DNA of 64,000 nt from Methanocorpusculum labreanum Z (lineage in GTDB: Archaea > Halobacteriota > Methanomicrobia > Methanomicrobiales > Methanocorpusculaceae): assembly GCF_000015765.1 (NCBI RefSeq), contig NC_008942.1, positions 1,255,921 through 1,319,920 on the forward strand, written 5' to 3'. The translations under genes and the position numbers were made by a program. This document shows positions 1 through 64,000 of this stretch, piece by piece (the first letter of the stretch is position 1; each line of letters opens with the position of its first letter). The notes below the pieces were generated by a model. That model made no database searches and was not told where the DNA came from. It was given only the letters and a program-made list of their open reading frames with translations.

Positions 1-389
1 TGACCGGCTACAAAACCCCGTCACTGAAAAACGTCAGTCTCATTGGAAGCGTGAAGCCCGACCCGACCATTCCCCTTTCGTATATCGGCGATCTGAAAAC
101 GGCCGGCCTCACCTTTTCGGTGTATGAAGGCATCGGCGGCCATGTGGAAGGGTCGATGCTCTTTCTCGAAAACGAGCTGGGGCTCATGTTTACCGGAGAT
201 ATCCTGATAAATCCCGACGGCTTCACGCCTGAGCAGCTGAAAGTCAACCGCTACCCGGCGATCCTTGCAGGCGGAAGTGTGAACGAGGATTCAAAGAAAG
301 CTGCCGCTGAGCGGTTTGCGGCGTATGATATGATGCAGGGAAGACGCTGGATGGTCTGTCCCGGACACGGAAACGTGTTCCAGCTGTAA
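1..389 (+). CDS. Metallo-beta-lactamase-fold hydrolase, C-terminal part
   Basis: The reading frame is open from the window edge (frame of base 3), so this is the last 128 codons of a longer gene. The remaining part shows late MBL-fold metal-site motifs: GHVEGSM (His), FTGDI (Asp) and CPGHG (His) near the end. The HxHxDH motif that would identify the family lies outside the window. Proteins of this fold hydrolyse or reduce many substrates (thioesters, phosphodiesters, O2 or NO in flavodiiron proteins), so the substrate cannot be named. It ends 113 bases before the stop of the convergent S17e gene. Confidence 0.75.
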   Translation, partial: TGYKTPSLKNVSLIGSVKPDPTIPLSYIGDLKTAGLTFSVYEGIGGHVEGSMLFLENELGLMFTGDILINPDGFTPEQLKVNRYPAILAGGSVNEDSKKAAAERFAAYDMMQGRRWMVCPGHGNVFQL

Positions 390-502
390 AACCCTTTTTT
401 CGCTTTTTTCATTATGATGCAGATTGTGCAAAAAAACAGGTCTATACTGGTAAGTAGAGAAAAAAACGAAAAGACGTTGGAAAAAGATATTGAGCCGGGA
501 AG

Positions 503-697
503 TTACCGGCGTGCGGGAGTGGTGTTGACCTTGCGGGTAACGTATCCTGCGACACGGTTACGGATCATTTTGCTTTCGATCGTGGTGATTTCAGCAACAA
601 CTTTCTTGTTGTCGTCAAAGTTGCCGTTGAAGCTTTTTCCGTGCTGTTCGAGAAGGGCGATGCCCATTGATTTGATATAACTTGGCTTGATTCCCAT
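503..697 (-). CDS. rps17e: 30S ribosomal protein S17e
   Basis: This 64-residue protein begins MGIKPSYIKSMG and contains TTIESKMIRNRVAGYVTRK, the conserved core of archaeal/eukaryotic S17e, a small-subunit protein with no bacterial counterpart. Length fits the short archaeal form. A GAGGAA ribosome-binding site lies just upstream of the ATG. It is the last gene of a minus-strand set whose upstream members are a ThiN-like gene (9 bases away) and an HD-domain gene, so it is probably co-transcribed with them. Confidence 0.95.
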   Translation of the reverse strand: MGIKPSYIKSMGIALLEQHGKSFNGNFDDNKKVVAEITTIESKMIRNRVAGYVTRKVNTTPARR

Positions 698-706
698 GAG
701 TATTCC

Positions 707-1219
707 TCAGATGTCTATATATGTAAGACGTTGAGATATGATAAGTATTCTGTTTGCTACCTCCTCAGGAGTGGTTCCAAGGAGGCATATCCTGCCCGGT
801 CCGCGGGAAGATTCGGGATTTGCTATGGCAAGCGGCACGCCTTTTCTGCATACCGAAGCGATCCCCCAGTCCATGGTCGAGATACCGGCCGGAAACTTTT
901 CCGGGTCATAAACCTCGACATCCCGAAGAGTTTCGACAGCAGTTGCGAGGATATCGTCCTCATAGCGTATGCATGCCGCCGAGCGAATGGTGGGATCGAA
1001 ACGCCGGACGGTAAGAAGGGTCTTGACGATCGGTTCATCGACGCCGAACCCTACGCTCGAACCTCTGGCGATGGCGACGCCTTTCTTGTCGACGGCGTCG
1101 GCGGTCGCATAGGCGATCGCCAGATCGTCACGCGGAATGATATAGCGCGAGACATCCTGCAGTTTGCCGTGAGCCTTCTGCAGATCGCGGAGAACCGCCG
1201 ACTGTGCTCCGGCACCCAT
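707..1219 (-). CDS. ThiN-domain-like protein (thiamine-phosphate synthase family)
   Basis: The 170-residue protein matches my memory of the ThiN domain, found fused to ThiD kinases or to an HTH (ThiR regulators) in archaea. Typical pieces are VGFGVDEP, FDPTIRSAACIRYEDDIL, a MDWGIASVCRKGVPLAIANPE stretch and a C-terminal GTTPEEVANRIL. ThiN joins the pyrimidine and thiazole halves of thiamine, or senses thiamine phosphate in regulators. There is no recognisable HTH or kinase domain here, so it is a stand-alone version; whether it is catalytic cannot be told. Its ATG overlaps the stop of the upstream HD gene by one base (TGATG), showing translational coupling. Confidence 0.65.
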   Translation of the reverse strand: MGAGAQSAVLRDLQKAHGKLQDVSRYIIPRDDLAIAYATADAVDKKGVAIARGSSVGFGVDEPIVKTLLTVRRFDPTIRSAACIRYEDDILATAVETLRDVEVYDPEKFPAGISTMDWGIASVCRKGVPLAIANPESSRGPGRICLLGTTPEEVANRILIISQRLTYIDI

Positions 1220-1770
1220 CAGTTCAGCCCCAGTTCGTCTTTTACCGCAGTGATCTCGGAGATAGCGATCTCATACATTCGTTCCCTCGGGATAAGAGCG
1301 TCGCCAAGAGCGATCCTTGTCCGGTCGCATCCTGCGGCGAACGAAGGGGTCTTGTACTTCTTCGTGACCGTCTTCACCGTCACATCGGATATGTTTCCTC
1401 CCTTGACATACGCACAGGCGACGATCAGTCCAGACACGCTGTCGGCGACCTGGAGACAGATCTCCACAGGGGTCGTATAGTCGGTACCAAATATCATGTG
1501 ATTGTGGCGTTTGATCGGAAGAGCGATCTCGTCGCCGACACCTGCCGCACGAAGGATCTCGTATCCGGCAAGTCCGTGCTTTTCCATATCCTCGTCGATC
1601 TCCTCGAAGTCGATGTCGTGAAGGATGCCGATCGTTTCCCAAAGGACAGCATCTTGTCCCAACTCAGCAGCCAGACCTCTCATGACGGCGGCGGTCGAGA
1701 TACAGTGACCGACAAGCGAGGGAGTGGCTACATGTTGTTTGAGAAGCGTGAGTGCCTCTGTTTTTTCCAT
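1219..1770 (-). CDS. HD-domain (HDIG-like) phosphohydrolase family protein
   Basis: The 183-residue protein has an HD-domain signature: His22 in VGHCIST, the doublet His51-Asp52 in ILHDIDF, a later histidine cluster (KRHNHMIFG) and Asp in VADSVSGL. The fold binds divalent metal and usually cleaves phosphomonoesters or nucleotides; no specific substrate can be assigned. It is the first gene of the operon with the ThiN-like protein and S17e. Its start lies back-to-back with the small membrane protein gene on the other strand, so the promoter region is very short. Confidence 0.8.
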   Translation of the reverse strand: MEKTEALTLLKQHVATPSLVGHCISTAAVMRGLAAELGQDAVLWETIGILHDIDFEEIDEDMEKHGLAGYEILRAAGVGDEIALPIKRHNHMIFGTDYTTPVEICLQVADSVSGLIVACAYVKGGNISDVTVKTVTKKYKTPSFAAGCDRTRIALGDALIPRERMYEIAISEITAVKDELGLN

Positions 1771-1825
1771 GTCCTATTTATTGGATATGAAAAGGGATAA
1801 GAGTCTCGACGCACAATGTATTTGT

Positions 1826-2008
1826 ATGCAAGATTGGATACTTGATGTGATCATCGGCGTCTCGGCAATCATTTTGTTTGCCATTCTGCTTCTGGGTCTG
1901 CCCCACGTCCTCCCGGCGGCCTATGGATACGTAGCAGCTTTCCTGATTTTTGTGGCATACCTCACAACTGCAGGACTGACAGTAATTAAAAAATCGATCC
2001 AAAAATAA
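1826..2008 (+). CDS. Small two-helix membrane protein, unknown function
   Basis: From the ATG at 1826 this reads as a 60-residue protein, MQDWILDVI..., with two hydrophobic segments (about residues 6-26 and 31-51) joined by a short loop, and ending in a basic tail (KKSIQK). In-frame starts also exist at 1769 and 1787 but would add a polar, cysteine-containing stretch overlapping the divergent HD gene, so I prefer the short form. No obvious ribosome-binding site is seen. I do not recognise a family; the evidence for coding is the clean pair of membrane segments and the T-rich sequence after the stop. Confidence 0.5.
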   Translation: MQDWILDVIIGVSAIILFAILLLGLPHVLPAAYGYVAAFLIFVAYLTTAGLTVIKKSIQK

Positions 2009-2040
2009 ATTTATATTTTTTTTTACCAAAACTTGAAAAG

Positions 2041-3729
2041 CTATTCCTGCTTTTCCAGGGCTTTATAATCCGTTTTATTCATTTTGGTAAGGGGCATCGC
2101 TTCCAGAATCGAGATCGAGACCGGAACGCTCCAGTGATTCAGATTCGCTTTGGCAAAGGCGATAATGTCTTTTATCGCGGCCTCGGGATCCATCTTCTCC
2201 TTCAGCGTTACATAGAGTTTGATCCGCGTATCCGTCTTCCAGGGAATACCCATCGCACAGGACTGGGAGATGATCGGGCACTTTTCCATGACGGCCTCGA
2301 TCATGAGAGGATAGACATTGTATCCGTTGACTTTGACGAGCCGCTTGTATCTGCACCGGAAATTGATGTTGTTCCCTTCCCCGATCGAGACGATGTCCCC
2401 GGTGTGGAGCCAGATGCGGCCGTCGTCATGCATGCGGAGAACAGCGGCGGTCTCTTCAGGATTTTTGTAGTAGCCGGTCATGATTGCCGGACCGATCATA
2501 CACAGTTCTCCTTCCTCGGTGTTAGGCAGGACGTCAGTCGTTCCGGGAGCGACAACGCATATCTCCGTTCCGGCAAGAGGGACACCCACGCCCCCTTCCT
2601 TTAACGTGGAGTAATGCACGCCGGTGATAACACAGGCCCCGCCGGCTTCGGTCAGACCGTAGCCCGGACGGAACTCTGCTCCGCCTTTTTCTTTTCCGAG
2701 AATGTCGTTATACCGGTAGGCAAGCTCGGGAGAGACCCGGTCCCCGCCGCATACCAGATGTTTGACGCAGGAGAGATCCTTTCCTTTGAGATGCGGATAC
2801 ATCCGCTCGTACATCGCAGGAACGCCGCAGAGAAACGCCATCTTCTCTTCTACGATGAGCTTTGCGCACTCCTTCGCATCGAACCGCGGACAAAGAGCGA
2901 CCCGCATCCCTGACGAGAGCGGCGTGTGGATGCAGACGGTCAGACCAAACGCATGGAAGATCGGCAGCACGGCAAGGAAGCCGTCTCCGATATGCGGTTT
3001 GCCGTCCACATAGTCATAGAGAAGCTGGGTCGCCAGATAATTGGCCGAGGTGTTTGAAAGCATCACGCCTTTCGAGGGGCCAGTCGTGCCGCCGGTGTAC
3101 ATGATGACGGCAGTATCCTCAGCCCTGACATCGTGCGGGGGAAGGGACGCGGTCTTCAAAAATTCGCGTCCTTCTTCGAGAAGAGCGTCCCATTCAGAGG
3201 ATCTTCCGGTCGTCTGTTTGGCGTGACGAACCGAACGGTTGTAGACCGTCTTCATGATCCGACCTTTGATGCCTGCGGGGAAGTAGGTGGGCGTTTTACA
3301 GCGGATGACCTCGACATCGAGACCGGAACAATGTTCTTCGTTGATCTCAAACGTCAGAACGATCCGGGATTCGGTGAGTTCCACCGCGTAACGGAGTTCA
3401 TCTTTCGTTGAAAGCGGATGAACGAGATTGCAGACGGCGCCGATCCGGTTGACGGCATAGGCGGCGATAACGCTTTGCGGGATATTCGGCAGAAAAATGG
3501 TGACGAAATCGCCTTTTTTCACACCGTGCTGCATGAGTCCGGCAGCACAGGCATGTACCTGCTCCATCAGACTGCGGTATGATATGTAATTATTATAATA
3601 CTGTATGGCGATTGCTTGGGGTCCTGCATGGGTTCCACCGTATGTGAGCATCGTGTAAAGAGACCTTTTTGTCTCGTTTGTATACTCAAGTTTGGTGATG
3701 GAATCATTTCTGTATATGCGGGCGTTCAT
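2041..3729 (-). CDS. ANL-superfamily AMP-forming acyl-CoA synthetase-like ligase, paralog 1
   Basis: A 562-residue acyl-adenylate-forming enzyme. It has the ATP loop MYTGGTTGPSKGVMLSN, the A5 motif GYGLTEAGG, the TGD hinge region followed by RLVKVNGYNVYP, and a C-terminal MNKTDY that supplies the adenylation lysine. Such enzymes activate a carboxylic acid with ATP and usually transfer it to CoA; the acid is unknown. The ATG at 3729 is chosen because MNARIYRNDSITKLEYTNET aligns end to end with the start of paralog 2; a longer reading to 3798 adds unrelated hydrophobic sequence. A 156-base gap separates it from paralog 2, so it probably has its own promoter. Confidence 0.85.
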   Translation of the reverse strand: MNARIYRNDSITKLEYTNETKRSLYTMLTYGGTHAGPQAIAIQYYNNYISYRSLMEQVHACAAGLMQHGVKKGDFVTIFLPNIPQSVIAAYAVNRIGAVCNLVHPLSTKDELRYAVELTESRIVLTFEINEEHCSGLDVEVIRCKTPTYFPAGIKGRIMKTVYNRSVRHAKQTTGRSSEWDALLEEGREFLKTASLPPHDVRAEDTAVIMYTGGTTGPSKGVMLSNTSANYLATQLLYDYVDGKPHIGDGFLAVLPIFHAFGLTVCIHTPLSSGMRVALCPRFDAKECAKLIVEEKMAFLCGVPAMYERMYPHLKGKDLSCVKHLVCGGDRVSPELAYRYNDILGKEKGGAEFRPGYGLTEAGGACVITGVHYSTLKEGGVGVPLAGTEICVVAPGTTDVLPNTEEGELCMIGPAIMTGYYKNPEETAAVLRMHDDGRIWLHTGDIVSIGEGNNINFRCRYKRLVKVNGYNVYPLMIEAVMEKCPIISQSCAMGIPWKTDTRIKLYVTLKEKMDPEAAIKDIIAFAKANLNHWSVPVSISILEAMPLTKMNKTDYKALEKQE

Positions 3730-3753
3730 GAACCATATACATATGAAGGATAG

Positions 3754-3763
3754 CATATTATAG
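3754..3763 (-). promoter_or_regulatory. Possible TATA box (box A) for ANL paralog 1
   Basis: On the minus strand this reads CTATAATATG. Its centre is about 27-29 bases upstream of the ATG at 3729, so transcription would start almost at the start codon and give a leaderless message. A second candidate, TATAAATA at 3829-3836, would give a longer leader. Confidence 0.35.
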
Positions 3764-3885
3764 CTGGCGGTCACGCAAAATTTGAACAAATTTTGCAAAA
3801 AATAATGTCAGAGGCAATGACCAGAGAGTATTTATACTTCAGCCCGAAATTGGCCCCTCGTTGGGGGACGGTATGAAAAAAAAGG

Positions 3886-5574
3886 TTAGGCCCTATCCTG
3901 GAGCGCCATATAATCGAGCTTGTTCATCTTCGTCATCGGCATCTCATCAAGGATGACAAACGCTTTTGGAACACTCCAGTGATTCAGATGTTCGGTCGCA
4001 AAGGCAAGCAGATGTTTCTCCGCTTCGGCATGATCCATCTTCTGCTTCAGGGTCACATACAGTTTGATCCGCCGGTCGTCCCGCCACTTGAAGCCTACGG
4101 CGCAGGCTTTGGCAACGATCGGACAGCCTTCCATTGCCGCTTCGATTAAGGGCGGATAGACGTTATATCCGTTCACCTTGACCAGACGCTTGATGCGGGA
4201 TCTAAAGCAGAGATTGTTCTCCTCGCCGATCGCGAATATGTCTCCCGTATGGAGCCAGAGTTTTCCGTCGGGATGAATCTTTAAGACATCGTCTGTTGCC
4301 TCGGGATTTTTATAATATCCTTTCATCACCGAGGGACTGGAGATGCAAAGCTCCCCTTCTTCACCCTCGGGAACCTCATCAAAGGTTCCGGGGTTCACAA
4401 GGCAGATGTCAGTTCCTTCCACAGGGATACCCACGCATCCTTCGGGAAATGCCTTATACTGATTCCGCGTAAGAGAGCAGGTTCCGCACGCCTCGGTCAG
4501 ACCGTAACCCGGACGGAACTCCGCACCTCCCTTGTCCTTTCCTAAGATGTCATTATACCGGTAGGCGAGGTCATGGCTTACCCAGTCTCCTCCGCAGACA
4601 ACGTGCTTCATGAATGAAAGGTCGTGATCTTTCAGATACGGGTACATCCGTTCGTACATCGCGGGAACGCCGATCACATAGGCGACCTTCTCTTTCAGAA
4701 GAAGACTGCTGCACTCTTTATCATTGAACCGGGGGGAAAGCATGACCCGCATCCCGGAGGAAAGCGGGGCCTGGATACAGACCGCAAGCCCAAACGCATG
4801 GAAGAGCGGAAGGATCGCGAGGAATCCGTCGCCGATATGGGCGGTGTGCGTGACGTTCTCCAGAAGAAGACGCGTCGTGACGTAATTCACCGACCAGTTC
4901 GAGATCATGACCCCTTTCGCGGGTCCGGTCGTGCCGCCGGTGTACATAATGACGGCCGTATCGTCTGCTTTTCCTTCTAAAGGCGGGAGAGGCGTTGTCT
5001 GGAACCGCTTTTTCCCGGCCGCCAGAAGATCGGCCCACTCGGTGACGCGGGACGAAGCCTTCGGCGATTTTCGGACCGTGTAGGAATACACGGATTTCAT
5101 CACGAAACCCTTTGGACCCGGCGGGAAGTAGCCCGGCGTTCTGCACCGGATGATATCCACATCGAAGTTGGCCGCAAGACCTTCGTTCAGTTCAAACGTG
5201 AGGATGAGTTTGCTGTCCGTGAGTTTGACCGCATTCTCCAGCTCCGACAGGGTCGAGAGCGGGTGGACCATATTGCATATTGCACCGATCCGGTTCAGGG
5301 CATAGACCGCAATCACGCACTGCGGGATGTTCGGCAGAAAGAGCGTGACGAAATCGCCTTTCTTTACGCCGCGATCGAGAAAACCCGCCGCACAGGTGTC
5401 GATGAGATCATACAGTTCCCCGTACGTGATCCGGTTGTCGAAGTATTGAATGGCCACGGCCTCGCGGCCTGCATGCTGCACGCCGTAGTTGAACATGGAA
5501 TAGAGAGACTGTTTCGTCTCGTCGGTGTATTCCAGTTCGGTCTTCGCGTCGTCTCTAAACACAGGACGTGACAT
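3886..5574 (-). CDS. ANL-superfamily AMP-forming acyl-CoA synthetase-like ligase, paralog 2
   Basis: The 562-residue middle copy of the tandem trio. Motifs: YTGGTTGPAKG at residues 211-221 (ATP loop), PGYGLTEACG at 355-364, the HTGD hinge at 442-445, RLVKVNGYNVYP at 463-474, and PMTKMNKLDY at 546-555 with Lys552 as the expected adenylation lysine. All catalytic motifs look intact, so this is not a decayed copy. It starts 3 bases after the stop of paralog 3 and is therefore probably in the same transcript. The closest general family is fatty-acyl / aryl-CoA ligase; the substrate is not known. Confidence 0.87.
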   Translation of the reverse strand: MSRPVFRDDAKTELEYTDETKQSLYSMFNYGVQHAGREAVAIQYFDNRITYGELYDLIDTCAAGFLDRGVKKGDFVTLFLPNIPQCVIAVYALNRIGAICNMVHPLSTLSELENAVKLTDSKLILTFELNEGLAANFDVDIIRCRTPGYFPPGPKGFVMKSVYSYTVRKSPKASSRVTEWADLLAAGKKRFQTTPLPPLEGKADDTAVIMYTGGTTGPAKGVMISNWSVNYVTTRLLLENVTHTAHIGDGFLAILPLFHAFGLAVCIQAPLSSGMRVMLSPRFNDKECSSLLLKEKVAYVIGVPAMYERMYPYLKDHDLSFMKHVVCGGDWVSHDLAYRYNDILGKDKGGAEFRPGYGLTEACGTCSLTRNQYKAFPEGCVGIPVEGTDICLVNPGTFDEVPEGEEGELCISSPSVMKGYYKNPEATDDVLKIHPDGKLWLHTGDIFAIGEENNLCFRSRIKRLVKVNGYNVYPPLIEAAMEGCPIVAKACAVGFKWRDDRRIKLYVTLKQKMDHAEAEKHLLAFATEHLNHWSVPKAFVILDEMPMTKMNKLDYMALQDRA

Positions 5575-5577
5575 ACG

Positions 5578-7284
5578 TTACTCAGCCTGCTTTTTATCGT
5601 TTGCCCGTGAAAGTTCCTGCTTTTCCAGCAGACGGTAATCTATCTTGTTGAACTTGGTCATGGGAAGATCGGCCACGAACTCCACCCTGGCCGGAACGCT
5701 CCAGCGGTTCATCTGGTCTTTGGCGTAATCGATCAGGATCTTCTCTTCCTCAGCCGCATCAAAGGAGCCGAGCGGCTTTTCCGGAACAACGAAGAGTTTG
5801 ATCTTCCGGTCAAGTTTCCAGGGGGTCGCAACGGCGCAGACCAGTTTGATATCGCGATGGTTCTGCATCGCCTCCTCGATAAGGGTTGGATACACATTGT
5901 AGCCGTTCACCTTCACGAGGCGTTTGTGCCGGGAACGGAAACAGACGTTCCCGTCCTTCCTGATAACGACAAGATCGCCGGTGTGGAGCCAGACGTTTCC
6001 ATCGTCATGGAGCCGGAGAACATCCTTTGTGGCTTCTTCGTTCTTGTAGTATCCTTTCATCACCGAAGGACCGAGGAAACAGAGTTCTCCTTCCACACCG
6101 TCCGGTACGAGTTCCGTTGTGCCGGGTTTTACAACGCAGACTTTTGTGCCGGTAACCGGAGACCCGACACAGCCGGTCGGGAGTTTTTCATACTGGTTCG
6201 CGACGAGACAGCAGGCACCGCACGCCTCCGTCAGCCCGTACCCGGTCCTAAAGAGGATATCGGCCTTGGATTTTCGTAAAAGAACATTGTATTTATTGGC
6301 GAGCTCTTCGGAGACGCGGTCTCCTCCGCTGACCATGAGCTTCATTCTGGAGAGATCTTTATTTTCGAAGTAGGGATACATGCGTTCGAACAGAGCGGGG
6401 ACTCCCGGGAGGAACAGGATGTCTTCGGAGAAGATCTGCTGGGCGCATCCTTTCGGATCGAATCTTGGGATCAGAACGATCTTCATACCGGAGATAAGCG
6501 GCGCATGAACGGAAACTGCCAGACCGAATGCATGGAAGATCGGAAGGATCGCAAGGAACCCGTCGCCCACATCGGTTTTACCCTCGCCGATGTCGATCAA
6601 GAGCTGGATGGACATCGAGTTTACCGCGTAATTGGAGAGCATGACGCCTTTCGAGTCACCCGTTGTTCCGCCGGTGTACATGATCACAGCGGTATCGTCG
6701 GGCTGGACGTCGTCAGACGGCAGCTGGAATCCTCCTTTGAGCAGTTTCTTTCCTTCGGCAAGAAGATCGGTCCAGAGCGTGATTTTTGCAACGTTCTCTG
6801 CCTTTGGATATTTGCGCATCACAAACCGGAATCCTTTGTCCAGCACGAATCCTTTGGGGGTTGAAGGGAAGTAGCCGGAGGTCCGACATCTGATGACCTC
6901 GATATTTTTCCCGGAGAGAAGACCTTCATTGACCTCGCAGGCGAGAGCGATCCGGCTGTCTGTGAGTTTAAGGGCATAATCGATATCTTCCTGAGGGGAT
7001 AAGGGATGGACCATATTGCATATTGCGCCGATCCGGTTGACGGCATAGAGAGCCAGAACCCCCTGAGGGATGTTCGGCAGGAAAATAGTGACATAATCGC
7101 CTTTTTTCACACCATGATTCACCAGGGCTGCCGCGATCGCATGAACCTCGTCCATGAACTGTTTGAACAGGATGTGCCTTCCGTAATATGCGGCCGCGGG
7201 TGATGTATTGCCGGCCCTATTGAAACCATATAGAAGTGCTTCGTACAGCGAACGTTTGTTTTCTTCAGAGTAATGTAATGTCAA
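5578..7284 (-). CDS. ANL-superfamily AMP-forming acyl-CoA synthetase-like ligase, paralog 3 (TTG start)
   Basis: A 568-residue member of the same paralog set, with MYTGGTTGDSKGVMLSN, GYGLTEACG, RLVKVNGYNVYP and FNKIDY. It is the most distant of the three: it lacks about 14 N-terminal residues and has a longer charged tail (ELSRANDKKQAE). Translation appears to start at TTG (7284), because a strong GGAGG site lies eight bases upstream and no in-frame ATG is available nearby. It heads a transcript that continues into paralog 2. Substrate unknown; the conserved core suggests the same class of carboxylic acid as its neighbours. Confidence 0.85.
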   Translation of the reverse strand: MTLHYSEENKRSLYEALLYGFNRAGNTSPAAAYYGRHILFKQFMDEVHAIAAALVNHGVKKGDYVTIFLPNIPQGVLALYAVNRIGAICNMVHPLSPQEDIDYALKLTDSRIALACEVNEGLLSGKNIEVIRCRTSGYFPSTPKGFVLDKGFRFVMRKYPKAENVAKITLWTDLLAEGKKLLKGGFQLPSDDVQPDDTAVIMYTGGTTGDSKGVMLSNYAVNSMSIQLLIDIGEGKTDVGDGFLAILPIFHAFGLAVSVHAPLISGMKIVLIPRFDPKGCAQQIFSEDILFLPGVPALFERMYPYFENKDLSRMKLMVSGGDRVSEELANKYNVLLRKSKADILFRTGYGLTEACGACCLVANQYEKLPTGCVGSPVTGTKVCVVKPGTTELVPDGVEGELCFLGPSVMKGYYKNEEATKDVLRLHDDGNVWLHTGDLVVIRKDGNVCFRSRHKRLVKVNGYNVYPTLIEEAMQNHRDIKLVCAVATPWKLDRKIKLFVVPEKPLGSFDAAEEEKILIDYAKDQMNRWSVPARVEFVADLPMTKFNKIDYRLLEKQELSRANDKKQAE

Positions 7285-7376
7285 ATATGTATCCTCCGAT
7301 CAAGCGGTAAAAAAATCTCATAGTATTATTTACGGGGGAACATATAATAGAAACGGAAATATTTTTGTCTATTTTA

Positions 7377-7595
7377 TCACTTAATAGACAGAATTGTGTA
7401 ACCTGACTCGGAAATTACCTTGGTAAACTCGGCATCCGAAACCTCGGCAGAAAGTTCCACCGCGGCGGTTTTTGCCTTGAGATCCACAACTGCAGATACG
7501 ACCCCCGGGATCCGTGAGAGAGCTTTTTCCACAGTCATTTTGCAGTGTTCGCACATCATGCCGTCGATGGTAAGTACTTTTTTCATGGTTTCCTC
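7377..7595 (-). other. Possible internal start producing a free CopZ-like chaperone from copA
   Basis: Inside copA, in frame, there is an ATG at 7586 (Met742) that begins a stand-alone 69-residue HMA protein, MKKVLTIDGMMCEHC. It is preceded by GAGGA (7591-7595) at a plausible ribosome-binding distance. The domain border and the start codon coincide exactly. The same gene could therefore make both the pump and a soluble copper chaperone, but this is only a sequence-based inference. Confidence 0.4.
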
Positions 7596-9809
7596 TTTTG
7601 AAGTAGTTGGTATCTCCGATGTAAAAAATCTAAGCCTGAGGGCATTCAATACGACGCAGACCGAAGAGAGACTCATCGCCAGAGCCGCAAAGCCGGGAGA
7701 GAGTTTCCAGCCGAACGGAACAAAGAAAACGCCGGCAGCAAGAGGGATGCCAATCGTGTTGTAGATGAATGCCCAGAAGAGATTCTCCTTGATATTTCGG
7801 AGCGTGGCACGACTGAGGCGGATCGCCGAAACGATGTCCCAGGGATCGCTTTTCATCAAAACATAGTCGGCGGATTCGAGAGCGATATCGGAGCCCGCTC
7901 CTATCGCGATACCCACATCGGCTCTTGCAAGAGATGGCGAGTCGTTGATCCCGTCCCCCACCATGATGACGTGATGCCCGGCTTCCTGGAGTGCTCTGAC
8001 CTTTCCCTCTTTTTCTGCGGGCATCACTTCGGCGATCACATTGGAGATCGAAAGCTGCCCGGCGATGGATTCGGCCACTGTTTTGGTATCACCGGTCAAA
8101 AGGATGACATCCAGACCAAGATTCTGCAGTCCGGCAATGGCCGCTTTGGAGGTGGGCCGGATCCGGTCGGCAACGGAGATGATGCCGAGCATTTCCTTTC
8201 CGCTCGCAAAGTAGAGCGGGGTCCCGGTCATGTTTGCCGGAGTGAAGGATATCCCGTTTTCTTCCATGAAGGCGGCGTTTCCGGCATAGCAGATCTTCCC
8301 GTTCACCGATGCAGATACCCCCCGCCCCGGAACCGAGACGAAATCCTGCGCTTTAACAGGCACGATGCCGTGTTCTCCTGCATAGGTGACGACGGCTTTC
8401 GAGAGAGGATGTTCCGATGCGGATTCGACCGAGGCGGCGATCAGCAGGAGGTCTTCCGTTGTCCCGGAGAGTGTTACGACCTCGGTGACCTCGGGCTTTC
8501 CAATCGTGACCGTTCCCGTTTTATCGAGAAGGATCGTGTCGGCACGCCCCGCAGTCTCAAGCGACTCGGCGGATTTTATCAGAATGCCAAGAGATGCGGC
8601 CTTTCCGGTCGCGACCATGATGGCAACCGGCGTTGCAAGCCCCAAAGCACAGGGACAGGAGATGACGAGAACCGAGATCGCAATCGAGAGGGAAAACGTA
8701 AAGGGCTCGCCGAGAAGCAGCCAGACCCCGCCTGAAACAACGGCGATGGTCATCACCAGCGGCACAAAGATCCCGCTTACTTTGTCGGCAAGTTGTCCGA
8801 TCGGAGCCTTGGATGCGTTCGCATTCTGCACGAGTTCGACGATCGCGGCAAGCGTCGTGTCCTCGCCGACCTTTTCCGCACGGAACGTAAAACTGCCAAG
8901 CGAGATCGTTCCTGCAGAAACAGCGTCCCCCGAATTTTTGACGACCGGAATACTTTCGCCGGTCAACGCAGACATGTCGATCGGCGCCGAACCTTCCGTT
9001 ATCGTGCCGTCGACCGGAATGCCGGCACCGGGTCGAACAACGATTAAGTCACCGACCACCACCTCTTCGGCGGGGACGATCACTTCAACGCCGCTGCGAA
9101 GGACCGTGGCCGTTTTCGGGGCAAGGTCGATGAGTTTTCTGACCGCCTCGGTGGTCTTCCCTTTCGACCTCGCCTCCAGATACTTGCCGATCGTAACGAG
9201 CGAGAGGATCATTGCGGCCGATTCGAAGTAGAGATCCATGGACCAGGTTCCGGCAGCGGCCGTATCGCCGGTCGCGAGAGCTGAAAAAATCATGTAGATC
9301 GCATACAGCCCGTATACGAGCGCCGCAAGAGAGCCCATCGCCACAAGCGAGTCCATGTTCGGGGCACGGCGGAAGAGTGCCGGGATGCCGGATGTGTAGT
9401 ATTTGTTGTTCGCGATGACGATCGGGATGGTCAAACAAAGCTGAACAAGGGCGAATATCCCGGCGTTTGCCGGATCATGGGTCCATTCGAGGAGGGGGAA
9501 CCCCCACATATGACCCATCGACACATACATAAGCGGAATAAGAAAAGCAAAAGAAACAATAAGCCTGATCTGCATCGGGCGAAGCGAAGCCCCCCCGCGG
9601 GGGGTATCGCCCAAAACCAGATCATACCCGGCTGCCCGCACGGCCTGCCGGATCCGATCATCGGACACATCATCCGAGTCGACGACCAGACGATTTTCCA
9701 GAAGATTCACTGACGCGGAGTTCACGCCCTCTACACTTTTTGCGGCCTTTTCAACATGAAGAGAGCATGCCGAACAGGTCATGCCGGATACTGAGTAGGT
9801 TTTTTTCAT
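7377..9809 (-). CDS. copA: Copper-translocating P1B-type ATPase with N- and C-terminal HMA domains
   Basis: The 810-residue protein is a heavy-metal ATPase. An N-terminal HMA domain carries GMTCSAC (Cys12, Cys15). The membrane metal site is CPC at 385-387, typical of Cu(I) pumps. Catalytic motifs are TGES (284-287 region), DKTGT with phosphorylated Asp429, the HP pair at 467-468 and GDGIND at 618-623. Residues 742-810 form a second complete HMA domain with GMMCEHC, similar to a free CopZ chaperone; a C-terminal HMA domain is unusual. Its ATG overlaps the stop of the upstream YrdC gene (ATGA), so copper export is in an operon with tRNA modification and ACT genes. Confidence 0.93.
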   Translation of the reverse strand: MKKTYSVSGMTCSACSLHVEKAAKSVEGVNSASVNLLENRLVVDSDDVSDDRIRQAVRAAGYDLVLGDTPRGGASLRPMQIRLIVSFAFLIPLMYVSMGHMWGFPLLEWTHDPANAGIFALVQLCLTIPIVIANNKYYTSGIPALFRRAPNMDSLVAMGSLAALVYGLYAIYMIFSALATGDTAAAGTWSMDLYFESAAMILSLVTIGKYLEARSKGKTTEAVRKLIDLAPKTATVLRSGVEVIVPAEEVVVGDLIVVRPGAGIPVDGTITEGSAPIDMSALTGESIPVVKNSGDAVSAGTISLGSFTFRAEKVGEDTTLAAIVELVQNANASKAPIGQLADKVSGIFVPLVMTIAVVSGGVWLLLGEPFTFSLSIAISVLVISCPCALGLATPVAIMVATGKAASLGILIKSAESLETAGRADTILLDKTGTVTIGKPEVTEVVTLSGTTEDLLLIAASVESASEHPLSKAVVTYAGEHGIVPVKAQDFVSVPGRGVSASVNGKICYAGNAAFMEENGISFTPANMTGTPLYFASGKEMLGIISVADRIRPTSKAAIAGLQNLGLDVILLTGDTKTVAESIAGQLSISNVIAEVMPAEKEGKVRALQEAGHHVIMVGDGINDSPSLARADVGIAIGAGSDIALESADYVLMKSDPWDIVSAIRLSRATLRNIKENLFWAFIYNTIGIPLAAGVFFVPFGWKLSPGFAALAMSLSSVCVVLNALRLRFFTSEIPTTSKEETMKKVLTIDGMMCEHCKMTVEKALSRIPGVVSAVVDLKAKTAAVELSAEVSDAEFTKVISESGYTILSIK

Positions 9810-10402
9810 TTCGCGTTTTCTATAAAGAAACGGGCGATGTCGTCCAGCATCGCGCCTGGACGCTCGATATTTCTTGTTTCGAGATTGACGACCGTGCTCG
9901 GGATTCCTGGAAGAACGCCGCCGTCAAGCAGATAATCATGAGGTACGTTGACCTGGTCGACGCTTACAGGAGATATTTCGCCTGAGATGTTTGCCGAGGT
10001 CGCGGTTATCGGACAGTCGAACATGGAGATCAGTTCAAGAGCGAGGGTGTGATCCGGATACCGTATCCCGATCGTGCCCGTCCCTCCGGAAAGGTCGCCA
10101 GGCAGACAGTTTTTCACCGGGAGAACGATCGTGACCGGACCCGGCAGGAATTTGCTGATGAACCGTTCTGCAAACGGGCTGACGTCTGCAATGCCGTAGA
10201 TCATTTCGATATCGGAAACGGCGACCGAGATCGGTTTTCCAAGAGGCCGCTGTTTTGCTTCATAGACTTTGATGACGGCAGTATCCGACAACGCGTCGGC
10301 CCCAAGCCCGTACACGGTTTCCGTCGGATATACTACAAGGCCGTCGCGGGATAAAACGCGGACGGCTTTTTCTATTCTGCTCTCTTCGGTTGGTGTTATC
10401 AT
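9806..10402 (-). CDS. YrdC-type L-threonylcarbamoyladenylate synthase
   Basis: A 198-residue single-domain Sua5/YciO/YrdC protein. Recognisable pieces are VVYPTETVYGLG near residue 25, the basic KQRPLGKPI, GTIGIRYPDH and TSANISGE. The family makes threonylcarbamoyl-AMP from threonine, bicarbonate and ATP, the first step of t6A37 formation in ANN-decoding tRNAs. It lacks the C-terminal Sua5 domain, as in YrdC. It starts in a TGATG overlap with the ACT-domain gene upstream and overlaps copA downstream, so all three are likely translated from one message. Confidence 0.9.
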   Translation of the reverse strand: MITPTEESRIEKAVRVLSRDGLVVYPTETVYGLGADALSDTAVIKVYEAKQRPLGKPISVAVSDIEMIYGIADVSPFAERFISKFLPGPVTIVLPVKNCLPGDLSGGTGTIGIRYPDHTLALELISMFDCPITATSANISGEISPVSVDQVNVPHDYLLDGGVLPGIPSTVVNLETRNIERPGAMLDDIARFFIENAK

Positions 10403-11070
10403 CAGAACTCTTCCCCTTTCACTTTTGCAATATCGAATACGCCGATCGTGCTGATATGCATCACGGCCATGACCCCGGCCTGGATCGGATCGGTGACCAC
10501 AAGATCGGCCGCCGACGAGGCGCTTCCCGCCATTTTGAGGCAGATGACCGGGATGCCGTCCGCCTGGATGGATTTGATGGCAGTGGTTATCTCGCCGCCC
10601 ATCAGTGAACCGGCAAGAACAAGGATCGAGGCGCGGGGCAGGCGGCCGACCGCTTCCACGGCACGCGCCAGATTCTGCTCTCCAACGAGCGGGATGGTAT
10701 CGACAGAAATGCGTTCGCCTCTGATATTATGCCGGTCGGCTTCGTTGACGGCTCCCATCGCGACCTGGGCCACCTGGGCGCCTCCGCCGATGATGATGAC
10801 GCGCTTTCCAAAAATTTCCCCGAACGTGTCGTGCAGAACGACCTCGCGAACGCCGGTTACGAGACGGAGTTCCGAGAGGATCGAATCGGTGTCGTCCCCT
10901 CCTTCAATCTCGATATCCGCCCACGCACAGCCCTTATCCGGTCCGCGGGTCAGAATCTCCTGCTGAATCGCGGTGATGTTCGCATTGTGTTCAGCACATA
11001 CCGAACCGATATCTCTGAGGATACCTTTCTGATTGTCGGCTATGAGGCTGAGTGCGTGATGGGACACCAT
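10402..11070 (-). CDS. ACT-domain protein with DUF5612-like C-terminal domain
   Basis: The 222-residue protein starts with an ACT domain (about residues 3-80: ALSLIADNQKGILRDIGSVC...), a small-molecule (often amino-acid) sensor fold. The second half has a glycine-rich segment GKRVIIIGGGAQVAQVAMGAV and ends with AADLVVTDPIQAGVMAVMHI. I recall this arrangement from euryarchaeal proteins annotated as ACT/DUF5612, with no experimentally known role that I can name. It is the first gene of the operon with YrdC and copA and lies next to tRNA-Gly. Confidence 0.7.
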   Translation of the reverse strand: MVSHHALSLIADNQKGILRDIGSVCAEHNANITAIQQEILTRGPDKGCAWADIEIEGGDDTDSILSELRLVTGVREVVLHDTFGEIFGKRVIIIGGGAQVAQVAMGAVNEADRHNIRGERISVDTIPLVGEQNLARAVEAVGRLPRASILVLAGSLMGGEITTAIKSIQADGIPVICLKMAGSASSAADLVVTDPIQAGVMAVMHISTIGVFDIAKVKGEEF

Positions 11071-11080
11071 AAAAATCGAA

Positions 11081-11151
11081 TGCGATAACCGGGGATCGAA
11101 CCCGGATTAGAGGCTTGGGAAGCCCCTGTCATGCCATTAGACCATTACCGC
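11081..11151 (-). tRNA. tRNA-Gly (anticodon CCC)
   Basis: The minus strand folds as a cloverleaf: acceptor GCGGTAA pairs with TTATCGC, the T arm contains GGTTCGATCCC, and the anticodon stem GGGGC/GCCTC closes the loop TTCCCAA, giving anticodon CCC. CCA is not encoded and there is no intron. Confidence 0.95.
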
Positions 11152-11193
11152 ATCTCAGTAATATATTGTTTGCAGAGATATAGAGGTTTCTTA

Positions 11194-11847
11194 TTATGAA
11201 GTGAGCTCGGTGGTCTCAAGCGCATGATGCGTGATGCCGCAGAGATTGTACCTGCCCCCTTCTGAGTGGACATACCCTTTCGACGCAAGAGAGCGCAAAG
11301 CCGCCGTGACCTCGGGGATGCTCCGGCCGCTGGTATCGGAGAGTTCGATCGGCGTTAAGGGAGCGTACACTAATGCGAGAAGAAGTTCGGCCTCGATATT
11401 GTTCTGGAACACCGTTCTTCCGTTGACGATCACGTCCCCCATCATCTCGTCGATGTCCTTTTCCACGGCTTCAAGATTTTCGATGAGCTTTTCCCGGGAA
11501 TCGAGCAGACGGCGGATCATCATGATCTTGTCGGAAAGCGGGAGGATCTCGCCGTTATCGGCAGAAACGGTCTCTATAGGCTGCTCTGATTTTGTCACCT
11601 GGACCGAGAGGGTGAAGTCGTTGACGAGGTAGTAGTATTTGCGCCGCTTGTCATCCTGATAACTGGAGATGACCGCTTCCTTCTGCATGATCGCAAGGTG
11701 TTCGATAACAGCTTTCGGGTTGATGACCAGCCGGTCGGATATTTCGGTGACGAAGCATGGTTTCTGCCGGAGAAGATCGAGGATCCGTCTTCGATTCCGG
11801 TTTCCAAGGATGTCCAGTAAGTGAGATATGTTATCCTGATCAAGCAT
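11194..11847 (-). CDS. ArsR-like winged-helix transcription regulator
   Basis: The 217-residue protein begins with an ArsR-type winged helix (residues 5-75: ILGNRNRRRILDLLRQKP, then EISDRLVINPKAVIEHLAIM and a DDKRRKYYYL wing). A helical linker follows, and then a second winged-helix-like region near the C terminus (LTPIELSDTSGRSIPEVTAALRSL). No metal-binding cysteine pair is visible in the DNA-binding part, so a metal sensor is not supported. It is monocistronic, with a TTTAAA element about 35 bases before the ATG. Targets are unknown; copA lies beyond the tRNA, but nothing in the sequence links the two. Confidence 0.8.
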   Translation of the reverse strand: MLDQDNISHLLDILGNRNRRRILDLLRQKPCFVTEISDRLVINPKAVIEHLAIMQKEAVISSYQDDKRRKYYYLVNDFTLSVQVTKSEQPIETVSADNGEILPLSDKIMMIRRLLDSREKLIENLEAVEKDIDEMMGDVIVNGRTVFQNNIEAELLLALVYAPLTPIELSDTSGRSIPEVTAALRSLASKGYVHSEGGRYNLCGITHHALETTELTS

Positions 11848-12001
11848 TTTATCGAGATTACATTATGTAAGGGGATATTTCTTTAAATGTCTTCTGATTG
11901 TTTCACAAATAATCAAAGACCGTTGAACCGTTGGTTCACTAAAAAAGGGGGGATTTTCTATTTTATTGTGCTGAGGAATCGCCTGAGGCGGATCGTCAGC
12001 T

Positions 12002-12610
12002 TTAGAACTCAGACTCGAAGTCTTCGACCGTCATGGCCGAGACGATGCCTTTCTGTCTGAGGAACTCTTTGGTTAACAGGAAGTAAACCATAGAGAGTGC
12101 TTTGCGTCCCTTGTTGTTGGTCGGGATGACGAGATCAACATTGTTTGTACGGTTGTTGATATCACAAAGGGCAATTACCGGCATACCGCACTGGACGGCC
12201 TCGGTGATGACCTGAGCATCTCCGATCGGGTCGGTGACGATAACGACCGAGGGTTCAACATACTTCGGGAGTTTCGGGTTGGTTAAGGTTCCCGGGATGA
12301 ATCTTCCAACGTGGGAGAGAGCGCCGATCGTGTCTGCGAACTTCTGTGCCGGGTACTGACCATACTGACGGGAGGTGACGACGAAGATCTTTGCAGGCTC
12401 GTAGCGTGCAAGGAACTTTGCTACCTGTTTGATCCGCTCGTCGGTCTTTCTGATATCGATGATATAGAGACCGTCGGATCTGACACGGTAGATGAAGTCT
12501 TTCATGTCGTTGTCTTTCTGCTGGGTTCCGATATGGACACCGGCGGCAAGATATTCTTCTACAGATACTAATGGTTCGTTTAATTCAATTCCAAGTTCAT
12601 TGTCGGTCAT
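12002..12610 (-). CDS. rps2: 30S ribosomal protein S2
   Basis: The protein (202 residues from ATG 12610) carries archaeal S2 hallmarks: [54 protein letters not shown] and VVIVTDP. S2 joins the small subunit late and bridges head and body. The ATG at 12610 directly follows the enolase stop (12612-12614) and gives the usual MTDNELG start; the ATG at 12628 would overlap eno and is less likely. This is the last gene of the long operon that begins with S13. Confidence 0.96.
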
Positions 12611-12611
12611 T

Positions 12612-13811
12612 TTAGAAATGCTCCTCAATTCTTATAAGTTCATTTAGTTTAGCAATGCGCTCTCCACCAACAACACCGCTCTTCATAAAGCAGCAGCCGA
12701 ATGCCGTTGCAAGATGAGCGATGGTGTTGTCGGTCGTTTCACCGGATCGGTGGCTCATGACGGTTTCATACCCGTAATCATGGGCGAGACTGATCGTTTC
12801 GAAGGTGTCCGTCAGCGTTCCGATCTGGTTTGGTTTGATCAGGACACAGTTGCAGGCATCATTTCTGATACCTTCTTCCAGACGGGAAGCATTCGTAACG
12901 AACAGGTCATCACCGCAGATAAGAGTGTCGCGGCCGGAGACTTCTTCGGTGATACGTGCAAACCCTTCGAAATCCTCTTCCTGAATCGGGTCTTCGACAT
13001 AGATCAGGTTGTATTTTTCGGTCAGGTCGGCAATGTATGCAATCTGCTCCTCAGTAGTTCGCTTTGCATTCTTATAGACGTATCTACCGCTTGCGGCATC
13101 CCACATCTCCGATGCGGCAACGTCAAGTCCCATGCGGACTTCGATGCCGGTCTCGTCAAAGACTTTGGTGGTTGCTTCGTTCACGATTTCAAAGGCTTCA
13201 AGGTCGGCGATGTGCGGAGCCCATCCTCCCTCGTCGCCTTTACCGCAGCCTTTTCCGCGCGCGATAAGAATCTCTTTTATGCGTTTGTGGACGAGGGCAT
13301 TGGTGAATACGGCTTCAGCAGCAGTGGATGCGCCGGTCGGCACGATAAGGAACTCCTGAATATCGGTTGCGTCAACGGCATGAGCGCCGCCCCCGATAAC
13401 ATTTCCTAACGGCAGCGGGGTCTGGGAGATAAAAGCGCCGCCGAGGTACTGATAGAGTTCCATGTTGAGTGTGCTTGCCGCTGCTTTGGCGTTGGCAAGG
13501 GACAGAGCCACGGCGATGTTGGCACCGATTCCGGAAAGATCGGACGTTCCGTCGACTTCATGCAGGGTGTCATCGAATCCGCGCTGATCGGCAGAATCAA
13601 GTTCGATCAGTTTGGGGATGAGGTTGATATAGGCATCGGCCACGGCCTCGTCACACGGACGGACTTTTGCCTCATAGATACCGGTAGAGGCTCCGCTCGG
13701 AGCGCAGGCACGACCGAATCCGCCGGAGATCGTGGAGATCTCGGCTTCGACGGTCGGATTGCCGCGTGAGTCCAGAATTGTCCGAAGAAGAATGTCGGAA
13801 ATTTCAGTCAT
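12612..13811 (-). CDS. eno: Enolase
   Basis: A 399-residue phosphopyruvate hydratase. It interconverts 2-phosphoglycerate and phosphoenolpyruvate, needed in both directions in a methanogen. Signature segments are [11 protein letters not shown] at the N terminus, [10 protein letters not shown], the metal ligands in [19 protein letters not shown] and [11 protein letters not shown], the catalytic-lysine segment LIKPNQIGT, and [10 protein letters not shown]. Length is slightly short for the family but all core motifs are present. It lies between rpoK and rps2, a normal archaeal position. Confidence 0.97.
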
Positions 13812-13813
13812 AC

Positions 13814-14002
13814 TTAAAGCACCTCTGAGCAGGTACCGAACTGGCGTTTCACCGTTATCGGGACCCGATCAGCGTCGAACTCCTCTAACGCAATGTCAAG
13901 AGGATCAATCTTTACGGTTTTCACGAGAACCGGAGCTCCCATAGAAATCTGTAAAGCACGTGCCCCGACGATGCGGGCACGTTCATAACGTGTATATGTC
14001 AT
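13814..14002 (-). CDS. rpoK: DNA-directed RNA polymerase subunit K
   Basis: The 62-residue protein contains the conserved block [22 protein letters not shown], which defines the RpoK/RPB6/omega family, followed by the [17 protein letters not shown] tail. The subunit helps assemble the large polymerase subunits. Length is typical for archaea. It follows tRNA-Pro and ends 2 bases before the eno start. Confidence 0.96.
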
Positions 14003-14039
14003 AGAAAATCACATCCACAAATAAGAGAGAATGGAAAAA

Positions 14040-14114
14040 TGGGGTCGCTGAGATTCGAACTCAGGTCACTACGTCCCGAACGTAATAGGATGGTCCAGGC
14101 TACCCTACGACCCC
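14040..14114 (-). tRNA. tRNA-Pro (anticodon CGG)
   Basis: The minus strand starts GGGGTCG and closes with CGACCCC plus discriminator A. The T arm contains GAGTTCGAATCTC and the anticodon loop is TTCGGGA, giving CGG. It lies between rpoN and rpoK on the same strand and so is probably cut out of the ribosomal-protein transcript. No CCA encoded. Confidence 0.95.
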
Positions 14115-14130
14115 GCAATTCATTCATGTC

Positions 14131-14319
14131 TCACGTGTACGGATACAACTCATCAACAGTCTCTTTGTGAGAGAGAAGCATTCTTCTGCAGCAATATCGG
14201 TCTAACCCGAGTGAATCAAGAATCTCTTTCGGATCCTCGCCTGCAGCTTTTCTCTGTTGATATTCTTCCCATACAGTAGAAATTACTTTTCCACAGGTGA
14301 AACATCGAACTGGTATCAT
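14131..14319 (-). CDS. rpoN: DNA-directed RNA polymerase subunit N
   Basis: A 62-residue zinc protein starting [13 protein letters not shown], with the invariant CFTCG pair and a second pair in [11 protein letters not shown], the atypical zinc site of the RpoN/RPB10 family. It helps tether the RpoD-RpoL assembly platform to the large subunits. Position between S9 and RpoK is the common euryarchaeal order. Confidence 0.97.
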
Positions 14320-14392
14320 AAGTTATCTTTACGTCCTTATTAAATTGTTGATATGTGGGGTTGCCCCCTCCATATATTCTGTATGCTGTGCC

Positions 14393-14791
14393 TTAACGAT
14401 AAGACTTCTGGAACCGTGCACGGGCACCGCGTCCATGAGGCTTCTTCGCTTCTTTCTGACGTGAGTCGTTGACAAGGAGCGTTCTGTCGTAAGAGAGGTA
14501 CACTTCCTTGATCTTCGGGTCATTGGTCCAGGAAAGGATACCGCGGCCAAGTGCCGTGCGGATTGCCTCTGCCTGACCCATGACGCCTCCGCCGGAGACA
14601 TCAATATCGACATCGACGTTGTCGATGGATCCTGGTGCAAGTGCAAGTGCCTCGGAGATCTTCATGCGAATGATCTCGTTACCGTATACTTCAAGGGGGA
14701 CGGAGTTAATTCTAACTCTGCCTTTTCCCTCACGAAGGGTGGCGCGGGCAATTGCGGTTTTTCTTTTTCCACTGGTGTTAATAATTTTCAT
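14393..14791 (-). CDS. rps9: 30S ribosomal protein S9
   Basis: The 132-residue protein opens with NTSGKRKTAIARATLREGKG and ends in the very conserved GRGARARFQKSYR tail, which reaches the ribosomal P site. The middle part contains GGGVMGQAEAIRTALGRGIL. Length and both ends match archaeal S9 (uS9). It follows L13 with a short gap, the usual conserved L13-S9 pair. Confidence 0.97.
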   Translation of the reverse strand: MKIINTSGKRKTAIARATLREGKGRVRINSVPLEVYGNEIIRMKISEALALAPGSIDNVDVDIDVSGGGVMGQAEAIRTALGRGILSWTNDPKIKEVYLSYDRTLLVNDSRQKEAKKPHGRGARARFQKSYR

Positions 14792-14805
14792 CTTAGATCA
14801 CCTGT

Positions 14806-15234
14806 TTAGAATTTTGCTCCAAGGTTTTTGCTGATCTCACCAACAGAGATGTATCTGGCGCCGCTCAGCCGGCTGCGGTGAGCATCTTCCAGAACTTCCG
14901 CCTCGACGTCTTTGAGTTCGTAAGGAACTCCGACGTATGCCTTGACGCGGCGGAAAGCTGCTGCTCCCGGCCGTGTCTTGTAGGGGATCATACCGCGGAT
15001 GGTGCGTTTTACCAGGTGGTCCGGGCGTCTTGGAAGGAACGGACCTCCTTCGACGGATCCGCGAACACGCTTTACCTGGTATTCGTTTAAGACCATTGCA
15101 CGAGCGCCGGATACGATGACCTTCTCGGCATTGATGATTGCAATCTCCTCACCGGCGAGGATGCGGGTTGCAACAATACTGGAAAGTCTTCCAAGAAGGA
15201 GATTTTCTCCATCAATAACTGTTACCATACTCAT
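14806..15234 (-). CDS. rpl13: 50S ribosomal protein L13
   Basis: A 142-residue uL13 protein. It has VTVIDGENLLLGRLSSIVA at the start, RPDHLVKRTIRGMIPYKT in the middle and KDVEAEVLEDAHRSRL near the end. Two in-frame starts exist, at 15234 and 15228; GAGGTGA at the end of L18e could serve either. Part of the S13-to-S2 operon, directly upstream of S9. Confidence 0.96.
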   Translation of the reverse strand: MSMVTVIDGENLLLGRLSSIVATRILAGEEIAIINAEKVIVSGARAMVLNEYQVKRVRGSVEGGPFLPRRPDHLVKRTIRGMIPYKTRPGAAAFRRVKAYVGVPYELKDVEAEVLEDAHRSRLSGARYISVGEISKNLGAKF

Positions 15235-15235
15235 C

Positions 15236-15589
15236 TCACCTCAGGATCCTTACGCGGCTTCCTTTCGGATTTGCAGCGACAAGCTCTTCGATTGTCATGC
15301 AGGTGCCTTTTGCTTCGGTTATTTTCTCGCGGGCTGCATCGGAGAAGTTGAGAGCTGCAACTGATACGGAAGTACCAATTACACCTGCTGCGAGCACTTT
15401 GCCCGGAACCAGGATGATCTCATTCTCGTTTGCATAGCGGTTGATTTTACCGACGTTCACTTCTGCCTGATTCTTGCTGGACGTGTTCAGACGGCCGGCA
15501 ATTTCACGCCAGATGTTTGCCTCGTTCTCCCGGGATGCGCGTTTAAGCATCATGATTAAGGATTCGAGACGTGGGTTAGTTTTATTCAT
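15236..15589 (-). CDS. rpl18e: 50S ribosomal protein L18e
   Basis: This 117-residue protein begins MNKTNPRLESLIMMLKRASR and contains IWREIAGRL and NEIILVPGKVLAAGVI, ending GSRVRILR. These are signatures of eL18 (L18e), an archaeal/eukaryotic member of the L15/L18e fold. It begins immediately after the RpoD stop and ends one base before the L13 start, indicating tight coupling. Confidence 0.96.
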   Translation of the reverse strand: MNKTNPRLESLIMMLKRASRENEANIWREIAGRLNTSSKNQAEVNVGKINRYANENEIILVPGKVLAAGVIGTSVSVAALNFSDAAREKITEAKGTCMTIEELVAANPKGSRVRILR

Positions 15590-16417
15590 TTACAGTCCCT
15601 CCTGTAATGCTTCAATAAGATCTGAGGATCTTGACTTGATATGCAGCAGTGCTCTTTCAATGATCTCTTTCACCGGCAAGGACCCGTCGCTTTCAACAAC
15701 GAAGATGAACTTCGTGCTGTCTGCACTAATAATAATAGCAGGGTCTTCGCCGATGCCGCTGTCCATGCATGCAGTCTCGCAGAGACGGCATAACGAACAG
15801 TCTTTTTCCTTGCTTTCGCCGTTTACAACACGGATGCTGACGGTATCTTTCGTGAGTTCCAGAACGTCGCGGGGACATTCGGCAACACATTTTCCGCAGC
15901 CGTCACAGGTATCTTTGATGGTGATGACCGGATATTCTGAGTAACCGCAGGCAAGAGTCGGCTGCCATTTGGCATGCTCTTTTCCGTAGTTGACTTCCGC
16001 TACTGCCTCTAAAACGACCTTCTGATTTTCCCAAAGTTTGACGATCGGGATATTGTTGTGGACCGGGACGACGTTCTCGTCCATGGAGATAAGATCACCG
16101 GAGGTGACCATCTTCGGGCCTTCAACACTCAGAGTGAACATTACCGTGCAGTGTGGACATCCCTCGCCGCCGCAGGAACATTCGCTTCGCGGAACGTACT
16201 GCGAGAGGTCGGTCTTAATGGGGATGAGACCAAGTCTGTGTGCCAGCATCTCGTCAAAGAGAACGCTGGTATTGTCATAGATGCGGATGTCTTCGATGGC
16301 GAGGGTTGGCACCTCACCGATCATCGAGCGACGAAGTGCGTTGGCGAATGCAGGAGTCGCTCCGTGAATAGTAAAACGTGCGACAGAGTCATCGAGCCTG
16401 CTGAATACCAGATCCAT
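15590..16417 (-). CDS. rpoD: DNA-directed RNA polymerase subunit D with two four-cysteine clusters
   Basis: The 275-residue subunit has the alpha-like dimerisation domain (FANALRRSMIGEVPTLAIE), a zinc-type cluster CSCGGEGCPHC at residues 80-90, and an inserted ferredoxin-like domain. That domain has two complete sets: Cys171/174/177/181 (CDGCGKCVAEC) and Cys207/210/213/217 (CSLCRLCETAC). Many archaeal RpoD proteins keep one or no Fe-S cluster, so this form could carry two [4Fe-4S] clusters. With RpoL it forms the platform for polymerase assembly. It lies between S11 and L18e with no spacer bases. Confidence 0.97.
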   Translation of the reverse strand: MDLVFSRLDDSVARFTIHGATPAFANALRRSMIGEVPTLAIEDIRIYDNTSVLFDEMLAHRLGLIPIKTDLSQYVPRSECSCGGEGCPHCTVMFTLSVEGPKMVTSGDLISMDENVVPVHNNIPIVKLWENQKVVLEAVAEVNYGKEHAKWQPTLACGYSEYPVITIKDTCDGCGKCVAECPRDVLELTKDTVSIRVVNGESKEKDCSLCRLCETACMDSGIGEDPAIIISADSTKFIFVVESDGSLPVKEIIERALLHIKSRSSDLIEALQEGL

Positions 16418-16813
16418 TCAGACTCTCCTGCCCCTTCTGCCACCTTTGGCACGGATGCTGTCGTGTGGTACCGGAGTTACGTCTTCGATTCTGCCGATGC
16501 GCATACCTGCACGTGAAAGTGCACGGATTGCTGCCTGTGCGCCGGGTCCGGGTGACCGCTGTCTTCCGTTTCCGGGAGCACGAACACGAATGTGGAGGCC
16601 GGTGATGCCTTTATCTTTGGAGGCCTGGGCGATGTTGATTGCCATCTGCATTGCTGCGTAGGGCGATGACTCATTGCGGGCCTGCTTAACGACCATTCCA
16701 CCGCTGGATTTGCAGATGGTTTCTGCACCCGAAAGATCGGTTACGGTGATGATGGTGTTGTTGAATGAGGCAAAGATGTGGGCAATACCCCATTTTTCAG
16801 TTGCTTCTGCCAT
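16418..16813 (-). CDS. rps11: 30S ribosomal protein S11
   Basis: The 131-residue protein contains [22 protein letters not shown], the glycine-rich [15 protein letters not shown] and the basic end [11 protein letters not shown], all conserved in uS11, which contacts mRNA at the platform of the small subunit. It starts 2 bases after the S4 stop and abuts rpoD, as in the archaeal alpha-type operon. Confidence 0.97.
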
Positions 16814-16815
16814 GA

Positions 16816-17361
16816 TTATGCCCTCTGATTCATGATGCGCTGGCGTTCGCCGTTTGCTTCATCGCCGAGACTGGAGGTTGCGTAATACATAATGCCGGCC
16901 TCTTCTGCGATGGAAACCATGTAGCTTGGAACGCTCACACGCTGACCATTGATAGCAATGTGTCCGTGGGTGATAAGCTGACGTGCCTGTTTCGGGCTGC
17001 GTGCAAGACCTTTGCGGTAGACGATCGTCTGAAGGCGGCGCTCAAGGATGTCTTCGACTTTTAAAGACAGAATGTTATCCATTGCTGCGTCCGGACCAAG
17101 AAGGCCGTAGCGCTGGAGCGTGCCGACAAGTTCATCGCGGCGGGCAATTGTCTTCGGTGCTTCACCGATAGAGGAGGTCATTGCGAGGACTTCACGGGCG
17201 CCGCTTCTGTGCTTTCTCAGCACTTCGGTGGCTCTCCAGATCTCGCGTTTGTTACGCAGACCGTAGGTGATCGCAAGGACGCGTTCAGATTCAATACGCG
17301 ACTTCTCGAAGCGGCGCTTCGGGGAAGAGTATTGTTTGGTGTTCTTTCCTGGGTATCCCAT
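16816..17361 (-). CDS. rps4: 30S ribosomal protein S4
   Basis: A 181-residue uS4 with the archaeal N-terminal [15 protein letters not shown] region followed by an S4 RNA-binding fold ([35 protein letters not shown]). S4 is a primary 16S rRNA binder that nucleates small-subunit assembly. It sits between S13 and S11 in the conserved operon order. Confidence 0.97.
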
Positions 17362-17375
17362 TTTAAATCACCTGC

Positions 17376-17828
17376 TTAGTTCCGCCTCTTGGAGACACCG
17401 ACGATCTTACCGAATCTGCCGGTTGCTTTCGTACGCTGTCCGCGAACTTTGAGACCATTCTCATGACGGATACCGCGGTAACACCGCATCTTCTTCATGA
17501 GGTTGATGTCATCTTCCTTCGCAAGGGAAAGGTCGCTGCCGTAGAGGTGTTTCGGTTCTCCCGAGTACACATCTACCGGGCGGTTGACCATCCATTTTGG
17601 CACTGAGGCAGGGTATGCTTTTACCTGCTCTTCAATCGCGGCCACATCTTCATCGCCTAAGAGACCCATGGTGGCACGGGTGTCGACGCCAGCACGGCGT
17701 GCGATGATGAGTGCGGCATGGAGGCCGATGCCCTTAATTCCCGTCAGCGCAAGCTGCACGGGCTGGGTACCGTCCAGATCAGTGTTAATGATCCGCACAA
17801 AATATTTTAATTCTGACTCTTCAACCAT
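17376..17828 (-). CDS. rps13: 30S ribosomal protein S13
   Basis: The 150-residue uS13 has YFVRIINTDLDGTQPVQLALTGIKGIG, the helix-hairpin-helix part, and the diagnostic C-terminal CYRGIRHENGLKVRGQRTKATG. It contacts the 50S subunit and P-site tRNA. It is the first protein gene of the operon running down to S2; tRNA-Ser lies about 70 bases upstream on the same strand. Confidence 0.97.
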   Translation of the reverse strand: MVEESELKYFVRIINTDLDGTQPVQLALTGIKGIGLHAALIIARRAGVDTRATMGLLGDEDVAAIEEQVKAYPASVPKWMVNRPVDVYSGEPKHLYGSDLSLAKEDDINLMKKMRCYRGIRHENGLKVRGQRTKATGRFGKIVGVSKRRN

Positions 17829-17900
17829 TTTTTCGCCTCTCTTTTGGAGAGTTTAGTCTAAATTTGAAACACACAAAATGTGCGTGTTGCGTATGTTAAG

Positions 17901-17985
17901 CGCAGACGGAGGGATTTGAACCCTCGAGTCCCAGGGGGACACAGGTTTAGCAAACCTGCGCCATACCAGGCTTGGCTACGTCTAC
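17901..17985 (-). tRNA. tRNA-Ser (anticodon GCT)
   Basis: The 85-base minus-strand gene has the acceptor pair GTAGACG/CGTCTGC with discriminator G, a long variable arm (TGTCCCCCTGGGACTC) typical of serine tRNA, and anticodon loop TTGCTAA. It lies directly upstream of the S13 operon. No CCA or intron. Confidence 0.95.
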
Positions 17986-18164
17986 AGAGAACTCCGCATC
18001 TTTCCTTCCGACGGATCAGAAGGCTGCACGTTATCTAGAAGATATATGCAGGTCGACACTCGCAGTATGCCAGATACTGCTCCACTAAACTGAGTGCTCT
18101 ATTATGTAAGGGTTAGAGCAATATAATACTTCGCCTATCTCTCTATGGAGAAAAACAAAATGTA

Positions 18165-18437
18165 TTAGTTTTTCAGACAGCTCAGAAGAGCGTCGCAGCG
18201 GTCGATCATATGCTGGGCGGCTTCACGCATTACCGTGAGCGGCTCTTTTGTAGAACCGGGCTTCATGGTGATAAACACTTCCGGATCGGAGAACTGGTAT
18301 TTGATCACATATTTGGCAACATCCACTTCGGGATCTGCAAGGATCTCATCCACCAGCGCATTCACGATCGTGTGCCCTTCACCCTCCAGAGTGACCCGTA
18401 TCTTATCCTTCTCAAGCTCGATAATCTTCAGCTTCAT
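18165..18437 (-). CDS. rpoL: DNA-directed RNA polymerase subunit L
   Basis: A 90-residue protein, MKLKIIELEKDKIRVTLEGE, followed by HTIVNALVDEILADPEVDVAKYVI, the RpoL/RPB11 alpha-like fold that pairs with RpoD. I use the ATG at 18437 and not the one at 18449. The TATA box (TTATATA, minus strand, 18464-18470) predicts transcription from about 18440, so the upstream ATG would not be in the message. It appears to be monocistronic. Confidence 0.93.
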   Translation of the reverse strand: MKLKIIELEKDKIRVTLEGEGHTIVNALVDEILADPEVDVAKYVIKYQFSDPEVFITMKPGSTKEPLTVMREAAQHMIDRCDALLSCLKN

Positions 18438-18463
18438 TCCCTTATACATTCGCCGGACGATAC

Positions 18464-18470
18464 TATATAA
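18464..18470 (-). promoter_or_regulatory. TATA box of rpoL
   Basis: TTATATA on the minus strand, about 27 bases before a predicted start site near 18440. It implies a nearly leaderless rpoL message and supports the start codon at 18437. Confidence 0.5.
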
Positions 18471-18503
18471 TTGTGGGATGGATCAATAACAAAAAAAAAA
18501 GAT

Positions 18504-19118
18504 TTAAAGGATTTTCTGAGTGAAGGCAACCTGACCGGAGATACGGGTGATCCGCACTTTCACATTCTGACCGGCCTTGGTACCGGCGACATACAGAATA
18601 TATTTGCCGATCCTTGCAACGCCGTCGCCTTTCTTACTGATGGACTCGATATGGACCTCGAGCTCCTTTCCTTCCTCGATCGCGGGACCCTGGACCTCGG
18701 TCTTCGCTTTGCGTTTACGGATGGGTCTCTTCGATCCGCATGCCTCGCAAAGAAGCATCAGTACGCGGTCGTCTTTGACGAGTTTCGTGTCCGGCCTGCC
18801 GCACTCGGAACAGATGACGTAATCACCGACATATGTCTCAAGAATCGCATCAAACTGTGCCTGTTCGAACTTTCCATTGAACACCGCGCGGTTTCCGTCG
18901 ATCTTACCTGCCGTACCAAGTTCGCCCAAAATGAACTTCATGAAGTGGTCCTTATCACGGTTGAGACTGTCTACGATATCGGAAAAGTTCTCGAGAACCG
19001 TAGTTTTCCCCTCGATATAGATCTTCGCCTTCGGCATGACGAACCGTTCGCCGGTCTCCGTCGGTTCCCCTATCCCGGAATACGCGGCCTTTAACATATC
19101 TTCGTATGACTGCACCAT
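18504..19118 (-). CDS. Translation initiation factor aIF-2 beta with C-terminal TRAM domain
   Basis: The 204-residue protein has an aIF-2 beta / eIF5 core: an N-terminal helix, the central domain (NFSDIVDSLNRDKDHFMKFILGELG) and a zinc ribbon with CSECGRPDTKL and LLCEACG. After the basic linker KRPIRKRKAKTE there is a TRAM domain (about residues 148-204: ELEVHIESISKKGDGVARIG...), an RNA-binding OB-like fold. The TRAM fusion is known in methanogens and is not a sequencing artefact. The factor belongs to the trimer that brings initiator tRNA to the ribosome. Confidence 0.95.
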   Translation of the reverse strand: MVQSYEDMLKAAYSGIGEPTETGERFVMPKAKIYIEGKTTVLENFSDIVDSLNRDKDHFMKFILGELGTAGKIDGNRAVFNGKFEQAQFDAILETYVGDYVICSECGRPDTKLVKDDRVLMLLCEACGSKRPIRKRKAKTEVQGPAIEEGKELEVHIESISKKGDGVARIGKYILYVAGTKAGQNVKVRITRISGQVAFTQKIL

Positions 19119-19250
19119 AATACATACCCGTTGGTTGTGAGAACATATAGGTCTGATGCACCGGACGGGAATCTCACCCCAATGTATCCGGCATAACCAC
19201 GGGATAACCCCATAGACACGGCAAATGATGTTTCAAACGCCTAACTATTA

Positions 19251-19259
19251 TTTATATTA
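19251..19259 (+). promoter_or_regulatory. TATA box of the pilin-like gene
   Basis: TTTATATTA lies in an AT-rich stretch 48-56 bases upstream of the ATG at 19307. It predicts transcription from about 19282 and a leader of some 25 bases. Confidence 0.45.
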
Positions 19260-19306
19260 AAAAAAAAGAATTTGATTAGAGACTTGTTATCTTTGGGACC
19301 TCCAGC

Positions 19307-20467
19307 ATGAAAGCAAGACCGGAAGCCGCAATATCGCCGACGATCGGTGTGATACTTCTCATTTTTCTAACCGTGGTTCTCGTCGGCGCAGCTGCCCTCG
19401 TTTTTTTCGGATTTTCCGGCGATTTGACCGAGCCGAAACATGCATATATCACCGCGGAAACAACGGACAATGCCACAAATCCCCTGGTCCTGCGTGTTTG
19501 GGACATTGGTGACGGAACGGTGCTGAAAGATCTGGTCGTTTCGGTAAACACGCCGGAGGGAGTCAGCATCGGAACACCAACCAAGATTTCGAATGCATTT
19601 TATGTGGGAGAGACCATCCCAATCGAATTCGATGACAGCTTTCCAAAAGGGAGCTACCTTGTCACGGTAACCGGCGAATTTGCCGACGGAGCAAACCAGG
19701 TACTTTTTACCAAAATCATGGACCTTGGAGCCGACGGCAGGAAGATTCAGGAAGTCAGTACGGAAAAGCTGTTCCTTATGGCGGATTATGCGTACTGGAA
19801 ACCAAACAAGCTTTATCTGACGGACACGACCCCCTACAAAAATATCTTGAACATCTCGTACTGGACGCTTGATCTCGGCTATTCGGGCGTGGACATACAA
19901 GTATTGTCCCACCCGGCAGATGATTACAGCTATACTTACCCGACCGAGGCATTCAACGGCACATCACAGACATTCGTGATCACCTATACTGCATATTATA
20001 TCGACGGAAAATCCAAGACGACCGTGCAGAAAGAAGTACAGCTCTACGTCAGCGAACAGCCGGACCAACTGGGAGAATATGTGAAAAACTACAAGATCGG
20101 TGGAGAATCCCTGCAGGGAACGGGAGATTCAACGCATCACATACCCCTTGTCGGGATACTGGCAACCACGATCTGGAGAGAGGATATCGACGGGCGATAT
20201 ATCATAGTAGACGGAGAATACCGCCCCGCCCTCCAGGTCAATCTGAACGATCCAAAAGAAGGAGCCAGTTCCGTTTCGGTCACCAGCGACACGGAATTCC
20301 GTGTGGGAAGCACATACTTTGCACCCGGCGAAACCTATGCGGGAACCTTTTCGACCTTCTATCTCAATACGGCAAACAGGACCGCGATCAATGTCACCTT
20401 AAAAATATTCGACGCAAGTAATACCAAGCTGGCCGAACAGACAACACTGATCACCATCAGGGACTAA
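19307..20467 (+). CDS. Type IV pilin-like secreted protein
   Basis: The 386-residue protein has a class III (prepilin-type) signal: a short basic start MKARPEA, the AISPTIGVILLI segment and a long hydrophobic helix to about residue 37. This matches the archaeal type IV pilin N-terminal family (AVSPVIGVILM-type). The large extracellular remainder is rich in Thr, Tyr and Asp, with beta-type repeats and no cysteine-rich domain. Such proteins are cut by a PibD-like peptidase and form pili, or are surface anchored. At 386 residues it is bigger than simple pilins, so it may be a minor or adhesive pilin. Confidence 0.8.
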   Translation: MKARPEAAISPTIGVILLIFLTVVLVGAAALVFFGFSGDLTEPKHAYITAETTDNATNPLVLRVWDIGDGTVLKDLVVSVNTPEGVSIGTPTKISNAFYVGETIPIEFDDSFPKGSYLVTVTGEFADGANQVLFTKIMDLGADGRKIQEVSTEKLFLMADYAYWKPNKLYLTDTTPYKNILNISYWTLDLGYSGVDIQVLSHPADDYSYTYPTEAFNGTSQTFVITYTAYYIDGKSKTTVQKEVQLYVSEQPDQLGEYVKNYKIGGESLQGTGDSTHHIPLVGILATTIWREDIDGRYIIVDGEYRPALQVNLNDPKEGASSVSVTSDTEFRVGSTYFAPGETYAGTFSTFYLNTANRTAINVTLKIFDASNTKLAEQTTLITIRD

Positions 20468-20517
20468 ACACACAACAGATAATAGTGCAGAGAGATTCTG
20501 CATGGGTAAATAATTCC

Positions 20518-21140
20518 AATAGGAGTTATGCGGTGTTATTCTCAATCCAATTTGGCGAGTGTATGACTAGGTGTGGACACAAGAGAAAAAACCAACCGCG
20601 AATCGGCGCGAATCCCGCAAGCCGGTGGCTTGCTCCCAGAATCGGATTTGCTATTCCTCACTCTCACAAGTCTCGTTCCTCGACTTGCTCGCCCCTCATC
20701 GGGAACGTTCGGGCAAATCCTGTCGCCGCCTCAGCGGCTCCTATTATTGATTAGCCTCTTGATCTTATGTCGTGATTGTTAGTAATGTGAATATTTTTCA
20801 GATTCAGAACTGCTCAATGAATATCTCCCTCACGGGAGGCGCCGGGACGCCGACAGGATTTGCCCGAACATTCCCGATGAGGGGCGAGCCGTTGGGTCGA
20901 GCGGATTGGAGACGAAGTCGACGACCCTAGCGGAGCAAGGCTTTGCCTTGCGACTTGACCCAACGAGCGAGAGTGAGGATCAGCAAATCCGATTCGCCTC
21001 GCCCGAAGGGCGGATTCGCGCCGATTCGCGGTTGATATTTCTCTTGTGTCTACACTAATGCCGTACACGAAATCGACGTATACCTCATAAGTACGTCAAT
21101 TTTTTCTCGGCCAAGATCACAACACCGCGTAAGTTCTATT
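20518..21140 (+). repeat. Long inverted-repeat element, copy A (623 bp)
   Basis: Left end AATAGGAGTTATGCGGTGTT (20518-20537) and right end (21121-21140; inverted AATAGAACTTACGCGGTGTT) match at 17 of 20 positions. Inside, long arms also pair: GTGTGGACACAAGAG plus CCGCGAATCGGCGCGAAT near 20570-20613 mirrors 21013-21056. The block CTCGCCCCTCATCGGGAA through ATCCTGTCG near 20685-20720 mirrors 20857-20890. Most of the element could form one giant hairpin with a loop near 20755-20815. It fills the gap between the pilin-like gene and the convergent pgk. No protein is credible in either strand. Related to copies B and C. Confidence 0.85.
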
Positions 21141-21156
21141 CCAAAAAAGAAGTGGA

Positions 21157-22374
21157 TCAGTTCCCGAATTTTTTCCAGGACTCTTCGAGAGCTGCGATCG
21201 CCGGCAGTTTCTTTCCGGTCAAAAACTCGATGCAGGCCCCGCCGCCGGTGGAAAGATGGGAGTACTGCGGTTCAAGACCCAGCTGTTCGATGACCGCCGC
21301 CGTGTGGCCGCCGCCGCATACGGAAAAGTCCACGTTCGCCGCCGCCCGCAGGAGTTCAAACGTACCCGAGGCAAACTTTGCCTCTTCGAATACCCCTGCC
21401 GGGCCGTTGAACACGATCGAACCCGAGTTCCTCAGTGCTTTTGAGAACTGCACAATAGACTCCGTACCCATATCGAGGATCGGGCAGTCTTTGGGAACAC
21501 GGGTGATCGGATACTCCTTACGCTCATCATGCTCTTTTACCGCGACATATTCCGGCAGAAGGACCTTATCGGGATAGGAGTCGAGAATGGTTTTTGCCTT
21601 CGCTACTTCATCGTCATAGCCGAGCATATGGATCAGGTTGCGTGAAGGCTCCCCGATGTCGATCCCTTTTGCCAGATAAAAGACGTTTGCAACCACACCG
21701 ATAATGGCAACTTTGTCGGCGGTCTTGTTTGCGAGAACGTTTCCGGCAACCGCGATGGAATCATCCACCTTCGTTCCGCCCAGAACGAAGGTCACGGGTT
21801 TGGGTGCCGAGGTGAAGACTCTTGAAAGCATGGACACTTCTTTTTCCATGAGAAGGCCGGCAACCGTTTTCATGGCATAGGAAAGACCGGTGATCGTCGG
21901 CTGGGATCGGTGGGCCGTGCCAAACGCATCATATACAAAAAGATCCGCCATGGAGGCAAGTTTTCTAACAAGATGGGTCTTTGCTCCATCCTCCGGCTTC
22001 ATGGTCAGATTCTCTTCAGCTGAGAACCTGACGTTTTCCAGAAGAACGATATCTCCCGGATGAGCATCGCGGACTGCATGCTTTGCGCAGGTGCCGAAGA
22101 TATCATCCACATAGGTGACCGGCATATTCATGAGCCGCTCCAGTTTATCGGCGTGGGCGGCAAGCGTAGTGAAATCTTTTTTCCCGGGTCTGCTCTGGTG
22201 GGCAAGGACCACGACGCGGGCATCTTCCAGTGCCTGCAGCGTTGGGATGTGTTCGCGGAACCGTTTGTCGTCCAAAATAGTATTGGAGGAAGGATCTATA
22301 GGGGAGTTGAAATCCACACGGACGAGAACGGTTTTTCCGCGTGTTTCAATATCTGCAAGAGTCCCAAAATTCAT
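21157..22374 (-). CDS. pgk: Phosphoglycerate kinase
   Basis: A 405-residue archaeal PGK. It starts with TRGKTVLVRVDFNSPID (substrate-binding Asp/Asn), has VVLAHQSRPG, NVRFSAEE, FGTAHRS, VLGGTKVDDS and the C-terminal nucleotide segments NGPAGVFE and CGGGHTAAVI. It exchanges phosphate between 1,3-bisphosphoglycerate and ADP, used in gluconeogenesis in methanogens. It ends 17 bases from the right terminus of repeat copy A. Confidence 0.97.
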   Translation of the reverse strand: MNFGTLADIETRGKTVLVRVDFNSPIDPSSNTILDDKRFREHIPTLQALEDARVVVLAHQSRPGKKDFTTLAAHADKLERLMNMPVTYVDDIFGTCAKHAVRDAHPGDIVLLENVRFSAEENLTMKPEDGAKTHLVRKLASMADLFVYDAFGTAHRSQPTITGLSYAMKTVAGLLMEKEVSMLSRVFTSAPKPVTFVLGGTKVDDSIAVAGNVLANKTADKVAIIGVVANVFYLAKGIDIGEPSRNLIHMLGYDDEVAKAKTILDSYPDKVLLPEYVAVKEHDERKEYPITRVPKDCPILDMGTESIVQFSKALRNSGSIVFNGPAGVFEEAKFASGTFELLRAAANVDFSVCGGGHTAAVIEQLGLEPQYSHLSTGGGACIEFLTGKKLPAIAALEESWKKFGN

Positions 22375-22417
22375 ATCAAAAAGATTGGCTTTTTGTACCT
22401 ATAAATACCAAGTGTCT

Positions 22418-23482
22418 TCACGGCCCGGGAGACCCGGCATCGGGATTTTCTTCAGCTGACGTCTCCGCTTTCTTTGCCAGAGCTTCGTCTTTGATCCGCA
22501 TTTTTTCCAGCATCTTCTTTTTGGAACGGTAGTAATTCAGCGGATGCGAAACCGACTCGCAGAGCCGGTCCTTATTTACGCAGACCCCGTGGGTCAGCAT
22601 GGTGGCGCAGGAAGGGGTCGTGTACTCGTTCGTCAGGATATGATCGACCTGATAGTTCGTCATATCGGGATTGTAATCCGGGCTTCGTGCAAAAATTCCC
22701 GCAACCTGCTCGGCGTTCATCCCGACATTGTGCAGAAATGCCGTCATGGAAAAACGGCCCGAATGCGTGAGATTCACGCCTGCCGCCGCCGCGGAGATCA
22801 AAGCCTGAATACAGGGAGGATACGCCGATTCGTCGATCGCCCCGAACTCAACAAGCGTTCTCTCCTGCACGGCAGAAAGGATCTTGTCGCTCCAGGGAAG
22901 ATACTCCTTTGCGATCGATTCCGGGATGTCGAGCGGCAGACCGGAGGAAAGGATCGCCCGTATTCGTTCAGCGATCAAAACATCCATCTCGTCGGAAGAG
23001 ACGGAGACAAACCCGTTTTCCACGTCCCGGTTGATCAGCCGCCACTTCGCATCACGCACGCGGGAGGCAAGCTCTACATACCGGATCACCGGAAGAGCAC
23101 CGTCGCCCAGTTCAAGACCCAGTTCCTCGCAGACCCGCTTTTTCAAAAGCTCGTTCTCTTCGGCATGGAAATACGCATAGACGCGGGATGCCTCCATCCT
23201 GCAGAGCCGGTCCATTGTCCGCTTGTCTTTCGAGGCGGAGGCAAGCACTCTGGCAAGAACATAGGTTATGATGTCGGAGACAACATCGTCTTCCGACTCG
23301 GGGTAAACGGTTTTTCCATCCAGTGCCGTAATCACCCGTTCGGCAGCCCGGTCGAGATAGGAACAGCCGATCTTCGAGCCGGAAAGCCCGGCAACTTTGA
23401 TTCCGCGGGATGCAAGCAGCCCCTGTGCTTCAGGTAAAAAAGGATAATGAGCCAGGTCGCGCTTTTCAACGGACGTGCGCAT
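22418..23482 (-). CDS. priL: DNA primase large subunit PriL
   Basis: The 354-residue protein matches archaeal PriL. The N-terminal helical domain (LAHYPFLPEAQGLL...) precedes RDAKWRLINRDVENGFV. The C-terminal domain carries the four cysteines expected for the [4Fe-4S] cluster: one in YPPCIQAL, then SCATM, HGVCVN and RLCESV, followed by HPLNYYR. It partners with PriS to make primers; priS is not in the window. It starts 5 bases after the PCNA stop, so clamp and primase subunit are co-transcribed. Confidence 0.95.
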   Translation of the reverse strand: MRTSVEKRDLAHYPFLPEAQGLLASRGIKVAGLSGSKIGCSYLDRAAERVITALDGKTVYPESEDDVVSDIITYVLARVLASASKDKRTMDRLCRMEASRVYAYFHAEENELLKKRVCEELGLELGDGALPVIRYVELASRVRDAKWRLINRDVENGFVSVSSDEMDVLIAERIRAILSSGLPLDIPESIAKEYLPWSDKILSAVQERTLVEFGAIDESAYPPCIQALISAAAAGVNLTHSGRFSMTAFLHNVGMNAEQVAGIFARSPDYNPDMTNYQVDHILTNEYTTPSCATMLTHGVCVNKDRLCESVSHPLNYYRSKKKMLEKMRIKDEALAKKAETSAEENPDAGSPGP

Positions 23483-23487
23483 AACGG

Positions 23488-24231
23488 TTAATCTGCCTCG
23501 ATCCTCGGCGCAAGAAGGTAGCCCACACTTCCCTTGCCGCCTGCATAGACGAAGGAGAACTGGACCGGGTGATCGGTGCCCAGACGGATCTGGACCTTCT
23601 CGGCACGGCCGATCGATTTGCCCATGTCTTTGAGATAGTCAAGAGAGAAAAGGGATCTCGCATCCGCACAGGTGAGGTAATGCACATCATCGCCGGTAAG
23701 TTCGCGTTTGATCCGGTCGGAATCACCGTCGGCATTCATGGTAAAAACGCAGGTCTCCGCAGACACGGCAAGGGAGATCTTATCGGAAACCATTGAGGAA
23801 GCCTTGATGGCATCATTGAACATTACGCCGGGAACTTCAAAGGTTGCGGGCAGATTCAGGTTCGGCGCGTTCGGGTCTTTTCTGATGGTCTTTGTATCAA
23901 GCAGGGTTATCGAATATTCATACCCGCCGAAACTGATTTTGAGTTTTTTGCCCGATTCGTCAAGTTCGAGAGAGACGATGTCCGTCTTGCCGATCATCGA
24001 CATCATCGATCTGATCTTTTCAATATCGAGACCTATTTCACAGGGTTCTGCGGCGAATGTGAGAAACGCCGATGCAGAGAGTTCTAAGGAAACCATTGCC
24101 ACGTTGGAAGTATCCACAGTGATCGTTCTGATTCCCTTCTCGTCAACGTGAAGACGGCATTCGTTTACCAGTGCTGAAACCGCATCGATGGTCTCACGGA
24201 AAATATCTGCTTCAATGGTTGCTTTTAACAT
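23488..24231 (-). CDS. pcn: DNA polymerase sliding clamp PCNA
   Basis: A 247-residue archaeal PCNA starting MLKATIEADIF. It has two clamp-type halves: the first ends in IRSMMSMIGKTDIVSLE and the second includes FNDAIKASSMVSDKI, SLDYLKDMGKSI and VQIRLGTDHPVQFSF. It encircles DNA as a trimer and tethers polymerase, ligase and FEN1. The start at 24231 is favoured over 24252: a TATA element at 24256-24264 predicts transcription beginning around 24233, giving a leaderless message. Confidence 0.97.
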   Translation of the reverse strand: MLKATIEADIFRETIDAVSALVNECRLHVDEKGIRTITVDTSNVAMVSLELSASAFLTFAAEPCEIGLDIEKIRSMMSMIGKTDIVSLELDESGKKLKISFGGYEYSITLLDTKTIRKDPNAPNLNLPATFEVPGVMFNDAIKASSMVSDKISLAVSAETCVFTMNADGDSDRIKRELTGDDVHYLTCADARSLFSLDYLKDMGKSIGRAEKVQIRLGTDHPVQFSFVYAGGKGSVGYLLAPRIEAD

Positions 24232-24255
24232 CAATATAACCCCTTGACACACTCT

Positions 24256-24291
24256 CTTATATTAGCGTGACAAACTTTAATAGTATAATTA
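24256..24291. promoter_or_regulatory. Divergent promoters for pcn and rlmE
   Basis: In the 104-base gap between the divergent genes, CTTATATTA (24256-24264) reads TAATATAAG toward pcn and sits about 29 bases before its ATG. TATAATTA (24284-24291) faces rlmE, with a predicted start near 24315, leaving a 20-base leader that contains GGGAG ahead of the ATG at 24336. Confidence 0.45.
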
Positions 24292-24335
24292 TATCCGCGC
24301 TCATATAAGATATACGTTAAGTTGGGAGAAAAACA

Positions 24336-24947
24336 ATGGGATCACAATGGACAAAAGATAATGTATATAGAAAAGCGATGCGGGACGGGTATAGGGCCCG
24401 CTCAGCATACAAACTCATCGATATCAATGAACGATTCAATGTAATCAGACAAACGGACAACGTGGTTGATCTCGGGGCGGCCCCCGGAAGCTGGCTTCAG
24501 GTCTTAAAAACGATGACCGAAGGTCAGCTCTGCGGGGTTGATCTCAATCCGATCATTCCACTCGAAAACGTCATCACGATCACCGGCGATTTTACCGATC
24601 CTGCCATTCAGGCAAAAATCAGGGAGGCCATGCCTCTGGTAAATGTCGTGGTATGTGATGCATCCCCCCACCTTTCCGGAGCGAAAGCCTATGATCAGGC
24701 ACGGGTCATGGGGCTCAACGAAGAGGCGCTGAACTTTGCAAGCAACCTCTTAAAACAGGGCGGCAATCTGGTCATGAAATCTTTTCAGGGCTCCGACTTC
24801 AACGAACTTCTTGCCCTCGTTAAGGAAAAGTTCTACTCGGTCAGGGTGATTCGATCAACAGCTACCCGGAGAGGAAGTACCGAATGCTACATCGTTGCAA
24901 AGAATTTCATAGGAGATGCCGATGACGACAGAAAAAAACGCGAGTGA
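24336..24947 (+). CDS. rlmE: 23S rRNA 2'-O-methyltransferase RlmE (FtsJ family)
   Basis: A 203-residue Rossmann-fold methyltransferase. The K-D-K-E catalytic set is visible: Lys in RSAYKLIDI, Asp in VCDASPH, Lys in LVMKSFQG and Glu in GSTECYIV. The SAM loop is VVDLGAAPGSWLQV. The family methylates the ribose of U2552 in the 23S A-loop. Length fits the stand-alone archaeal form without a TRAM domain. Its end overlaps the start of moaA by 26 bases, so the two are coupled. Confidence 0.95.
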   Translation: MGSQWTKDNVYRKAMRDGYRARSAYKLIDINERFNVIRQTDNVVDLGAAPGSWLQVLKTMTEGQLCGVDLNPIIPLENVITITGDFTDPAIQAKIREAMPLVNVVVCDASPHLSGAKAYDQARVMGLNEEALNFASNLLKQGGNLVMKSFQGSDFNELLALVKEKFYSVRVIRSTATRRGSTECYIVAKNFIGDADDDRKKRE

Positions 24948-25881
24948 TATTCTCACCGACACCTACAACAGAAAAATATCGAATATCAGAATAGCCGTGA
25001 CCAGTGCCTGCGACCTTCGCTGCATTTACTGCCACCGGGAAGGAGAAGGAGACAACGGCTGCACGAGGGATGATCATGCATCCCAGATGACCAAAGAGGA
25101 GATCTCCGAACTGATCGGGGTTTTTGCGGAACTTGGCGTCAAGACGATCAAGCTTACCGGCGGAGAACCCCTTCTCCGGCCCGATCTTTTAGACATCATC
25201 CGATCCATTCCCCCCCACATCGAGTCGTCTCTCACGACAAACGGCACGCATCTGGCAAAACTCGCCAAAGAACTCAAAGATGCGGGTCTTTCACGGGTGA
25301 ATGTGAGTCTGGATACGATGAACCGGGACACCTACATCAAGATCACCGGAAAGGACAGACTCAAAGATGTTCTTGACGGGATCGATGCGGCGCTCGCGGC
25401 AGGTCTGACCCCGGTCAAACTCAACATGGTCGTTTTGAAAGGGATGAATGACAATGAGATCGACGATTTTCTTGCCTTTGTGCGGGCACGAGGGGAAAAT
25501 CTCATTCTGCAGATCATCGAACTGATGGATATCAACGGATGGACGGACGACATGGACCCTGCCGTGCATGGAAATGCCCAACTGGTTGCGGATCTTGAAA
25601 AAGAGTTCGCCAAGCACTCATCCCGGGTTACGACGAGACACATGCACCACCGGAGAAAGTATCTGGTCGACGGTGCTTTAGTGGAGGTCGTCCGGCCGAT
25701 GCACAACCCGGAGTTTTGTGCAAACTGTAACCGGCTTCGTGTAACTTCCGACGGTCTTTTGAAACCCTGTCTTCTCAAAACCGGAAACGAAGTGTCGGTC
25801 AAAGGGCTGCACGGAGACGAGCTGAAATCCGCCATCGCGGCCGCAGTTAAGAACCGGAGCCCGTATTTTTTTGCTGAATAA
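24922..25881 (+). CDS. moaA: GTP 3',8-cyclase MoaA
   Basis: A 319-residue radical SAM enzyme that converts GTP toward precursor Z of molybdopterin, needed for formylmethanofuran and formate dehydrogenases. The N-terminal cluster is C30-x3-C34-x2-C37 (SACDLRCIYCHREG), followed by LTGGEPLLRPD. The second cluster is CANCNRLRVTSDGLLKPC near the C terminus. The ATG at 24922 has AGGAG at a good distance; the ATG six bases earlier is too close to it. The protein ends KNRSPYFFAE without an obvious terminal GG pair, which several bacterial MoaA proteins have. Confidence 0.95.
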   Translation: MTTEKNASDILTDTYNRKISNIRIAVTSACDLRCIYCHREGEGDNGCTRDDHASQMTKEEISELIGVFAELGVKTIKLTGGEPLLRPDLLDIIRSIPPHIESSLTTNGTHLAKLAKELKDAGLSRVNVSLDTMNRDTYIKITGKDRLKDVLDGIDAALAAGLTPVKLNMVVLKGMNDNEIDDFLAFVRARGENLILQIIELMDINGWTDDMDPAVHGNAQLVADLEKEFAKHSSRVTTRHMHHRRKYLVDGALVEVVRPMHNPEFCANCNRLRVTSDGLLKPCLLKTGNEVSVKGLHGDELKSAIAAAVKNRSPYFFAE

Positions 25882-25938
25882 CCAGCGATCACAGAGAATT
25901 AATTAGAGAATAACTCCAATACATAAGCAGAATTTCAT

Positions 25939-27630
25939 ATGACAGAAGCTACCGGCAACATCGGAGACTACGAGGAGACCTACAAGACCTTCGCAATCGA
26001 TGTCCCGAAACATTACAATTTTGCGTTCGACGTCATTGACGCCTGGGCAAAACGCGATCGCAACCACCTTGCGATGATATGGACGAACCAGGACGGTGAG
26101 GAAAAAAAGTTCACCTTCTGGGACATGATGGTCCACTCAAACGAGGCGGCAAATATCCTGATGAAGTTCGGCATCCAGAAAGGTGACCGTGTTCTTCTGA
26201 TGCTCCCGCGGGTCCCCGAGTGGTGGATCCTGGTTCTCGGTATCATGAAGCTCGGTGCCGTCTACAGTCCGTCCCCCCACATGCTCACCGTCAAGGATAT
26301 CGCCTACCGGATCAAGGTCGGCGGCTTTAAGATGGTCATCACCGACAGCGAAAATATGGCAAAGGTGGATGAGGTAGCGACCCAGTGCCCCCACCTTCAG
26401 CTCCGCATGATTGTTGACGACAAGCCGGGAGAAAAGGTCCCGATTCCCTGGATCGGCTACCAAAACGAACTCAAATATCCGGCACCCGTCTCAACCAAAC
26501 TGGTAAGCTCATCCGGGCGCAAAGTTCTTGCGACCGACCCGATGCTGATCTACTTCACGTCAGGTACCACGAAAGACCCAAAAATGGTTCTGCATGATTA
26601 TGCCCACCCGCTTGGTCAGACCGTAACGGCGAAGTTCTGGCATGACCTCACGGAACATGATGTCCACTTCACGGTCTCGGACACCGGCTGGGCAAAATGC
26701 GGCTGGGGTAAGATCTACGGTCAGTGGATCTGCGGAGCCTGTATTTTCGTGTACGACTACCGCACAAAATTCCACGCGACCGAGCTTCTCCCGCTCATCG
26801 AGCGCTACGGCATCACGTCGTTTTGTGCGCCGCCGACGATCTACCGTATGCTGATCATCGCGGATCTGAAAAAGTTCTCCTTCTCAGAACTGAGAACCTG
26901 CACGAGTGCAGGCGAGCCGCTGAACCCGGAGGTCATCCGGATCTGGCGCGAAGGAACCGGCCTTACGATCCGTGAAGGTTACGGACAGACCGAGACCTGC
27001 TGCTGTATTGCAACGCTGCCCGGCATGGAAGTCAAGCAGGGTTCGATGGGTAAACCGGTCCCAGGCTGGCATATCCAGCTCCATGACGACGACGGAAAAG
27101 AAGTGGAGAAAGGAGACATCGGCAAGATCGCGGTATCGCTGAATCCAAGACCCGTCGGGCTTGTCAGGGAGTATCTGAATAATCCGGAAGAAAATGCCGC
27201 GATGTTTGTAAACGGCTGGTATTACACCGGAGACAAAGCACGTATCGATGACGACGGATACTACTGGTTCGTCGGCAGAAACGATGATGTGATCAAGAGT
27301 TCGGGATACCGTATCTCCCCGTTCGAGGTGGAGTCAACCCTTCTTGAGCACCCTGCAGTCAAAGAGAGTGCCGTGGTCGGTTCGCCGGATGAGATCCGCG
27401 GCATGGTCATCAAAGCATTCATCGTGCTGCACGAAGGCTACGCGCCTACGGAAAAACTCGCAAAAGAGATCCAGGAGTATGTGAAGCGGACGACCGCACC
27501 CTACAAATATCCAAGACTTATCGAGTTCCTGCCGGAGCTTCCAAAGTCGTTCTCCGGAAAGATCAGACGCGGAGAACTGCGTGACCGCGAGATGAAGCGT
27601 TTCGAGACCGAAGGAAACGGCGACCAGTAA
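25939..27630 (+). CDS. MACS-type AMP-forming acyl-CoA synthetase
   Basis: The 563-residue enzyme resembles medium-chain acyl-CoA synthetases of methanogens more than true acetyl-CoA synthetase. Motifs: YFTSGTTKDPKMVLHDY (ATP loop), SDTGWAKCGWG, GYGQTETCC, YYTGDKARIDDDGYYWFVGR, and the C-terminal SFSGKIRRGELR with the adenylation lysine. It activates a short or branched carboxylic acid to the CoA thioester. It is only distantly related to the three ANL paralogs at 2-7 kb, whose motif set differs. It is alone between moaA and tRNA-Leu. Confidence 0.9.
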   Translation: MTEATGNIGDYEETYKTFAIDVPKHYNFAFDVIDAWAKRDRNHLAMIWTNQDGEEKKFTFWDMMVHSNEAANILMKFGIQKGDRVLLMLPRVPEWWILVLGIMKLGAVYSPSPHMLTVKDIAYRIKVGGFKMVITDSENMAKVDEVATQCPHLQLRMIVDDKPGEKVPIPWIGYQNELKYPAPVSTKLVSSSGRKVLATDPMLIYFTSGTTKDPKMVLHDYAHPLGQTVTAKFWHDLTEHDVHFTVSDTGWAKCGWGKIYGQWICGACIFVYDYRTKFHATELLPLIERYGITSFCAPPTIYRMLIIADLKKFSFSELRTCTSAGEPLNPEVIRIWREGTGLTIREGYGQTETCCCIATLPGMEVKQGSMGKPVPGWHIQLHDDDGKEVEKGDIGKIAVSLNPRPVGLVREYLNNPEENAAMFVNGWYYTGDKARIDDDGYYWFVGRNDDVIKSSGYRISPFEVESTLLEHPAVKESAVVGSPDEIRGMVIKAFIVLHEGYAPTEKLAKEIQEYVKRTTAPYKYPRLIEFLPELPKSFSGKIRRGELRDREMKRFETEGNGDQ

Positions 27631-27806
27631 GATAAAATCGGGCATGGTCAACAGCGCGTGAACCGGCAGACCCACACATATTTTTCTCCGCAGGCGAGCC
27701 GGTTTCCCGCGAATAAAACCGCATGTATATTTAGCAGGACATCAAATATCTAAAAGCACGTTTGTGCAGTGATTCCTTTGTTCATGCAGAGGGGTCGAGT
27801 ATATCT

Positions 27807-27891
27807 GCGAAGGTAGCCAAGCCAGGTTAAAGGCGCCAGCTTCAGGGGCTGGTCTCGTAGGAGTTCTGGGGTTCGAATCCCTTCCTTCGCA
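27807..27891 (+). tRNA. tRNA-Leu (anticodon CAG)
   Basis: The 85-base gene has acceptor GCGAAGG/CCTTCGC with discriminator A, a long variable arm (CTCGTAGGAG) and anticodon loop TTCAGGG, giving CAG. No CCA or intron. The remaining 290 bases up to the exporter gene hold only short T-rich and TTCG-rich stretches with no gene I can support. Confidence 0.95.
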
Positions 27892-28181
27892 CTTGTTTTT
27901 TACAGTTCTTTAGTATGTTAGTATGAATGCAGAGTCTTGTATTCTATCTCTCTTTTTTTTCGGGGATCATCCCGGCACCACGTTTAGTGCATTTCGCTGG
28001 TTTTCGCTGTTTTCGTGTGGGGTGCGGACTATGTCTCCCATCCAGCTGATTCTTTCTCTTTCGTGTTTTCATGGACGTTTTTGTGAATTTCGTGTGATGG
28101 CGGATAGATGCCAAAACAACTCAAAACATCATGAACCTGACGAATAAAAAAAGCCCGCACCCTTTTTCTAAAAAAAAAGAA

Positions 28182-30101
28182 TTATTCCAGCTCGAATGCG
28201 CCCGTATACAGCTGATGGTACTTACCTTTCTCGGAGATAAGCTTCGTATGCGTCCCGCGTTCGATGATCCGTCCCGACTCGAGAACCATGATCACGTCCG
28301 CATTATGCACCGTCGAAAGACGGTGAGCGATCACAAAGACCGTACGTCCCTTCATCAGAGAATCCATACCTGCCTGGACGATCGCCTCCGTTCTCGTATC
28401 GATACTCGACGTCGCCTCATCCAGGATCATCACCGGAGGATTTGCCACCGCAGCCCGTGCGATGGATAAAAGCTGCCGCTGACCCTGGGAAAGGCTTCCG
28501 CCGTCTCCTTCCAGAATCGTATCGTATCCTTCGGGAAGTCTCGTGATGAAGTCATGAGCGTTTGCGAGACGTGCCGCCGCATACACCTCCTCATCCGTCG
28601 CATCCAGCTTCCCGTACCTGATGTTTTCCCTGACCGTTCCCGTAAACAGATTCGTATCCTGCAGCACGATCCCAAGCGAATGCCTAAGATCGGCTTTTCT
28701 GATCCGCTTCACATCGATGCCGTCGTAGAATATCTCGCCTTCCTGCACATCGTAAAACCGGTTGATCAGATTGGTGATCGTCGTTTTCCCGGCACCCGTC
28801 GCTCCGACGAACGCCACCTTCTGACCCGGGTTTGCATACACGGAAACGTCATGCAGGACCTCCTTGTCCGGCGTATAGCCAAAGCTTACATCGCGGAGCT
28901 GCACATCCCCTTCCAGTTTTGTATAGACCGGAGAGCCGTCAACGATCTCCTTCCATGCCCAGATGCCCGTAAATGCCGGAGCCTCGGTGAGGACCGATCC
29001 TTCATACTGCGCATTAACGAGCGTGACATCTCCCGTATCCTCCTCTTCCGGTTCGTCCAGCAGTTTGAAGATCCGTTCTGCGCCGGCAAGGGCCATGACA
29101 ACCGAACTCATCTGCTGGGAAACCTGACTGACCGGCATCATGAAACTTCTGCTCAGCTGGAGGAAGGCCGCGATCCCTCCAAGGGTCAAACCGCCGACCC
29201 CGCCGATCGCGAGCGCACCGCCGACGACGGCCACCAGAACATACTGGATATTTCCAAGATTCATGACGATCGGCATGAAAATATTGGCAAAGGTGTTTGC
29301 CGACTTCGCATGTCCGCGCAGTTCATCGTTCATCACATCGAACTCGGCTTTGACCTGATCCTCGTGACAGAAAACCTTGACGACCTTCTGCCCGTTGATC
29401 ATCTCCTCGATATACCCGTTCACGGTTCCAAGCGACTTCTGCTGACGGACAAAATACACCGCACTCTTTCCCCCGACATTCTTCATCACGAAGAACAGCA
29501 CGAACACCATGACCACAACGAGGAGCGTCAAAGGACCACTCGTATAGATCATGGCGCAGAAGACGAAGATGATGGTGATTATCGATGAAAACACCTGGGG
29601 AACGCTCTGTGAAAGCATCTGATGCAGCGTTTCGGTATCATTTGTGTAATGGCTCATCGTGTCGCCGAACTTATGCGTGTCGAAGTACCGGATGGGTAAC
29701 TTCTGCATATGGACAAACATGTCGTCACGGATCCGTTTCATGACCCCCTGGGAAATGATGACCATCAGTCTGCTATAGATAAGGGTCGAAACAACACCGC
29801 AGAGGAAGATGACCGCCATGAAGAGGATGGCCTGGAGAAGCCCGGTGAACACCGGATTTTCCACACCGATAAGCGGGGTGATGTAGTCATCGATCAGCAC
29901 TTCCAGGAAAAGCGAACCAATCACGCCGGCAAGAGTGCTGAGGATAATACAAACGACGACGGCGCCGAGCGTTACCTTGTACATACCCGGCAGATAGGAA
30001 AGAAGACGTTTCAGCGTCTTTTTCACATCATTGGGTTTGTTTCCGACAACGGGAATCCCGGGACGCTTGCCGCCGCTTGGTCCATGATTCATGGGAGGCA
30101 T
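28182..30101 (-). CDS. ABC exporter subunit, canonical ATPase site half
   Basis: A 639-residue fused exporter half: a six-helix membrane domain (about residues 40-340) and a nucleotide-binding domain. It has Walker A GATGAGKTT, the signature LSQGQRQLL and Walker B MILDEATSSID with the catalytic Glu. The N terminus carries a short proline/glycine-rich cytoplasmic stretch. It begins in a TAATG overlap with the preceding exporter gene and has GGAGGTGAGGAG just upstream. The two must form a heterodimer. The substrate is unknown; relatives export drugs, lipids or peptides. Confidence 0.93.
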   Translation of the reverse strand: MPPMNHGPSGGKRPGIPVVGNKPNDVKKTLKRLLSYLPGMYKVTLGAVVVCIILSTLAGVIGSLFLEVLIDDYITPLIGVENPVFTGLLQAILFMAVIFLCGVVSTLIYSRLMVIISQGVMKRIRDDMFVHMQKLPIRYFDTHKFGDTMSHYTNDTETLHQMLSQSVPQVFSSIITIIFVFCAMIYTSGPLTLLVVVMVFVLFFVMKNVGGKSAVYFVRQQKSLGTVNGYIEEMINGQKVVKVFCHEDQVKAEFDVMNDELRGHAKSANTFANIFMPIVMNLGNIQYVLVAVVGGALAIGGVGGLTLGGIAAFLQLSRSFMMPVSQVSQQMSSVVMALAGAERIFKLLDEPEEEDTGDVTLVNAQYEGSVLTEAPAFTGIWAWKEIVDGSPVYTKLEGDVQLRDVSFGYTPDKEVLHDVSVYANPGQKVAFVGATGAGKTTITNLINRFYDVQEGEIFYDGIDVKRIRKADLRHSLGIVLQDTNLFTGTVRENIRYGKLDATDEEVYAAARLANAHDFITRLPEGYDTILEGDGGSLSQGQRQLLSIARAAVANPPVMILDEATSSIDTRTEAIVQAGMDSLMKGRTVFVIAHRLSTVHNADVIMVLESGRIIERGTHTKLISEKGKYHQLYTGAFELE

Positions 30102-31837
30102 TACTCCTCACCTCCCTTCTGCTGGGTCGAATAGACCTCCTGATAGATCGGATTGTTCTGCAGGAGCTCAGCGTGCGTGCCGACCGCATTGATGTGGCCG
30201 CCGTCCATCACGATGATCTTGTCCGCATGCTCGACCGAAGAGATCCGCTGCGTGATGATGATCTTTGTTGTATCCGGGATCTCGGTCATCAGCGCCTGCC
30301 TGATCTGCGCATCCGTTTTAGTATCAACGGCACTCGTCGAATCATCCAGAATGAGGATCTTCGGCTTTTTCAAGAGAGCCCGGGCGATGCATAATCTCTG
30401 TTTCTGACCGCCGGAGACGTTTGACCCGCCCTGTTCGATTCTTGTGTCGTACTTCTCGGGATAATGCTGGATGAATTCGTCGGCGCACGCCAGTTTGCTG
30501 ACGCGGATCAGCTCCTCGTCCGATGCATCGGGATTTCCCCATTTGAGATTGTCCTTTATGGTGCCGGAGAACAGCACGTTTTTCTGCAGAACAACGGCGA
30601 CCTGATCGCGAAGGGTCGTCAGATCATACTTGCGAACATCCACTCCCCCGACCATGACCGATCCGCCGGTCACATCATAGAGACGGGGGATCAGCTGGAC
30701 GAGCGTCGTTTTGGAACTGCCGGTCCCGCCAAGTATCCCGATCGTCTCGCCGGATTTAATCTCCAGATTGATCTTCTGAAGACAGATCCTTTCAGCATCG
30801 GTGGAGTAGCTGAAGTCGACATCGCGGAAGCTTATATCGCCGTTTTCGACAACGAACACCGGATCCTCTGGGTTCGTGAGATTGCTCTCTTCATCGAGGA
30901 TCTCGACGATACGTTTCGCAGATGCACGGGACATGGTGATCATCACAAAAATCATGGCAAGCATCATCAGACTCATTAAAATCTGCATCGTATAGGCAAA
31001 CAGACTGACCAGTTCACCCGTGGACAAGGTCCCGGCAACGATGAACTGGGCCCCGAACCAGGAAACGAGAAGGATCGCCGCGTAGACAACGAACTGCATC
31101 AAGGGGCTGACGAATGCAAGCAGTTTTTCAGCATGGGAAAAGTATCCGTAGATGTCCTTTGAGACGTCTTTGAACTTTTCCACTTCATACTCATCACGGA
31201 CATAGGATTTTACGACCCGGATGCCCCGGAGATTTTCCTGAACGACTTTGTTGAGCCGGTCGAATGTCTTGAATACCTTCTCGAATATGGGCTGGACCCT
31301 GGTGATAATAAGGTACATCCCAACACCCAGAATGGGAATAAGCACAAGATAGATGATGGAAAGCTCGGGGTTGATGATGATGACCATGACGTAGGACAAG
31401 ATCAACATCAAAGGACAGCGGACCGCTACCCTCATCAGCATCTGATAGGCATTCTGCACATTTGTAACGTCGGTGGTGAGCCTCGTAACAATACTCGGGG
31501 TAGAGAATTTGTCGATGTTTGCAAACGAGAAACTCTGCACATTATAGAATATATCGTGCCGGAGATTGCGTGCAAATCCGGATGACGCGGATGCAGCGAA
31601 TTTTCCGGCGAGAATGCCGAATATGAGCGAGAATATTGCCGAGAGGAACAAGACAAGACCAAGCCGGAGAATGACTCCCATGTTTCCTGCGGTGATCCCG
31701 TCGTCGATGAGGCTTGCAAGAATCAACGGGATGATTACATCCATCACCACCTCTAACGAAACGAACAGCGGGGTTATGAGACTGTCTTTTTTAAACTCGC
31801 GGATAGAGCCGGCCAGGCGCTCAATGATATGATTCAT
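30101..31837 (-). CDS. ABC exporter subunit, degenerate ATPase site half
   Basis: The 578-residue partner has a six-helix membrane domain and an ATPase domain with Walker A GGTGSSKTT, signature VSGGQKQRL and Walker B ILILDDSTSAVD. The catalytic Glu after Walker B is replaced by Asp (DD instead of DE), the hallmark of the degenerate site in heterodimeric exporters such as TM287/288. The gene overlaps the MarR gene upstream by 4 bases (31834-31837) and the partner downstream by one base, so the three form one operon. Confidence 0.93.
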   Translation of the reverse strand: MNHIIERLAGSIREFKKDSLITPLFVSLEVVMDVIIPLILASLIDDGITAGNMGVILRLGLVLFLSAIFSLIFGILAGKFAASASSGFARNLRHDIFYNVQSFSFANIDKFSTPSIVTRLTTDVTNVQNAYQMLMRVAVRCPLMLILSYVMVIIINPELSIIYLVLIPILGVGMYLIITRVQPIFEKVFKTFDRLNKVVQENLRGIRVVKSYVRDEYEVEKFKDVSKDIYGYFSHAEKLLAFVSPLMQFVVYAAILLVSWFGAQFIVAGTLSTGELVSLFAYTMQILMSLMMLAMIFVMITMSRASAKRIVEILDEESNLTNPEDPVFVVENGDISFRDVDFSYSTDAERICLQKINLEIKSGETIGILGGTGSSKTTLVQLIPRLYDVTGGSVMVGGVDVRKYDLTTLRDQVAVVLQKNVLFSGTIKDNLKWGNPDASDEELIRVSKLACADEFIQHYPEKYDTRIEQGGSNVSGGQKQRLCIARALLKKPKILILDDSTSAVDTKTDAQIRQALMTEIPDTTKIIITQRISSVEHADKIIVMDGGHINAVGTHAELLQNNPIYQEVYSTQQKGGEE

Positions 31838-32277
31838 ACAAGCTCCTCAAGATTGGTTTTCATTTTCCAGATAAGGGATCTGAAAACTGCCAGTTCCTCT
31901 GGCGAGATTCCTTTGGTCATCTGCTCTTCAAGATCAGTGAGATTGTGATGCGCCTGCCGGCTGACGGCAAGTGCCTTTTCCGTGAGTATGATCTTTTTGA
32001 GTCTGGCATCGTACTCGACGGGCTCTCTTTTGATGAGTTCGTTCTTTTCCATGAGCTGAAGGATACCGGTGGCCGTTGAGCGCCGGATGGAAAATTTCGT
32101 CTCGATATCCTTTTGAAAAATATCATCCTTCGGTGAATGATAGATATATCCGATGATCTGGATCTGTGTGCCGGTGATATTGTACAGAGGCCCAAATGAC
32201 GCAGCAGTGTCCAGATTTCGTTTTATATGATTTGAAAGGATCTTGATTAATATCGCTATTGGCAGTCTGTCATCCAT
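31834..32277 (-). CDS. MarR-family transcription regulator
   Basis: A 147-residue winged-helix protein of MarR type: the DNA-binding part reads FQKDIETKFSIRRSTATGILQLMEKNELIKREP and the dimer helices lie at both ends. It is the first gene of the operon with the two exporter subunits. MarR proteins often repress an adjacent efflux system until a ligand binds, so autoregulation of this operon is likely. The start at 32277 faces an AT-rich region. Confidence 0.9.
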   Translation of the reverse strand: MDDRLPIAILIKILSNHIKRNLDTAASFGPLYNITGTQIQIIGYIYHSPKDDIFQKDIETKFSIRRSTATGILQLMEKNELIKREPVEYDARLKKIILTEKALAVSRQAHHNLTDLEEQMTKGISPEELAVFRSLIWKMKTNLEELV

Positions 32278-32408
32278 ATATGAAAAATGGTTAGGGGGCT
32301 AACAATATATACATTTGCTGTCAGCGCATCAAAGATGGATAAAAAGCGCCGCGGTACATCGGCGAATTCAAAAAAAAACGGCGGATCGAAAAAAAGAGTT
32401 GGTATGAT

Positions 32409-33800
32409 TTAGTATGTTGCAAGGTAGCGGTTAAGCTCCCAGTCAGTGATATGCTTGGAGAAATCTCCCCACTCGAGTTCACCGAGACGGTTGATCTGCG
32501 AAACCACATGCTCGCCGAGAACACTGCAGAGCAGCGGATCGTTCATCAGAGCGGTGTTTGCCTCATGGAGACTCCAGGGGAGGCAGCGTATTCCTTCAGC
32601 TGCACGCTCTTCCGCGCTCATTCTGAAAATATTTTTGTCCACGCTCTCCGGGGGCTCAATCTTCTGGGTAACGCCTTCCATACCGGCTGCAAGCATCACG
32701 GCAAACGTGAGATACGGGTTGCAGGTCGGGTCCGGGCTGCGCAGTTCGGCGCGGGTACTTTTGCCGCGGGACGAGGGAACTCTGATAAGGGCGGAACGGT
32801 TCATCGCAGACCAGCCGACATAGACCGGAGCTTCGTATCCCGGGATAAGCCGCTTGTACGAGTTCACCGTCGGGTTTGCGATACGGGTGATTCCATCGAT
32901 ATGTTTGAGAATTCCGGCAATAAAATGACGGGCGGTGTCGGAGAGCTGGTGTTCTCCTTCGGGATCAAAGAATGCATTCTGTCCGTCCTTCATCAGCGAA
33001 CAGTTGACATGCATCCCGGAACCGTTGATGCCGTAGATCGGTTTTGCCATGAAAGTGGCATGCAGACCGCGGTGAAGAGCGAGCGTTTTTGCAACAAACT
33101 TGAAGGTAACAACCTTATCTGCCATGGCAAGGGCGTTGCCGTAGGTGAAATCGATCTCGTGCTGGGAGGGTGCGACCTCGTGATGGGATGCTTCGATATC
33201 AAATCCCATCTCGGAAAGGGAGGTCACTAAATCGCGGCGGACATCCTCTCCGGGGTCGGTCGGGGTCTGATCGAAGTATCCTCCGTGATCCTGAAGTTCC
33301 ACCGAGGGGTGGCCATTGATCAGTCTGAAGAGGAAAAACTCCATCTCGGGGCCGACATTGAAGGTGTATCCGAGTTTTGCCGCTTTTTCCAGCTGCTGAC
33401 GGAGAATATACCGCGGGTCCCCGATGAACGGTTCGCCGCGGGTCGTATAAACATCGCAGATGAATCGGGCAACCCGGTATTTCTCATCGGACCAGGGAAT
33501 GATCTGATATGTTGCCGGCTCGGGCCGGAGCACCATATCCGACTCTTCCAGTCTCGCAAACCCCTGAATTGAAGAACCGTCGAAACTGATACCCTCAGTT
33601 AAGGCTTTCTTCATCTGTTTCGTCGGAATCGCGACATTTTTCGGTTTGCCCACCATGTCCGAGAACTGGAGGAGAACCGACCGTACATTGTCATTCTCAA
33701 GCTGTTTGAGAACTGCGTCAATCAACTCCGCACGGTCGCCGCCGTGTGAAGCGGCAAGAGAGCCAAAAGGACTTTTACGCTCGTCAGAAACCATGCTCAT
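32409..33800 (-). CDS. glnA: Glutamine synthetase, type I alpha
   Basis: The enzyme makes glutamine from glutamate, ammonia and ATP. Motifs: DGSSIQGFARLEESDM, VGPEMEFFLF, the metal-site HHEVAPSQHEIDF, NGSGMHVNCS and RVPSSRGKSTRAELRSPDPTCNPYL. The Arg in GFARLEESD matches the GSI-alpha form regulated by feedback, and no adenylylation-type Tyr loop is seen. I use the ATG at 33800 (MSMVSDERK, 463 residues); 33794 is possible. The reading frame extends to 33854, but those residues do not resemble glutamine synthetase. Confidence 0.95.
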   Translation of the reverse strand: MSMVSDERKSPFGSLAASHGGDRAELIDAVLKQLENDNVRSVLLQFSDMVGKPKNVAIPTKQMKKALTEGISFDGSSIQGFARLEESDMVLRPEPATYQIIPWSDEKYRVARFICDVYTTRGEPFIGDPRYILRQQLEKAAKLGYTFNVGPEMEFFLFRLINGHPSVELQDHGGYFDQTPTDPGEDVRRDLVTSLSEMGFDIEASHHEVAPSQHEIDFTYGNALAMADKVVTFKFVAKTLALHRGLHATFMAKPIYGINGSGMHVNCSLMKDGQNAFFDPEGEHQLSDTARHFIAGILKHIDGITRIANPTVNSYKRLIPGYEAPVYVGWSAMNRSALIRVPSSRGKSTRAELRSPDPTCNPYLTFAVMLAAGMEGVTQKIEPPESVDKNIFRMSAEERAAEGIRCLPWSLHEANTALMNDPLLCSVLGEHVVSQINRLGELEWGDFSKHITDWELNRYLATY

Positions 33801-33823
33801 ATATGAGTGGTGAAGGCTAATAA

Positions 33824-33895
33824 ATGTCAAGTTCGAATCCGGGCGCATGACCATTTTTCAGCAGGGGATTTTCTGGAAAACTTGACATACCAGAA
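33824..33895. promoter_or_regulatory. Inverted repeats between glnA and the divergent flavoprotein gene
   Basis: ATGTCAAGTT (33824-33833) is the exact reverse complement of AACTTGACAT (33879-33888), 45 bases apart. Overlapping the right copy, TTCTGG (33871-33876) and CCAGAA (33890-33895) form a second inverted pair around it. They lie in the intergenic region of two divergent genes and could be operators; no known archaeal nitrogen-regulator consensus is matched exactly. Confidence 0.4.
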
Positions 33896-33912
33896 CAGTA
33901 CAATTTATCACC

Positions 33913-34314
33913 ATGGCATTACTTACTGCAGAACTCAAAGAGCAGATTGCCAAAGTCGGCGTATGTCATCTGGTCACCGCATCCAAAGCCGGTGTCCCGA
34001 ACGCAGCCCCGATGGGCGCAATCTGGGTCATGGACAATGACACGATCTGGATTTCAAATAATTTCATGAACAAAACTATCGCAAACATCAAAGAGAATCC
34101 ACAGGTCTCTCTTCTGGTGTGGAGCCGTGATATCGGCAACTGTTTCCAGTTGAAAGGAACTGCCGCAGTGGAAGCGGGAACCGCCGACCACAAAAAAATG
34201 AAGGAGCTTCTTGACGCGAAAAAACCCGGACTGCCGGGAAAAGAACTGGTCAAGATCACCGTCAAGGAAATTTTCACCTGCATGCCCGGACCGGACGCAG
34301 GGAAAAAACTCTAA
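33913..34314 (+). CDS. Pyridoxamine 5'-phosphate oxidase-family flavin-binding protein
   Basis: The 133-residue protein has the split-barrel FMN-binding fold. The start KVGVCHLVTASKAGVPNAAPMG and the strand TIWISNNFMNKTIANIKENPQVSLLVW are typical of small PNPOx-like proteins, which bind FMN or F420 and whose reactions are often unknown. It is divergent from glnA. Its stop lies 9 bases before the left terminus of repeat copy B. Confidence 0.85.
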   Translation: MALLTAELKEQIAKVGVCHLVTASKAGVPNAAPMGAIWVMDNDTIWISNNFMNKTIANIKENPQVSLLVWSRDIGNCFQLKGTAAVEAGTADHKKMKELLDAKKPGLPGKELVKITVKEIFTCMPGPDAGKKL

Positions 34315-34323
34315 CTTTTTTTT

Positions 34324-34768
34324 AATAGGACTTACGCGATGTGCTCTCTATCCAATTTGGGGAGGATACGGCTGGGTGTGGAAACATGAATCAATTTAAC
34401 CGCGAATAAGCCCAAATGGGCTTCGCCTACGCAGGAATCGCACGCCGGCTGGAAAAGTCCACGAGCTAAAAGCTCGTGAGACGTCTCAAGAGCCTCTGGC
34501 TCTTGGACAAATGCTGTAGGAAAAACCGGCGTGCCGGTTTTTCTCTCAGTTAACCTCTCTTTTTGTGTAATCGAAAAAATAATCAAACAACAGAAAAACC
34601 CGCACGCGGGTTTTTCCCACAGCATTTTTCAAGAGAGGGTGCGATTCTGCGCAGGCGATAAGCCGGAGCAGAGCAGCCGAACGTAAGGAAAATGCGATTC
34701 GCGGATATTCGTGGAGATTCGCGGTTCTTTTCTTCATCCATCCACACCAACACCGTGTAAGTCCTATT
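34324..34768 (+). repeat. Long inverted-repeat element, copy B (445 bp)
   Basis: Left terminus AATAGGACTTACGCGATGTG (34324-34343) and the right terminus at 34749-34768 (inverted AATAGGACTTACACGGTGTT) match at 17 of 20 positions. The right subterminal arm (about 34655-34735), including AACGTAAGGAAAATGCGATT and GGAGATTCGCGGTTC, is shared with copy C in inverted orientation. The core differs from A and C and holds several small hairpins, such as CACGAGCTAAAAGCTCGTG and AAACCGGCGTGCCGGTTT. It lies between the flavin protein and the DUF2150 gene. Confidence 0.82.
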
Positions 34769-34877
34769 CTGACCAAATGATCCCCGAATATCTTTAGATC
34801 AGAGAACGGGATGCTGCACACCCATAATCAAACACAAGTTCTATTACCACACTAAACCGAACTATTTGTAAGAAAGC

Positions 34878-35519
34878 ATGGCTGCCAAAAAAAGTAAGAA
34901 AACAGCTGAGCCGGAAGCTGCTCCCAAGCTCTTTTATATCTTCTACAATCAGGAGAGATGGGACAACTGGCTCAAGACCCTCGAAACCGCCGACTGGGAA
35001 GGGGACGAGGACTCAGATGAGATGCCGGAAGGATTCAGAATTCTGGACGGATTTTCCGATGACATTACGCTTGCCGTAATCAAGATCATCCGTCTCTTCC
35101 AGAACGGCAGAATACCCCTTGAAGAAGCAAGAACGAAACTCCGCAGTGTCGAAGAGATCGTTATGGCCGAAGTCATGGGCGAGGAACTCGCAGAGATCGT
35201 CGGATCGATGCAGGTCTCCCTTGTCGTCCTCTTCGCTGCTGCGCAGAAGTACCTTGAAGAGACCTATCCGCCAGCTGAAGAGATCAAAAATCTCGTCAAA
35301 GAGGGACGTAAAGTCGTCGAAAAAGATCCCGAAAAGGCACTTGATATCGCCTCTTCGATCGGGTCCGCCGTCATCAACGGAGCTTCCTGTTGCGGGAAAT
35401 ACGTAAAAGACACCGATGAGCCGACCCTCTTCGACGAGTGGCTCGTCGAGGTCGAACGGATCGCCGACGCCGTGAAATCTCTCAAAGACTTTGACGAGGA
35501 AGCCGGAGAAAGCTCGTGA
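34878..35519 (+). CDS. DUF2150-family archaeal protein
   Basis: The 213-residue acidic, mostly helical protein starts with a lysine-rich stretch MAAKKSKKTAEPEA, then LFYIFYNQERWDNWLKTLE and ITLAVIKIIRLFQNGRI. From memory this matches DUF2150, a family restricted to euryarchaea with no known function. There is no signal peptide or catalytic motif. It overlaps the next gene by four bases (GTGA), indicating coupled translation. Confidence 0.75.
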   Translation: MAAKKSKKTAEPEAAPKLFYIFYNQERWDNWLKTLETADWEGDEDSDEMPEGFRILDGFSDDITLAVIKIIRLFQNGRIPLEEARTKLRSVEEIVMAEVMGEELAEIVGSMQVSLVVLFAAAQKYLEETYPPAEEIKNLVKEGRKVVEKDPEKALDIASSIGSAVINGASCCGKYVKDTDEPTLFDEWLVEVERIADAVKSLKDFDEEAGESS

Positions 35520-35968
35520 TCGCGAGTAGGGCACGGTTTCGATACATCAAAAAACTTCAGCGTGCGGCAGGCCACCGTCTGCCCGAAGGCGCCTTTCATC
35601 CGGCAAATCTGGAAGCGATTACCGGTTCAATGAATATCGATAGCCTGGACCCGGGAACGCGGGACCAGGTCCTCCGTTTTTTTAAGGATTTTCTGGAATG
35701 CAAATGCCGCGACTCACCCCTTTGCGGCTGCCCGGAACGAAAATTCGTCATTACAATCCTGGAACTTCGGGAGATGGGGCTGAACCACAAAGAGATCCAC
35801 CGGCACTTAATCGACGAGTACGGTATCGATCTTTTCCCGGCCGATATCCTGAGTTTCCTCGAAGAGTCCGTCCACCTTCTTGAAGCCATCAGAAGTGTCG
35901 CGGACCTCGCCGGAGAAAACGAACTCGTGAACCTCTCAGACGAGCATATCCGAAATATTTCACGCTGA
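35516..35968 (+). CDS. Uncharacterised protein with a CKCRDSPLCGCPE cysteine motif
   Basis: The 150-residue protein starts at GTG 35516 inside the DUF2150 stop. A cysteine group CKCRDSPLCGCPERKF near residues 62-77 could bind a metal ion. It is followed by a helical part (GLNHKEIHRHLIDEYGIDLF) that resembles a small helix-turn-helix or helical-hairpin domain. I do not recognise the family. The coupled start suggests it works with the DUF2150 protein. Confidence 0.65.
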   Translation: MIASRARFRYIKKLQRAAGHRLPEGAFHPANLEAITGSMNIDSLDPGTRDQVLRFFKDFLECKCRDSPLCGCPERKFVITILELREMGLNHKEIHRHLIDEYGIDLFPADILSFLEESVHLLEAIRSVADLAGENELVNLSDEHIRNISR

Positions 35969-36052
35969 TCTCACGTTTTGAATACGTATCTTTATGAAGG
36001 GGCTGTTCCCAAAGCCCAACTCTTTTTGTCTCACACACCAAACTAGAATATC

Positions 36053-36556
36053 ATGTTACTGGAGAAGAACGACTACTCCCAGCAGATCGAGTATCTGTAT
36101 CATAAATCCCTGGTCCTGGAAACTCCGTCCGATATGGATCCGGTCCTGTACTTTTATTTTATCGACACGATCGCCCACCTGGATTATACCCTCTCATTAC
36201 TTTGCTACAGTTCCGACTCGATAAAATGCACCATGACCGCAGAATATCTGCGTACCCGCGTGGACACCGCAAAAGAAGGAGACAATGCTCTTTTCCCTGC
36301 ATTCATGGTCTGGCTGAGAGACAATCATAAAGAACAGTTCGAAGAGACCCCTATTCTCTGGCAGCTCATCTATGACCCGGACGAGGTCTCCGCATACCTT
36401 GGATTCAGGATCGTTCTTGATCCAAACTCAAAAATACCCCTTCCGCCCCAGTTCTTCCATGACATGGCCGATGATCTTTTCAGCATGAAATTCCTCAGAA
36501 GCATCTACCCGGAGGGACCAATTGGAAAACTCTTCGCAGAATTCAAAAGGAAATAA
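36053..36556 (+). CDS. Uncharacterised helical protein
   Basis: The 167-residue protein begins MLLEKNDYSQQIEYLYHKSL. It is rich in aromatic residues and predicted helix, with no membrane segment, signal peptide or cysteine cluster that would show a cofactor. I do not recognise a family. It ends 3 bases before the M20 peptidase gene, whose ribosome-binding site AAGGA lies inside its last codons, so it is probably in the operon with that peptidase and RaSEA. Confidence 0.65.
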   Translation: MLLEKNDYSQQIEYLYHKSLVLETPSDMDPVLYFYFIDTIAHLDYTLSLLCYSSDSIKCTMTAEYLRTRVDTAKEGDNALFPAFMVWLRDNHKEQFEETPILWQLIYDPDEVSAYLGFRIVLDPNSKIPLPPQFFHDMADDLFSMKFLRSIYPEGPIGKLFAEFKRK

Positions 36557-36559
36557 CCT

Positions 36560-37747
36560 ATGAATGCAGCAAAGCTCTGCTCAGATCTGATACAGATACG
36601 TAGCGACAATCCGCCCGGCGACACGAGCGAGATTGCCGAATATATTTTATCCGTAATGGAAGGACTCGGCATCCCCGGAACGATCACCTCCGGGCCCGAC
36701 GGTCATGACAATGTCATATCAAAGGACCAGGCCGGGCGTCTTCTTCTCACCGGACATATAGATGTGGTCCCGGCACTGAACGAGGGCTGGAAGTATCCGC
36801 CGTATTCCGGCAAGATCGACGACACCTGCGTGCACGGACGCGGGGCGACCGATATGAAAGGCGGATGTGCCGCCGTTTTGTCGGCGGTTGCCAGAGCAAA
36901 GGATGCGGGCGATGATCTCCCGGTCTCTCTTGCCTTCGTCTGTGACGAGGAAGGGGGAGGAAGATACGGCACCCGGTATCTGCTGGAGAAAAACCTCATC
37001 CACCCGTGCGATGTTTTGATCGCCGAACCGACGCCGGCATATGCCCCGGCTGTCGGACAAAAAGGCGTCTGCAGATTCGATGTGGAGTTTGTCGGAACGC
37101 CCGGCCATTCATCCCTGTATCCGATTCTCGGTGAAAGTGCGGTGATCCAGGCGATGGATTTTCTCTACTGGATGGGAGAACTGCACAAGCGCGTATATCC
37201 GCAGACAGAGGAGATGGAAAAACTCATCGAGCACTCGACCAAAATCGCCGGTGAAGGAACGACGACGGACTTCGGCCCGGTGTTTCGGCAGATCATGTAT
37301 AATCCGGGCATCATTTCCGGCGGGGAACGGGTCAACATCGTCGCCCAGAAATGTACTCTCATGATGGACATGCGGCTCCCGTGGGGATGCGACTGTGATG
37401 AGATCTTAGATGAGATCTGCAGCCATATCCCGAAATCGGCCGTCCTCACCCCCCGAACCAAAGCCAACGCTTCGCTGACGGCGAGCGACTCGTTCCTTGT
37501 GCAGAAAACCTGCGAAGCCATCAGCGAAGTGTACGGGATCACCTCGCGTCCGATGGTCCAGTGGGCCGCATCCGATGCCCGGGCGCTTCGCCTGGCGGGT
37601 TTCCGTGCTCTCGAATACGGACCCGGCGACCTTAGCACCATGCACGGCCTGAATGAAAAGGTCTCTATCGACCAGCTGAACAAATGCGAAGAGATCTACT
37701 ATAGACTCATCCAGAACTACACAAATACAAAACAGGAGATATCATAA
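36560..37747 (+). CDS. M20-family metallopeptidase / DapE-ArgE-type deacylase
   Basis: A 395-residue zinc enzyme. Motifs: LLTGHIDVVPA (first His and Asp), HGRGATDMKGG (bridging Asp), FVCDEEGGG (catalytic Glu pair) and GTPGHSSL in the lid domain (dimer His). A GPGDLSTMHGLNE stretch near the end supplies the last metal His. Members remove acyl groups from amino acids (succinyl-diaminopimelate, N-acetylornithine) or cleave dipeptides. Methanogens often make lysine by a route without acyl intermediates, so DapE activity is not certain. Its stop overlaps the RaSEA start (TAATG). Confidence 0.88.
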   Translation: MNAAKLCSDLIQIRSDNPPGDTSEIAEYILSVMEGLGIPGTITSGPDGHDNVISKDQAGRLLLTGHIDVVPALNEGWKYPPYSGKIDDTCVHGRGATDMKGGCAAVLSAVARAKDAGDDLPVSLAFVCDEEGGGRYGTRYLLEKNLIHPCDVLIAEPTPAYAPAVGQKGVCRFDVEFVGTPGHSSLYPILGESAVIQAMDFLYWMGELHKRVYPQTEEMEKLIEHSTKIAGEGTTTDFGPVFRQIMYNPGIISGGERVNIVAQKCTLMMDMRLPWGCDCDEILDEICSHIPKSAVLTPRTKANASLTASDSFLVQKTCEAISEVYGITSRPMVQWAASDARALRLAGFRALEYGPGDLSTMHGLNEKVSIDQLNKCEEIYYRLIQNYTNTKQEIS

Positions 37748-38721
37748 TGACAGACCCACGAAAACCGCTCGCATCCTGGAAAGGGCAGGACAGATACTTC
37801 GGCGAAGTCCTTTCGTCTCTGACCGGGATCTTTCTTTCCGGCGGCTGTTCCTGGAACAGATGCAGGATGTGCGGATATAAAAACGACCGCGATACCTGCT
37901 CGAAGGATGAACTCATCGACCACATGAAAGGGCAGATCCTCTGGATGCAGGAAAATTACGCTCCCGATGAATACCAGCTTGGAAAGATCTTCACCTCGGG
38001 AAGTGTCTTCGACCCTAATGAAGTACCTCTCGAGGTTCTTGATGCATTCGGCGAATTCTTTGCAGGAAAGCCGCTGATCGCCGAGTCCAGGTCCGAGTAT
38101 GTGACGGAAGATGCACTCTCCCGCCTGCTGAAAAGCCTCGATAAAGGCCAGGCCCATCCGCTGACGGTCGCGATCGGTCTTGAGACGACGAACGATACCA
38201 TTCGGGAAAAGTCGATCGATAAAGGAAATACCTTTGAAGATTTCATCAAAGCTGCCGAGACGGCGCATAACGCAGGCGTCGGTGTGAAGGCATATCTGAT
38301 GATGAAGCCGCTCTTTTTAACGGAAAAGGAGGCGATGGAGGATATGGAAAAATCCATCCGCGAGGTCGCACCCTACGCAGACATGATCTCGATGAACCTC
38401 TGCACGATCCAGGGGAGAACGGAACTGGAACATTACTGGCAGAAGGGAGGATTCCGGCCGCCGTATCTCTGGTCTGCGGTGAAAGTTCTCCGGGAAGCGG
38501 ACGTTCCGGTAGCATGCGACCCTGTCGGCGGCGGATTCAAGCGCGGCCCTCACAACTGCGGGACCTGCGACAAAGAGATCGTTGCCGCAATCAACGAGTA
38601 TTCCCTCACGGCTGACAAGAGTGTTTTAGACGATGTCTGGGAAATCCCCTGTGCATGCAAAAAAGAGTGGGAGTTTGTTCTTACGAACGAACGTTCGTGG
38701 AACATGCCCCTCACGCAGTAA
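37747..38721 (+). CDS. Archaeosine biosynthesis radical SAM protein RaSEA
   Basis: The 324-residue radical SAM enzyme has Cys34, Cys39 and Cys42 in GGCSWNRCRMCGY, a C-x4-C-x2-C spacing typical of the Elp3/RaSEA-like group, followed by IFTSGSVFDPNEVP. The late HNCGTCDKEI motif adds two cysteines. RaSEA acts with ArcS to turn the lysine adduct at position 15 of archaeal tRNA into archaeosine; the assignment is from memory of this family. Its stop is 6 bases before the left end of repeat copy C. Confidence 0.85.
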   Translation: MTDPRKPLASWKGQDRYFGEVLSSLTGIFLSGGCSWNRCRMCGYKNDRDTCSKDELIDHMKGQILWMQENYAPDEYQLGKIFTSGSVFDPNEVPLEVLDAFGEFFAGKPLIAESRSEYVTEDALSRLLKSLDKGQAHPLTVAIGLETTNDTIREKSIDKGNTFEDFIKAAETAHNAGVGVKAYLMMKPLFLTEKEAMEDMEKSIREVAPYADMISMNLCTIQGRTELEHYWQKGGFRPPYLWSAVKVLREADVPVACDPVGGGFKRGPHNCGTCDKEIVAAINEYSLTADKSVLDDVWEIPCACKKEWEFVLTNERSWNMPLTQ

Positions 38722-38727
38722 TTTTTT

Positions 38728-39023
38728 TATAGGACTTACGCGGTGTGCTCGCAACCGAATAAAACTGACGTCCTTATGAGATGTACTTCGATTTCATGTA
38801 CGGCAGTGGTGTGGGTGTATGAGATAAAAGAACCGCGAATCTCCGCGAATCCTCGCGAATCGCATTTTCCTTACGTTCGGGTGCTCTGCTTCGGCTGATC
38901 GCCTGCGCAGGAAAAATGCGATTCGCGTTAATTCGCGGAGATTCGCGGTTCTTTTTCTCATTCAGCTACACTCGGCCATACCCTTCCCGAATTTGATCCA
39001 CTACACACCGCGTAACTCCCACA
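38728..39023 (+). repeat. Long inverted-repeat element, copy C (about 296 bp)
   Basis: Left terminus TATAGGACTTACGCGGTGTG (38728-38747) pairs with the right terminus at 39004-39023 (inverted, GTGGGAGTTACGCGGTGTG-like), 17 of 20 positions. The subterminal arm AACCGCGAATCTCCGCGAAT on the left is mirrored by ATTCGCGGAGATTCGCGGTT on the right, with GCATTTTCC/GGAAAAATGC closing toward the centre. Its left flank (GACGTCCTTATGAGATGTAC, then TTCGATTTCATGTACGG) matches the inverted right flank of copy A. It lies between the convergent RaSEA and map genes. Confidence 0.87.
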
Positions 39024-39053
39024 TATAATAAAGGTGGAGAGATTCTTCTTATT

Positions 39054-39929
39054 TTATCTCGTTGTTACCAGAGCGCCGTCTGCGGTCACGATGACCGTGT
39101 GCTCGAATTGGGAAACAAATGACTCCGGCACGTCCGATAAGCTGTGATATACGAAGAGATTTCCCTGACGAAGGAGGGTTGGCAGAGCAAGTTCCGCCTT
39201 TGGAACATTCAGCCAGCGGCGGGCAAACGGCAGACCGTGCATCTCTTCCGCCTTTTTCATGATTTTTCTGCCGGCGGGTGATCTGACCGGAGCATTGCCG
39301 ACGACCTGATAGATCTCGGCCCGCGGCGCCTCGTGGACCAGACCCGAGCCGGTCGATGCGAAGGGTTCGATCGCAATAACCATATCTTCTCTGAGAACAG
39401 CGCTGCCGAATCTTCCCGTGTTCGGGATCGAGAGGCCGTGGTGGAGACTATAGCGCGCAAGTGCGTGGCCTGTTAAGTTTATGATCGGCTTGTAGCCAAA
39501 TGACGTGATCGTTTCTTCGACGACCGCGCCGATCTCGCTGACGACAACCTCCGGCGCAACGACATTGATCGCGGCGTCAAGCGCAGCGCGTGATGCCTCG
39601 CATAAGGAAGCGTGGTCGCCGAGATCCACCGTGACGGCGGTGTCTGCGATGTATCCGTCGATGTGCGTTCCAATATCCAGTTTTATCAGATCCCCTTCGG
39701 CAAATACCCGTTCCTCGTCAGGGGAGGCCGTATCGTGGGCCGCACAGTTATTCAAAGAAATATTGGGAGGGAAGGAGGGTGATACGCCTGCCGAGGATAT
39801 TTCATCCAAAACCATGTCGAAAATATCGGCCATGCCGACACCCGGTTTTATTTCGGCGGCGCATTTGTGCAGGACGTTTTTTGCGATTCGCCCCGCCTCA
39901 ATGTAGGTATCCAGTTCGTTATCGTTCAT
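39054..39929 (-). CDS. map: Methionine aminopeptidase, type II
   Basis: The 291-residue enzyme removes N-terminal methionine. Metal ligands are visible in LIKLDIGTHIDGYIADTAVT (two Asp), GHALARYSLHHG (His), AIEPFAS (Glu) and SQFEHTVIV (Glu). The insertion between the two late ligand motifs, about 60 residues containing RRWLNVPKAE, marks the type II form of archaea and eukaryotes. It is 4 bases downstream of the related Xaa-Pro peptidase gene, so the two pita-bread enzymes are probably co-transcribed. Confidence 0.96.
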   Translation of the reverse strand: MNDNELDTYIEAGRIAKNVLHKCAAEIKPGVGMADIFDMVLDEISSAGVSPSFPPNISLNNCAAHDTASPDEERVFAEGDLIKLDIGTHIDGYIADTAVTVDLGDHASLCEASRAALDAAINVVAPEVVVSEIGAVVEETITSFGYKPIINLTGHALARYSLHHGLSIPNTGRFGSAVLREDMVIAIEPFASTGSGLVHEAPRAEIYQVVGNAPVRSPAGRKIMKKAEEMHGLPFARRWLNVPKAELALPTLLRQGNLFVYHSLSDVPESFVSQFEHTVIVTADGALVTTR

Positions 39930-39933
39930 AATA

Positions 39934-41067
39934 CTATACTACTAATTTTTCTTCAAAGCACGTAAAGCTGTCAAATCCATCACTTGTTACGACACCCATA
40001 TCCTCGAGCCTGACCCCGCCGATCCCCTGATAATAAAGGCCCGGTTCCAGCGTGATGACCTGCCCAACTTTCAGTTCGCCGCCGGACGGAGAAAGGGACG
40101 GCGCTTCGTGGATCTCGAGTCCGACGCCATGCCCAAGACTATGCGTAAATCCCGAGGATCCGGCCGTTTCGTAACCCTGTGTCTGGAAAAACTCCACGAC
40201 CGCAGTGTAAACCTCGGCGCCTGTGATTCCGGGACGGATCATGGATGCGGCCAGTTCTTTGGCTTTTTGCACGGCATCATACATTTTGATTATTTCGTCA
40301 GAGGGAGCACCTTTGGAGATGGTACGTGTCATATCGGCAAAGTATCCTGTCAACTCGCTTCGTGGAAAGACGTCCATGACGATCGGCTGGTTTGCGTACA
40401 GCGGACCTGTTCCCCGCGCATGGGGCATGGATGATGCTTCCCCGCAGGAGACGATCGTGTCGATGTCTTCGCAGCTGAAGGGCCGAAGCGCAAAGTGGAT
40501 GATGTCGCGGATCCTTTCCGACGTAAGGGGAGCATCTTCGAGCATCAAAATGCCTCTGTTATCCGGCTCCGATTTTCTGACGGCATCGACGGCTGCGCGG
40601 ACGGCGACCTCATTCATCTTCTGGACATAGCGCATATTGGTAATTTCATCCTCGGTTTTTATGCTCCGGATTTTCGCGATCGTCCCGGAATCTATGACTA
40701 CTTCAGCGACCTCGGCCAGTTTGTGAGCGAAACCGACCGGCATCGAAGGGGGGATCAACAGGCGCGAACCTGCAAAATTTTTGATCATATGGGCCGTCGC
40801 CAAATCGGGATCATGATACTCTTTCAGGAGTTCTGGGAGACCTGCGGAGATGCGTGTCACTATGCTACATGTTGACTCGTAGCGCGCACGCGTTTCTTCC
40901 ATCGAAGATACGATCAGGGTCGCAACGCCCTCTCTGGAAAATACGTATATATAGGGATCAGATGCGAGAAATCCCGAAGCATAGCGCATATCCGCATTTT
41001 CCGATGTGTCGTATGCAACATATGCATCGCATGAATGTTTTTCCAATTCATCCAAAAGCTGCTTCAT
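39934..41067 (-). CDS. M24-family Xaa-Pro aminopeptidase/dipeptidase
   Basis: A 377-residue pita-bread metallopeptidase with a creatinase-like N-terminal domain (residues 1-130). Metal ligands lie in VMDVFPRSELTGYFADMTRT (two Asp), HSLGHGVGLEIHEAP (His), TLEPGLYY (Glu) and VRLEDMGVV (Glu). Members cut peptides next to proline. It is first in a transcript with map. Exact specificity (Xaa-Pro aminopeptidase or prolidase) cannot be fixed from sequence alone. Confidence 0.92.
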   Translation of the reverse strand: MKQLLDELEKHSCDAYVAYDTSENADMRYASGFLASDPYIYVFSREGVATLIVSSMEETRARYESTCSIVTRISAGLPELLKEYHDPDLATAHMIKNFAGSRLLIPPSMPVGFAHKLAEVAEVVIDSGTIAKIRSIKTEDEITNMRYVQKMNEVAVRAAVDAVRKSEPDNRGILMLEDAPLTSERIRDIIHFALRPFSCEDIDTIVSCGEASSMPHARGTGPLYANQPIVMDVFPRSELTGYFADMTRTISKGAPSDEIIKMYDAVQKAKELAASMIRPGITGAEVYTAVVEFFQTQGYETAGSSGFTHSLGHGVGLEIHEAPSLSPSGGELKVGQVITLEPGLYYQGIGGVRLEDMGVVTSDGFDSFTCFEEKLVV

Positions 41068-41130
41068 CCTCTCATTATTAGCGTTCCAAAGAGATGTAGT
41101 TTTTATCTTTAGGCAACCGATGTACTTACG

Positions 41131-41484
41131 ATGGATGACACTGAGCGGACTCAGTTTAAGGGAAAATTTACGGTTCTCGTAATCATCTTAAACATTCTGA
41201 TATTCGCAATTGCCGCGGCAGTTATAGTATTCTTTATCGTTCCGGACTCGATCTGGCTCAGAATACCGATTGTACTCATCTGCATCGTAATTTCCATAAT
41301 CAGTCTTGCAGTATTTATCCCAAAATACCGCGCTACCAAAGCCTGGCTCGACATTCACGGCACAACCAAAGAAGAACGTCTTGCCCAGATGCAGAAAGAA
41401 CAGGACGAATATCGTGCTAAAATCCGCGCAGAACTCGAAGAAGAGATGCGCGAAGAAGAATCCAAGAAAAACGTGGAGGAATAA
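41131..41484 (+). CDS. Small membrane protein with charged coiled-coil tail
   Basis: The 117-residue protein has two hydrophobic helices (about residues 12-36 and 42-64), then a strongly charged tail, from TTKEERLAQMQKEQDEYRAK to the C terminus, that looks like a coiled coil. I do not recognise a named family. It overlaps the winged-helix gene by one base (TAATG), so the two are translated together; a membrane partner for a DNA-binding protein is a reasonable guess but unproven. Confidence 0.7.
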   Translation: MDDTERTQFKGKFTVLVIILNILIFAIAAAVIVFFIVPDSIWLRIPIVLICIVISIISLAVFIPKYRATKAWLDIHGTTKEERLAQMQKEQDEYRAKIRAELEEEMREEESKKNVEE

Positions 41485-41771
41485 TGCTCAGCAAAATCAC
41501 TGGAGAAGTAGAATTACTCGAACGCCACCTGTCCGTCATGCGTGTTGTTGCACGTCAGGGTCCGATCGGCATTATGAAACTGACTGAAGAACTCGGCCAG
41601 CCGCAGCACAGAATTCGCTATTCTTTGCGGATTTTAGAGCAGATGCAGTATATCAAAGCAACACCGTCGGGTGCCGTCGCCACACCAAAGGCCTATGAGA
41701 TGCTCGCAAACTTTAATCAGGATTTGGAAAAACTCATTATGCGTCTGGCTTCTTTACACCAGGAAAAGTGA
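41484..41771 (+). CDS. Small winged-helix regulator
   Basis: The 95-residue protein is a single winged helix: EVELLERHLSVMRVVARQGP leads into GIMKLTEELGQPQHRIRYSLRILEQ (recognition helix) and the wing YIKATPSGAVATPKAYEML, with a C-terminal helix. It resembles small archaeal regulators predicted to bind DNA as dimers. Its coupling to the membrane protein gene suggests a shared role; targets are unknown. Confidence 0.75.
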   Translation: MLSKITGEVELLERHLSVMRVVARQGPIGIMKLTEELGQPQHRIRYSLRILEQMQYIKATPSGAVATPKAYEMLANFNQDLEKLIMRLASLHQEK

Positions 41772-41830
41772 CGCTAAAATCATAATCTTTAATACAAAGA
41801 CCCGCCCATGTAATTAGGCAACACAACTGT

Positions 41831-41903
41831 GCCGCCATAACTCAGTTGGTAGAGTGGCTGGCTGTTAACCAGCATGTCACAGGTTCGAGTCCTGTTGGCG
41901 GCG
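41831..41903 (+). tRNA. tRNA-Asn (anticodon GTT)
   Basis: Cloverleaf with acceptor GCCGCCA/TGGCGGC and discriminator G, T arm CAGGTTCGAGTCCTG and anticodon loop CTGTTAA, giving GTT. Encoded without CCA. Confidence 0.95.
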
Positions 41904-42076
41904 TTTCTTTTGTTTTTTTGTGTATTTTTTTCAAAACATATACCCTTCACTTTCAGAGAATAAACAAACACCTTTATCTATCAGCATACCAAATATTATA
42001 TGTTCTTCTGCAAGGGAACAAATTTTGAGGGCGCGTGGTTTCATACCACAAACCCGTTTTACGTACTTCTCTCTGC

Positions 42077-42148
42077 GGGCCTGTAGCTTAGTGGTGGAGC
42101 GCCCGGCTCATAACCGGGTGGTCGTGGGTTCGAACCCCTCCGGGCCCA
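42077..42148 (+). tRNA. tRNA with CAT anticodon (elongator Met or Ile2)
   Basis: The 72-base gene has acceptor GGGCCTG/CGGGCCC, discriminator A, a 5-bp anticodon stem CCCGG/CCGGG and loop CTCATAA. It lacks the features of archaeal initiator tRNA (which starts AGC-). CAT is read as Met, or as Ile when the first anticodon base is agmatinylated; sequence alone does not decide between them. Confidence 0.85.
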
Positions 42149-42382
42149 TTCTCATTGCATTTTAGGCAAAAGTGTAGAGCTGTTTTTTTGAGCTGCTGGG
42201 CAAATCATTCCATAAGCATTTCCATCGCTGGGAAAACCATTCATAAAATGATAATCGGACGATTCTGAAAATGCGTCCATTCATCCGATTATGCATTATC
42301 ACGATAAAGTAGTCGTCATAAGGCCGAAATCCTCCGTTCCATACCCTACATCATTTTATTCTCCGGGCTTCCCATATATATT

Positions 42383-42690
42383 GGGACTAGTCCGGGTGGC
42401 TTGGCGTCACCTGTAACCTGAAACTGCCAATACGCAGGGGACGAAGTTTGAGGACGGCTGTGTCAGTCCTTCCTATGTTGCATGTTCCAACGTTGATACC
42501 TTGTCCTGCGAGGTCAGCGGATGTGATGGATACATCCGGAGGGATGTATTATCTCATTGTTGTGGGCACCGGTTCAGGCCCGGAAGGGAGCAGACCTCAC
42601 CGTAAACGCATGGCGCCCGCAGGGTTGCGGGGCGGAGAAGGGATATGTAACAGAAGTTGGATATGCGCTTCCAACCGAGAACGTGTCCCA
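42383..42690 (+). ncRNA. Signal recognition particle (7S) RNA
   Basis: The region has the two diagnostic SRP RNA hairpins. Helix 6 is ACATCC-GGAG-GGATGT (42532-42547), with the GNAR tetraloop bound by SRP19. Helix 8 contains CAGGCCCGGAAGGGAGCAG (around 42575-42593), the SRP54 site with its asymmetric loop. The 5' end GGGAC and 3' end GTCCC can pair to close the long domain. The ends are estimated from this pairing and may be off by several bases. An AT-rich element near 42354 is in a position for a promoter. It lies immediately upstream of mdh. Confidence 0.93.
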
Positions 42691-42710
42691 ATTATCTTTT
42701 AAGGGTTCTT

Positions 42711-43670
42711 ATGGCAAAAGTTACGATTATCGGTGCAACGGGTCAGGTAGGCTCATATGTAGCACATGCCGTATCCCAATTTCCGCATGTGCAGGAAATG
42801 TGCCTGTACGGCAGACCTGGAAATGAACAGTATCTGGACGGTCTCGCCCATGATATGATGGACTCTTTTGCGGCACGCGGAACGAATACCCGTGTAACGT
42901 TTGGTACAACGCCAAAAGAGCTCCGTGGATCAGATATAATCGTTCTTACGTCCGGCGTTCCAAGAAAAGCTACACAGACCCGTCTGGATCTGGCTCTTGA
43001 GAATGCACGGATTGTGAAGGTTTTTGCCGAACAAGTAGGGCGCATGGCACCGGAGGCGATCCTGCTTGTTGTAACAAATCCCGTGGATATTATGACAACC
43101 GTTGCTCTCAAGTATTCGGGGATGATGCCGCACAGAGTGTTCGGTCTTGGAACGCATCTTGATTCGATGCGGCTCAAGGCATGCCTTGCAGAATTTTTCA
43201 ACGTGCACGTTAGTGAGATACATACCCGCATCATCGGTGAACACGGCGACACCATGGTCCCGATGTGGTCAGCGACGACGGTCGGCGGTATCCAGATCGA
43301 CAATCTTCTGGGCGTTGCAAAACTCCCGCGTGAAGAGATGATCCAGCGGGTGAAATCAAGCGGGTCGTACATAATCGAGGCAAAAGGAGCAACGGTTTAC
43401 GGTCCCGGCGATGCGATCGCAACACTGATTCGAACCATCGTCGAGGATGAAAACCGCATGCTTACCGTCGCAACACAGATCCGCCGCGAGGTGTTCGGAC
43501 ATGAAGGAGTATGCGTGAGCGTTCCTGCCCGGATAACACGCGGGGGAGTATTCCCTATCGGCGTGAAGTTATCCGAAGAAGAAGAGCAGATGTTTGCAAA
43601 ATCGGTAAAACTGATCAGAGATACGACCGAAAACGTCTGTGCTGTACTCGATGCAGAATCCCAAGAGTAA
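42711..43670 (+). CDS. mdh: Malate dehydrogenase (lactate/malate dehydrogenase family)
   Basis: The 319-residue enzyme starts MAKVTIIGATGQVGSYVAHA, a Rossmann dinucleotide loop. It has the catalytic loop arginine in GVPRKATQTRLDL, VTNPVDIMT, GLGTHLDSMRLK and the catalytic GEHGDTMVP (His). It interconverts malate and oxaloacetate, feeding the incomplete TCA branch used for biosynthesis in methanogens. The frame is open back to 42657, but the upstream part overlaps SRP RNA, so the ATG at 42711 is used. Confidence 0.93.
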   Translation: MAKVTIIGATGQVGSYVAHAVSQFPHVQEMCLYGRPGNEQYLDGLAHDMMDSFAARGTNTRVTFGTTPKELRGSDIIVLTSGVPRKATQTRLDLALENARIVKVFAEQVGRMAPEAILLVVTNPVDIMTTVALKYSGMMPHRVFGLGTHLDSMRLKACLAEFFNVHVSEIHTRIIGEHGDTMVPMWSATTVGGIQIDNLLGVAKLPREEMIQRVKSSGSYIIEAKGATVYGPGDAIATLIRTIVEDENRMLTVATQIRREVFGHEGVCVSVPARITRGGVFPIGVKLSEEEEQMFAKSVKLIRDTTENVCAVLDAESQE

Positions 43671-43707
43671 AACAGCAATACTTTTTTTATCAAAAAAAGG
43701 GCGGAGG

Positions 43708-44382
43708 TCAGCGGTCCCTGACCCCGGTACCGGTGAGAACAAACTCCCAGGACATACCCTCAGGGCGGGACCTGTGTTTGGAAACGACGGCCCGTCTGAA
43801 TCCCTCGTGTTTTTCCACACGGATGATCGCTTTTGAGATATGCGACAACGCAGTTCCTCCAAGACCGCTCAGTCGGTGATGATCGATGTCCATGAACACC
43901 TGATTGGTGATGAGAACGGGAATATCATATCTCTTGGCAATTCCCAGAAGCACCATCATCTGGCGTGAAAGCATCGAAAGAGCGTCTTTCGTATCCATCT
44001 GTTCCACACGGTAGAGGGCAGTTGCCGAGTCAAGCACGATCAGTCCGGCAGTCCCGGATTTGATCAGCTGTTCCGACTCTGAAATCATCAGACCCTGTTC
44101 GGCAAAGGTCGCCGGCTCAAATACATACAGATGCTTGGCGCACTCTTCGGTAGAGGCTCCGGCTATCTGCGAAAACCGCTCGATGGAGAAACCTTCCGAA
44201 TCGATATAGACGACCCCCAGACCTTTTCGAAGCACCGAAACGGCTGCCGTCATACAAAGCGTACTCTTTCCCGAACCGGCCTCTCCAAAAAACTGGGTGA
44301 TCATACGCGGCTCAATGCCGCCGCCGAGAAGGGTGTCAAGTCCAGAGGCTCCGGTTGATATTTTTTTTACGGCGTCTTCCAT
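43708..44382 (-). CDS. radB: DNA repair and recombination protein RadB
   Basis: A 224-residue RecA-fold ATPase with Walker A GEAGSGKST (residues 33-41) and Walker B GLIVLDSATAL. It lacks the helix-hairpin-helix N-terminal domain of RadA, which defines the short euryarchaeal RadA paralog RadB, a mediator that assists recombination. The C-terminal FEFVLTGTG-type end is typical. The gene overlaps the 3' end of larC by 16 bases on the same strand. Confidence 0.93.
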   Translation of the reverse strand: MEDAVKKISTGASGLDTLLGGGIEPRMITQFFGEAGSGKSTLCMTAAVSVLRKGLGVVYIDSEGFSIERFSQIAGASTEECAKHLYVFEPATFAEQGLMISESEQLIKSGTAGLIVLDSATALYRVEQMDTKDALSMLSRQMMVLLGIAKRYDIPVLITNQVFMDIDHHRLSGLGGTALSHISKAIIRVEKHEGFRRAVVSKHRSRPEGMSWEFVLTGTGVRDR

Positions 44383-45530
44383 ACATCTTCCTCGACGATG
44401 CGTTTTACCGTTCGAACCGGAAGACCGGATGCATCCGAGATTCGCTGAAGATCATCGAATTCGGCTTTGCGGGAATAGACCACGCCGTCCATGGATGCAA
44501 TTTTGACGTCAACGGAGTAGACCCGGTCATTTATGACGACGCTTGTACTCGCAATCGTTCTGTCTGCAATGAACCGGTGGATCATAGGGGTGCATCTTAC
44601 GCCAAGACTTCCGGTCTCATGCGCAAGGATTTTTGCAAGACGCGGGGCATCCCGCGGGAGAGAGATGACTCGAATGAGATAACCGGGTCTGCCTTTTTTC
44701 ATGACGATAGGGATAACAGACGCATCGCGGGCCCCTTCATTCATCATCGTCGAAAGGACCGAGGAGAGAACTTCACCCGAAATATCATCAACATTCGTTT
44801 CGAGCACGTCAACCGATCCCGCTTCATCCCCGGTATCCATAATGTATGCAAAAAGAACATTCGGGTGGTCGGATGGATCACGCGTACCGGCTCCTGCGCC
44901 CGACGAGAGAAGTTTTCCCGAGTGAACGGTCGTTCCGAAAACTTCCTGGAACGTGGCAAGCAATGCCGCACCGGTTGGCGTACAGAGTTCTCCCTCGAAC
45001 GAACCGAGAGAGACGGCGAGATTGGATGCCTTGAGAATCTCTGCCGTTGCCGGGGCCGGGACCGGCATTATTCCATGCGAACAGGTGACCGTGCCCATGC
45101 CTGTTGACAGCGGGAGAATATGTACCGCATCCACGTTCAATGATAAAATAGCCGAGACGGAACCAAGGATATCGGAAATTGCGTCATCGGCACCAACCTC
45201 ATGAAAATGAACATGTTCGGTCTGGTGGACGGACGCCTCTGCATTCTGGATTCTTGTAAATACCTTCTTTGCAATATCCTTTGCCTGTTCTGAAGCATCT
45301 GCTGCAGAGATGATTTCCAGTATTTCCGAAAGATTACGGGTCGTTTTTTTCGTATTGGTCCTGATATAGGTTGCCGGGATTCCGGCACGGAGAACGTTTG
45401 TGATCTCCGGTTTCGAGACGGAAGCTACCGACCGGAGAACGAACTCTCTGTCTGCTCCAAGACCGAGCAGGGCACCAAGGATCATATCGCCTGCAGCGCC
45501 AAAACGGGGATCAATTACCAGAATACGCAT
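44367..45530 (-). CDS. larC: LarC-family nickel-pincer cofactor protein
   Basis: The 387-residue protein begins ILVIDPRFGAAGDMILGALLGLG, the conserved start of LarC (formerly UPF0272). It has EVGADDAISDILGSVSAI and VDVLETNVDDISGEVLSSVL. In bacteria LarC inserts nickel into the pincer nucleotide for lactate racemase. The partners LarB and LarE are not visible here, so in this organism the exact role is uncertain. Its coding frame overlaps radB by 16 bases at the 3' end, which suggests co-translation. Confidence 0.88.
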   Translation of the reverse strand: MRILVIDPRFGAAGDMILGALLGLGADREFVLRSVASVSKPEITNVLRAGIPATYIRTNTKKTTRNLSEILEIISAADASEQAKDIAKKVFTRIQNAEASVHQTEHVHFHEVGADDAISDILGSVSAILSLNVDAVHILPLSTGMGTVTCSHGIMPVPAPATAEILKASNLAVSLGSFEGELCTPTGAALLATFQEVFGTTVHSGKLLSSGAGAGTRDPSDHPNVLFAYIMDTGDEAGSVDVLETNVDDISGEVLSSVLSTMMNEGARDASVIPIVMKKGRPGYLIRVISLPRDAPRLAKILAHETGSLGVRCTPMIHRFIADRTIASTSVVINDRVYSVDVKIASMDGVVYSRKAEFDDLQRISDASGLPVRTVKRIVEEDVWKTP

Positions 45531-45743
45531 ATTATGTATATCTATTACGCCTGCATGTCACAATAAATATCGCCTTATGGTACGACGAGGTCCTGTTTTC
45601 ATATTTGATGAAAGAGCTTGTCATTGGAAGCAAAGTTTGATGAGGGAGAAGCCTATTCTGATAGTATAGGACCACCCATCACACGCCAATACCGTCTTTT
45701 TCGGGATTGAGCATACACATACTGCTTTGAGAGTGAGAGTATC

Positions 45744-46748
45744 ATGAAAGAGATTAATAATTCTGACGTTCTGAACTGGCTTCTGGAAAGGGACAATCCC
45801 TCGATTCGTTATTTCACGCTCACATCCCTTTTGGGAAGAGATGCAGATGATCCTGAAGTGAAAAAAGCTAAGCACGCAATTATGACGGAGGGACTTGTTC
45901 CCCAAATCATGGAAATACAGAATGAGGACGGGTCATGGGGAGATCCTCTGCGGTTTTACAGAGACAAATACACAGGCACATCCTGGACTCTGCTGATTTT
46001 GGCGGAACTGGGTGCAGATCCAAAAGATCCGGGAATAAAACGAGCGTGCGAGTTTATACTCAATCATTCTCAGGAACCAATGCACGGCGGGTTTTCCTAT
46101 GATACGAGTGCAAAAACCGGGACCGGACTTCCCGGCGGAGTAATTCCGTGTCTTACCGGAAACATGGTGTTCAGCCTCGTGAAACTGGGTTATCAAAACG
46201 ATCCGAGAGTCACGCAGGCGATTGAGTGGATCACTTCTTACCAGCGGGCAGATGACGGCATACGTCAACCGGCAGAAGGAGAGCCGTATGACCGGCTCAA
46301 AATGTGCTTCGGCGCTCATTCGTGCCATATGGGAGTGGCCAAAACGCTAAAGGGGCTGACTGCGATCCCAAATCACCTGCGAACCATTGAAATCAATGAG
46401 ACTATTAAAATGCTGACTGAGTATTTTTTGCTGCATCATCTCTATAAGAAAAGTCACAATCTTCAGGAAGTTGCCAAACCAGGCTGGCTGAAACCCGGTT
46501 TTCCTCTCATGTATCAGACCGACATTCTGGAACTGCTCGTTATTTTTCATGAGCTGGGAATTCGCGATGCAAGGCTGCAGGACGCTGTCGACATACTGAA
46601 AAAGAAGCGGCTGAAGAATGGAACCTGGAAACTGGAAAGTACGTTCAACGGCAAAACTCTTGTCCCGATCGAAAAAAAGGGAGAACCATCGAAATGGATA
46701 ACTCTGAGATCCCTGATTGTTTTGAAAGAGTATGGAATCGAACCGTGA
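45744..46748 (+). CDS. Alpha/alpha-toroid (terpene cyclase/prenyltransferase-fold) protein
   Basis: The 334-residue protein has several helix-pair repeats with motifs like IQNEDGSWGDP, KYTGTSWTLLILAELG, GGFSYDT and KKRLKNGTWKLE, close to the QW motif of squalene cyclases and prenyltransferases. The DXDD-type catalytic motif of squalene-hopene cyclases is not seen, and the protein is short, so cyclase activity is doubtful. Similar proteins exist in methanogens as hypothetical proteins. It is alone between larC (divergent) and the 51-bp tandem repeat. Confidence 0.75.
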   Translation: MKEINNSDVLNWLLERDNPSIRYFTLTSLLGRDADDPEVKKAKHAIMTEGLVPQIMEIQNEDGSWGDPLRFYRDKYTGTSWTLLILAELGADPKDPGIKRACEFILNHSQEPMHGGFSYDTSAKTGTGLPGGVIPCLTGNMVFSLVKLGYQNDPRVTQAIEWITSYQRADDGIRQPAEGEPYDRLKMCFGAHSCHMGVAKTLKGLTAIPNHLRTIEINETIKMLTEYFLLHHLYKKSHNLQEVAKPGWLKPGFPLMYQTDILELLVIFHELGIRDARLQDAVDILKKKRLKNGTWKLESTFNGKTLVPIEKKGEPSKWITLRSLIVLKEYGIEP

Positions 46749-46809
46749 ATCTCTGGAACGTTGATTTCTATGAGTAGTATGTGAGAATTTGTTACCCCCT
46801 TTGGTCTTT

Positions 46810-47020
46810 GCCCCTCTCAGGTCGCAAGTTGTTCCAACTTGCTCATGGTCTCGGGTCTTCGACCCTCTCAGGTCGCAAGTCGTTCCAACTTGCTCATGGT
46901 CTCGGGTCTTCGACCCTCTCAGGTCGCAAGTCGTTCCAACTTGCTCATGGTCTCGGGTCTTCGACCCTCTCAGGTCGCAAGTCGTTCCAACTTGCTCATG
47001 GTCTCGGGTCTTCGACCCTC
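46810..47020 (+). repeat. Tandem repeat: four 51-bp units plus a partial unit
   Basis: Units lie at 46810-46860, 46861-46911, 46912-46962 and 46963-47013, with a partial copy to 47020; units 2-4 are identical by eye. Each unit has two small inverted repeats: GCAAGT-N7-ACTTGC and GGGTC-TTC-GACCC. The unit length is a multiple of three and has no stop codon on the plus strand in any frame, so false reading frames appear. No start or ribosome-binding site makes a protein likely. It ends 61 bases before the first LPG-synthase-like gene. Confidence 0.9.
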
Positions 47021-47080
47021 GACCAACTACAAAACATATATCACATTCAGTTCAATGAGTAGTCATTAATCAGGGTGGGT

Positions 47081-48124
47081 ATGGATAAATCACAAAAGCG
47101 CTGGCTCTTTATTTCTCTTGGCATCAGCTTAGCGGTACTATTTGTGATGCTGATCTTAACCTTTGACACCTCGACGCTTGAGGAGCTGGAAGAGTGTAAT
47201 CTCTGGTTCATTCTCTTGGCATTTGTCATGCATATCTTCTCGCTTGGCTTTTGGGCGCTGCGTATCAAACTTATGTGCAGATCGCTTGGATACAAAGTGC
47301 CGTTTTTCCACTCATTCAACCTCGTCTGTTCAAACATGTTCCTCGCAGCGGTTACTCCCTCGCAGATCGGCGGGGAACCTGTCAGAGTGTACGAATTGAC
47401 CAAAGCCAATGTCCCCGGAGGAGAAGCTACTGCGGTCGTGATAATGGAGAGAGTGTTCGACGCGATCGTTCTTATAGCCGGAACCATTATCAGCGTATTC
47501 CTTCTGGGCCTGTTTTTTGCAGACCTCAACTTCCCCGAAGCATACATGATGATTGCGTACATTGCAGCCTTTGTCTTTGCGGGTCTTCTGCTTGTATTCC
47601 TGATCATTGCCAAAAATCCGGTATGGTCAAATAAGGTTTTACACAAACTGCTGCACATCTTCGGAAAAAACAAATCCCCGGATATCATTCAGGAGTATCA
47701 AAGAAAAATCGACCTGCATCTGGGAAAATTCTATGTGACCCTTAAGCACTTCACGGGAAAATCGAAGACCGGAATGTTTTACGGACTCCTCTTCAGTGCA
47801 CTCTACTGGGTAAATGAATTTATCATCGCCTCCGTTCTCATGGTCGGACTCGGTCTGCCGCCGAACTTCCTGCTCTCGTTCATCTTCATGATCCTCATCA
47901 CCGTGATCATGATGATACCCCTTACCCCGGGCGGCGTAGGGGTCGCCGAAGTTTCCATGGCAGGTTTCTATGCTCTGATAATCCCCACCTCGCTTATAGG
48001 AGTGTTTGTCCTCTTATGGCGGCTTATCATGTATTACTTCAACCTCGCCATCGGATTTGCAGCAAGCATGATTATTGTCCGCAGAGAGGCAAAAATCCAG
48101 AAAGATGAACCGATTAACCTGTAA
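47081..48124 (+). CDS. LPG-synthase-TM-like (UPF0104) membrane protein 1
   Basis: A 347-residue multi-helix membrane protein of the lysylphosphatidylglycerol synthase transmembrane family. Conserved segments are MCRSLGYKVPFFHS, the TPSQIGGEPVRVYEL signature and the MMIPLTPGGVGVAE loop near the C terminus. Roles in this family include lipid flipping and lipid modification; here the function is open. The ATG at 47081 fits alignment to the second copy (MDKSQKRWLF / MDAKQKKFLW). It lies directly upstream of its paralog. Confidence 0.88.
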   Translation: MDKSQKRWLFISLGISLAVLFVMLILTFDTSTLEELEECNLWFILLAFVMHIFSLGFWALRIKLMCRSLGYKVPFFHSFNLVCSNMFLAAVTPSQIGGEPVRVYELTKANVPGGEATAVVIMERVFDAIVLIAGTIISVFLLGLFFADLNFPEAYMMIAYIAAFVFAGLLLVFLIIAKNPVWSNKVLHKLLHIFGKNKSPDIIQEYQRKIDLHLGKFYVTLKHFTGKSKTGMFYGLLFSALYWVNEFIIASVLMVGLGLPPNFLLSFIFMILITVIMMIPLTPGGVGVAEVSMAGFYALIIPTSLIGVFVLLWRLIMYYFNLAIGFAASMIIVRREAKIQKDEPINL

Positions 48125-48160
48125 TTATAAATTCTCAGCAATCAACATTTAGTGAACAGC

Positions 48161-49204
48161 ATGGATGCAAAGCAGAAAAAATTTCTCTGGATTTCAATAG
48201 GGCTTTCGCTCGCAGTCCTTCTTATTGTCATTCTTTTGACATTCAACGAGGAGACAATCGTTGCTATTCAGCAGTTAAACCCCTTATATCTGCTTCTTGC
48301 GTTTATGGTACATATGCTTGCCATGGGTTTCTGGGCAACCCGAATTGTGGTCATGTGCCGGTCTTTGGGATATAAAGTGCCGTTTTTCCACTCCCTCAAT
48401 ATGGTCTGCGCCGGGCAGCTGATAGCGGCTATAACCCCCTCACAAATAGGAGGAGAACCTGTCAGGATTCATGAACTGTATAAAGCCAATGTGCCGGTAG
48501 CAGACGCAACGGCGGTAGTCTTGATCGAAAGACTTCTGGAAGCGGTTCTCATGGTCTTGGGAGTAATGTTTGCCATGGGCATGTTTTCCTTCGTATACAA
48601 TAATGGCGAGATCCCGGAGGGACTGATCATCGCTGCGTGGTGCGGGACGGCATTTTTCACCGGACTTTTGATCATTCTGGTCGCCATTATGCGAAAGCCG
48701 GAACTCATCAAAAAGCTCGCGCTGAAAATCGGAGGCCTGTTCATGAAGAAAATGAACCCTGAAAAGGTCGAAAAAATAACTGGACAGATACTAGACGGGG
48801 TCGATCAGTTCTACAACACATTCCGGCTCTTTGCCGGGAAAGCGAAATGGGGACTCTTTATTGGATTCATTCTGACGTTTTGTCTGTGGGCGTGCGAGTA
48901 TTCAGTCGCCTCGATCATTCTTATGGGACTTGGATACCCGCCGAATGTACTCTTGTCGATCATCTTCCAGCTGATCATCGCGGTCATTATGATGTTGCCG
49001 CTGACCCCCGGAGCTGCCGGAATCGCAGAACTCGCCTATGCAGGATTTTATTCTCTCATCATTCCAAGTTCAGTTGTGGGTCTCTTTGTTGTCCTCCTGC
49101 GCATGATCCTGTATTATTCAAACATCCTCATCGGCTTTATCGCCAGTTTCCTGATCGTCAAACGTGAAGCGGCAAACAAGAAAGTGATATCCGACGATGC
49201 CTGA
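48161..49204 (+). CDS. LPG-synthase-TM-like (UPF0104) membrane protein 2
   Basis: The 347-residue paralog of the gene before it, with the same core motifs (CRSLGYKVPFFHSLN, TPSQIGGEPVRIHEL, MMLPLTPGAAGIAELAY) and the same number of hydrophobic segments. The upstream GTG at 48152 is possible but the ATG at 48161 matches the paralog's start. The two genes are 36 bases apart and likely arose by tandem duplication. It overlaps the FkbM methyltransferase by 8 bases, so the three form an operon that may act on membrane lipids or glycans; this is inference. Confidence 0.88.
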   Translation: MDAKQKKFLWISIGLSLAVLLIVILLTFNEETIVAIQQLNPLYLLLAFMVHMLAMGFWATRIVVMCRSLGYKVPFFHSLNMVCAGQLIAAITPSQIGGEPVRIHELYKANVPVADATAVVLIERLLEAVLMVLGVMFAMGMFSFVYNNGEIPEGLIIAAWCGTAFFTGLLIILVAIMRKPELIKKLALKIGGLFMKKMNPEKVEKITGQILDGVDQFYNTFRLFAGKAKWGLFIGFILTFCLWACEYSVASIILMGLGYPPNVLLSIIFQLIIAVIMMLPLTPGAAGIAELAYAGFYSLIIPSSVVGLFVVLLRMILYYSNILIGFIASFLIVKREAANKKVISDDA

Positions 49205-50018
49205 GATACCGTTTTTTGACCGTGTACGGTATCATCTGACGAAAAACCAAAGGACGGAGGATTTTTACCGGCATCAGTATCAAAAAATCTACGACAGGTT
49301 CTACGTAAAATCCAATGACTGCATGGAAATAGCAGGGCTTTGTTTACCCGTCCTTTCGCACGAGAGACATCCTACCCGGGAAGAGGCGTATTATGCAATG
49401 GAGATCGGAGATATTCTCTACCCGGCGCTTCTTGGGAGATATCATTACACCGATGAAGGCCCCTATGAATGGAGTGATGTCAGGATCAATAAGGGAGATG
49501 TGGTCTTTGACTGCGGAGCAAATCTCGGCGTGTTTTCTATTCTTGCCGCATCGAAAGGTGCGGAGGTCTATGCATTCGAACCGATCAGGGAAGCACGGGA
49601 TATCCTTTTGAAAACGCTTGCACTGAACCAAAAGTTCGCGAAACAGGTACATATAGTTCCCTGCGGAGTAAGCGACACGTGCGGAAATGCCAATTTTACG
49701 ATCCTTACGGACACGCTTGTCGGCTCATCCATGGTCCTGAATCAGCAAGGGAGAATCGAAACGGCCCCAGTCACCACCATCGACGCATTTTGTGCTGAAA
49801 ACGCTCTTACCGTGGATTTTATCAAAGCGGACATTGAAGGAGCGGAACGCAGAATGCTTGCCGGAGCAAAAGAGATCCTGAAAACCCAGGGACCACAAAT
49901 CTCCGTATGCACCTATCATCTGCCGGATGATCCAAAAATACTGCGGGATCTTCTTCTAAATGCAAATCCACATTACAGGATCGTGGAAAAATGGAAGAAG
50001 ATCTATGCTAAAATTTAA
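49197..50018 (+). CDS. FkbM-family SAM-dependent methyltransferase
   Basis: The 273-residue protein has a SAM-binding core: VVFDCGANLGVFSILAA (motif I), VYAFEPIREARDIL (motif II) and DFIKADIEGAERRMLAGA (post-II), then a C-terminal CTYHLPDDP segment. FkbM proteins methylate hydroxyl groups of sugars or polyketides. Coupling to the two LPG-synthase-like membrane proteins suggests methylation of a lipid- or surface-linked sugar, but the substrate is not known. Confidence 0.87.
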   Translation: MPEIPFFDRVRYHLTKNQRTEDFYRHQYQKIYDRFYVKSNDCMEIAGLCLPVLSHERHPTREEAYYAMEIGDILYPALLGRYHYTDEGPYEWSDVRINKGDVVFDCGANLGVFSILAASKGAEVYAFEPIREARDILLKTLALNQKFAKQVHIVPCGVSDTCGNANFTILTDTLVGSSMVLNQQGRIETAPVTTIDAFCAENALTVDFIKADIEGAERRMLAGAKEILKTQGPQISVCTYHLPDDPKILRDLLLNANPHYRIVEKWKKIYAKI

Positions 50019-50030
50019 GATATAAGGGGA

Positions 50031-51293
50031 TTACTCCCCGCTTATATCCTGATCGTCATATTCAGGGGCGGCGAGAATCATCTTGACTTTAAGGATCTGT
50101 CTACCCCGCATCTTGGTAACAACGAGGGTAATATGATCTCCCGGGAGCGGGATCGACTCTCCGAGACGAGGGATATGACCCAACTGCGAGAAGACGAGGC
50201 CGCCGATCGTTTCGTAATTACCCGGATCTTCGGGCAGTGAAATATCAAACCGTTCATTCAGCAGGGCCACACGGACCTGGGCATCGATCATATACAGACC
50301 GTCGCCGATCGGGATGATATCCGAGACTTCATCCCCGTCGGATTCATCCATGATATCGCCGACGAGTTCCTCGAGAATGTCCTCGAAGGTCACGACACCG
50401 GAAAATCCGCCGAACTCGTCCAGAACGATCGCCATATGAACACGCCTGACCTGAAGTTCACGAAGAAGAACATCGATCTTTTTCGATTCAGGCACGCAGT
50501 AAACGTCAAGCATCAGGCTCTTGACCGAGGCCTTGCGGTTATCCGTCGAGTAGGCATTAAAGAGATCCTTGAAGTTGAGGGTTCCGACAATATTGTCGGT
50601 TTTGTCATGATAGACCGGTACACGCGAAAAACCGGTTTCCCTGAAATGGGATACCGCTTCTTCAAGTGTTACCGTATCCTCAACAACCGCAACATCGGGC
50701 CTCGGCGTCATGATCTCCTTTGCAGTCGTGTCGTTGAATTTGAGAACCGAGTAGATCATCTCCTTCTCTTCCTCTTCAATCGCCCCTTCCATCTCTCCGA
50801 CATCGATCCATTCACGGATCTCTTCTTCAGTTACGGACGGTGAATGATCCTTCTTCCGGAACCGGTCATAGACATAGAAGAGCGGCGAGAGGAGCATGGT
50901 AAGGAAATAAATCGGTGTTGCAACGAACAGTGCGACCCGCTCCATCTGACGATTGGCGTAGGTTTTTGGACCTATCTCCCCAAATATCAGCAGCAGAAGG
51001 GTGACAACTCCCGTCGCGATCGCGACGCCGTTATTCTGGAATAATTCCAAAGCAACGGCGGTCGCAAGAGATGCGGCCCCGACGTTTGCGATATTGTTTC
51101 CGATCAGGATCGTGATCAGAAAATGATCCGGATTATTTTTTAATTTATCCAGACGCCTGCCGCGGCTTCCTGTTTCTGAAAGTGTATGAACTTTTGCACG
51201 GCTGATACCTACAAGAGCGACTTCGGAAGCCGAAAAAAATGCCGAACAAATCAGCAATATAAGAAAAATGATGATATTCGTATAAACTACCAT
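50031..51293 (-). CDS. Hemolysin-related DUF21/CBS-domain membrane protein (CNNM/CorC-like)
   Basis: The protein has an N-terminal DUF21 membrane domain with about four helices (residues 1-150), two CBS modules (around 200-320, including EIMTPRPDVAVVED and VYHDKTDNIVGTLNFKDLF) and a C-terminal CorC_HlyC transporter-associated domain (GDGLYMIDAQVRVALLNE). Family members affect magnesium/cobalt efflux, but for most the role is unknown. I use ATG 51293; GTG 51302 is possible. A perfect palindrome, GCCGCATATGCGGC, lies at 51303-51316 in the likely leader. Confidence 0.87.
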   Translation of the reverse strand: MVVYTNIIIFLILLICSAFFSASEVALVGISRAKVHTLSETGSRGRRLDKLKNNPDHFLITILIGNNIANVGAASLATAVALELFQNNGVAIATGVVTLLLLIFGEIGPKTYANRQMERVALFVATPIYFLTMLLSPLFYVYDRFRKKDHSPSVTEEEIREWIDVGEMEGAIEEEEKEMIYSVLKFNDTTAKEIMTPRPDVAVVEDTVTLEEAVSHFRETGFSRVPVYHDKTDNIVGTLNFKDLFNAYSTDNRKASVKSLMLDVYCVPESKKIDVLLRELQVRRVHMAIVLDEFGGFSGVVTFEDILEELVGDIMDESDGDEVSDIIPIGDGLYMIDAQVRVALLNERFDISLPEDPGNYETIGGLVFSQLGHIPRLGESIPLPGDHITLVVTKMRGRQILKVKMILAAPEYDDQDISGE

Positions 51294-51384
51294 AACGTCC
51301 ACGCCGCATATGCGGCAGATCTATTTTTATGTCTGGAAACAGCCATTGGTTAAAATCTCTATATTTATTTATACGTACCATTTC

Positions 51385-52227
51385 TTAAATACATCGGCAA
51401 TCCGAAAACTCGTTCACTTCACGGGTAAGGATCGCAATTTTTTCATCATAGGTGAAAGGATACGGACAAACCGCATGTGAATGCGGTCCAAAACTCAGAT
51501 CTTCCAGTTCGAAGGTCATCAGTCCGCTATATTTCATCTCTGAAAGAACGGATTTCAGTTCGGCAGCCTCGGGTGTTCCGGCAAGAGGTGAGTGCATCGA
51601 TGTTTTGCTCCCGCGGCTTGTGTGAATATTTACGATTTTTTCACCGCATTCCCTGGGAAAAGAAAACGGATCACCTGCAAGACAGGCATGGGCGTAATCC
51701 CACGTGAACGAGAGCCAGGAATATTCGTCCAGAACTTGGCACATTTCTTCAGCCGTCACCATATGCGCATTCACCGCAGGAGGCATGTTTTCAAGAGCCA
51801 CGGTCACGGAACTCCCAACAGCAGCATTTCCCACTTTCGTAAGATAACGGGCAAACCGTTCCTTATCCAATGCGCTTATTGGACGTTTGGCCGTTCTTTT
51901 TCCCGGATGGATGGTTAGAACACCGCCGCCGAGTTCTTCCAGAATATGCATGCAGGATAAGGTATATTCTGCGGTGAGCTCCGCGACTTTAGGATTGAAC
52001 GAACAGGGATTCAGTTCGAAAACAGGGGAATGCATCGCGATATTTCCAAAATTCGGGTAGAGCCGCAGCATCTCGATCACTTCCGATGCATGCGCTCCCC
52101 TCAACCAGAATGTAGGGGTCTCCATCCAGAATTCAATAGTATCAGCTCCGGCTTTGTTTACTGCAGCAAAAATTTCCGGTGGTTCATATTCATGGAAGAA
52201 CATCGAAGAAGCAGCGAGTCGAATCAT
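51385..52227 (-). CDS. Xylose-isomerase-like TIM-barrel / AP endonuclease 2 family protein
   Basis: The 280-residue protein has the TIM-barrel pattern of sugar phosphate isomerases/epimerases: WMETPTFWL, AMHSPVFELNP, GVLTIHPGKR, VALENMPP, FTWDYAHACLAG, IVNIHTSRG and FELEDLSFG. Glu and His residues at these strand ends could bind a metal ion. This family includes endonuclease IV and sugar epimerases, and length alone does not separate them. It is divergent from xseA with a short gap (42 bases). Confidence 0.8.
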   Translation of the reverse strand: MIRLAASSMFFHEYEPPEIFAAVNKAGADTIEFWMETPTFWLRGAHASEVIEMLRLYPNFGNIAMHSPVFELNPCSFNPKVAELTAEYTLSCMHILEELGGGVLTIHPGKRTAKRPISALDKERFARYLTKVGNAAVGSSVTVALENMPPAVNAHMVTAEEMCQVLDEYSWLSFTWDYAHACLAGDPFSFPRECGEKIVNIHTSRGSKTSMHSPLAGTPEAAELKSVLSEMKYSGLMTFELEDLSFGPHSHAVCPYPFTYDEKIAILTREVNEFSDCRCI

Positions 52228-52269
52228 TGACCGTTATATTTCTCATGTCAGCAACTAAATGTATGGTAT

Positions 52270-53646
52270 ATGGCAGGAAAGAAGCGAACAGCGCAGCAGA
52301 AGACTCTGGCATTTGATAACGAAGAGTCCAAATCCTCGCTTCTTGCCCCGATTACGGAAAACTCAACACTCGGCGTTTCAGACACCACGCTCAGCGTGTC
52401 CGAACTTGCAAAACGGATCAGAGAAGTCGTCGACTGCCCGCTTCTTACGGACATCATCGTCAGAGGAGAGATCACCGGATATCGTCCAAATGCGTCGGGA
52501 CATCTGTATTTCTCTCTTACGGAACAGGGGGATAACCCCGCCTCAATTTCCTGCGTGATGTGGAAATACTCGGTAAAAAATCTCCCGTTTTCCGTAAAAG
52601 ACGGACTGCTCGTTCAGGCAACAGGTCTTGTCGATTTTTACCCGGCAGGGGGAAGACTGCAGTTCATCATAAAAAAAATGGAGCCGGCAGTTTCCGGAAA
52701 AGCTGGTCTTTATCTTTTGAAAGAGCAGTGGCGAAAAGAGCTTGAGGCAAAAGGAATTATCCCCAGACCGCAGGCGGAAATGCGCGACCCGCCACTTTTC
52801 CCGCGAAACATCGGCGTCGTTACCTCGAAGACGGGATCCGTTTTGCAGGATATCAAAAATGTGATCAGCCGAAGATATCCACTTCCGATCCTTTTAGCCG
52901 GAACATCCGTCCAGGGAGACGGGGCTGAAGTAGGGATCGTAGCTGCGATCCGGTCTCTGCAGGATAAAGCCGATGTGATTATTATTGCCCGCGGGGGAGG
53001 AAGTTTTGAAGATCTGTTCGTCTTCAATCATCCCGATGTCGTCACCGCGATCCGGAACTCGACCGTTCCGATCATCAGCGCGGTCGGCCATGAAACCGAC
53101 ACGACCCTTTCGGATTTTGCTGCAGACCGGAGAGTTCCGACCCCGTCTGCAGCTGCCGAGACGGTAGTTCCGGACCGGTCCGTTCTTCTTGAAAAACTTG
53201 AAAAGGATCGGCGGTCCATTCACGACAGAATGAGCTGGCTTCTCTCAGTTGAACAGAAACACGTTGCCGACCTGAAAATCAGAGTCGAACCGAACCGTCT
53301 GACCAGAAAACTGGAACTCATGCATCAGCAGACGGCTGAACTTGAAGAGCGGATCAGAAGGGCGTGCCTTCGCAGACTGTCTGTTGAGCACGAGGCATGC
53401 AGTGCATGGTCGGTGATGATTCAAAAAGGCGTGAAAAACAAAATCACCACCGCACGACTTGTCCTGCTTGCTCAAAAAGAGATCATTCTCGGACGCGACC
53501 CCTACAAACCGCTTGAACGCGGATACGCTCTTGTGTGGAAAGAAGGGACACTTGTCCGTTCCGTGAAAAATATTGCCAAAGACGATCGGCTGAGTCTGAA
53601 ACTTGCCGATGGAGAGATCACCTCGATTGTGGAGAGTATCAAATGA
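52270..53646 (+). CDS. xseA: Exodeoxyribonuclease VII large subunit
   Basis: A 458-residue bacterial-type XseA. It has an N-terminal OB-fold (about residues 40-140), the catalytic domain with ARGGGSFEDLFVFNHP (240-254) and GHETDTTLSDFAADRRVPTPSAAAE (273-297), a long coiled-coil region (310-400) and the conserved end PLERGYALVWKEG. It cuts single-stranded DNA in both directions together with the small subunit. ExoVII is mainly bacterial and uncommon in archaea, so gene transfer is likely. Its stop overlaps the xseB ATG (ATGA). Confidence 0.95.
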   Translation: MAGKKRTAQQKTLAFDNEESKSSLLAPITENSTLGVSDTTLSVSELAKRIREVVDCPLLTDIIVRGEITGYRPNASGHLYFSLTEQGDNPASISCVMWKYSVKNLPFSVKDGLLVQATGLVDFYPAGGRLQFIIKKMEPAVSGKAGLYLLKEQWRKELEAKGIIPRPQAEMRDPPLFPRNIGVVTSKTGSVLQDIKNVISRRYPLPILLAGTSVQGDGAEVGIVAAIRSLQDKADVIIIARGGGSFEDLFVFNHPDVVTAIRNSTVPIISAVGHETDTTLSDFAADRRVPTPSAAAETVVPDRSVLLEKLEKDRRSIHDRMSWLLSVEQKHVADLKIRVEPNRLTRKLELMHQQTAELEERIRRACLRRLSVEHEACSAWSVMIQKGVKNKITTARLVLLAQKEIILGRDPYKPLERGYALVWKEGTLVRSVKNIAKDDRLSLKLADGEITSIVESIK

Positions 53647-53846
53647 CCAAAAAAGAATCCGAACCAACCTACGAAGAAATGATTGCAGAACTGCGCGAGA
53701 TCGCAAAAAAGCTTGACGATCCAAACACCCCTATCGAAGAGGCAGTGAACCTCCACCAGCGGGGTATGGCACTTATCCAGAAATGCGAAACATTTCTCCA
53801 GAAAGCCGAGCTGACGATTACTGAGGTTCCTCAACAATCAGAGTAA
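53643..53846 (+). CDS. xseB: Exodeoxyribonuclease VII small subunit
   Basis: A 67-residue protein with the typical XseB helices: TYEEMIAELREIAKKLDD, NTPIEEAVNLHQRGMALIQKCE and FLQKAEL. The ATG at 53643 sits inside the xseA stop codon, so the two subunits are translationally coupled, as in bacteria. Its last 29 bases overlap the 3' end of the convergent DUF371 gene. Confidence 0.93.
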   Translation: MTKKESEPTYEEMIAELREIAKKLDDPNTPIEEAVNLHQRGMALIQKCETFLQKAELTITEVPQQSE

Positions 53847-54246
53847 CCACCAGTTCGGCTCCATTTTTTAAAGCAGCCATCAGTTCCCGGGGAAGAAGAG
53901 CTGCGGTGTGATCACTGTACACGGCGATTGTTCTGGGACAAACAAAACAGCTTCTTCTCCAGACAAGATCCGTTGGATGGGTAAGCGTAATGCCGGCCGA
54001 CCCTTGCGAGAGGATGGTTACCGAATGTTCCCCGCAGGTAAGAGTGGTTCGAAGAACAGCAGTTTCCTGAGAAATTGCCTTTCGAAACTCCGGGGATAAA
54101 TCCATAGCCCCTTTGTCAGCCCCGACAGCAATTATACAGTCTCCGTTTGGCGAAAGATCGGTTTCTTTGGTGATCTCGAACGTACTTTTGTGACGTCCTA
54201 AAACATTTTTATGTCCGCGACAATGGATGATTTCGGTAACTGACAT
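53818..54246 (-). CDS. DUF371-family archaeal protein
   Basis: The 142-residue protein opens with IHCRGHKNVLGRHKSTFEIT and continues GDCIIAVGADKGAMDLS, which I recognise as DUF371, an archaeal family with no known biochemical role. It has conserved His and Asp residues that may bind a metal and no membrane segment. Its 3' end overlaps xseB on the other strand. Confidence 0.82.
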   Translation of the reverse strand: MSVTEIIHCRGHKNVLGRHKSTFEITKETDLSPNGDCIIAVGADKGAMDLSPEFRKAISQETAVLRTTLTCGEHSVTILSQGSAGITLTHPTDLVWRRSCFVCPRTIAVYSDHTAALLPRELMAALKNGAELVVTLIVEEPQ

Positions 54247-54361
54247 GCCTTTGATTACGTGTTGTCGGTTTGATTTGATATACTATTTGCATGAGGGAAA
54301 ACAGGGTTGCCGTTTCGTTTGGAGGGTGTGCTTATCTCCTTGAAAATGCAATATGTGAGAT

Positions 54362-54943
54362 ATGGATAACGATATGATATTACTCGACTGTCCGGTCTGC
54401 CTAGAGGAGACGGATTTTGAGATCCTCAAAGAGCCGCCGGAAGCAGTGGTAAAATGTACCGTCTGCGGACATGTTATGCGGGTCACCTTGAAAGAACCGA
54501 AGGTTTTGACCGTGAAAGCAGTCGTCAGTTATGGAAACGATTCACACACCGGTTCGATCGAACTTCTGGAAGGAGACATCATCACTGTAGGCGATTATCT
54601 GGTTGCCGAAGTCGGGGACGATTCGTTCAGCGTAGAGGTCACCTCGATCGAAGAAAATAATGCTCGCAGACAGAAACTTCCAGCAGAAAAGATCGAAGTG
54701 CTCTGGACCAGACTTGTTGATCAGGTCATCATCCGTGCATCACTGAACAAAGGTGCCGTGACGATTCCTCTCTATGAGAATGTCGACGGAAACAAAGCAT
54801 ATACGATCGGTCAGATCACATCGGTCGGCGGCAAACAGTTCCGCGTGACGAGAATCAAACTCCGGAAAGGAAACGTCATTACCAGAAAAGACAAATCAGC
54901 CGAGGCGCACGAGATCAAGAGAGTCTACGGCGAACGGTCATAA
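54362..54943 (+). CDS. HVO_0476-family zinc-finger protein
   Basis: A 193-residue protein with an N-terminal zinc ribbon, LLDCPVCLEETDFEIL then VKCTVCGHVMRV (two CxxC pairs, residues 10-42), followed by two beta-rich parts including LLEGDIITVGDYLVAE and VTRIKLRKGNVITRKDKS. It matches my memory of the archaeal HVO_0476 group, whose molecular role is not established. It lies alone between DUF371 and aqpM. Confidence 0.75.
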   Translation: MDNDMILLDCPVCLEETDFEILKEPPEAVVKCTVCGHVMRVTLKEPKVLTVKAVVSYGNDSHTGSIELLEGDIITVGDYLVAEVGDDSFSVEVTSIEENNARRQKLPAEKIEVLWTRLVDQVIIRASLNKGAVTIPLYENVDGNKAYTIGQITSVGGKQFRVTRIKLRKGNVITRKDKSAEAHEIKRVYGERS

Positions 54944-54999
54944 CTTTTTTTTCACACTGTGCCAGGCACTGAAATAATTTAAAAAAATAAGTGATCGGA

Positions 55000-55746
55000 T
55001 CACTCCCGTTTTCCCGCTACGAAAACATAGAAGAACGCAGCGAGTACGGCACCGACGATCGGTCCGACCACATAGATCGGGTATGTTGTCCAAAGGGCAT
55101 CAGAACCTGAAAGTATCAGTCTCATAATATCCGGACCGAATGATCGAGCCGGATTGATCGAACCGCCGGAGATATTCCCTGTGGCAAGGATGACGGCAGT
55201 AACGGCGGCGCCGATCGCAAGTCCGGCAAATCCTGCGGGAGCTTTCTTGTCAACAGCAACACCCATAATGACGAGCATTAAGATGAAGGTGCCGACGATT
55301 TCGGCCAGAAGAGCCTGCCAGAGAGAGATCCCCGGGAAAGGAGCGGTCGCACCGAGCCCGCCAACGCTAAGGGATTCGGGGCCGATGATGAAAAACAGCA
55401 AAGCTGCTCCAATTCCTGCTCCGATACACTGGGCAATCACGTATGCGATCGTATCTTTTACTGGGAATTTCCGAATCGAACAAAGCGCGATGCTGACTGC
55501 CGGATTGATGTGGGCTCCAGACACCGTGCCTAGAGCATAGATTACTGCCGCTACGGCAAGACCGAAGGCCGCACTGATGCCGAACCAGTCACCCATTCCG
55601 CCAAGGGCACCTATCCCTATGTCGAATGAGGTCGACGGGGTCGTGCCTGCCGCAAGCATCAGCATGATCACGACGGAGCCACACCCGATGAACACAAGGA
55701 TCATCGTCCCGATTAATTCCGCAAAACACCGTCTTGCGAGATCCAT
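55000..55746 (-). CDS. aqpM: Aquaporin AqpM (MIP family)
   Basis: A 248-residue six-helix channel with both NPA motifs: SGAHINPAVS (Asn81-Ala83) and GGSINPARSFGPD (Asn198-Ala200), the latter followed by the conserved Arg201. The length of the loop between the first helices (residues 30-55) is typical of methanogen AqpM, which conducts water and to a lesser degree glycerol and gases. It starts in a TAATG overlap with the DUF2180 gene, so the channel is coupled to the two proteins upstream. Confidence 0.93.
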   Translation of the reverse strand: MDLARRCFAELIGTMILVFIGCGSVVIMLMLAAGTTPSTSFDIGIGALGGMGDWFGISAAFGLAVAAVIYALGTVSGAHINPAVSIALCSIRKFPVKDTIAYVIAQCIGAGIGAALLFFIIGPESLSVGGLGATAPFPGISLWQALLAEIVGTFILMLVIMGVAVDKKAPAGFAGLAIGAAVTAVILATGNISGGSINPARSFGPDIMRLILSGSDALWTTYPIYVVGPIVGAVLAAFFYVFVAGKRE

Positions 55747-55958
55747 TATTTCTCTCCGTTCCAGGCTTTACTGCATTCAGGACAAAGTATCCGGGGGATC
55801 GGATGCTTCAGTTTCTTTGCAGGGAAGGGATATCCCCCCTCCCAAGTCTCTACATCCGAACGAACCATATGTTTCGTGCAGAGACCCATGCCGCATACGA
55901 TACAGACACCGGTTGCGTCCCGGTCAACCCCCTCCTGCTCACATACGTAACATTTCAT
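55746..55958 (-). CDS. DUF2180-type small zinc-binding protein
   Basis: The 70-residue protein has eight or more cysteine/histidine ligands: MKCYVCEQEG, GVCIVCGMGLCTKHM and ILCPECSKAW. These can form two zinc sites of a treble-clef or ribbon type. From memory it belongs to DUF2180, found mainly in methanogens. It is placed exactly between the DUF2193 gene (adjacent stop) and aqpM (TAATG overlap), showing operon coupling. Confidence 0.8.
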   Translation of the reverse strand: MKCYVCEQEGVDRDATGVCIVCGMGLCTKHMVRSDVETWEGGYPFPAKKLKHPIPRILCPECSKAWNGEK

Positions 55959-57458
55959 TTAGACAGCCTCTCGGTACTGGCAATACTGGTGGCGTGAACC
56001 GACAAGACACGCAGTTGCACAGCTCTTACAGGCACGTACCGGCGCGGCAACGGTCTTTTTGTCGAGTGCAATGATGTTTGTCATCATGGTTGCGGTGATC
56101 GGTTCGCTGGTCAGGAGACACGGATAGTCGGCAAGCCGCATAAGGGCGGAGGCACGAACGGTGATGGCACATGCGGGGTATGCATAGCGCTGGGGATTCA
56201 TCAGGATCTCATTCTCGTGGATGGGTGAGAGATCGATTGGAATGCCGTCGATCTTCGGAACAAGCGGCTGGCCCGATCCGTTCTTCACTCTCTCGGCTTT
56301 GTCAAGGATCTTCCAGCCGCGGTAGATCATATCCATGAAATCGCAGTTGTGCAGTTCTGCAGCAGCTCCTCTGGTCGGTTTGATCATCACAAGGTTGTGG
56401 TATCTCTTCGTCAGAAGATCAACGATCATCGGAGCATTGAATGCATCGAGTTCCAGAAGATACTCGGTCGCCGCGGCCGAGGCGCCGGTTGCGACATTCA
56501 ACAGCTGATACGGGGTCTTAATGCTTGGAACGGCGGCAAGAAGCGTTTTTTCAATAACATTAGTTACGGCCTCGATCGTTGCCATGATCACATCATCCTT
56601 GCACATGTTGTAGGTGGACTGGGAAATGTGGTGGGATACATCCCCTACACAGTATGCAGGGATCGTGGCGATGTTTCCATAATGGACCCCGTCATCAACC
56701 GCAGCCTTGACCGCCTTTTCCATACCTTTGCGGTAGTTCTCCATATATCTCCTGGCGGAGAAGGATTTCATACCCGCTTTCTGCATGAGCTTGGCCTGTG
56801 CTTCTACCGGATTGCGGTAGAGGTCCTGAAGCTGACGAACCTCCTTTCTCGAGGCTTCGGCAAGGGAATCACCTGCTTCCATACGTTTTGCAAACAGATC
56901 GCCGATACCGTACGAGGTGTTCATACCCCAGGATTTGGCAGCGAGAATCGCCTGTTTGTGAGCGACCGGGATGTCGGTTTTCGTGAGCACCTGGTTGACG
57001 ACATTGCTGGTTGAACCCGGCATCAAAGCAAAGTCGACGACACAAGTTGGTCCGTAGAACCCTGCATAACAGCGTGCAGCTTCCTTCCCGATGATTGCCT
57101 CGTGGGTTTTGATCGAGTCGGCAAAGATCTCCAGACTCTTTGCAAACTTTGGATCCTGATCACGGAGAATTTCCAAAATGACGGGTGTCTGATAATGTTC
57201 GACAAAGGGATCGTCTTCCGGTTTGACGTGACGGGTCAAGCCCGAGAGAACATTGAAGTGCGTTTTCACGGATTCTTTGTGCAGATTAATGACCGCGGCG
57301 CTCTGTTTTGGACCAACAGTCATCTTTTCCACCGCCTCAACATAGGGGCGGGCATCCTTGAGCGTGAAATGCTTTCCACGTCTCGCTTTGAGAACGCTGA
57401 CGTCGGCATGCTGTGCAGCCATTGCCTCGTCAATCATTTTTTTGTAGAGTTCGGACAT
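55959..57458 (-). CDS. DUF2193-family methanogen protein
   Basis: A 499-residue protein beginning MSELYKKMIDEAMAAQHADV. It is largely helical, lacks membrane segments and ends with a cysteine group CKSCATACLVGSRHQYCQY that could bind metal or an Fe-S cluster; further cysteines are in CYAGFYGPTCV and YACAITV. I recall this as DUF2193, a family confined to methanogens and relatives. The ATG at 57458 follows GGAG at a suitable distance; the reading frame extends further upstream without a matching start. It leads the operon with DUF2180 and aqpM. Confidence 0.78.
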   Translation of the reverse strand: MSELYKKMIDEAMAAQHADVSVLKARRGKHFTLKDARPYVEAVEKMTVGPKQSAAVINLHKESVKTHFNVLSGLTRHVKPEDDPFVEHYQTPVILEILRDQDPKFAKSLEIFADSIKTHEAIIGKEAARCYAGFYGPTCVVDFALMPGSTSNVVNQVLTKTDIPVAHKQAILAAKSWGMNTSYGIGDLFAKRMEAGDSLAEASRKEVRQLQDLYRNPVEAQAKLMQKAGMKSFSARRYMENYRKGMEKAVKAAVDDGVHYGNIATIPAYCVGDVSHHISQSTYNMCKDDVIMATIEAVTNVIEKTLLAAVPSIKTPYQLLNVATGASAAATEYLLELDAFNAPMIVDLLTKRYHNLVMIKPTRGAAAELHNCDFMDMIYRGWKILDKAERVKNGSGQPLVPKIDGIPIDLSPIHENEILMNPQRYAYPACAITVRASALMRLADYPCLLTSEPITATMMTNIIALDKKTVAAPVRACKSCATACLVGSRHQYCQYREAV

Positions 57459-57574
57459 TTTTTTCTCCAAAAGGTATAATTTATTGATTTCTCCCAGACA
57501 TGATAAAGGTATGTATAATGGGAGTTTATGCCAAGAAATATCGCAGTTAGGGGAATATTTTATAAAAAAAAAGA

Positions 57575-58954
57575 TTAACAAAGGATTTGATCGCGTGCAA
57601 GACGCGAAGAGAGATAGGCACAAACAGCGGCGATTATTCCCGCAATGCAGGCAGCAATAACACCCTGATCAGTATATATATCACTGCCACCCGATCCAAG
57701 TGAGGCAGCCGCAGAAAACACAGCCACTCCAAGAATACACCCGATGTTCATTACCGTAAATATCAGACCGCCCGAAGACCCCTGAAGTTCGCGGGGACAG
57801 TGGAGAGTTATCCGCTGCATGCTCGGCCCTTCATTCAGTCCCATCCCAAGACCAAGAAGCAGCAGTCCGACAAAAAGCAAAGGCAGAAAGGAGAGCACAA
57901 CACTGAACACAAGGAACACAAGACCCCCTGCCATCAAAACCGCTGCGAGATTGCATAGACGCATGCACCCAATCTTTTCCGACAAAGCACCAGCCGGAAT
58001 TCCGATGAGAGCCATCGAAACTGGGGCAAGAAGCATTACGAGTCCTGCCGCGGCGACAGACATCTGAATTGAACCCGTCAAATAAAAGGGTATCAGGTAA
58101 ACGATTCCCAGATAGACAAGAGTGACCAGTAACGTCGAAAGAGATGCCCACATCACTGTACGGTTTAAAAAAAGTTTGGCTGAAAGAACTGGATCCGGAT
58201 GCCGCAGTTCCCGCCGGAAAAAAACATACCCGAAAATCGGGACAATGAGAAAGAGCACAATTACCCAAAGAGTCCATCCATCCGACAAAACAAGCTCAAG
58301 ACCCATGAGTAAAGATACAAGCGTCAAAGCCAAAAGGAGAGCTCCAAAACAATCGAACGGCTGTTTTGCCACCGAGTGGATCTCCGATCCCGGGATCAGA
58401 AATACTGCGAGGATAACAGCGGCAACTCCTATCGGTACATTAATGAAAAAGATCCAGTGCCAGCTGATGAACTCGGTAACCAACCCGCCGAGGCCGGGGC
58501 CAAGCGCCAGCGCAATACCGCCGGCGGTCGCAATAACCCCCATTCCCATCCCCCGTATCCCGGATGGCAGGCGTGTTGTGATCAGCATGGTCGCCGTAGA
58601 TACCATCATCCCGGCGGCAATCCCCTGAATGACCCGAAATCCGATCAGGACTTCGATATTCGCAGACACGCCGCAGAGAAATGAAGAGACTGTAAATAAA
58701 ACGAATCCGGCAATGAAGATCTCCCTGTCGCGTCCGGTCCTGTCGGCAAGTTTCCCGAAGAGAAGAAGTGTACTCCCAAGAGCAAGAAGATACGACGTCA
58801 TCACCCATGAAGCAGTCAGCGACCCAATGCCGAGATCGGCAGAGATCGTCGGTAAAGCTATCGAAACGATGCTCGTATCCAGATAATCCAGAAACACGGC
58901 AGTACTCGCAAGGATCATCAGAAAGTATTGTTGGAGACTACTGGTTTGGATCAT
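57575..58954 (-). CDS. MFS efflux transporter, DHA2 (EmrB/QacA-like)
   Basis: The 459-residue protein has about 14 hydrophobic segments. Signatures of the drug:H+ antiporter group: LDTSIVSIALPTISADL near the start (acidic residue in helix 1), GKLADRTGRDREIF (motif A), RVIQGIAAGMMV (motif B) and GPGLGGLVTEFISWHWIFFIN (motif C). The substrate is unknown; such pumps extrude lipophilic or cationic compounds. It is apparently monocistronic, with a long gap upstream. Confidence 0.92.
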   Translation of the reverse strand: MIQTSSLQQYFLMILASTAVFLDYLDTSIVSIALPTISADLGIGSLTASWVMTSYLLALGSTLLLFGKLADRTGRDREIFIAGFVLFTVSSFLCGVSANIEVLIGFRVIQGIAAGMMVSTATMLITTRLPSGIRGMGMGVIATAGGIALALGPGLGGLVTEFISWHWIFFINVPIGVAAVILAVFLIPGSEIHSVAKQPFDCFGALLLALTLVSLLMGLELVLSDGWTLWVIVLFLIVPIFGYVFFRRELRHPDPVLSAKLFLNRTVMWASLSTLLVTLVYLGIVYLIPFYLTGSIQMSVAAAGLVMLLAPVSMALIGIPAGALSEKIGCMRLCNLAAVLMAGGLVFLVFSVVLSFLPLLFVGLLLLGLGMGLNEGPSMQRITLHCPRELQGSSGGLIFTVMNIGCILGVAVFSAAASLGSGGSDIYTDQGVIAACIAGIIAAVCAYLSSRLARDQILC

Positions 58955-59298
58955 GGATTTGAAAACGGTGAAGACGATGCATAACCCTGAATGCGGGGAG
59001 GTAGTGTTCAGACCTCACACCTTTGTCGAGCCTCAACCCTTAATGTCTCATATTTTATCAGCTTCGTGATGATATTAAGGTGAAGTATATATCTCTTCTA
59101 CATAGATAGAGGAATACAACTGCTATCTAGTAGTGAAACAACCTCATTTTATGTATTCTGCAAAGAGCAGATAAAAGAATAGAATTCTGCATCATCATTT
59201 CTGCAGGAATTATCGATCGGGAGATGAGATGATGCCCGCATAACAATTATCACCAAAATACGGAAACAAAAAAAGAGGATTAGGATAGAACCCGCATC
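58955..59298. other. 344-base gap with no gene found
   Basis: Between the MFS gene start and the end of the substrate-binding protein gene. Read on both strands it holds only short frames, an AT-rich stretch near 59100-59180 and no tRNA, known RNA or clear inverted repeat. The promoter of the MFS gene must lie near its 58955 end. Confidence 0.6.
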
Positions 59299-60252
59299 TT
59301 AGAATAATTCCGGATACATCCCTTTTGCAATTACTTCGATCGAATATGCGGTTCGGGAACCAGGCAGAGCAGATTCAAGAGAAAGACGAACAAAGCGTTT
59401 ATTCTTCACTGCATCAAGTTGAGACAAAATTGGATCATGCATGAGAGCCTCAACATTTTCTTCATAGGTTGCCTCTTCATAATCGTGAATGATGATAACA
59501 TCAGGGTTCCTTGCAAGTATTTCTTCATACGAAACGCCGACCCATGCTTTGTCCAAATCATCAAAGATATTCACACCACCGGCGGTTTCAATAAACTTTG
59601 TTTCAATATTTGGCGCACCGGCAGTATAAACACCGCTTCCGGTATCTGAATCATAAATAAATACTTTCAGCGTGTCCTGACCAGAAACAGTTTTTTCAAC
59701 TGCAGCAATTCTTGCTTTTTCTGAAGCAATATAGGCTTCTGCAGCATCTTGAACTTCGAAAATTTCACCAAGTTCCCTTATTTCCTTCCAAACACCCTCA
59801 TAATCTGTTGCTTCACAGACATATACGGTGATTCCATACTGCTCAAGAGCTTCTACAGTGAAGTCACCTTCAAACACCCAGTCAATCGCATACAGGAAAT
59901 CACACCCGCTCGTTACAACCGCTTCGAGAGTTGGATAGCCATGGGTCAATTCGGGCATACTGTTGTATCCAGCTGCATATTCCGGCAGAGGACCGAGGCA
60001 GTGATTATCACAGGACTTGCCGACAACGATGTCGCTCAAACCCAACGCTACAAACACCTCTGCGCAGTTTGGTCCCGCGACCGCAACGGAGGTCGGTTTT
60101 TCGGTAATCGTAATGGTTCTGCCAAAATTTTCCACAGTAACCGGGGTATAATCACTTTTACCGGTATCCTGATTATTACTTCCAACACAACCTGCGCTAA
60201 ATATAACCGCCAATAATAGAAGGGCGACTGTAAATAGAAATAATTTTTTCAT
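59299..60252 (-). CDS. Siderophore/cobalamin-type ABC transporter substrate-binding lipoprotein
   Basis: The 317-residue protein begins with a lipoprotein signal: LFTVALLLLAVIFSAGC, with Cys22 as the lipidated residue. The rest is a TroA/BtuF-type bi-lobed fold (PF01497), with FGRTITITEKPTSVAVAGPN, VTSGCDFLYAID and GGVNIFDDLDKAWVGVSYEEI. It captures iron-siderophore, heme or cobalamin outside the membrane; sequence does not say which. It is the third gene of the set permease-ATPase-binding protein. Confidence 0.9.
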   Translation of the reverse strand: MKKLFLFTVALLLLAVIFSAGCVGSNNQDTGKSDYTPVTVENFGRTITITEKPTSVAVAGPNCAEVFVALGLSDIVVGKSCDNHCLGPLPEYAAGYNSMPELTHGYPTLEAVVTSGCDFLYAIDWVFEGDFTVEALEQYGITVYVCEATDYEGVWKEIRELGEIFEVQDAAEAYIASEKARIAAVEKTVSGQDTLKVFIYDSDTGSGVYTAGAPNIETKFIETAGGVNIFDDLDKAWVGVSYEEILARNPDVIIIHDYEEATYEENVEALMHDPILSQLDAVKNKRFVRLSLESALPGSRTAYSIEVIAKGMYPELF

Positions 60253-60292
60253 AGTTTTTCACACCAACCAATATTTTACAACACAATATATG

Positions 60293-60348
60293 ATTACTAA
60301 TTAGATTTATATTTTTACTAGATATTATTAATTATAATATTAATAATA
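60293..60348 (-). promoter_or_regulatory. AT-rich intergenic region with inverted repeat and shared motif
   Basis: Between the ATPase and binding-protein genes, TATTATTAAT (60323-60332) and ATTAATAATA (60339-60348) form a perfect 10-bp inverted repeat with a six-base spacer. Next to it, ATAAATCTAATTAGTAAT (minus strand, 60293-60310) matches ATAAATTTAAATTAGTAAT at 62294-62312 upstream of the permease gene, with one gap and one change. It may be an operator or a promoter for the binding-protein gene alone. Confidence 0.4.
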
Positions 60349-60375
60349 CCATTGGACAAAACACATACCCGCCAT

Positions 60376-61155
60376 TCAGGATAGATCCGGAATAAAAATG
60401 ATATTTGGTTTTTTTGTAACGGGATGAATTTTGACATCGGCTGTTACCCCAAACACCTCTTTGATAAGTTGAGGAGTAAGGATCTCTTCAGCAGTACCAA
60501 AACGATACACGGCATGTTCTTTGATAACATAAATCCGGTCACAAAAGAGAGCTGCCAGATTCAGATCATGCATTGCTGTTAGAACCGTAACACCAAGACC
60601 TCGAACAATTTCACAAACCTGTAGCTGAAAACTGATGTCCAGATGATTGGTTGGTTCATCCAATATGAAAAAATCCGTCTTCTGGGCAATGGCCCGGGCA
60701 ATGAGAACACGCTGTTTCTCCCCTCCGGAAAGGGTAGAATATTTCCTATCAATCATGGACAACATGCCTACCCGCTGAAGCGCCTCCATAATGATATCTG
60801 CATCTTCTTTGGTATCGGGATCGAACAGTTTTTTGTGCGGGGACCGACCCATTGCCACCATTTCATTCACACTGAAATCAAAGTCGAACTCATTTTCCTG
60901 ACCAACAACTGCCATTTTCCGAGCGATTTGTTTTGCATTCATGCGGGAGATTGGTTCATCATCCAATAAAATCCTCCCGCGATTCGTATGCAGGCTGCCA
61001 TAAATGTTTTTTAGAATGGTCGATTTTCCACATCCATTTGGACCAACAAGACCAACAAACTCGTTTTCTCCAACATACAGATCAATGTCAGAGATAACAT
61101 CCTCATCATAATAGGCATATGACAAATGTTGTACCTCTAATTTATTGGTCATCAT
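60376..61155 (-). CDS. ABC transporter ATP-binding protein (FepC/BtuD type)
   Basis: The 259-residue ATPase has Walker A GPNGCGKST (residues 38-46), signature LSGGEKQRVLIARAI and Walker B FFILDEPTNHLD, then the TAMHDLNLAALF switch His. The C-terminal part is typical of metal-chelate importers. It powers the FecCD-type permease; its ATG overlaps the permease stop (ATGA). Confidence 0.94.
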   Translation of the reverse strand: MMTNKLEVQHLSYAYYDEDVISDIDLYVGENEFVGLVGPNGCGKSTILKNIYGSLHTNRGRILLDDEPISRMNAKQIARKMAVVGQENEFDFDFSVNEMVAMGRSPHKKLFDPDTKEDADIIMEALQRVGMLSMIDRKYSTLSGGEKQRVLIARAIAQKTDFFILDEPTNHLDISFQLQVCEIVRGLGVTVLTAMHDLNLAALFCDRIYVIKEHAVYRFGTAEEILTPQLIKEVFGVTADVKIHPVTKKPNIIFIPDLS

Positions 61156-62204
61156 ATTGCCCTTCCTGCTTTACTTTTAAGCAGTGCTATAAAACAGGGA
61201 CCACCGATAATTGCCGTAAGTATTCCTACCGGCAGTTCTTCGGGAGCGAGAAGGAGGCGGGCGGCTACATCCGTCCATACAACAAGGAATCCGCCAAGGA
61301 GTACACATAACGGTAGGACTTTTTTGTGATCGCTTCCCACAAGCATCCTGCTGATGTGAGGGATCATCAATCCGACAAATCCAATTGAACCACTGACGGC
61401 AATCGTGACACCGGCTAGAAGGGAGGAGATAAGAACCAGCATTTTTTGTGTTCGTCCAACATTTACACCAAGCGTGCCAGCAGTATTATCCCCGAGAAGA
61501 AGAAGGTTCAAGGTACGGTAGTGGATGACGAGGTAGAACAGACATAGAAGCATCATTACAAGGGGAAGAGTGAGATAACCCCATTTTGCACCAGCTAATG
61601 ACCCAGTCATCCAGAAATCAAGATTGTGTACGGCAAGTGCATTCGGCGCGCTGAGAGCAATGGTTTTTGTTACGGCATCCAAAATCATGGCAATAGCAAC
61701 ACCAGAAAGAAGGAGTGTAGGAATGTTGATGCGCCCCTTTACACGGGAAAGCCAATAAACAAGGATAATTGATGCGGCAGCGCCTAAAAATGCGTTGAAT
61801 GAAAGTGCGTAGGTCCCAAGAAAGGCAAATGTTCCAGTGACCATAAATAATGTGGCTGAGGCGCAAGCACCGGAAGAGACACCGAGAACGAAGGGGTCTG
61901 CTAATTTATTGCGGACAAGTGCCTGCATAGCAACCCCGCAAACAGCGAGCGAAGCTCCAACGATAAAACCAAGAAGTACCCTTGGGAGACGAAGCCCCCA
62001 AACAATATTGTAATCAAGCTGCGTGTAGTTGCCGCTGACCAGATTTTGCAGAATGGGAAACTGACTGAAAATAACATTGATTGTTGTTGCAGGACTAACG
62101 CTTACCGGTCCAAGACCGACAGCAAGCAGCATGCTGACCAGAACAATCGGGGTAAGTATGATCAGGAGCGTTTTTAGTTTGAATTCTTTTTTTTGCAGAT
62201 TCAC
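61152..62204 (-). CDS. FecCD-family ABC transporter permease
   Basis: A 350-residue protein with about ten membrane helices and the FecCD signature: WGLRLPRVLLGFIVGASLAVCG, AMQALVRNKLADPFVLG and VSGSIGFVGLMIPHISRMLVG. It forms the membrane channel of a siderophore, heme or cobalamin importer. It is the first gene of the operon. The operon is visibly richer in A/T-ending codons than its neighbours, suggesting later acquisition. Confidence 0.94.
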   Translation of the reverse strand: MNLQKKEFKLKTLLIILTPIVLVSMLLAVGLGPVSVSPATTINVIFSQFPILQNLVSGNYTQLDYNIVWGLRLPRVLLGFIVGASLAVCGVAMQALVRNKLADPFVLGVSSGACASATLFMVTGTFAFLGTYALSFNAFLGAAASIILVYWLSRVKGRINIPTLLLSGVAIAMILDAVTKTIALSAPNALAVHNLDFWMTGSLAGAKWGYLTLPLVMMLLCLFYLVIHYRTLNLLLLGDNTAGTLGVNVGRTQKMLVLISSLLAGVTIAVSGSIGFVGLMIPHISRMLVGSDHKKVLPLCVLLGGFLVVWTDVAARLLLAPEELPVGILTAIIGGPCFIALLKSKAGRAI

Positions 62205-62559
62205 AGAGCCCCTCCGTAATGGGACATCAACAAGCTAAATAACAGCTCTCCTGTTGTTGTGTAGAGAAGGAGGGGGAGACTGTATTTTCACACATAAATT
62301 TAAATTAGTAATACTATAAATGACTATTCAATTTATTGTTAATACATATTTCCACATTAGAAAACAAATGTATCTAAGAATTGATGCAAAAGCTAATCTC
62401 TATGCTCAAGTCGCCAAGAGAGGGAAGTGAATCTTATTTTTAATCAAACCAAGTTAACAGGAGATTTATTTTACAAACCACAAATGAAAGAACACCCTAA
62501 GCCACAGTATTGAATATCTCGCGCATACAAATACTATTCAGTATTTATCGGAGATTCAC
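62205..62559. other. 355-base divergent regulatory gap between the permease gene and argG
   Basis: No gene is seen. Near the permease side there is an AT-rich stretch with the motif ATAAATTTAAATTAGTAAT at 62294-62312, also found before the binding-protein gene. Near argG the message start has CGGAG about eight bases before the ATG. TTAACAGGAGATTTATTTTA near 62454-62473 resembles a translation start, but no long frame follows it. Confidence 0.5.
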
Positions 62560-63768
62560 ATGACAGATACAAATGAGAAAACAGGGAAAGGCACTGTTGT
62601 CCTCGCCTTTTCCGGAGGTCTCGACACCTCAATCTGTGTTCCAATCTTAAAGAACATGTACGGATACGATCGTGTGGTCACGGTTGCGGCAGACGTTGGT
62701 CAGCCCGAAAGCGAAGTCAAGATGGCGACCGATAAAGGAAACCTCATCGCCGACAAGCACTATACCCTTGATCTTAAGGATGCATTCGTCAAAAATCATG
62801 TCTTCCCGGCAATCAAGGCAAATGCGCTTTACGAAGGATATCCGATGGGCACATCCCTCGCCCGCCCGATCATCGCAGAAGAGATCGTAAAGATTGCAAA
62901 AAAGGAAAATGCAGCGGCTATCGGACATGGATGTACCGGCAAAGGAAACGATCAGCTTCGATTCGATTACATCTTCCGCATGCACGGATTCGACATTGTA
63001 GCCCCCATGCGTGAACACAATATGACCCGTGAATGGGAAATCGATTACGCAGAACAGAACAACGTCCCAATCCCAGTCAAGAAATCCACGCCGTGGAGTG
63101 TTGATGAGAACATCTGGTCACGCAGCATCGAAGGCGGCCGCCTTGAAGAGCCGGACTACCACCCCCCCGAAGAGATCTATCACTGGACTGCAGCTCTCAA
63201 AGACACGCCGAACGAACCGGAAATCGTCACGATCGGATTTGAAAACGGTGTGCCGGTATCCCTTAACGGCAAAAAGATGAGCGGCGTTGAGCTGATCGTC
63301 ACGCTCAACAAACTTGCCGGAAAACACAGCGTCGGCAGAAACGATATGGTCGAAGACCGTGTGCTTGGTCTGAAAGCCAGAGAAAATTACGAACACCCCG
63401 CGGCAACCGTTCTGATTGCAGCTCACAAAGATCTGGAAAAACTGGTCCTTTCCCGGGCGGAGCTGAAGTTCAAGAACATGGTCGATGATCAGTGGGCAGA
63501 ACTCGCCTATATGGGACTTATCCACGAACCGCTCTACCACGACCTGAATGCGTTCATCAACAAAACGCAGGAACGCGTCACCGGAACGGTAGATGTTCAA
63601 CTCTATAAAGGAGGCCTTCACATCATGGGCAGAGCTTCACCGAATGCGATCTACTCTATGGACATGGTGTCCTTTGATTCAACGACCATCGATCAGCGGG
63701 ATGCTATCGGCTACTCCAAATACTTCGGCATCCAGGGCAGAATGCTCTGGCAGCTCCAGAACAAGTAA
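62560..63768 (+). CDS. argG: Argininosuccinate synthase
   Basis: The 402-residue enzyme joins citrulline and aspartate with ATP to make argininosuccinate in arginine synthesis. Motifs: the ATP-pyrophosphatase loop [13 protein letters not shown] near residue 14, [24 protein letters not shown], and [20 protein letters not shown]. Length is typical. CGGAG precedes the ATG. It ends 5 bases before the glycosyltransferase start. Confidence 0.97.
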
Positions 63769-63773
63769 CTAAT

Positions 63774-64000
63774 AATGAATAAAGACGACGTCTGTGTACT
63801 GATCCCGACACTCAACGAGAAAGCAACGATCGGACCGGTCATCAAGGAGCTGCAGAGTCTTGGTTACCGGAATATCCTGATAGTTGACGGGCACTCCACC
63901 GACGGGACGCCGGAAATTGCATCGGGACTCGGTGCCAGGATCCTTATGCAAAACGGCAAAGGAAAAGGAGCTGCGATGATCGAAGCATTCAAACAGATCA
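63774..64000 (+). CDS. AglJ-like family 2 glycosyltransferase, N-terminal part
   Basis: The frame runs off the window after 75 codons: MNKDDVCVLIPTLNEKATIG, then a nucleotide-sugar-binding NILIVDGHSTDGTPEIA (Asp for the metal ion) and GKGKGAAMIEAF. This is the start of a GT2 enzyme resembling dolichyl-phosphate sugar transferases such as archaeal AglJ, which begin N-glycan assembly. Because most of the gene is missing, the assignment to AglJ is tentative. It is 5 bases from argG, perhaps by chance or co-transcription. Confidence 0.75.

Follow-up and report, generated by a model that had tools for sequence, protein, structure and literature searches.

The genes for DUF2193 proteins and AqpM-type channels are genetically coupled across the Halobacteriota (including the Archaeoglobaceae) and the Methanobacteriaceae-type phylum. 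Conserved gene order is usually read as a sign of joint action, so the two proteins can be taken to act together, and we tentatively propose that the conserved operon pairs a channel with a cytosolic partner acting on the same small C1 molecule, a model that as a whole falls short of probable. While the coupling can be seen in the genomes themselves, the C1 chemistry of AqpM and DUF2193 is what we infer. The protein families are known, but the deep linkage of DUF2193 with major intrinsic proteins (MIPs), the exchange of the partner channel and an MtrH-linked DUF2193 paralogue appear to be undescribed in the literature searched, where the name DUF2193 turned up in one paper and DUF2180 in no paper.

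A three-gene cassette in the window

In the window, i.e. the whole stretch of 64,000 nucleotides of Methanocorpusculum labreanum Z that was analysed, the genes for DUF2193 (57458-55959), DUF2180 (55958-55746) and AqpM (55746-55000) follow one another in a minus-strand operon, with these features:

55959..57458, minus strand: DUF2193 (PF09959) gene, first in the cassette; 499 aa, from the ORF and the stop-start junction
56034..56777, minus strand: second half of DUF2193 (residues 228-475), where the majority of the invariant His/Asp/Cys/Glu residues lie; modelled by itself, with low confidence (mean pLDDT 73)
55962..56030, minus strand: C-terminal tail of DUF2193, Cx2Cx9[H/C]x2C (C477, C480, H490, C493), from the sequence
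55746..55958, minus strand: DUF2180 (PF09947) gene; 70 aa from an ATG, with eight likely zinc ligands in four pairs
55000..55746, minus strand: AqpM-type MIP channel gene; 248 aa from an ATG, with a PF00230 match and two NPA motifs
57465..57468, minus strand: Shine-Dalgarno-like GGAG before the DUF2193 ATG, read by eye
55967..55972, minus strand: Shine-Dalgarno-like GAGAGG before the DUF2180 ATG, within DUF2193, read by eye
55752..55757, minus strand: Shine-Dalgarno-like GGAGAG before the AqpM ATG, within DUF2180, read by eye

The DUF2193 stop codon (55961-55959) abuts the DUF2180 ATG (55958), and the DUF2180 stop overlaps the AqpM start by one base (TAATG). The ORF coordinates and both junctions thus bear out the tight coupling claimed in the preliminary description of this DNA. 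All three genes have, as judged by eye, a GGAG/GAGAGG-type site 5-8 bases 5' of the ATG. The mechanically called DUF2193 ORF runs further upstream, to a TTG; the ATG at 57458 was taken as the start because the Pfam profile begins at residue 3 of the ATG form. The family names given earlier were confirmed by the Pfam scores, which reached 880.9 bits for DUF2193 (cut-off 25; profile 2-498 of 498, residues 3-499), 129.5 bits for DUF2180 (cut-off 22.2; profile 1-67 of 68) and 186 bits for the MIP (PF00230, cut-off 25). DUF2193 is present in one copy in the 1.80 Mb single-contig genome, and its nearest named relatives are from Methanocorpusculum (96-95% identity). Two comparisons within the genus gave dN/dS values (NG86) of about 0.01 to 0.09 for all three genes, which indicates purifying selection on the entire cassette.

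The cassette looks like an isolated three-gene unit: upstream, 116 bases separate DUF2193 from the end of an MFS gene, and on the downstream side lies a convergent CPxCG gene. The MFS gene as well as the downstream CPxCG and DUF371 genes were rejected as members, being near the cassette in close relatives only. The MFS gene (57575-58954, minus strand), which lies directly upstream, encodes a DHA2-type efflux pump (TIGR00711 above cut-off) and stays next to the cassette in some close relatives only. Genes of an iron/cobalamin-type ABC transporter occupy 59299-61155 (minus strand), among them a substrate-binding protein (PF01497) and an ATPase-like ORF named by eye. An Rfam scan of positions 52000-62000 of the window gave no match.

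Linkage of DUF2193 and the channel

The linkage was surveyed in 294 Halobacteriota genomes and in 151 genomes of the Methanobacteriaceae-type phylum (that of G438, a Methanobacteriaceae MAG). Profile searches found PF09959 in 86 and PF00230 in 107 of the Halobacteriota genomes. Counting places longer than 1300 bases, and thereby leaving out five shorter pieces (two in G213 and one each in G286, G242 and G176), the matches listed comprise 95 full-length DUF2193 places, 81 of them canonical and 14 others. Of the 81 canonical genes, 79 are followed among these matches by a same-strand MIP gene no more than 1.5 kb away. One of the two unpaired genes is found in a genome without a MIP match (G187, locus L071; 7 kb downstream read), and the other in G270, where the 852 bases of room downstream hold no MIP match. 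In the Methanobacteriaceae-type phylum, PF09959 was found in 82 of the 151 genomes; with broken or partial places left out, 69 of 75 full-length DUF2193 genes were paired among the matches listed, and direct reading added four further pairs (G438/L132, G579/L189, G511/L240 and G536/L248), giving a total of 73/75. The remaining two (G477 and G466) lie less than 100 bases from a contig end. The preliminary description had suggested a shared process for the channel and its neighbours and had named the lack of a conserved neighbourhood in other methanogens as what would refute it; such a neighbourhood was found across two archaeal phyla, and the 79/81 and 73/75 linkage supports the suggestion.

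A similar picture emerged from the named loci, i.e. the best 80 of 289 DUF2193 relatives, which partly overlap with the Halobacteriota sample. AqpM lies downstream of DUF2193 in 77 of them, and two of the other three are at contig ends (L081 and L091), leaving L150 as a real exception. The named Archaeoglobus loci have the order DUF2193-DUF2180-AqpM, as in the window, and in the genome G265 both of the two DUF2193 genes are paired with a separate MIP. When 68 loci, some of them near-copies, were compared gene by gene using mechanically called ORFs, only DUF2193, AqpM and DUF2180 recurred widely at fixed places, which goes beyond chance. The next most recurrent neighbour, an HTH_10 regulator, was present in 15 of the 68 loci, mostly from Archaeoglobaceae. 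This type of regulator is divergent from DUF2193 in L053, L054, L056, L207, L233, L234, L238 and others, sitting both in Archaeoglobaceae and beside Methanosarcinaceae-type copies with a swapped channel, and is a candidate sensor of the channel cargo. No operon partner of AqpM is named in the parts seen of the AqpM literature searched, which mostly excludes subscription papers, where a prior mention is possible.

Distribution and losses

DUF2193 had been described as known only from methanogens, which did not hold. An MCR_alpha match was absent, among the matches listed, from 21 of the 80 genomes with a canonical DUF2193; 20 of these are Archaeoglobaceae (f9), which carry the cassette and thereby refute a methanogen-only distribution, and the other is a draft genome of the window's own genus (G163), where the absence is probably due to an assembly gap. 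Conversely, canonical DUF2193 was absent from 100 of 159 MCR-bearing genomes, and the control genome of Methanocaldococcus jannaschii had an MCR match and no DUF2193 match (both among the matches listed), and DUF2193 is therefore not a core part of methanogenesis. A MIP without canonical DUF2193 was found in 29 Halobacteriota genomes among the matches listed, and also at L241-L245. Decay of DUF2193 was observed as well: in G242 (L223), positions 6190-6594 hold a C-terminal remnant before an intact DUF2180-AqpM pair, and in the Methanobacteriota genomes G459, G450, G472 and G506 the gene has internal stops or splits. Searches found no relative in viral contigs and no DUF2180 in plasmids.

DUF2180 as an optional member

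The label "tiny zinc protein" from the preliminary description fits DUF2180, in which C3, C6, C19, C22, C27, H30, C59 and C62 are invariant in 14/14 aligned sequences, keeping the ligand pairs Cx2C, Cx2C, Cx2H and Cx2C in each. Similarity to known cross-brace profiles stayed below the cut-offs (B-box with the window protein, 15.3 against 27; FYVE with the L129 protein, 16.9 against 27.8), and we read DUF2180 as a predicted two-zinc, cross-brace-like protein. The gene lies between DUF2193 and AqpM in Methanomicrobiales, Methanothrix, Archaeoglobus and some Methanobacteriota (L184-L191), and is missing in the Methanosarcinaceae-type families (f8 and f14) and at many Methanobacteriota loci. A frameshift splits it in the close relative G212 (L033), and in G182 (L042) it is truncated; since many loci have it truncated, frameshifted or not at all, DUF2180 was rejected as an essential member. 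The DUF2180-AqpM pair persists in G116 (L222) and G242 (L223), where DUF2193 is absent or a remnant. In L066 (G127), a second, shortened DUF2180-like copy is located upstream of DUF2193 (9056-9223) and has no PRI stretch before the last ligand pair.

The channel and its selectivity filter

The window MIP scored 197 bits with TIGR00861 (cut-off 171), with its NPA motifs in HINPAV and SINPAR, and stayed below the Aquaporin Z equivalog NF003838 (150 bits, cut-off 256). Its best solved relatives are AqpM of Methanothermobacter marburgensis (2EVU/2F2B) and 3NE2, at 289 and 279 bits, respectively, both of the MIP subfamily to which the window channel belongs. The window filter (F61, I186, G195, R201) shares the F-I-x-R pattern of AqpM (F62-I187-S196-R202), three residues being identical and the third place differing by glycine for serine.

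The filter F-[I/V]-[S/A/G/T]-R was present in all 63 DUF2193-paired MIP rows (the window counted twice), and a water-type histidine filter beside DUF2193 was found in none of them; these counts are not independent, as the rows are related and some are near-copies. Among 20 unpaired MIPs, the filter type of the paired ones occurred in eight (F-I-[A/G]-R), while the other 12 had either FHTR/FHVR (six) or T/S/C-I-A-R (six). In a tree of 55 MIP sequences, with a bootstrap still unsettled and flags on long branches that include the window's, the paired MIPs fell into three separate groups: the main one of AqpM, one of Archaeoglobus (L129, L233 and L234) and the pair L053 and L207, nested among Methanosarcinaceae-type MIPs that are otherwise unpaired. 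The partner channel has therefore been swapped for distant MIPs at least twice, with the linkage kept.

According to the available parts of PMC3287591, AqpM has a narrow filter of about 1.4 A, has been proposed to carry CO2 and was shown in work cited there (Mathai et al. 2009) not to let H2S through, while the part seen of PMC6912568 reports it as a weak water conductor. Being narrow and hydrophobic, the filter suits a C1 solute that is small and neutral; an H2S channel was rejected as running against the cited transport work.

Two further arrangements of MIP genes were observed. Six loci from f8 genomes (L204, L205, L206, L208, L210 and L211) have a second MIP type, with a T/S/C-I-A-R filter, which follows genes for URO-D/MtaA-like, DVU_1557-like redox, TrsS-like radical SAM and DVU_1553-like AMP ligase proteins (named from L206 only, the others having the same sizes and order), and this locus is another channel-plus-enzyme cluster. 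In three f10 loci that lack DUF2193 (L213, L215 and L237), an AqpM-type MIP closely follows an HbpS-like gene, so named from a PF03928 scan of L213 only.

The DUF2193 protein

Thirteen residues are invariant in 80/80 aligned homologues, namely D142, N262, H276, H277, D288, H370 and D373 together with D376, C447, E452, C477, C480 and C493. This invariant H/D/C/E set, along with the high identity across orders, looks catalytic. The cysteines at 430, 447, 477, 480 and 493 are invariant or nearly so. At position 490, the fourth ligand of the tail, 67 canonical proteins have H (57), C (7), Q (2) or Y (1), and all 13 paralogues have C; such H/C alternation suits zinc. The tail resembles a zinc knuckle at the sequence level, and metal binding by DUF2193 is plausible for this part only.

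The structure prediction suggested in the preliminary description yielded a full-length model (pLDDT 84, pTM 0.87), according to which the protein would be all-helical, but no convincing fold match. With the full model, Foldseek found no match at E < 0.001 (best 0.18) and VIA-align gave Z scores of at most 5.0 (6qxa_D, 156 residues, 3.9 A), the matches being spread across unrelated helical proteins; with the second half alone (pLDDT 73), the best Foldseek E was 0.79 and VIA-align reached Z 5.0 at an rmsd of 11.6. A new fold is not claimed, as missing matches, whether for the full model or the half, do not count as evidence for one. Sequence searches of the PDB found no relative of DUF2193, and in a Pfam scan of 16 DUF2193 proteins DUF2193 was the sole significant match, with no match to URO-D, MtaB, MtmB or MttB profiles.

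A distant paralogue beside MtrH

A hint regarding function came from 13 distant DUF2193 paralogues, with 35-39% identity to the window protein (four aligned). No MIP lies within 5 kb at any of the 14 non-canonical DUF2193 places, i.e. these 13 and a 48% identical form in G251 (L231), which is a further exception to the linkage. Instead, an MtrH-type gene is part of the same operon or same-strand cluster at 12 of the 13 paralogue loci, and 10 paralogues directly follow an MtrH-like gene with a gap of -14 to +12 bases; the name MtrH rests on PF02007 scans of representatives and, for the rest, on BLAST likeness to them. The gene order is MtrH-like, MtaA-like, AOR, DUF2193b, Mer in L065 and MtrH (above the TIGR01114 cut-off), Mer-like, AOR, DUF2193b in L228, and the paralogue of L229, which is cut by the contig, abuts AOR. 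None of these clusters had a recognisable corrinoid protein, and MCR_alpha was absent from 11 of the 13 paralogue genomes (among the matches listed). The full set of 13 invariant residues, from D142 to C493, is common to the canonical protein and the paralogue.

As regards the function of DUF2193, the one clue obtained is the company of the paralogue (methyl-tetrahydromethanopterin transfer, methylene reduction and aldehyde oxidation). It points towards C1 chemistry, which is therefore proposed for the cassette; the step from the paralogue to canonical DUF2193 is one that we infer. Against the C1 link, no C1 gene recurred beside canonical DUF2193 in the 68 loci compared, and the MtrH gene of the window genome lies about 275 kb from the cassette. 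A literature search linking MtrH, corrinoid, Archaeoglobi and AOR found no paper.

Alternative explanations

A serious rival stems from proteomics of Methanococcus voltae, in which DUF2193 (Mvol_0354) was more abundant on FeS2, and for which the authors, in the part seen of PMC9431491, propose Fe-S coordination by the C-terminal cysteines. The cassette would then serve iron and sulfur acquisition, AqpM passing a neutral sulfur species and the DUF2193 tail carrying or building Fe-S. The five conserved cysteines agree with this, but AqpM was shown not to carry H2S in the work cited above, the H/C alternation in the tail suits zinc and the paralogue accompanies methyltransferases, not Fe-S genes; we regard this explanation as quite unlikely. 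Alternatively, DUF2193 could regulate or gate the channel, with a part in osmotic control, rather than be an enzyme, for which the near-obligate linkage, swapped MIPs included, and the lack of an enzyme fold match could be cited. However, the paralogue keeps the same invariant polar residues without any MIP nearby, so these residues are not for channel contact, and the catalytic appearance of the conserved set speaks further against a gating role, which we consider decidedly improbable.

Other MIPs pass toxic small neutral solutes, and the channel might accordingly export a metalloid hydroxide, H2O2 or methylglyoxal, with DUF2193, which has invariant cysteines, detoxifying it. The recurrent neighbours in the 68 loci included no recognisable resistance or peroxidase-type gene, though, and the filter reported in PMC3287591 is narrow, leaving this as the least credible of the explanations considered here. 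Finally, AqpM may move water, CO2 or another gas, with DUF2193 and DUF2180 as metal proteins of a stress response, joined to it by the promoter alone. The weak water conduction (PMC6912568) and the proposed CO2 cargo (PMC3287591) would be consistent with this, but a shared promoter poorly explains a linkage that has persisted across two phyla despite changing flanking genes, or the duplication and channel exchange as pairs, and such a scenario seems rather improbable.

Proposed role and comparison with known systems

In the C1 model that we favour, a C1 compound similar to methanol or formaldehyde, small, neutral and weakly polar, would cross the membrane through AqpM, and DUF2193 would bind or convert this compound, tying it to the methyl/methylene-tetrahydromethanopterin pool. 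DUF2180, as a small two-zinc protein, may aid assembly or regulation and can be lost. The preliminary description had suggested a small neutral solute or gas, which this model narrows, on indirect evidence, to a C1 compound. In its favour are the linkage itself, its survival through duplication and channel exchange, the filter type of the paired MIPs and the MtrH company of the paralogue; against it stand the MCR-bearing genomes that lack DUF2193, the AqpM genes found without DUF2193, the eight unpaired MIPs with the filter type of the paired ones, the missing sequence and fold relatives of DUF2193 and the M. voltae proteomics. A further-reaching form of it, which we hold to be unlikely, is that DUF2193 founds a new class of C1 enzymes, all-helical and linked to tetrahydromethanopterin, which a dedicated AqpM pore would feed. 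If this form is true, Archaeoglobus and the methanogens regarded as living on H2/CO2 could take up, recapture or dispose of a small C1 compound such as methanol or formaldehyde by an unrecognised route, and AqpM would be a C1 channel, not a water channel. The linkage to DUF2193, for which an MtrH-type methyltransferase is the sole further recurrent partner, turns the question of the AqpM cargo into defined tests on one enzyme-channel pair.

The glpF-glpK operon is a facilitator-plus-enzyme operon, and the cassette resembles it in that a MIP channel is encoded together with a cytosolic protein, in glpF-glpK an enzyme using the channel's cargo; DUF2193, however, is not a kinase, and the searches turned up no enzyme related to it. 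The DUF2193 paralogue can be compared with methyltransferase modules that include an MtrH-like subunit, of which we take the methoxydotrophic system of A. fulgidus to be an example. The paralogue is translationally coupled to an MtrH-like gene, whereas DUF2193 has no match to any of the methyltransferase families. In the parts seen of the literature, AqpM is treated as a lone channel and no operon partner is given, while the window AqpM sits behind DUF2193. Conversely, Mvol_0354 of M. voltae, which has the DUF2193 family name and the tail motif in common with the window protein, appears in the part seen of PMC9431491 as an Fe-S candidate with no channel partner described, whereas the DUF2193 of the window is accompanied by AqpM.
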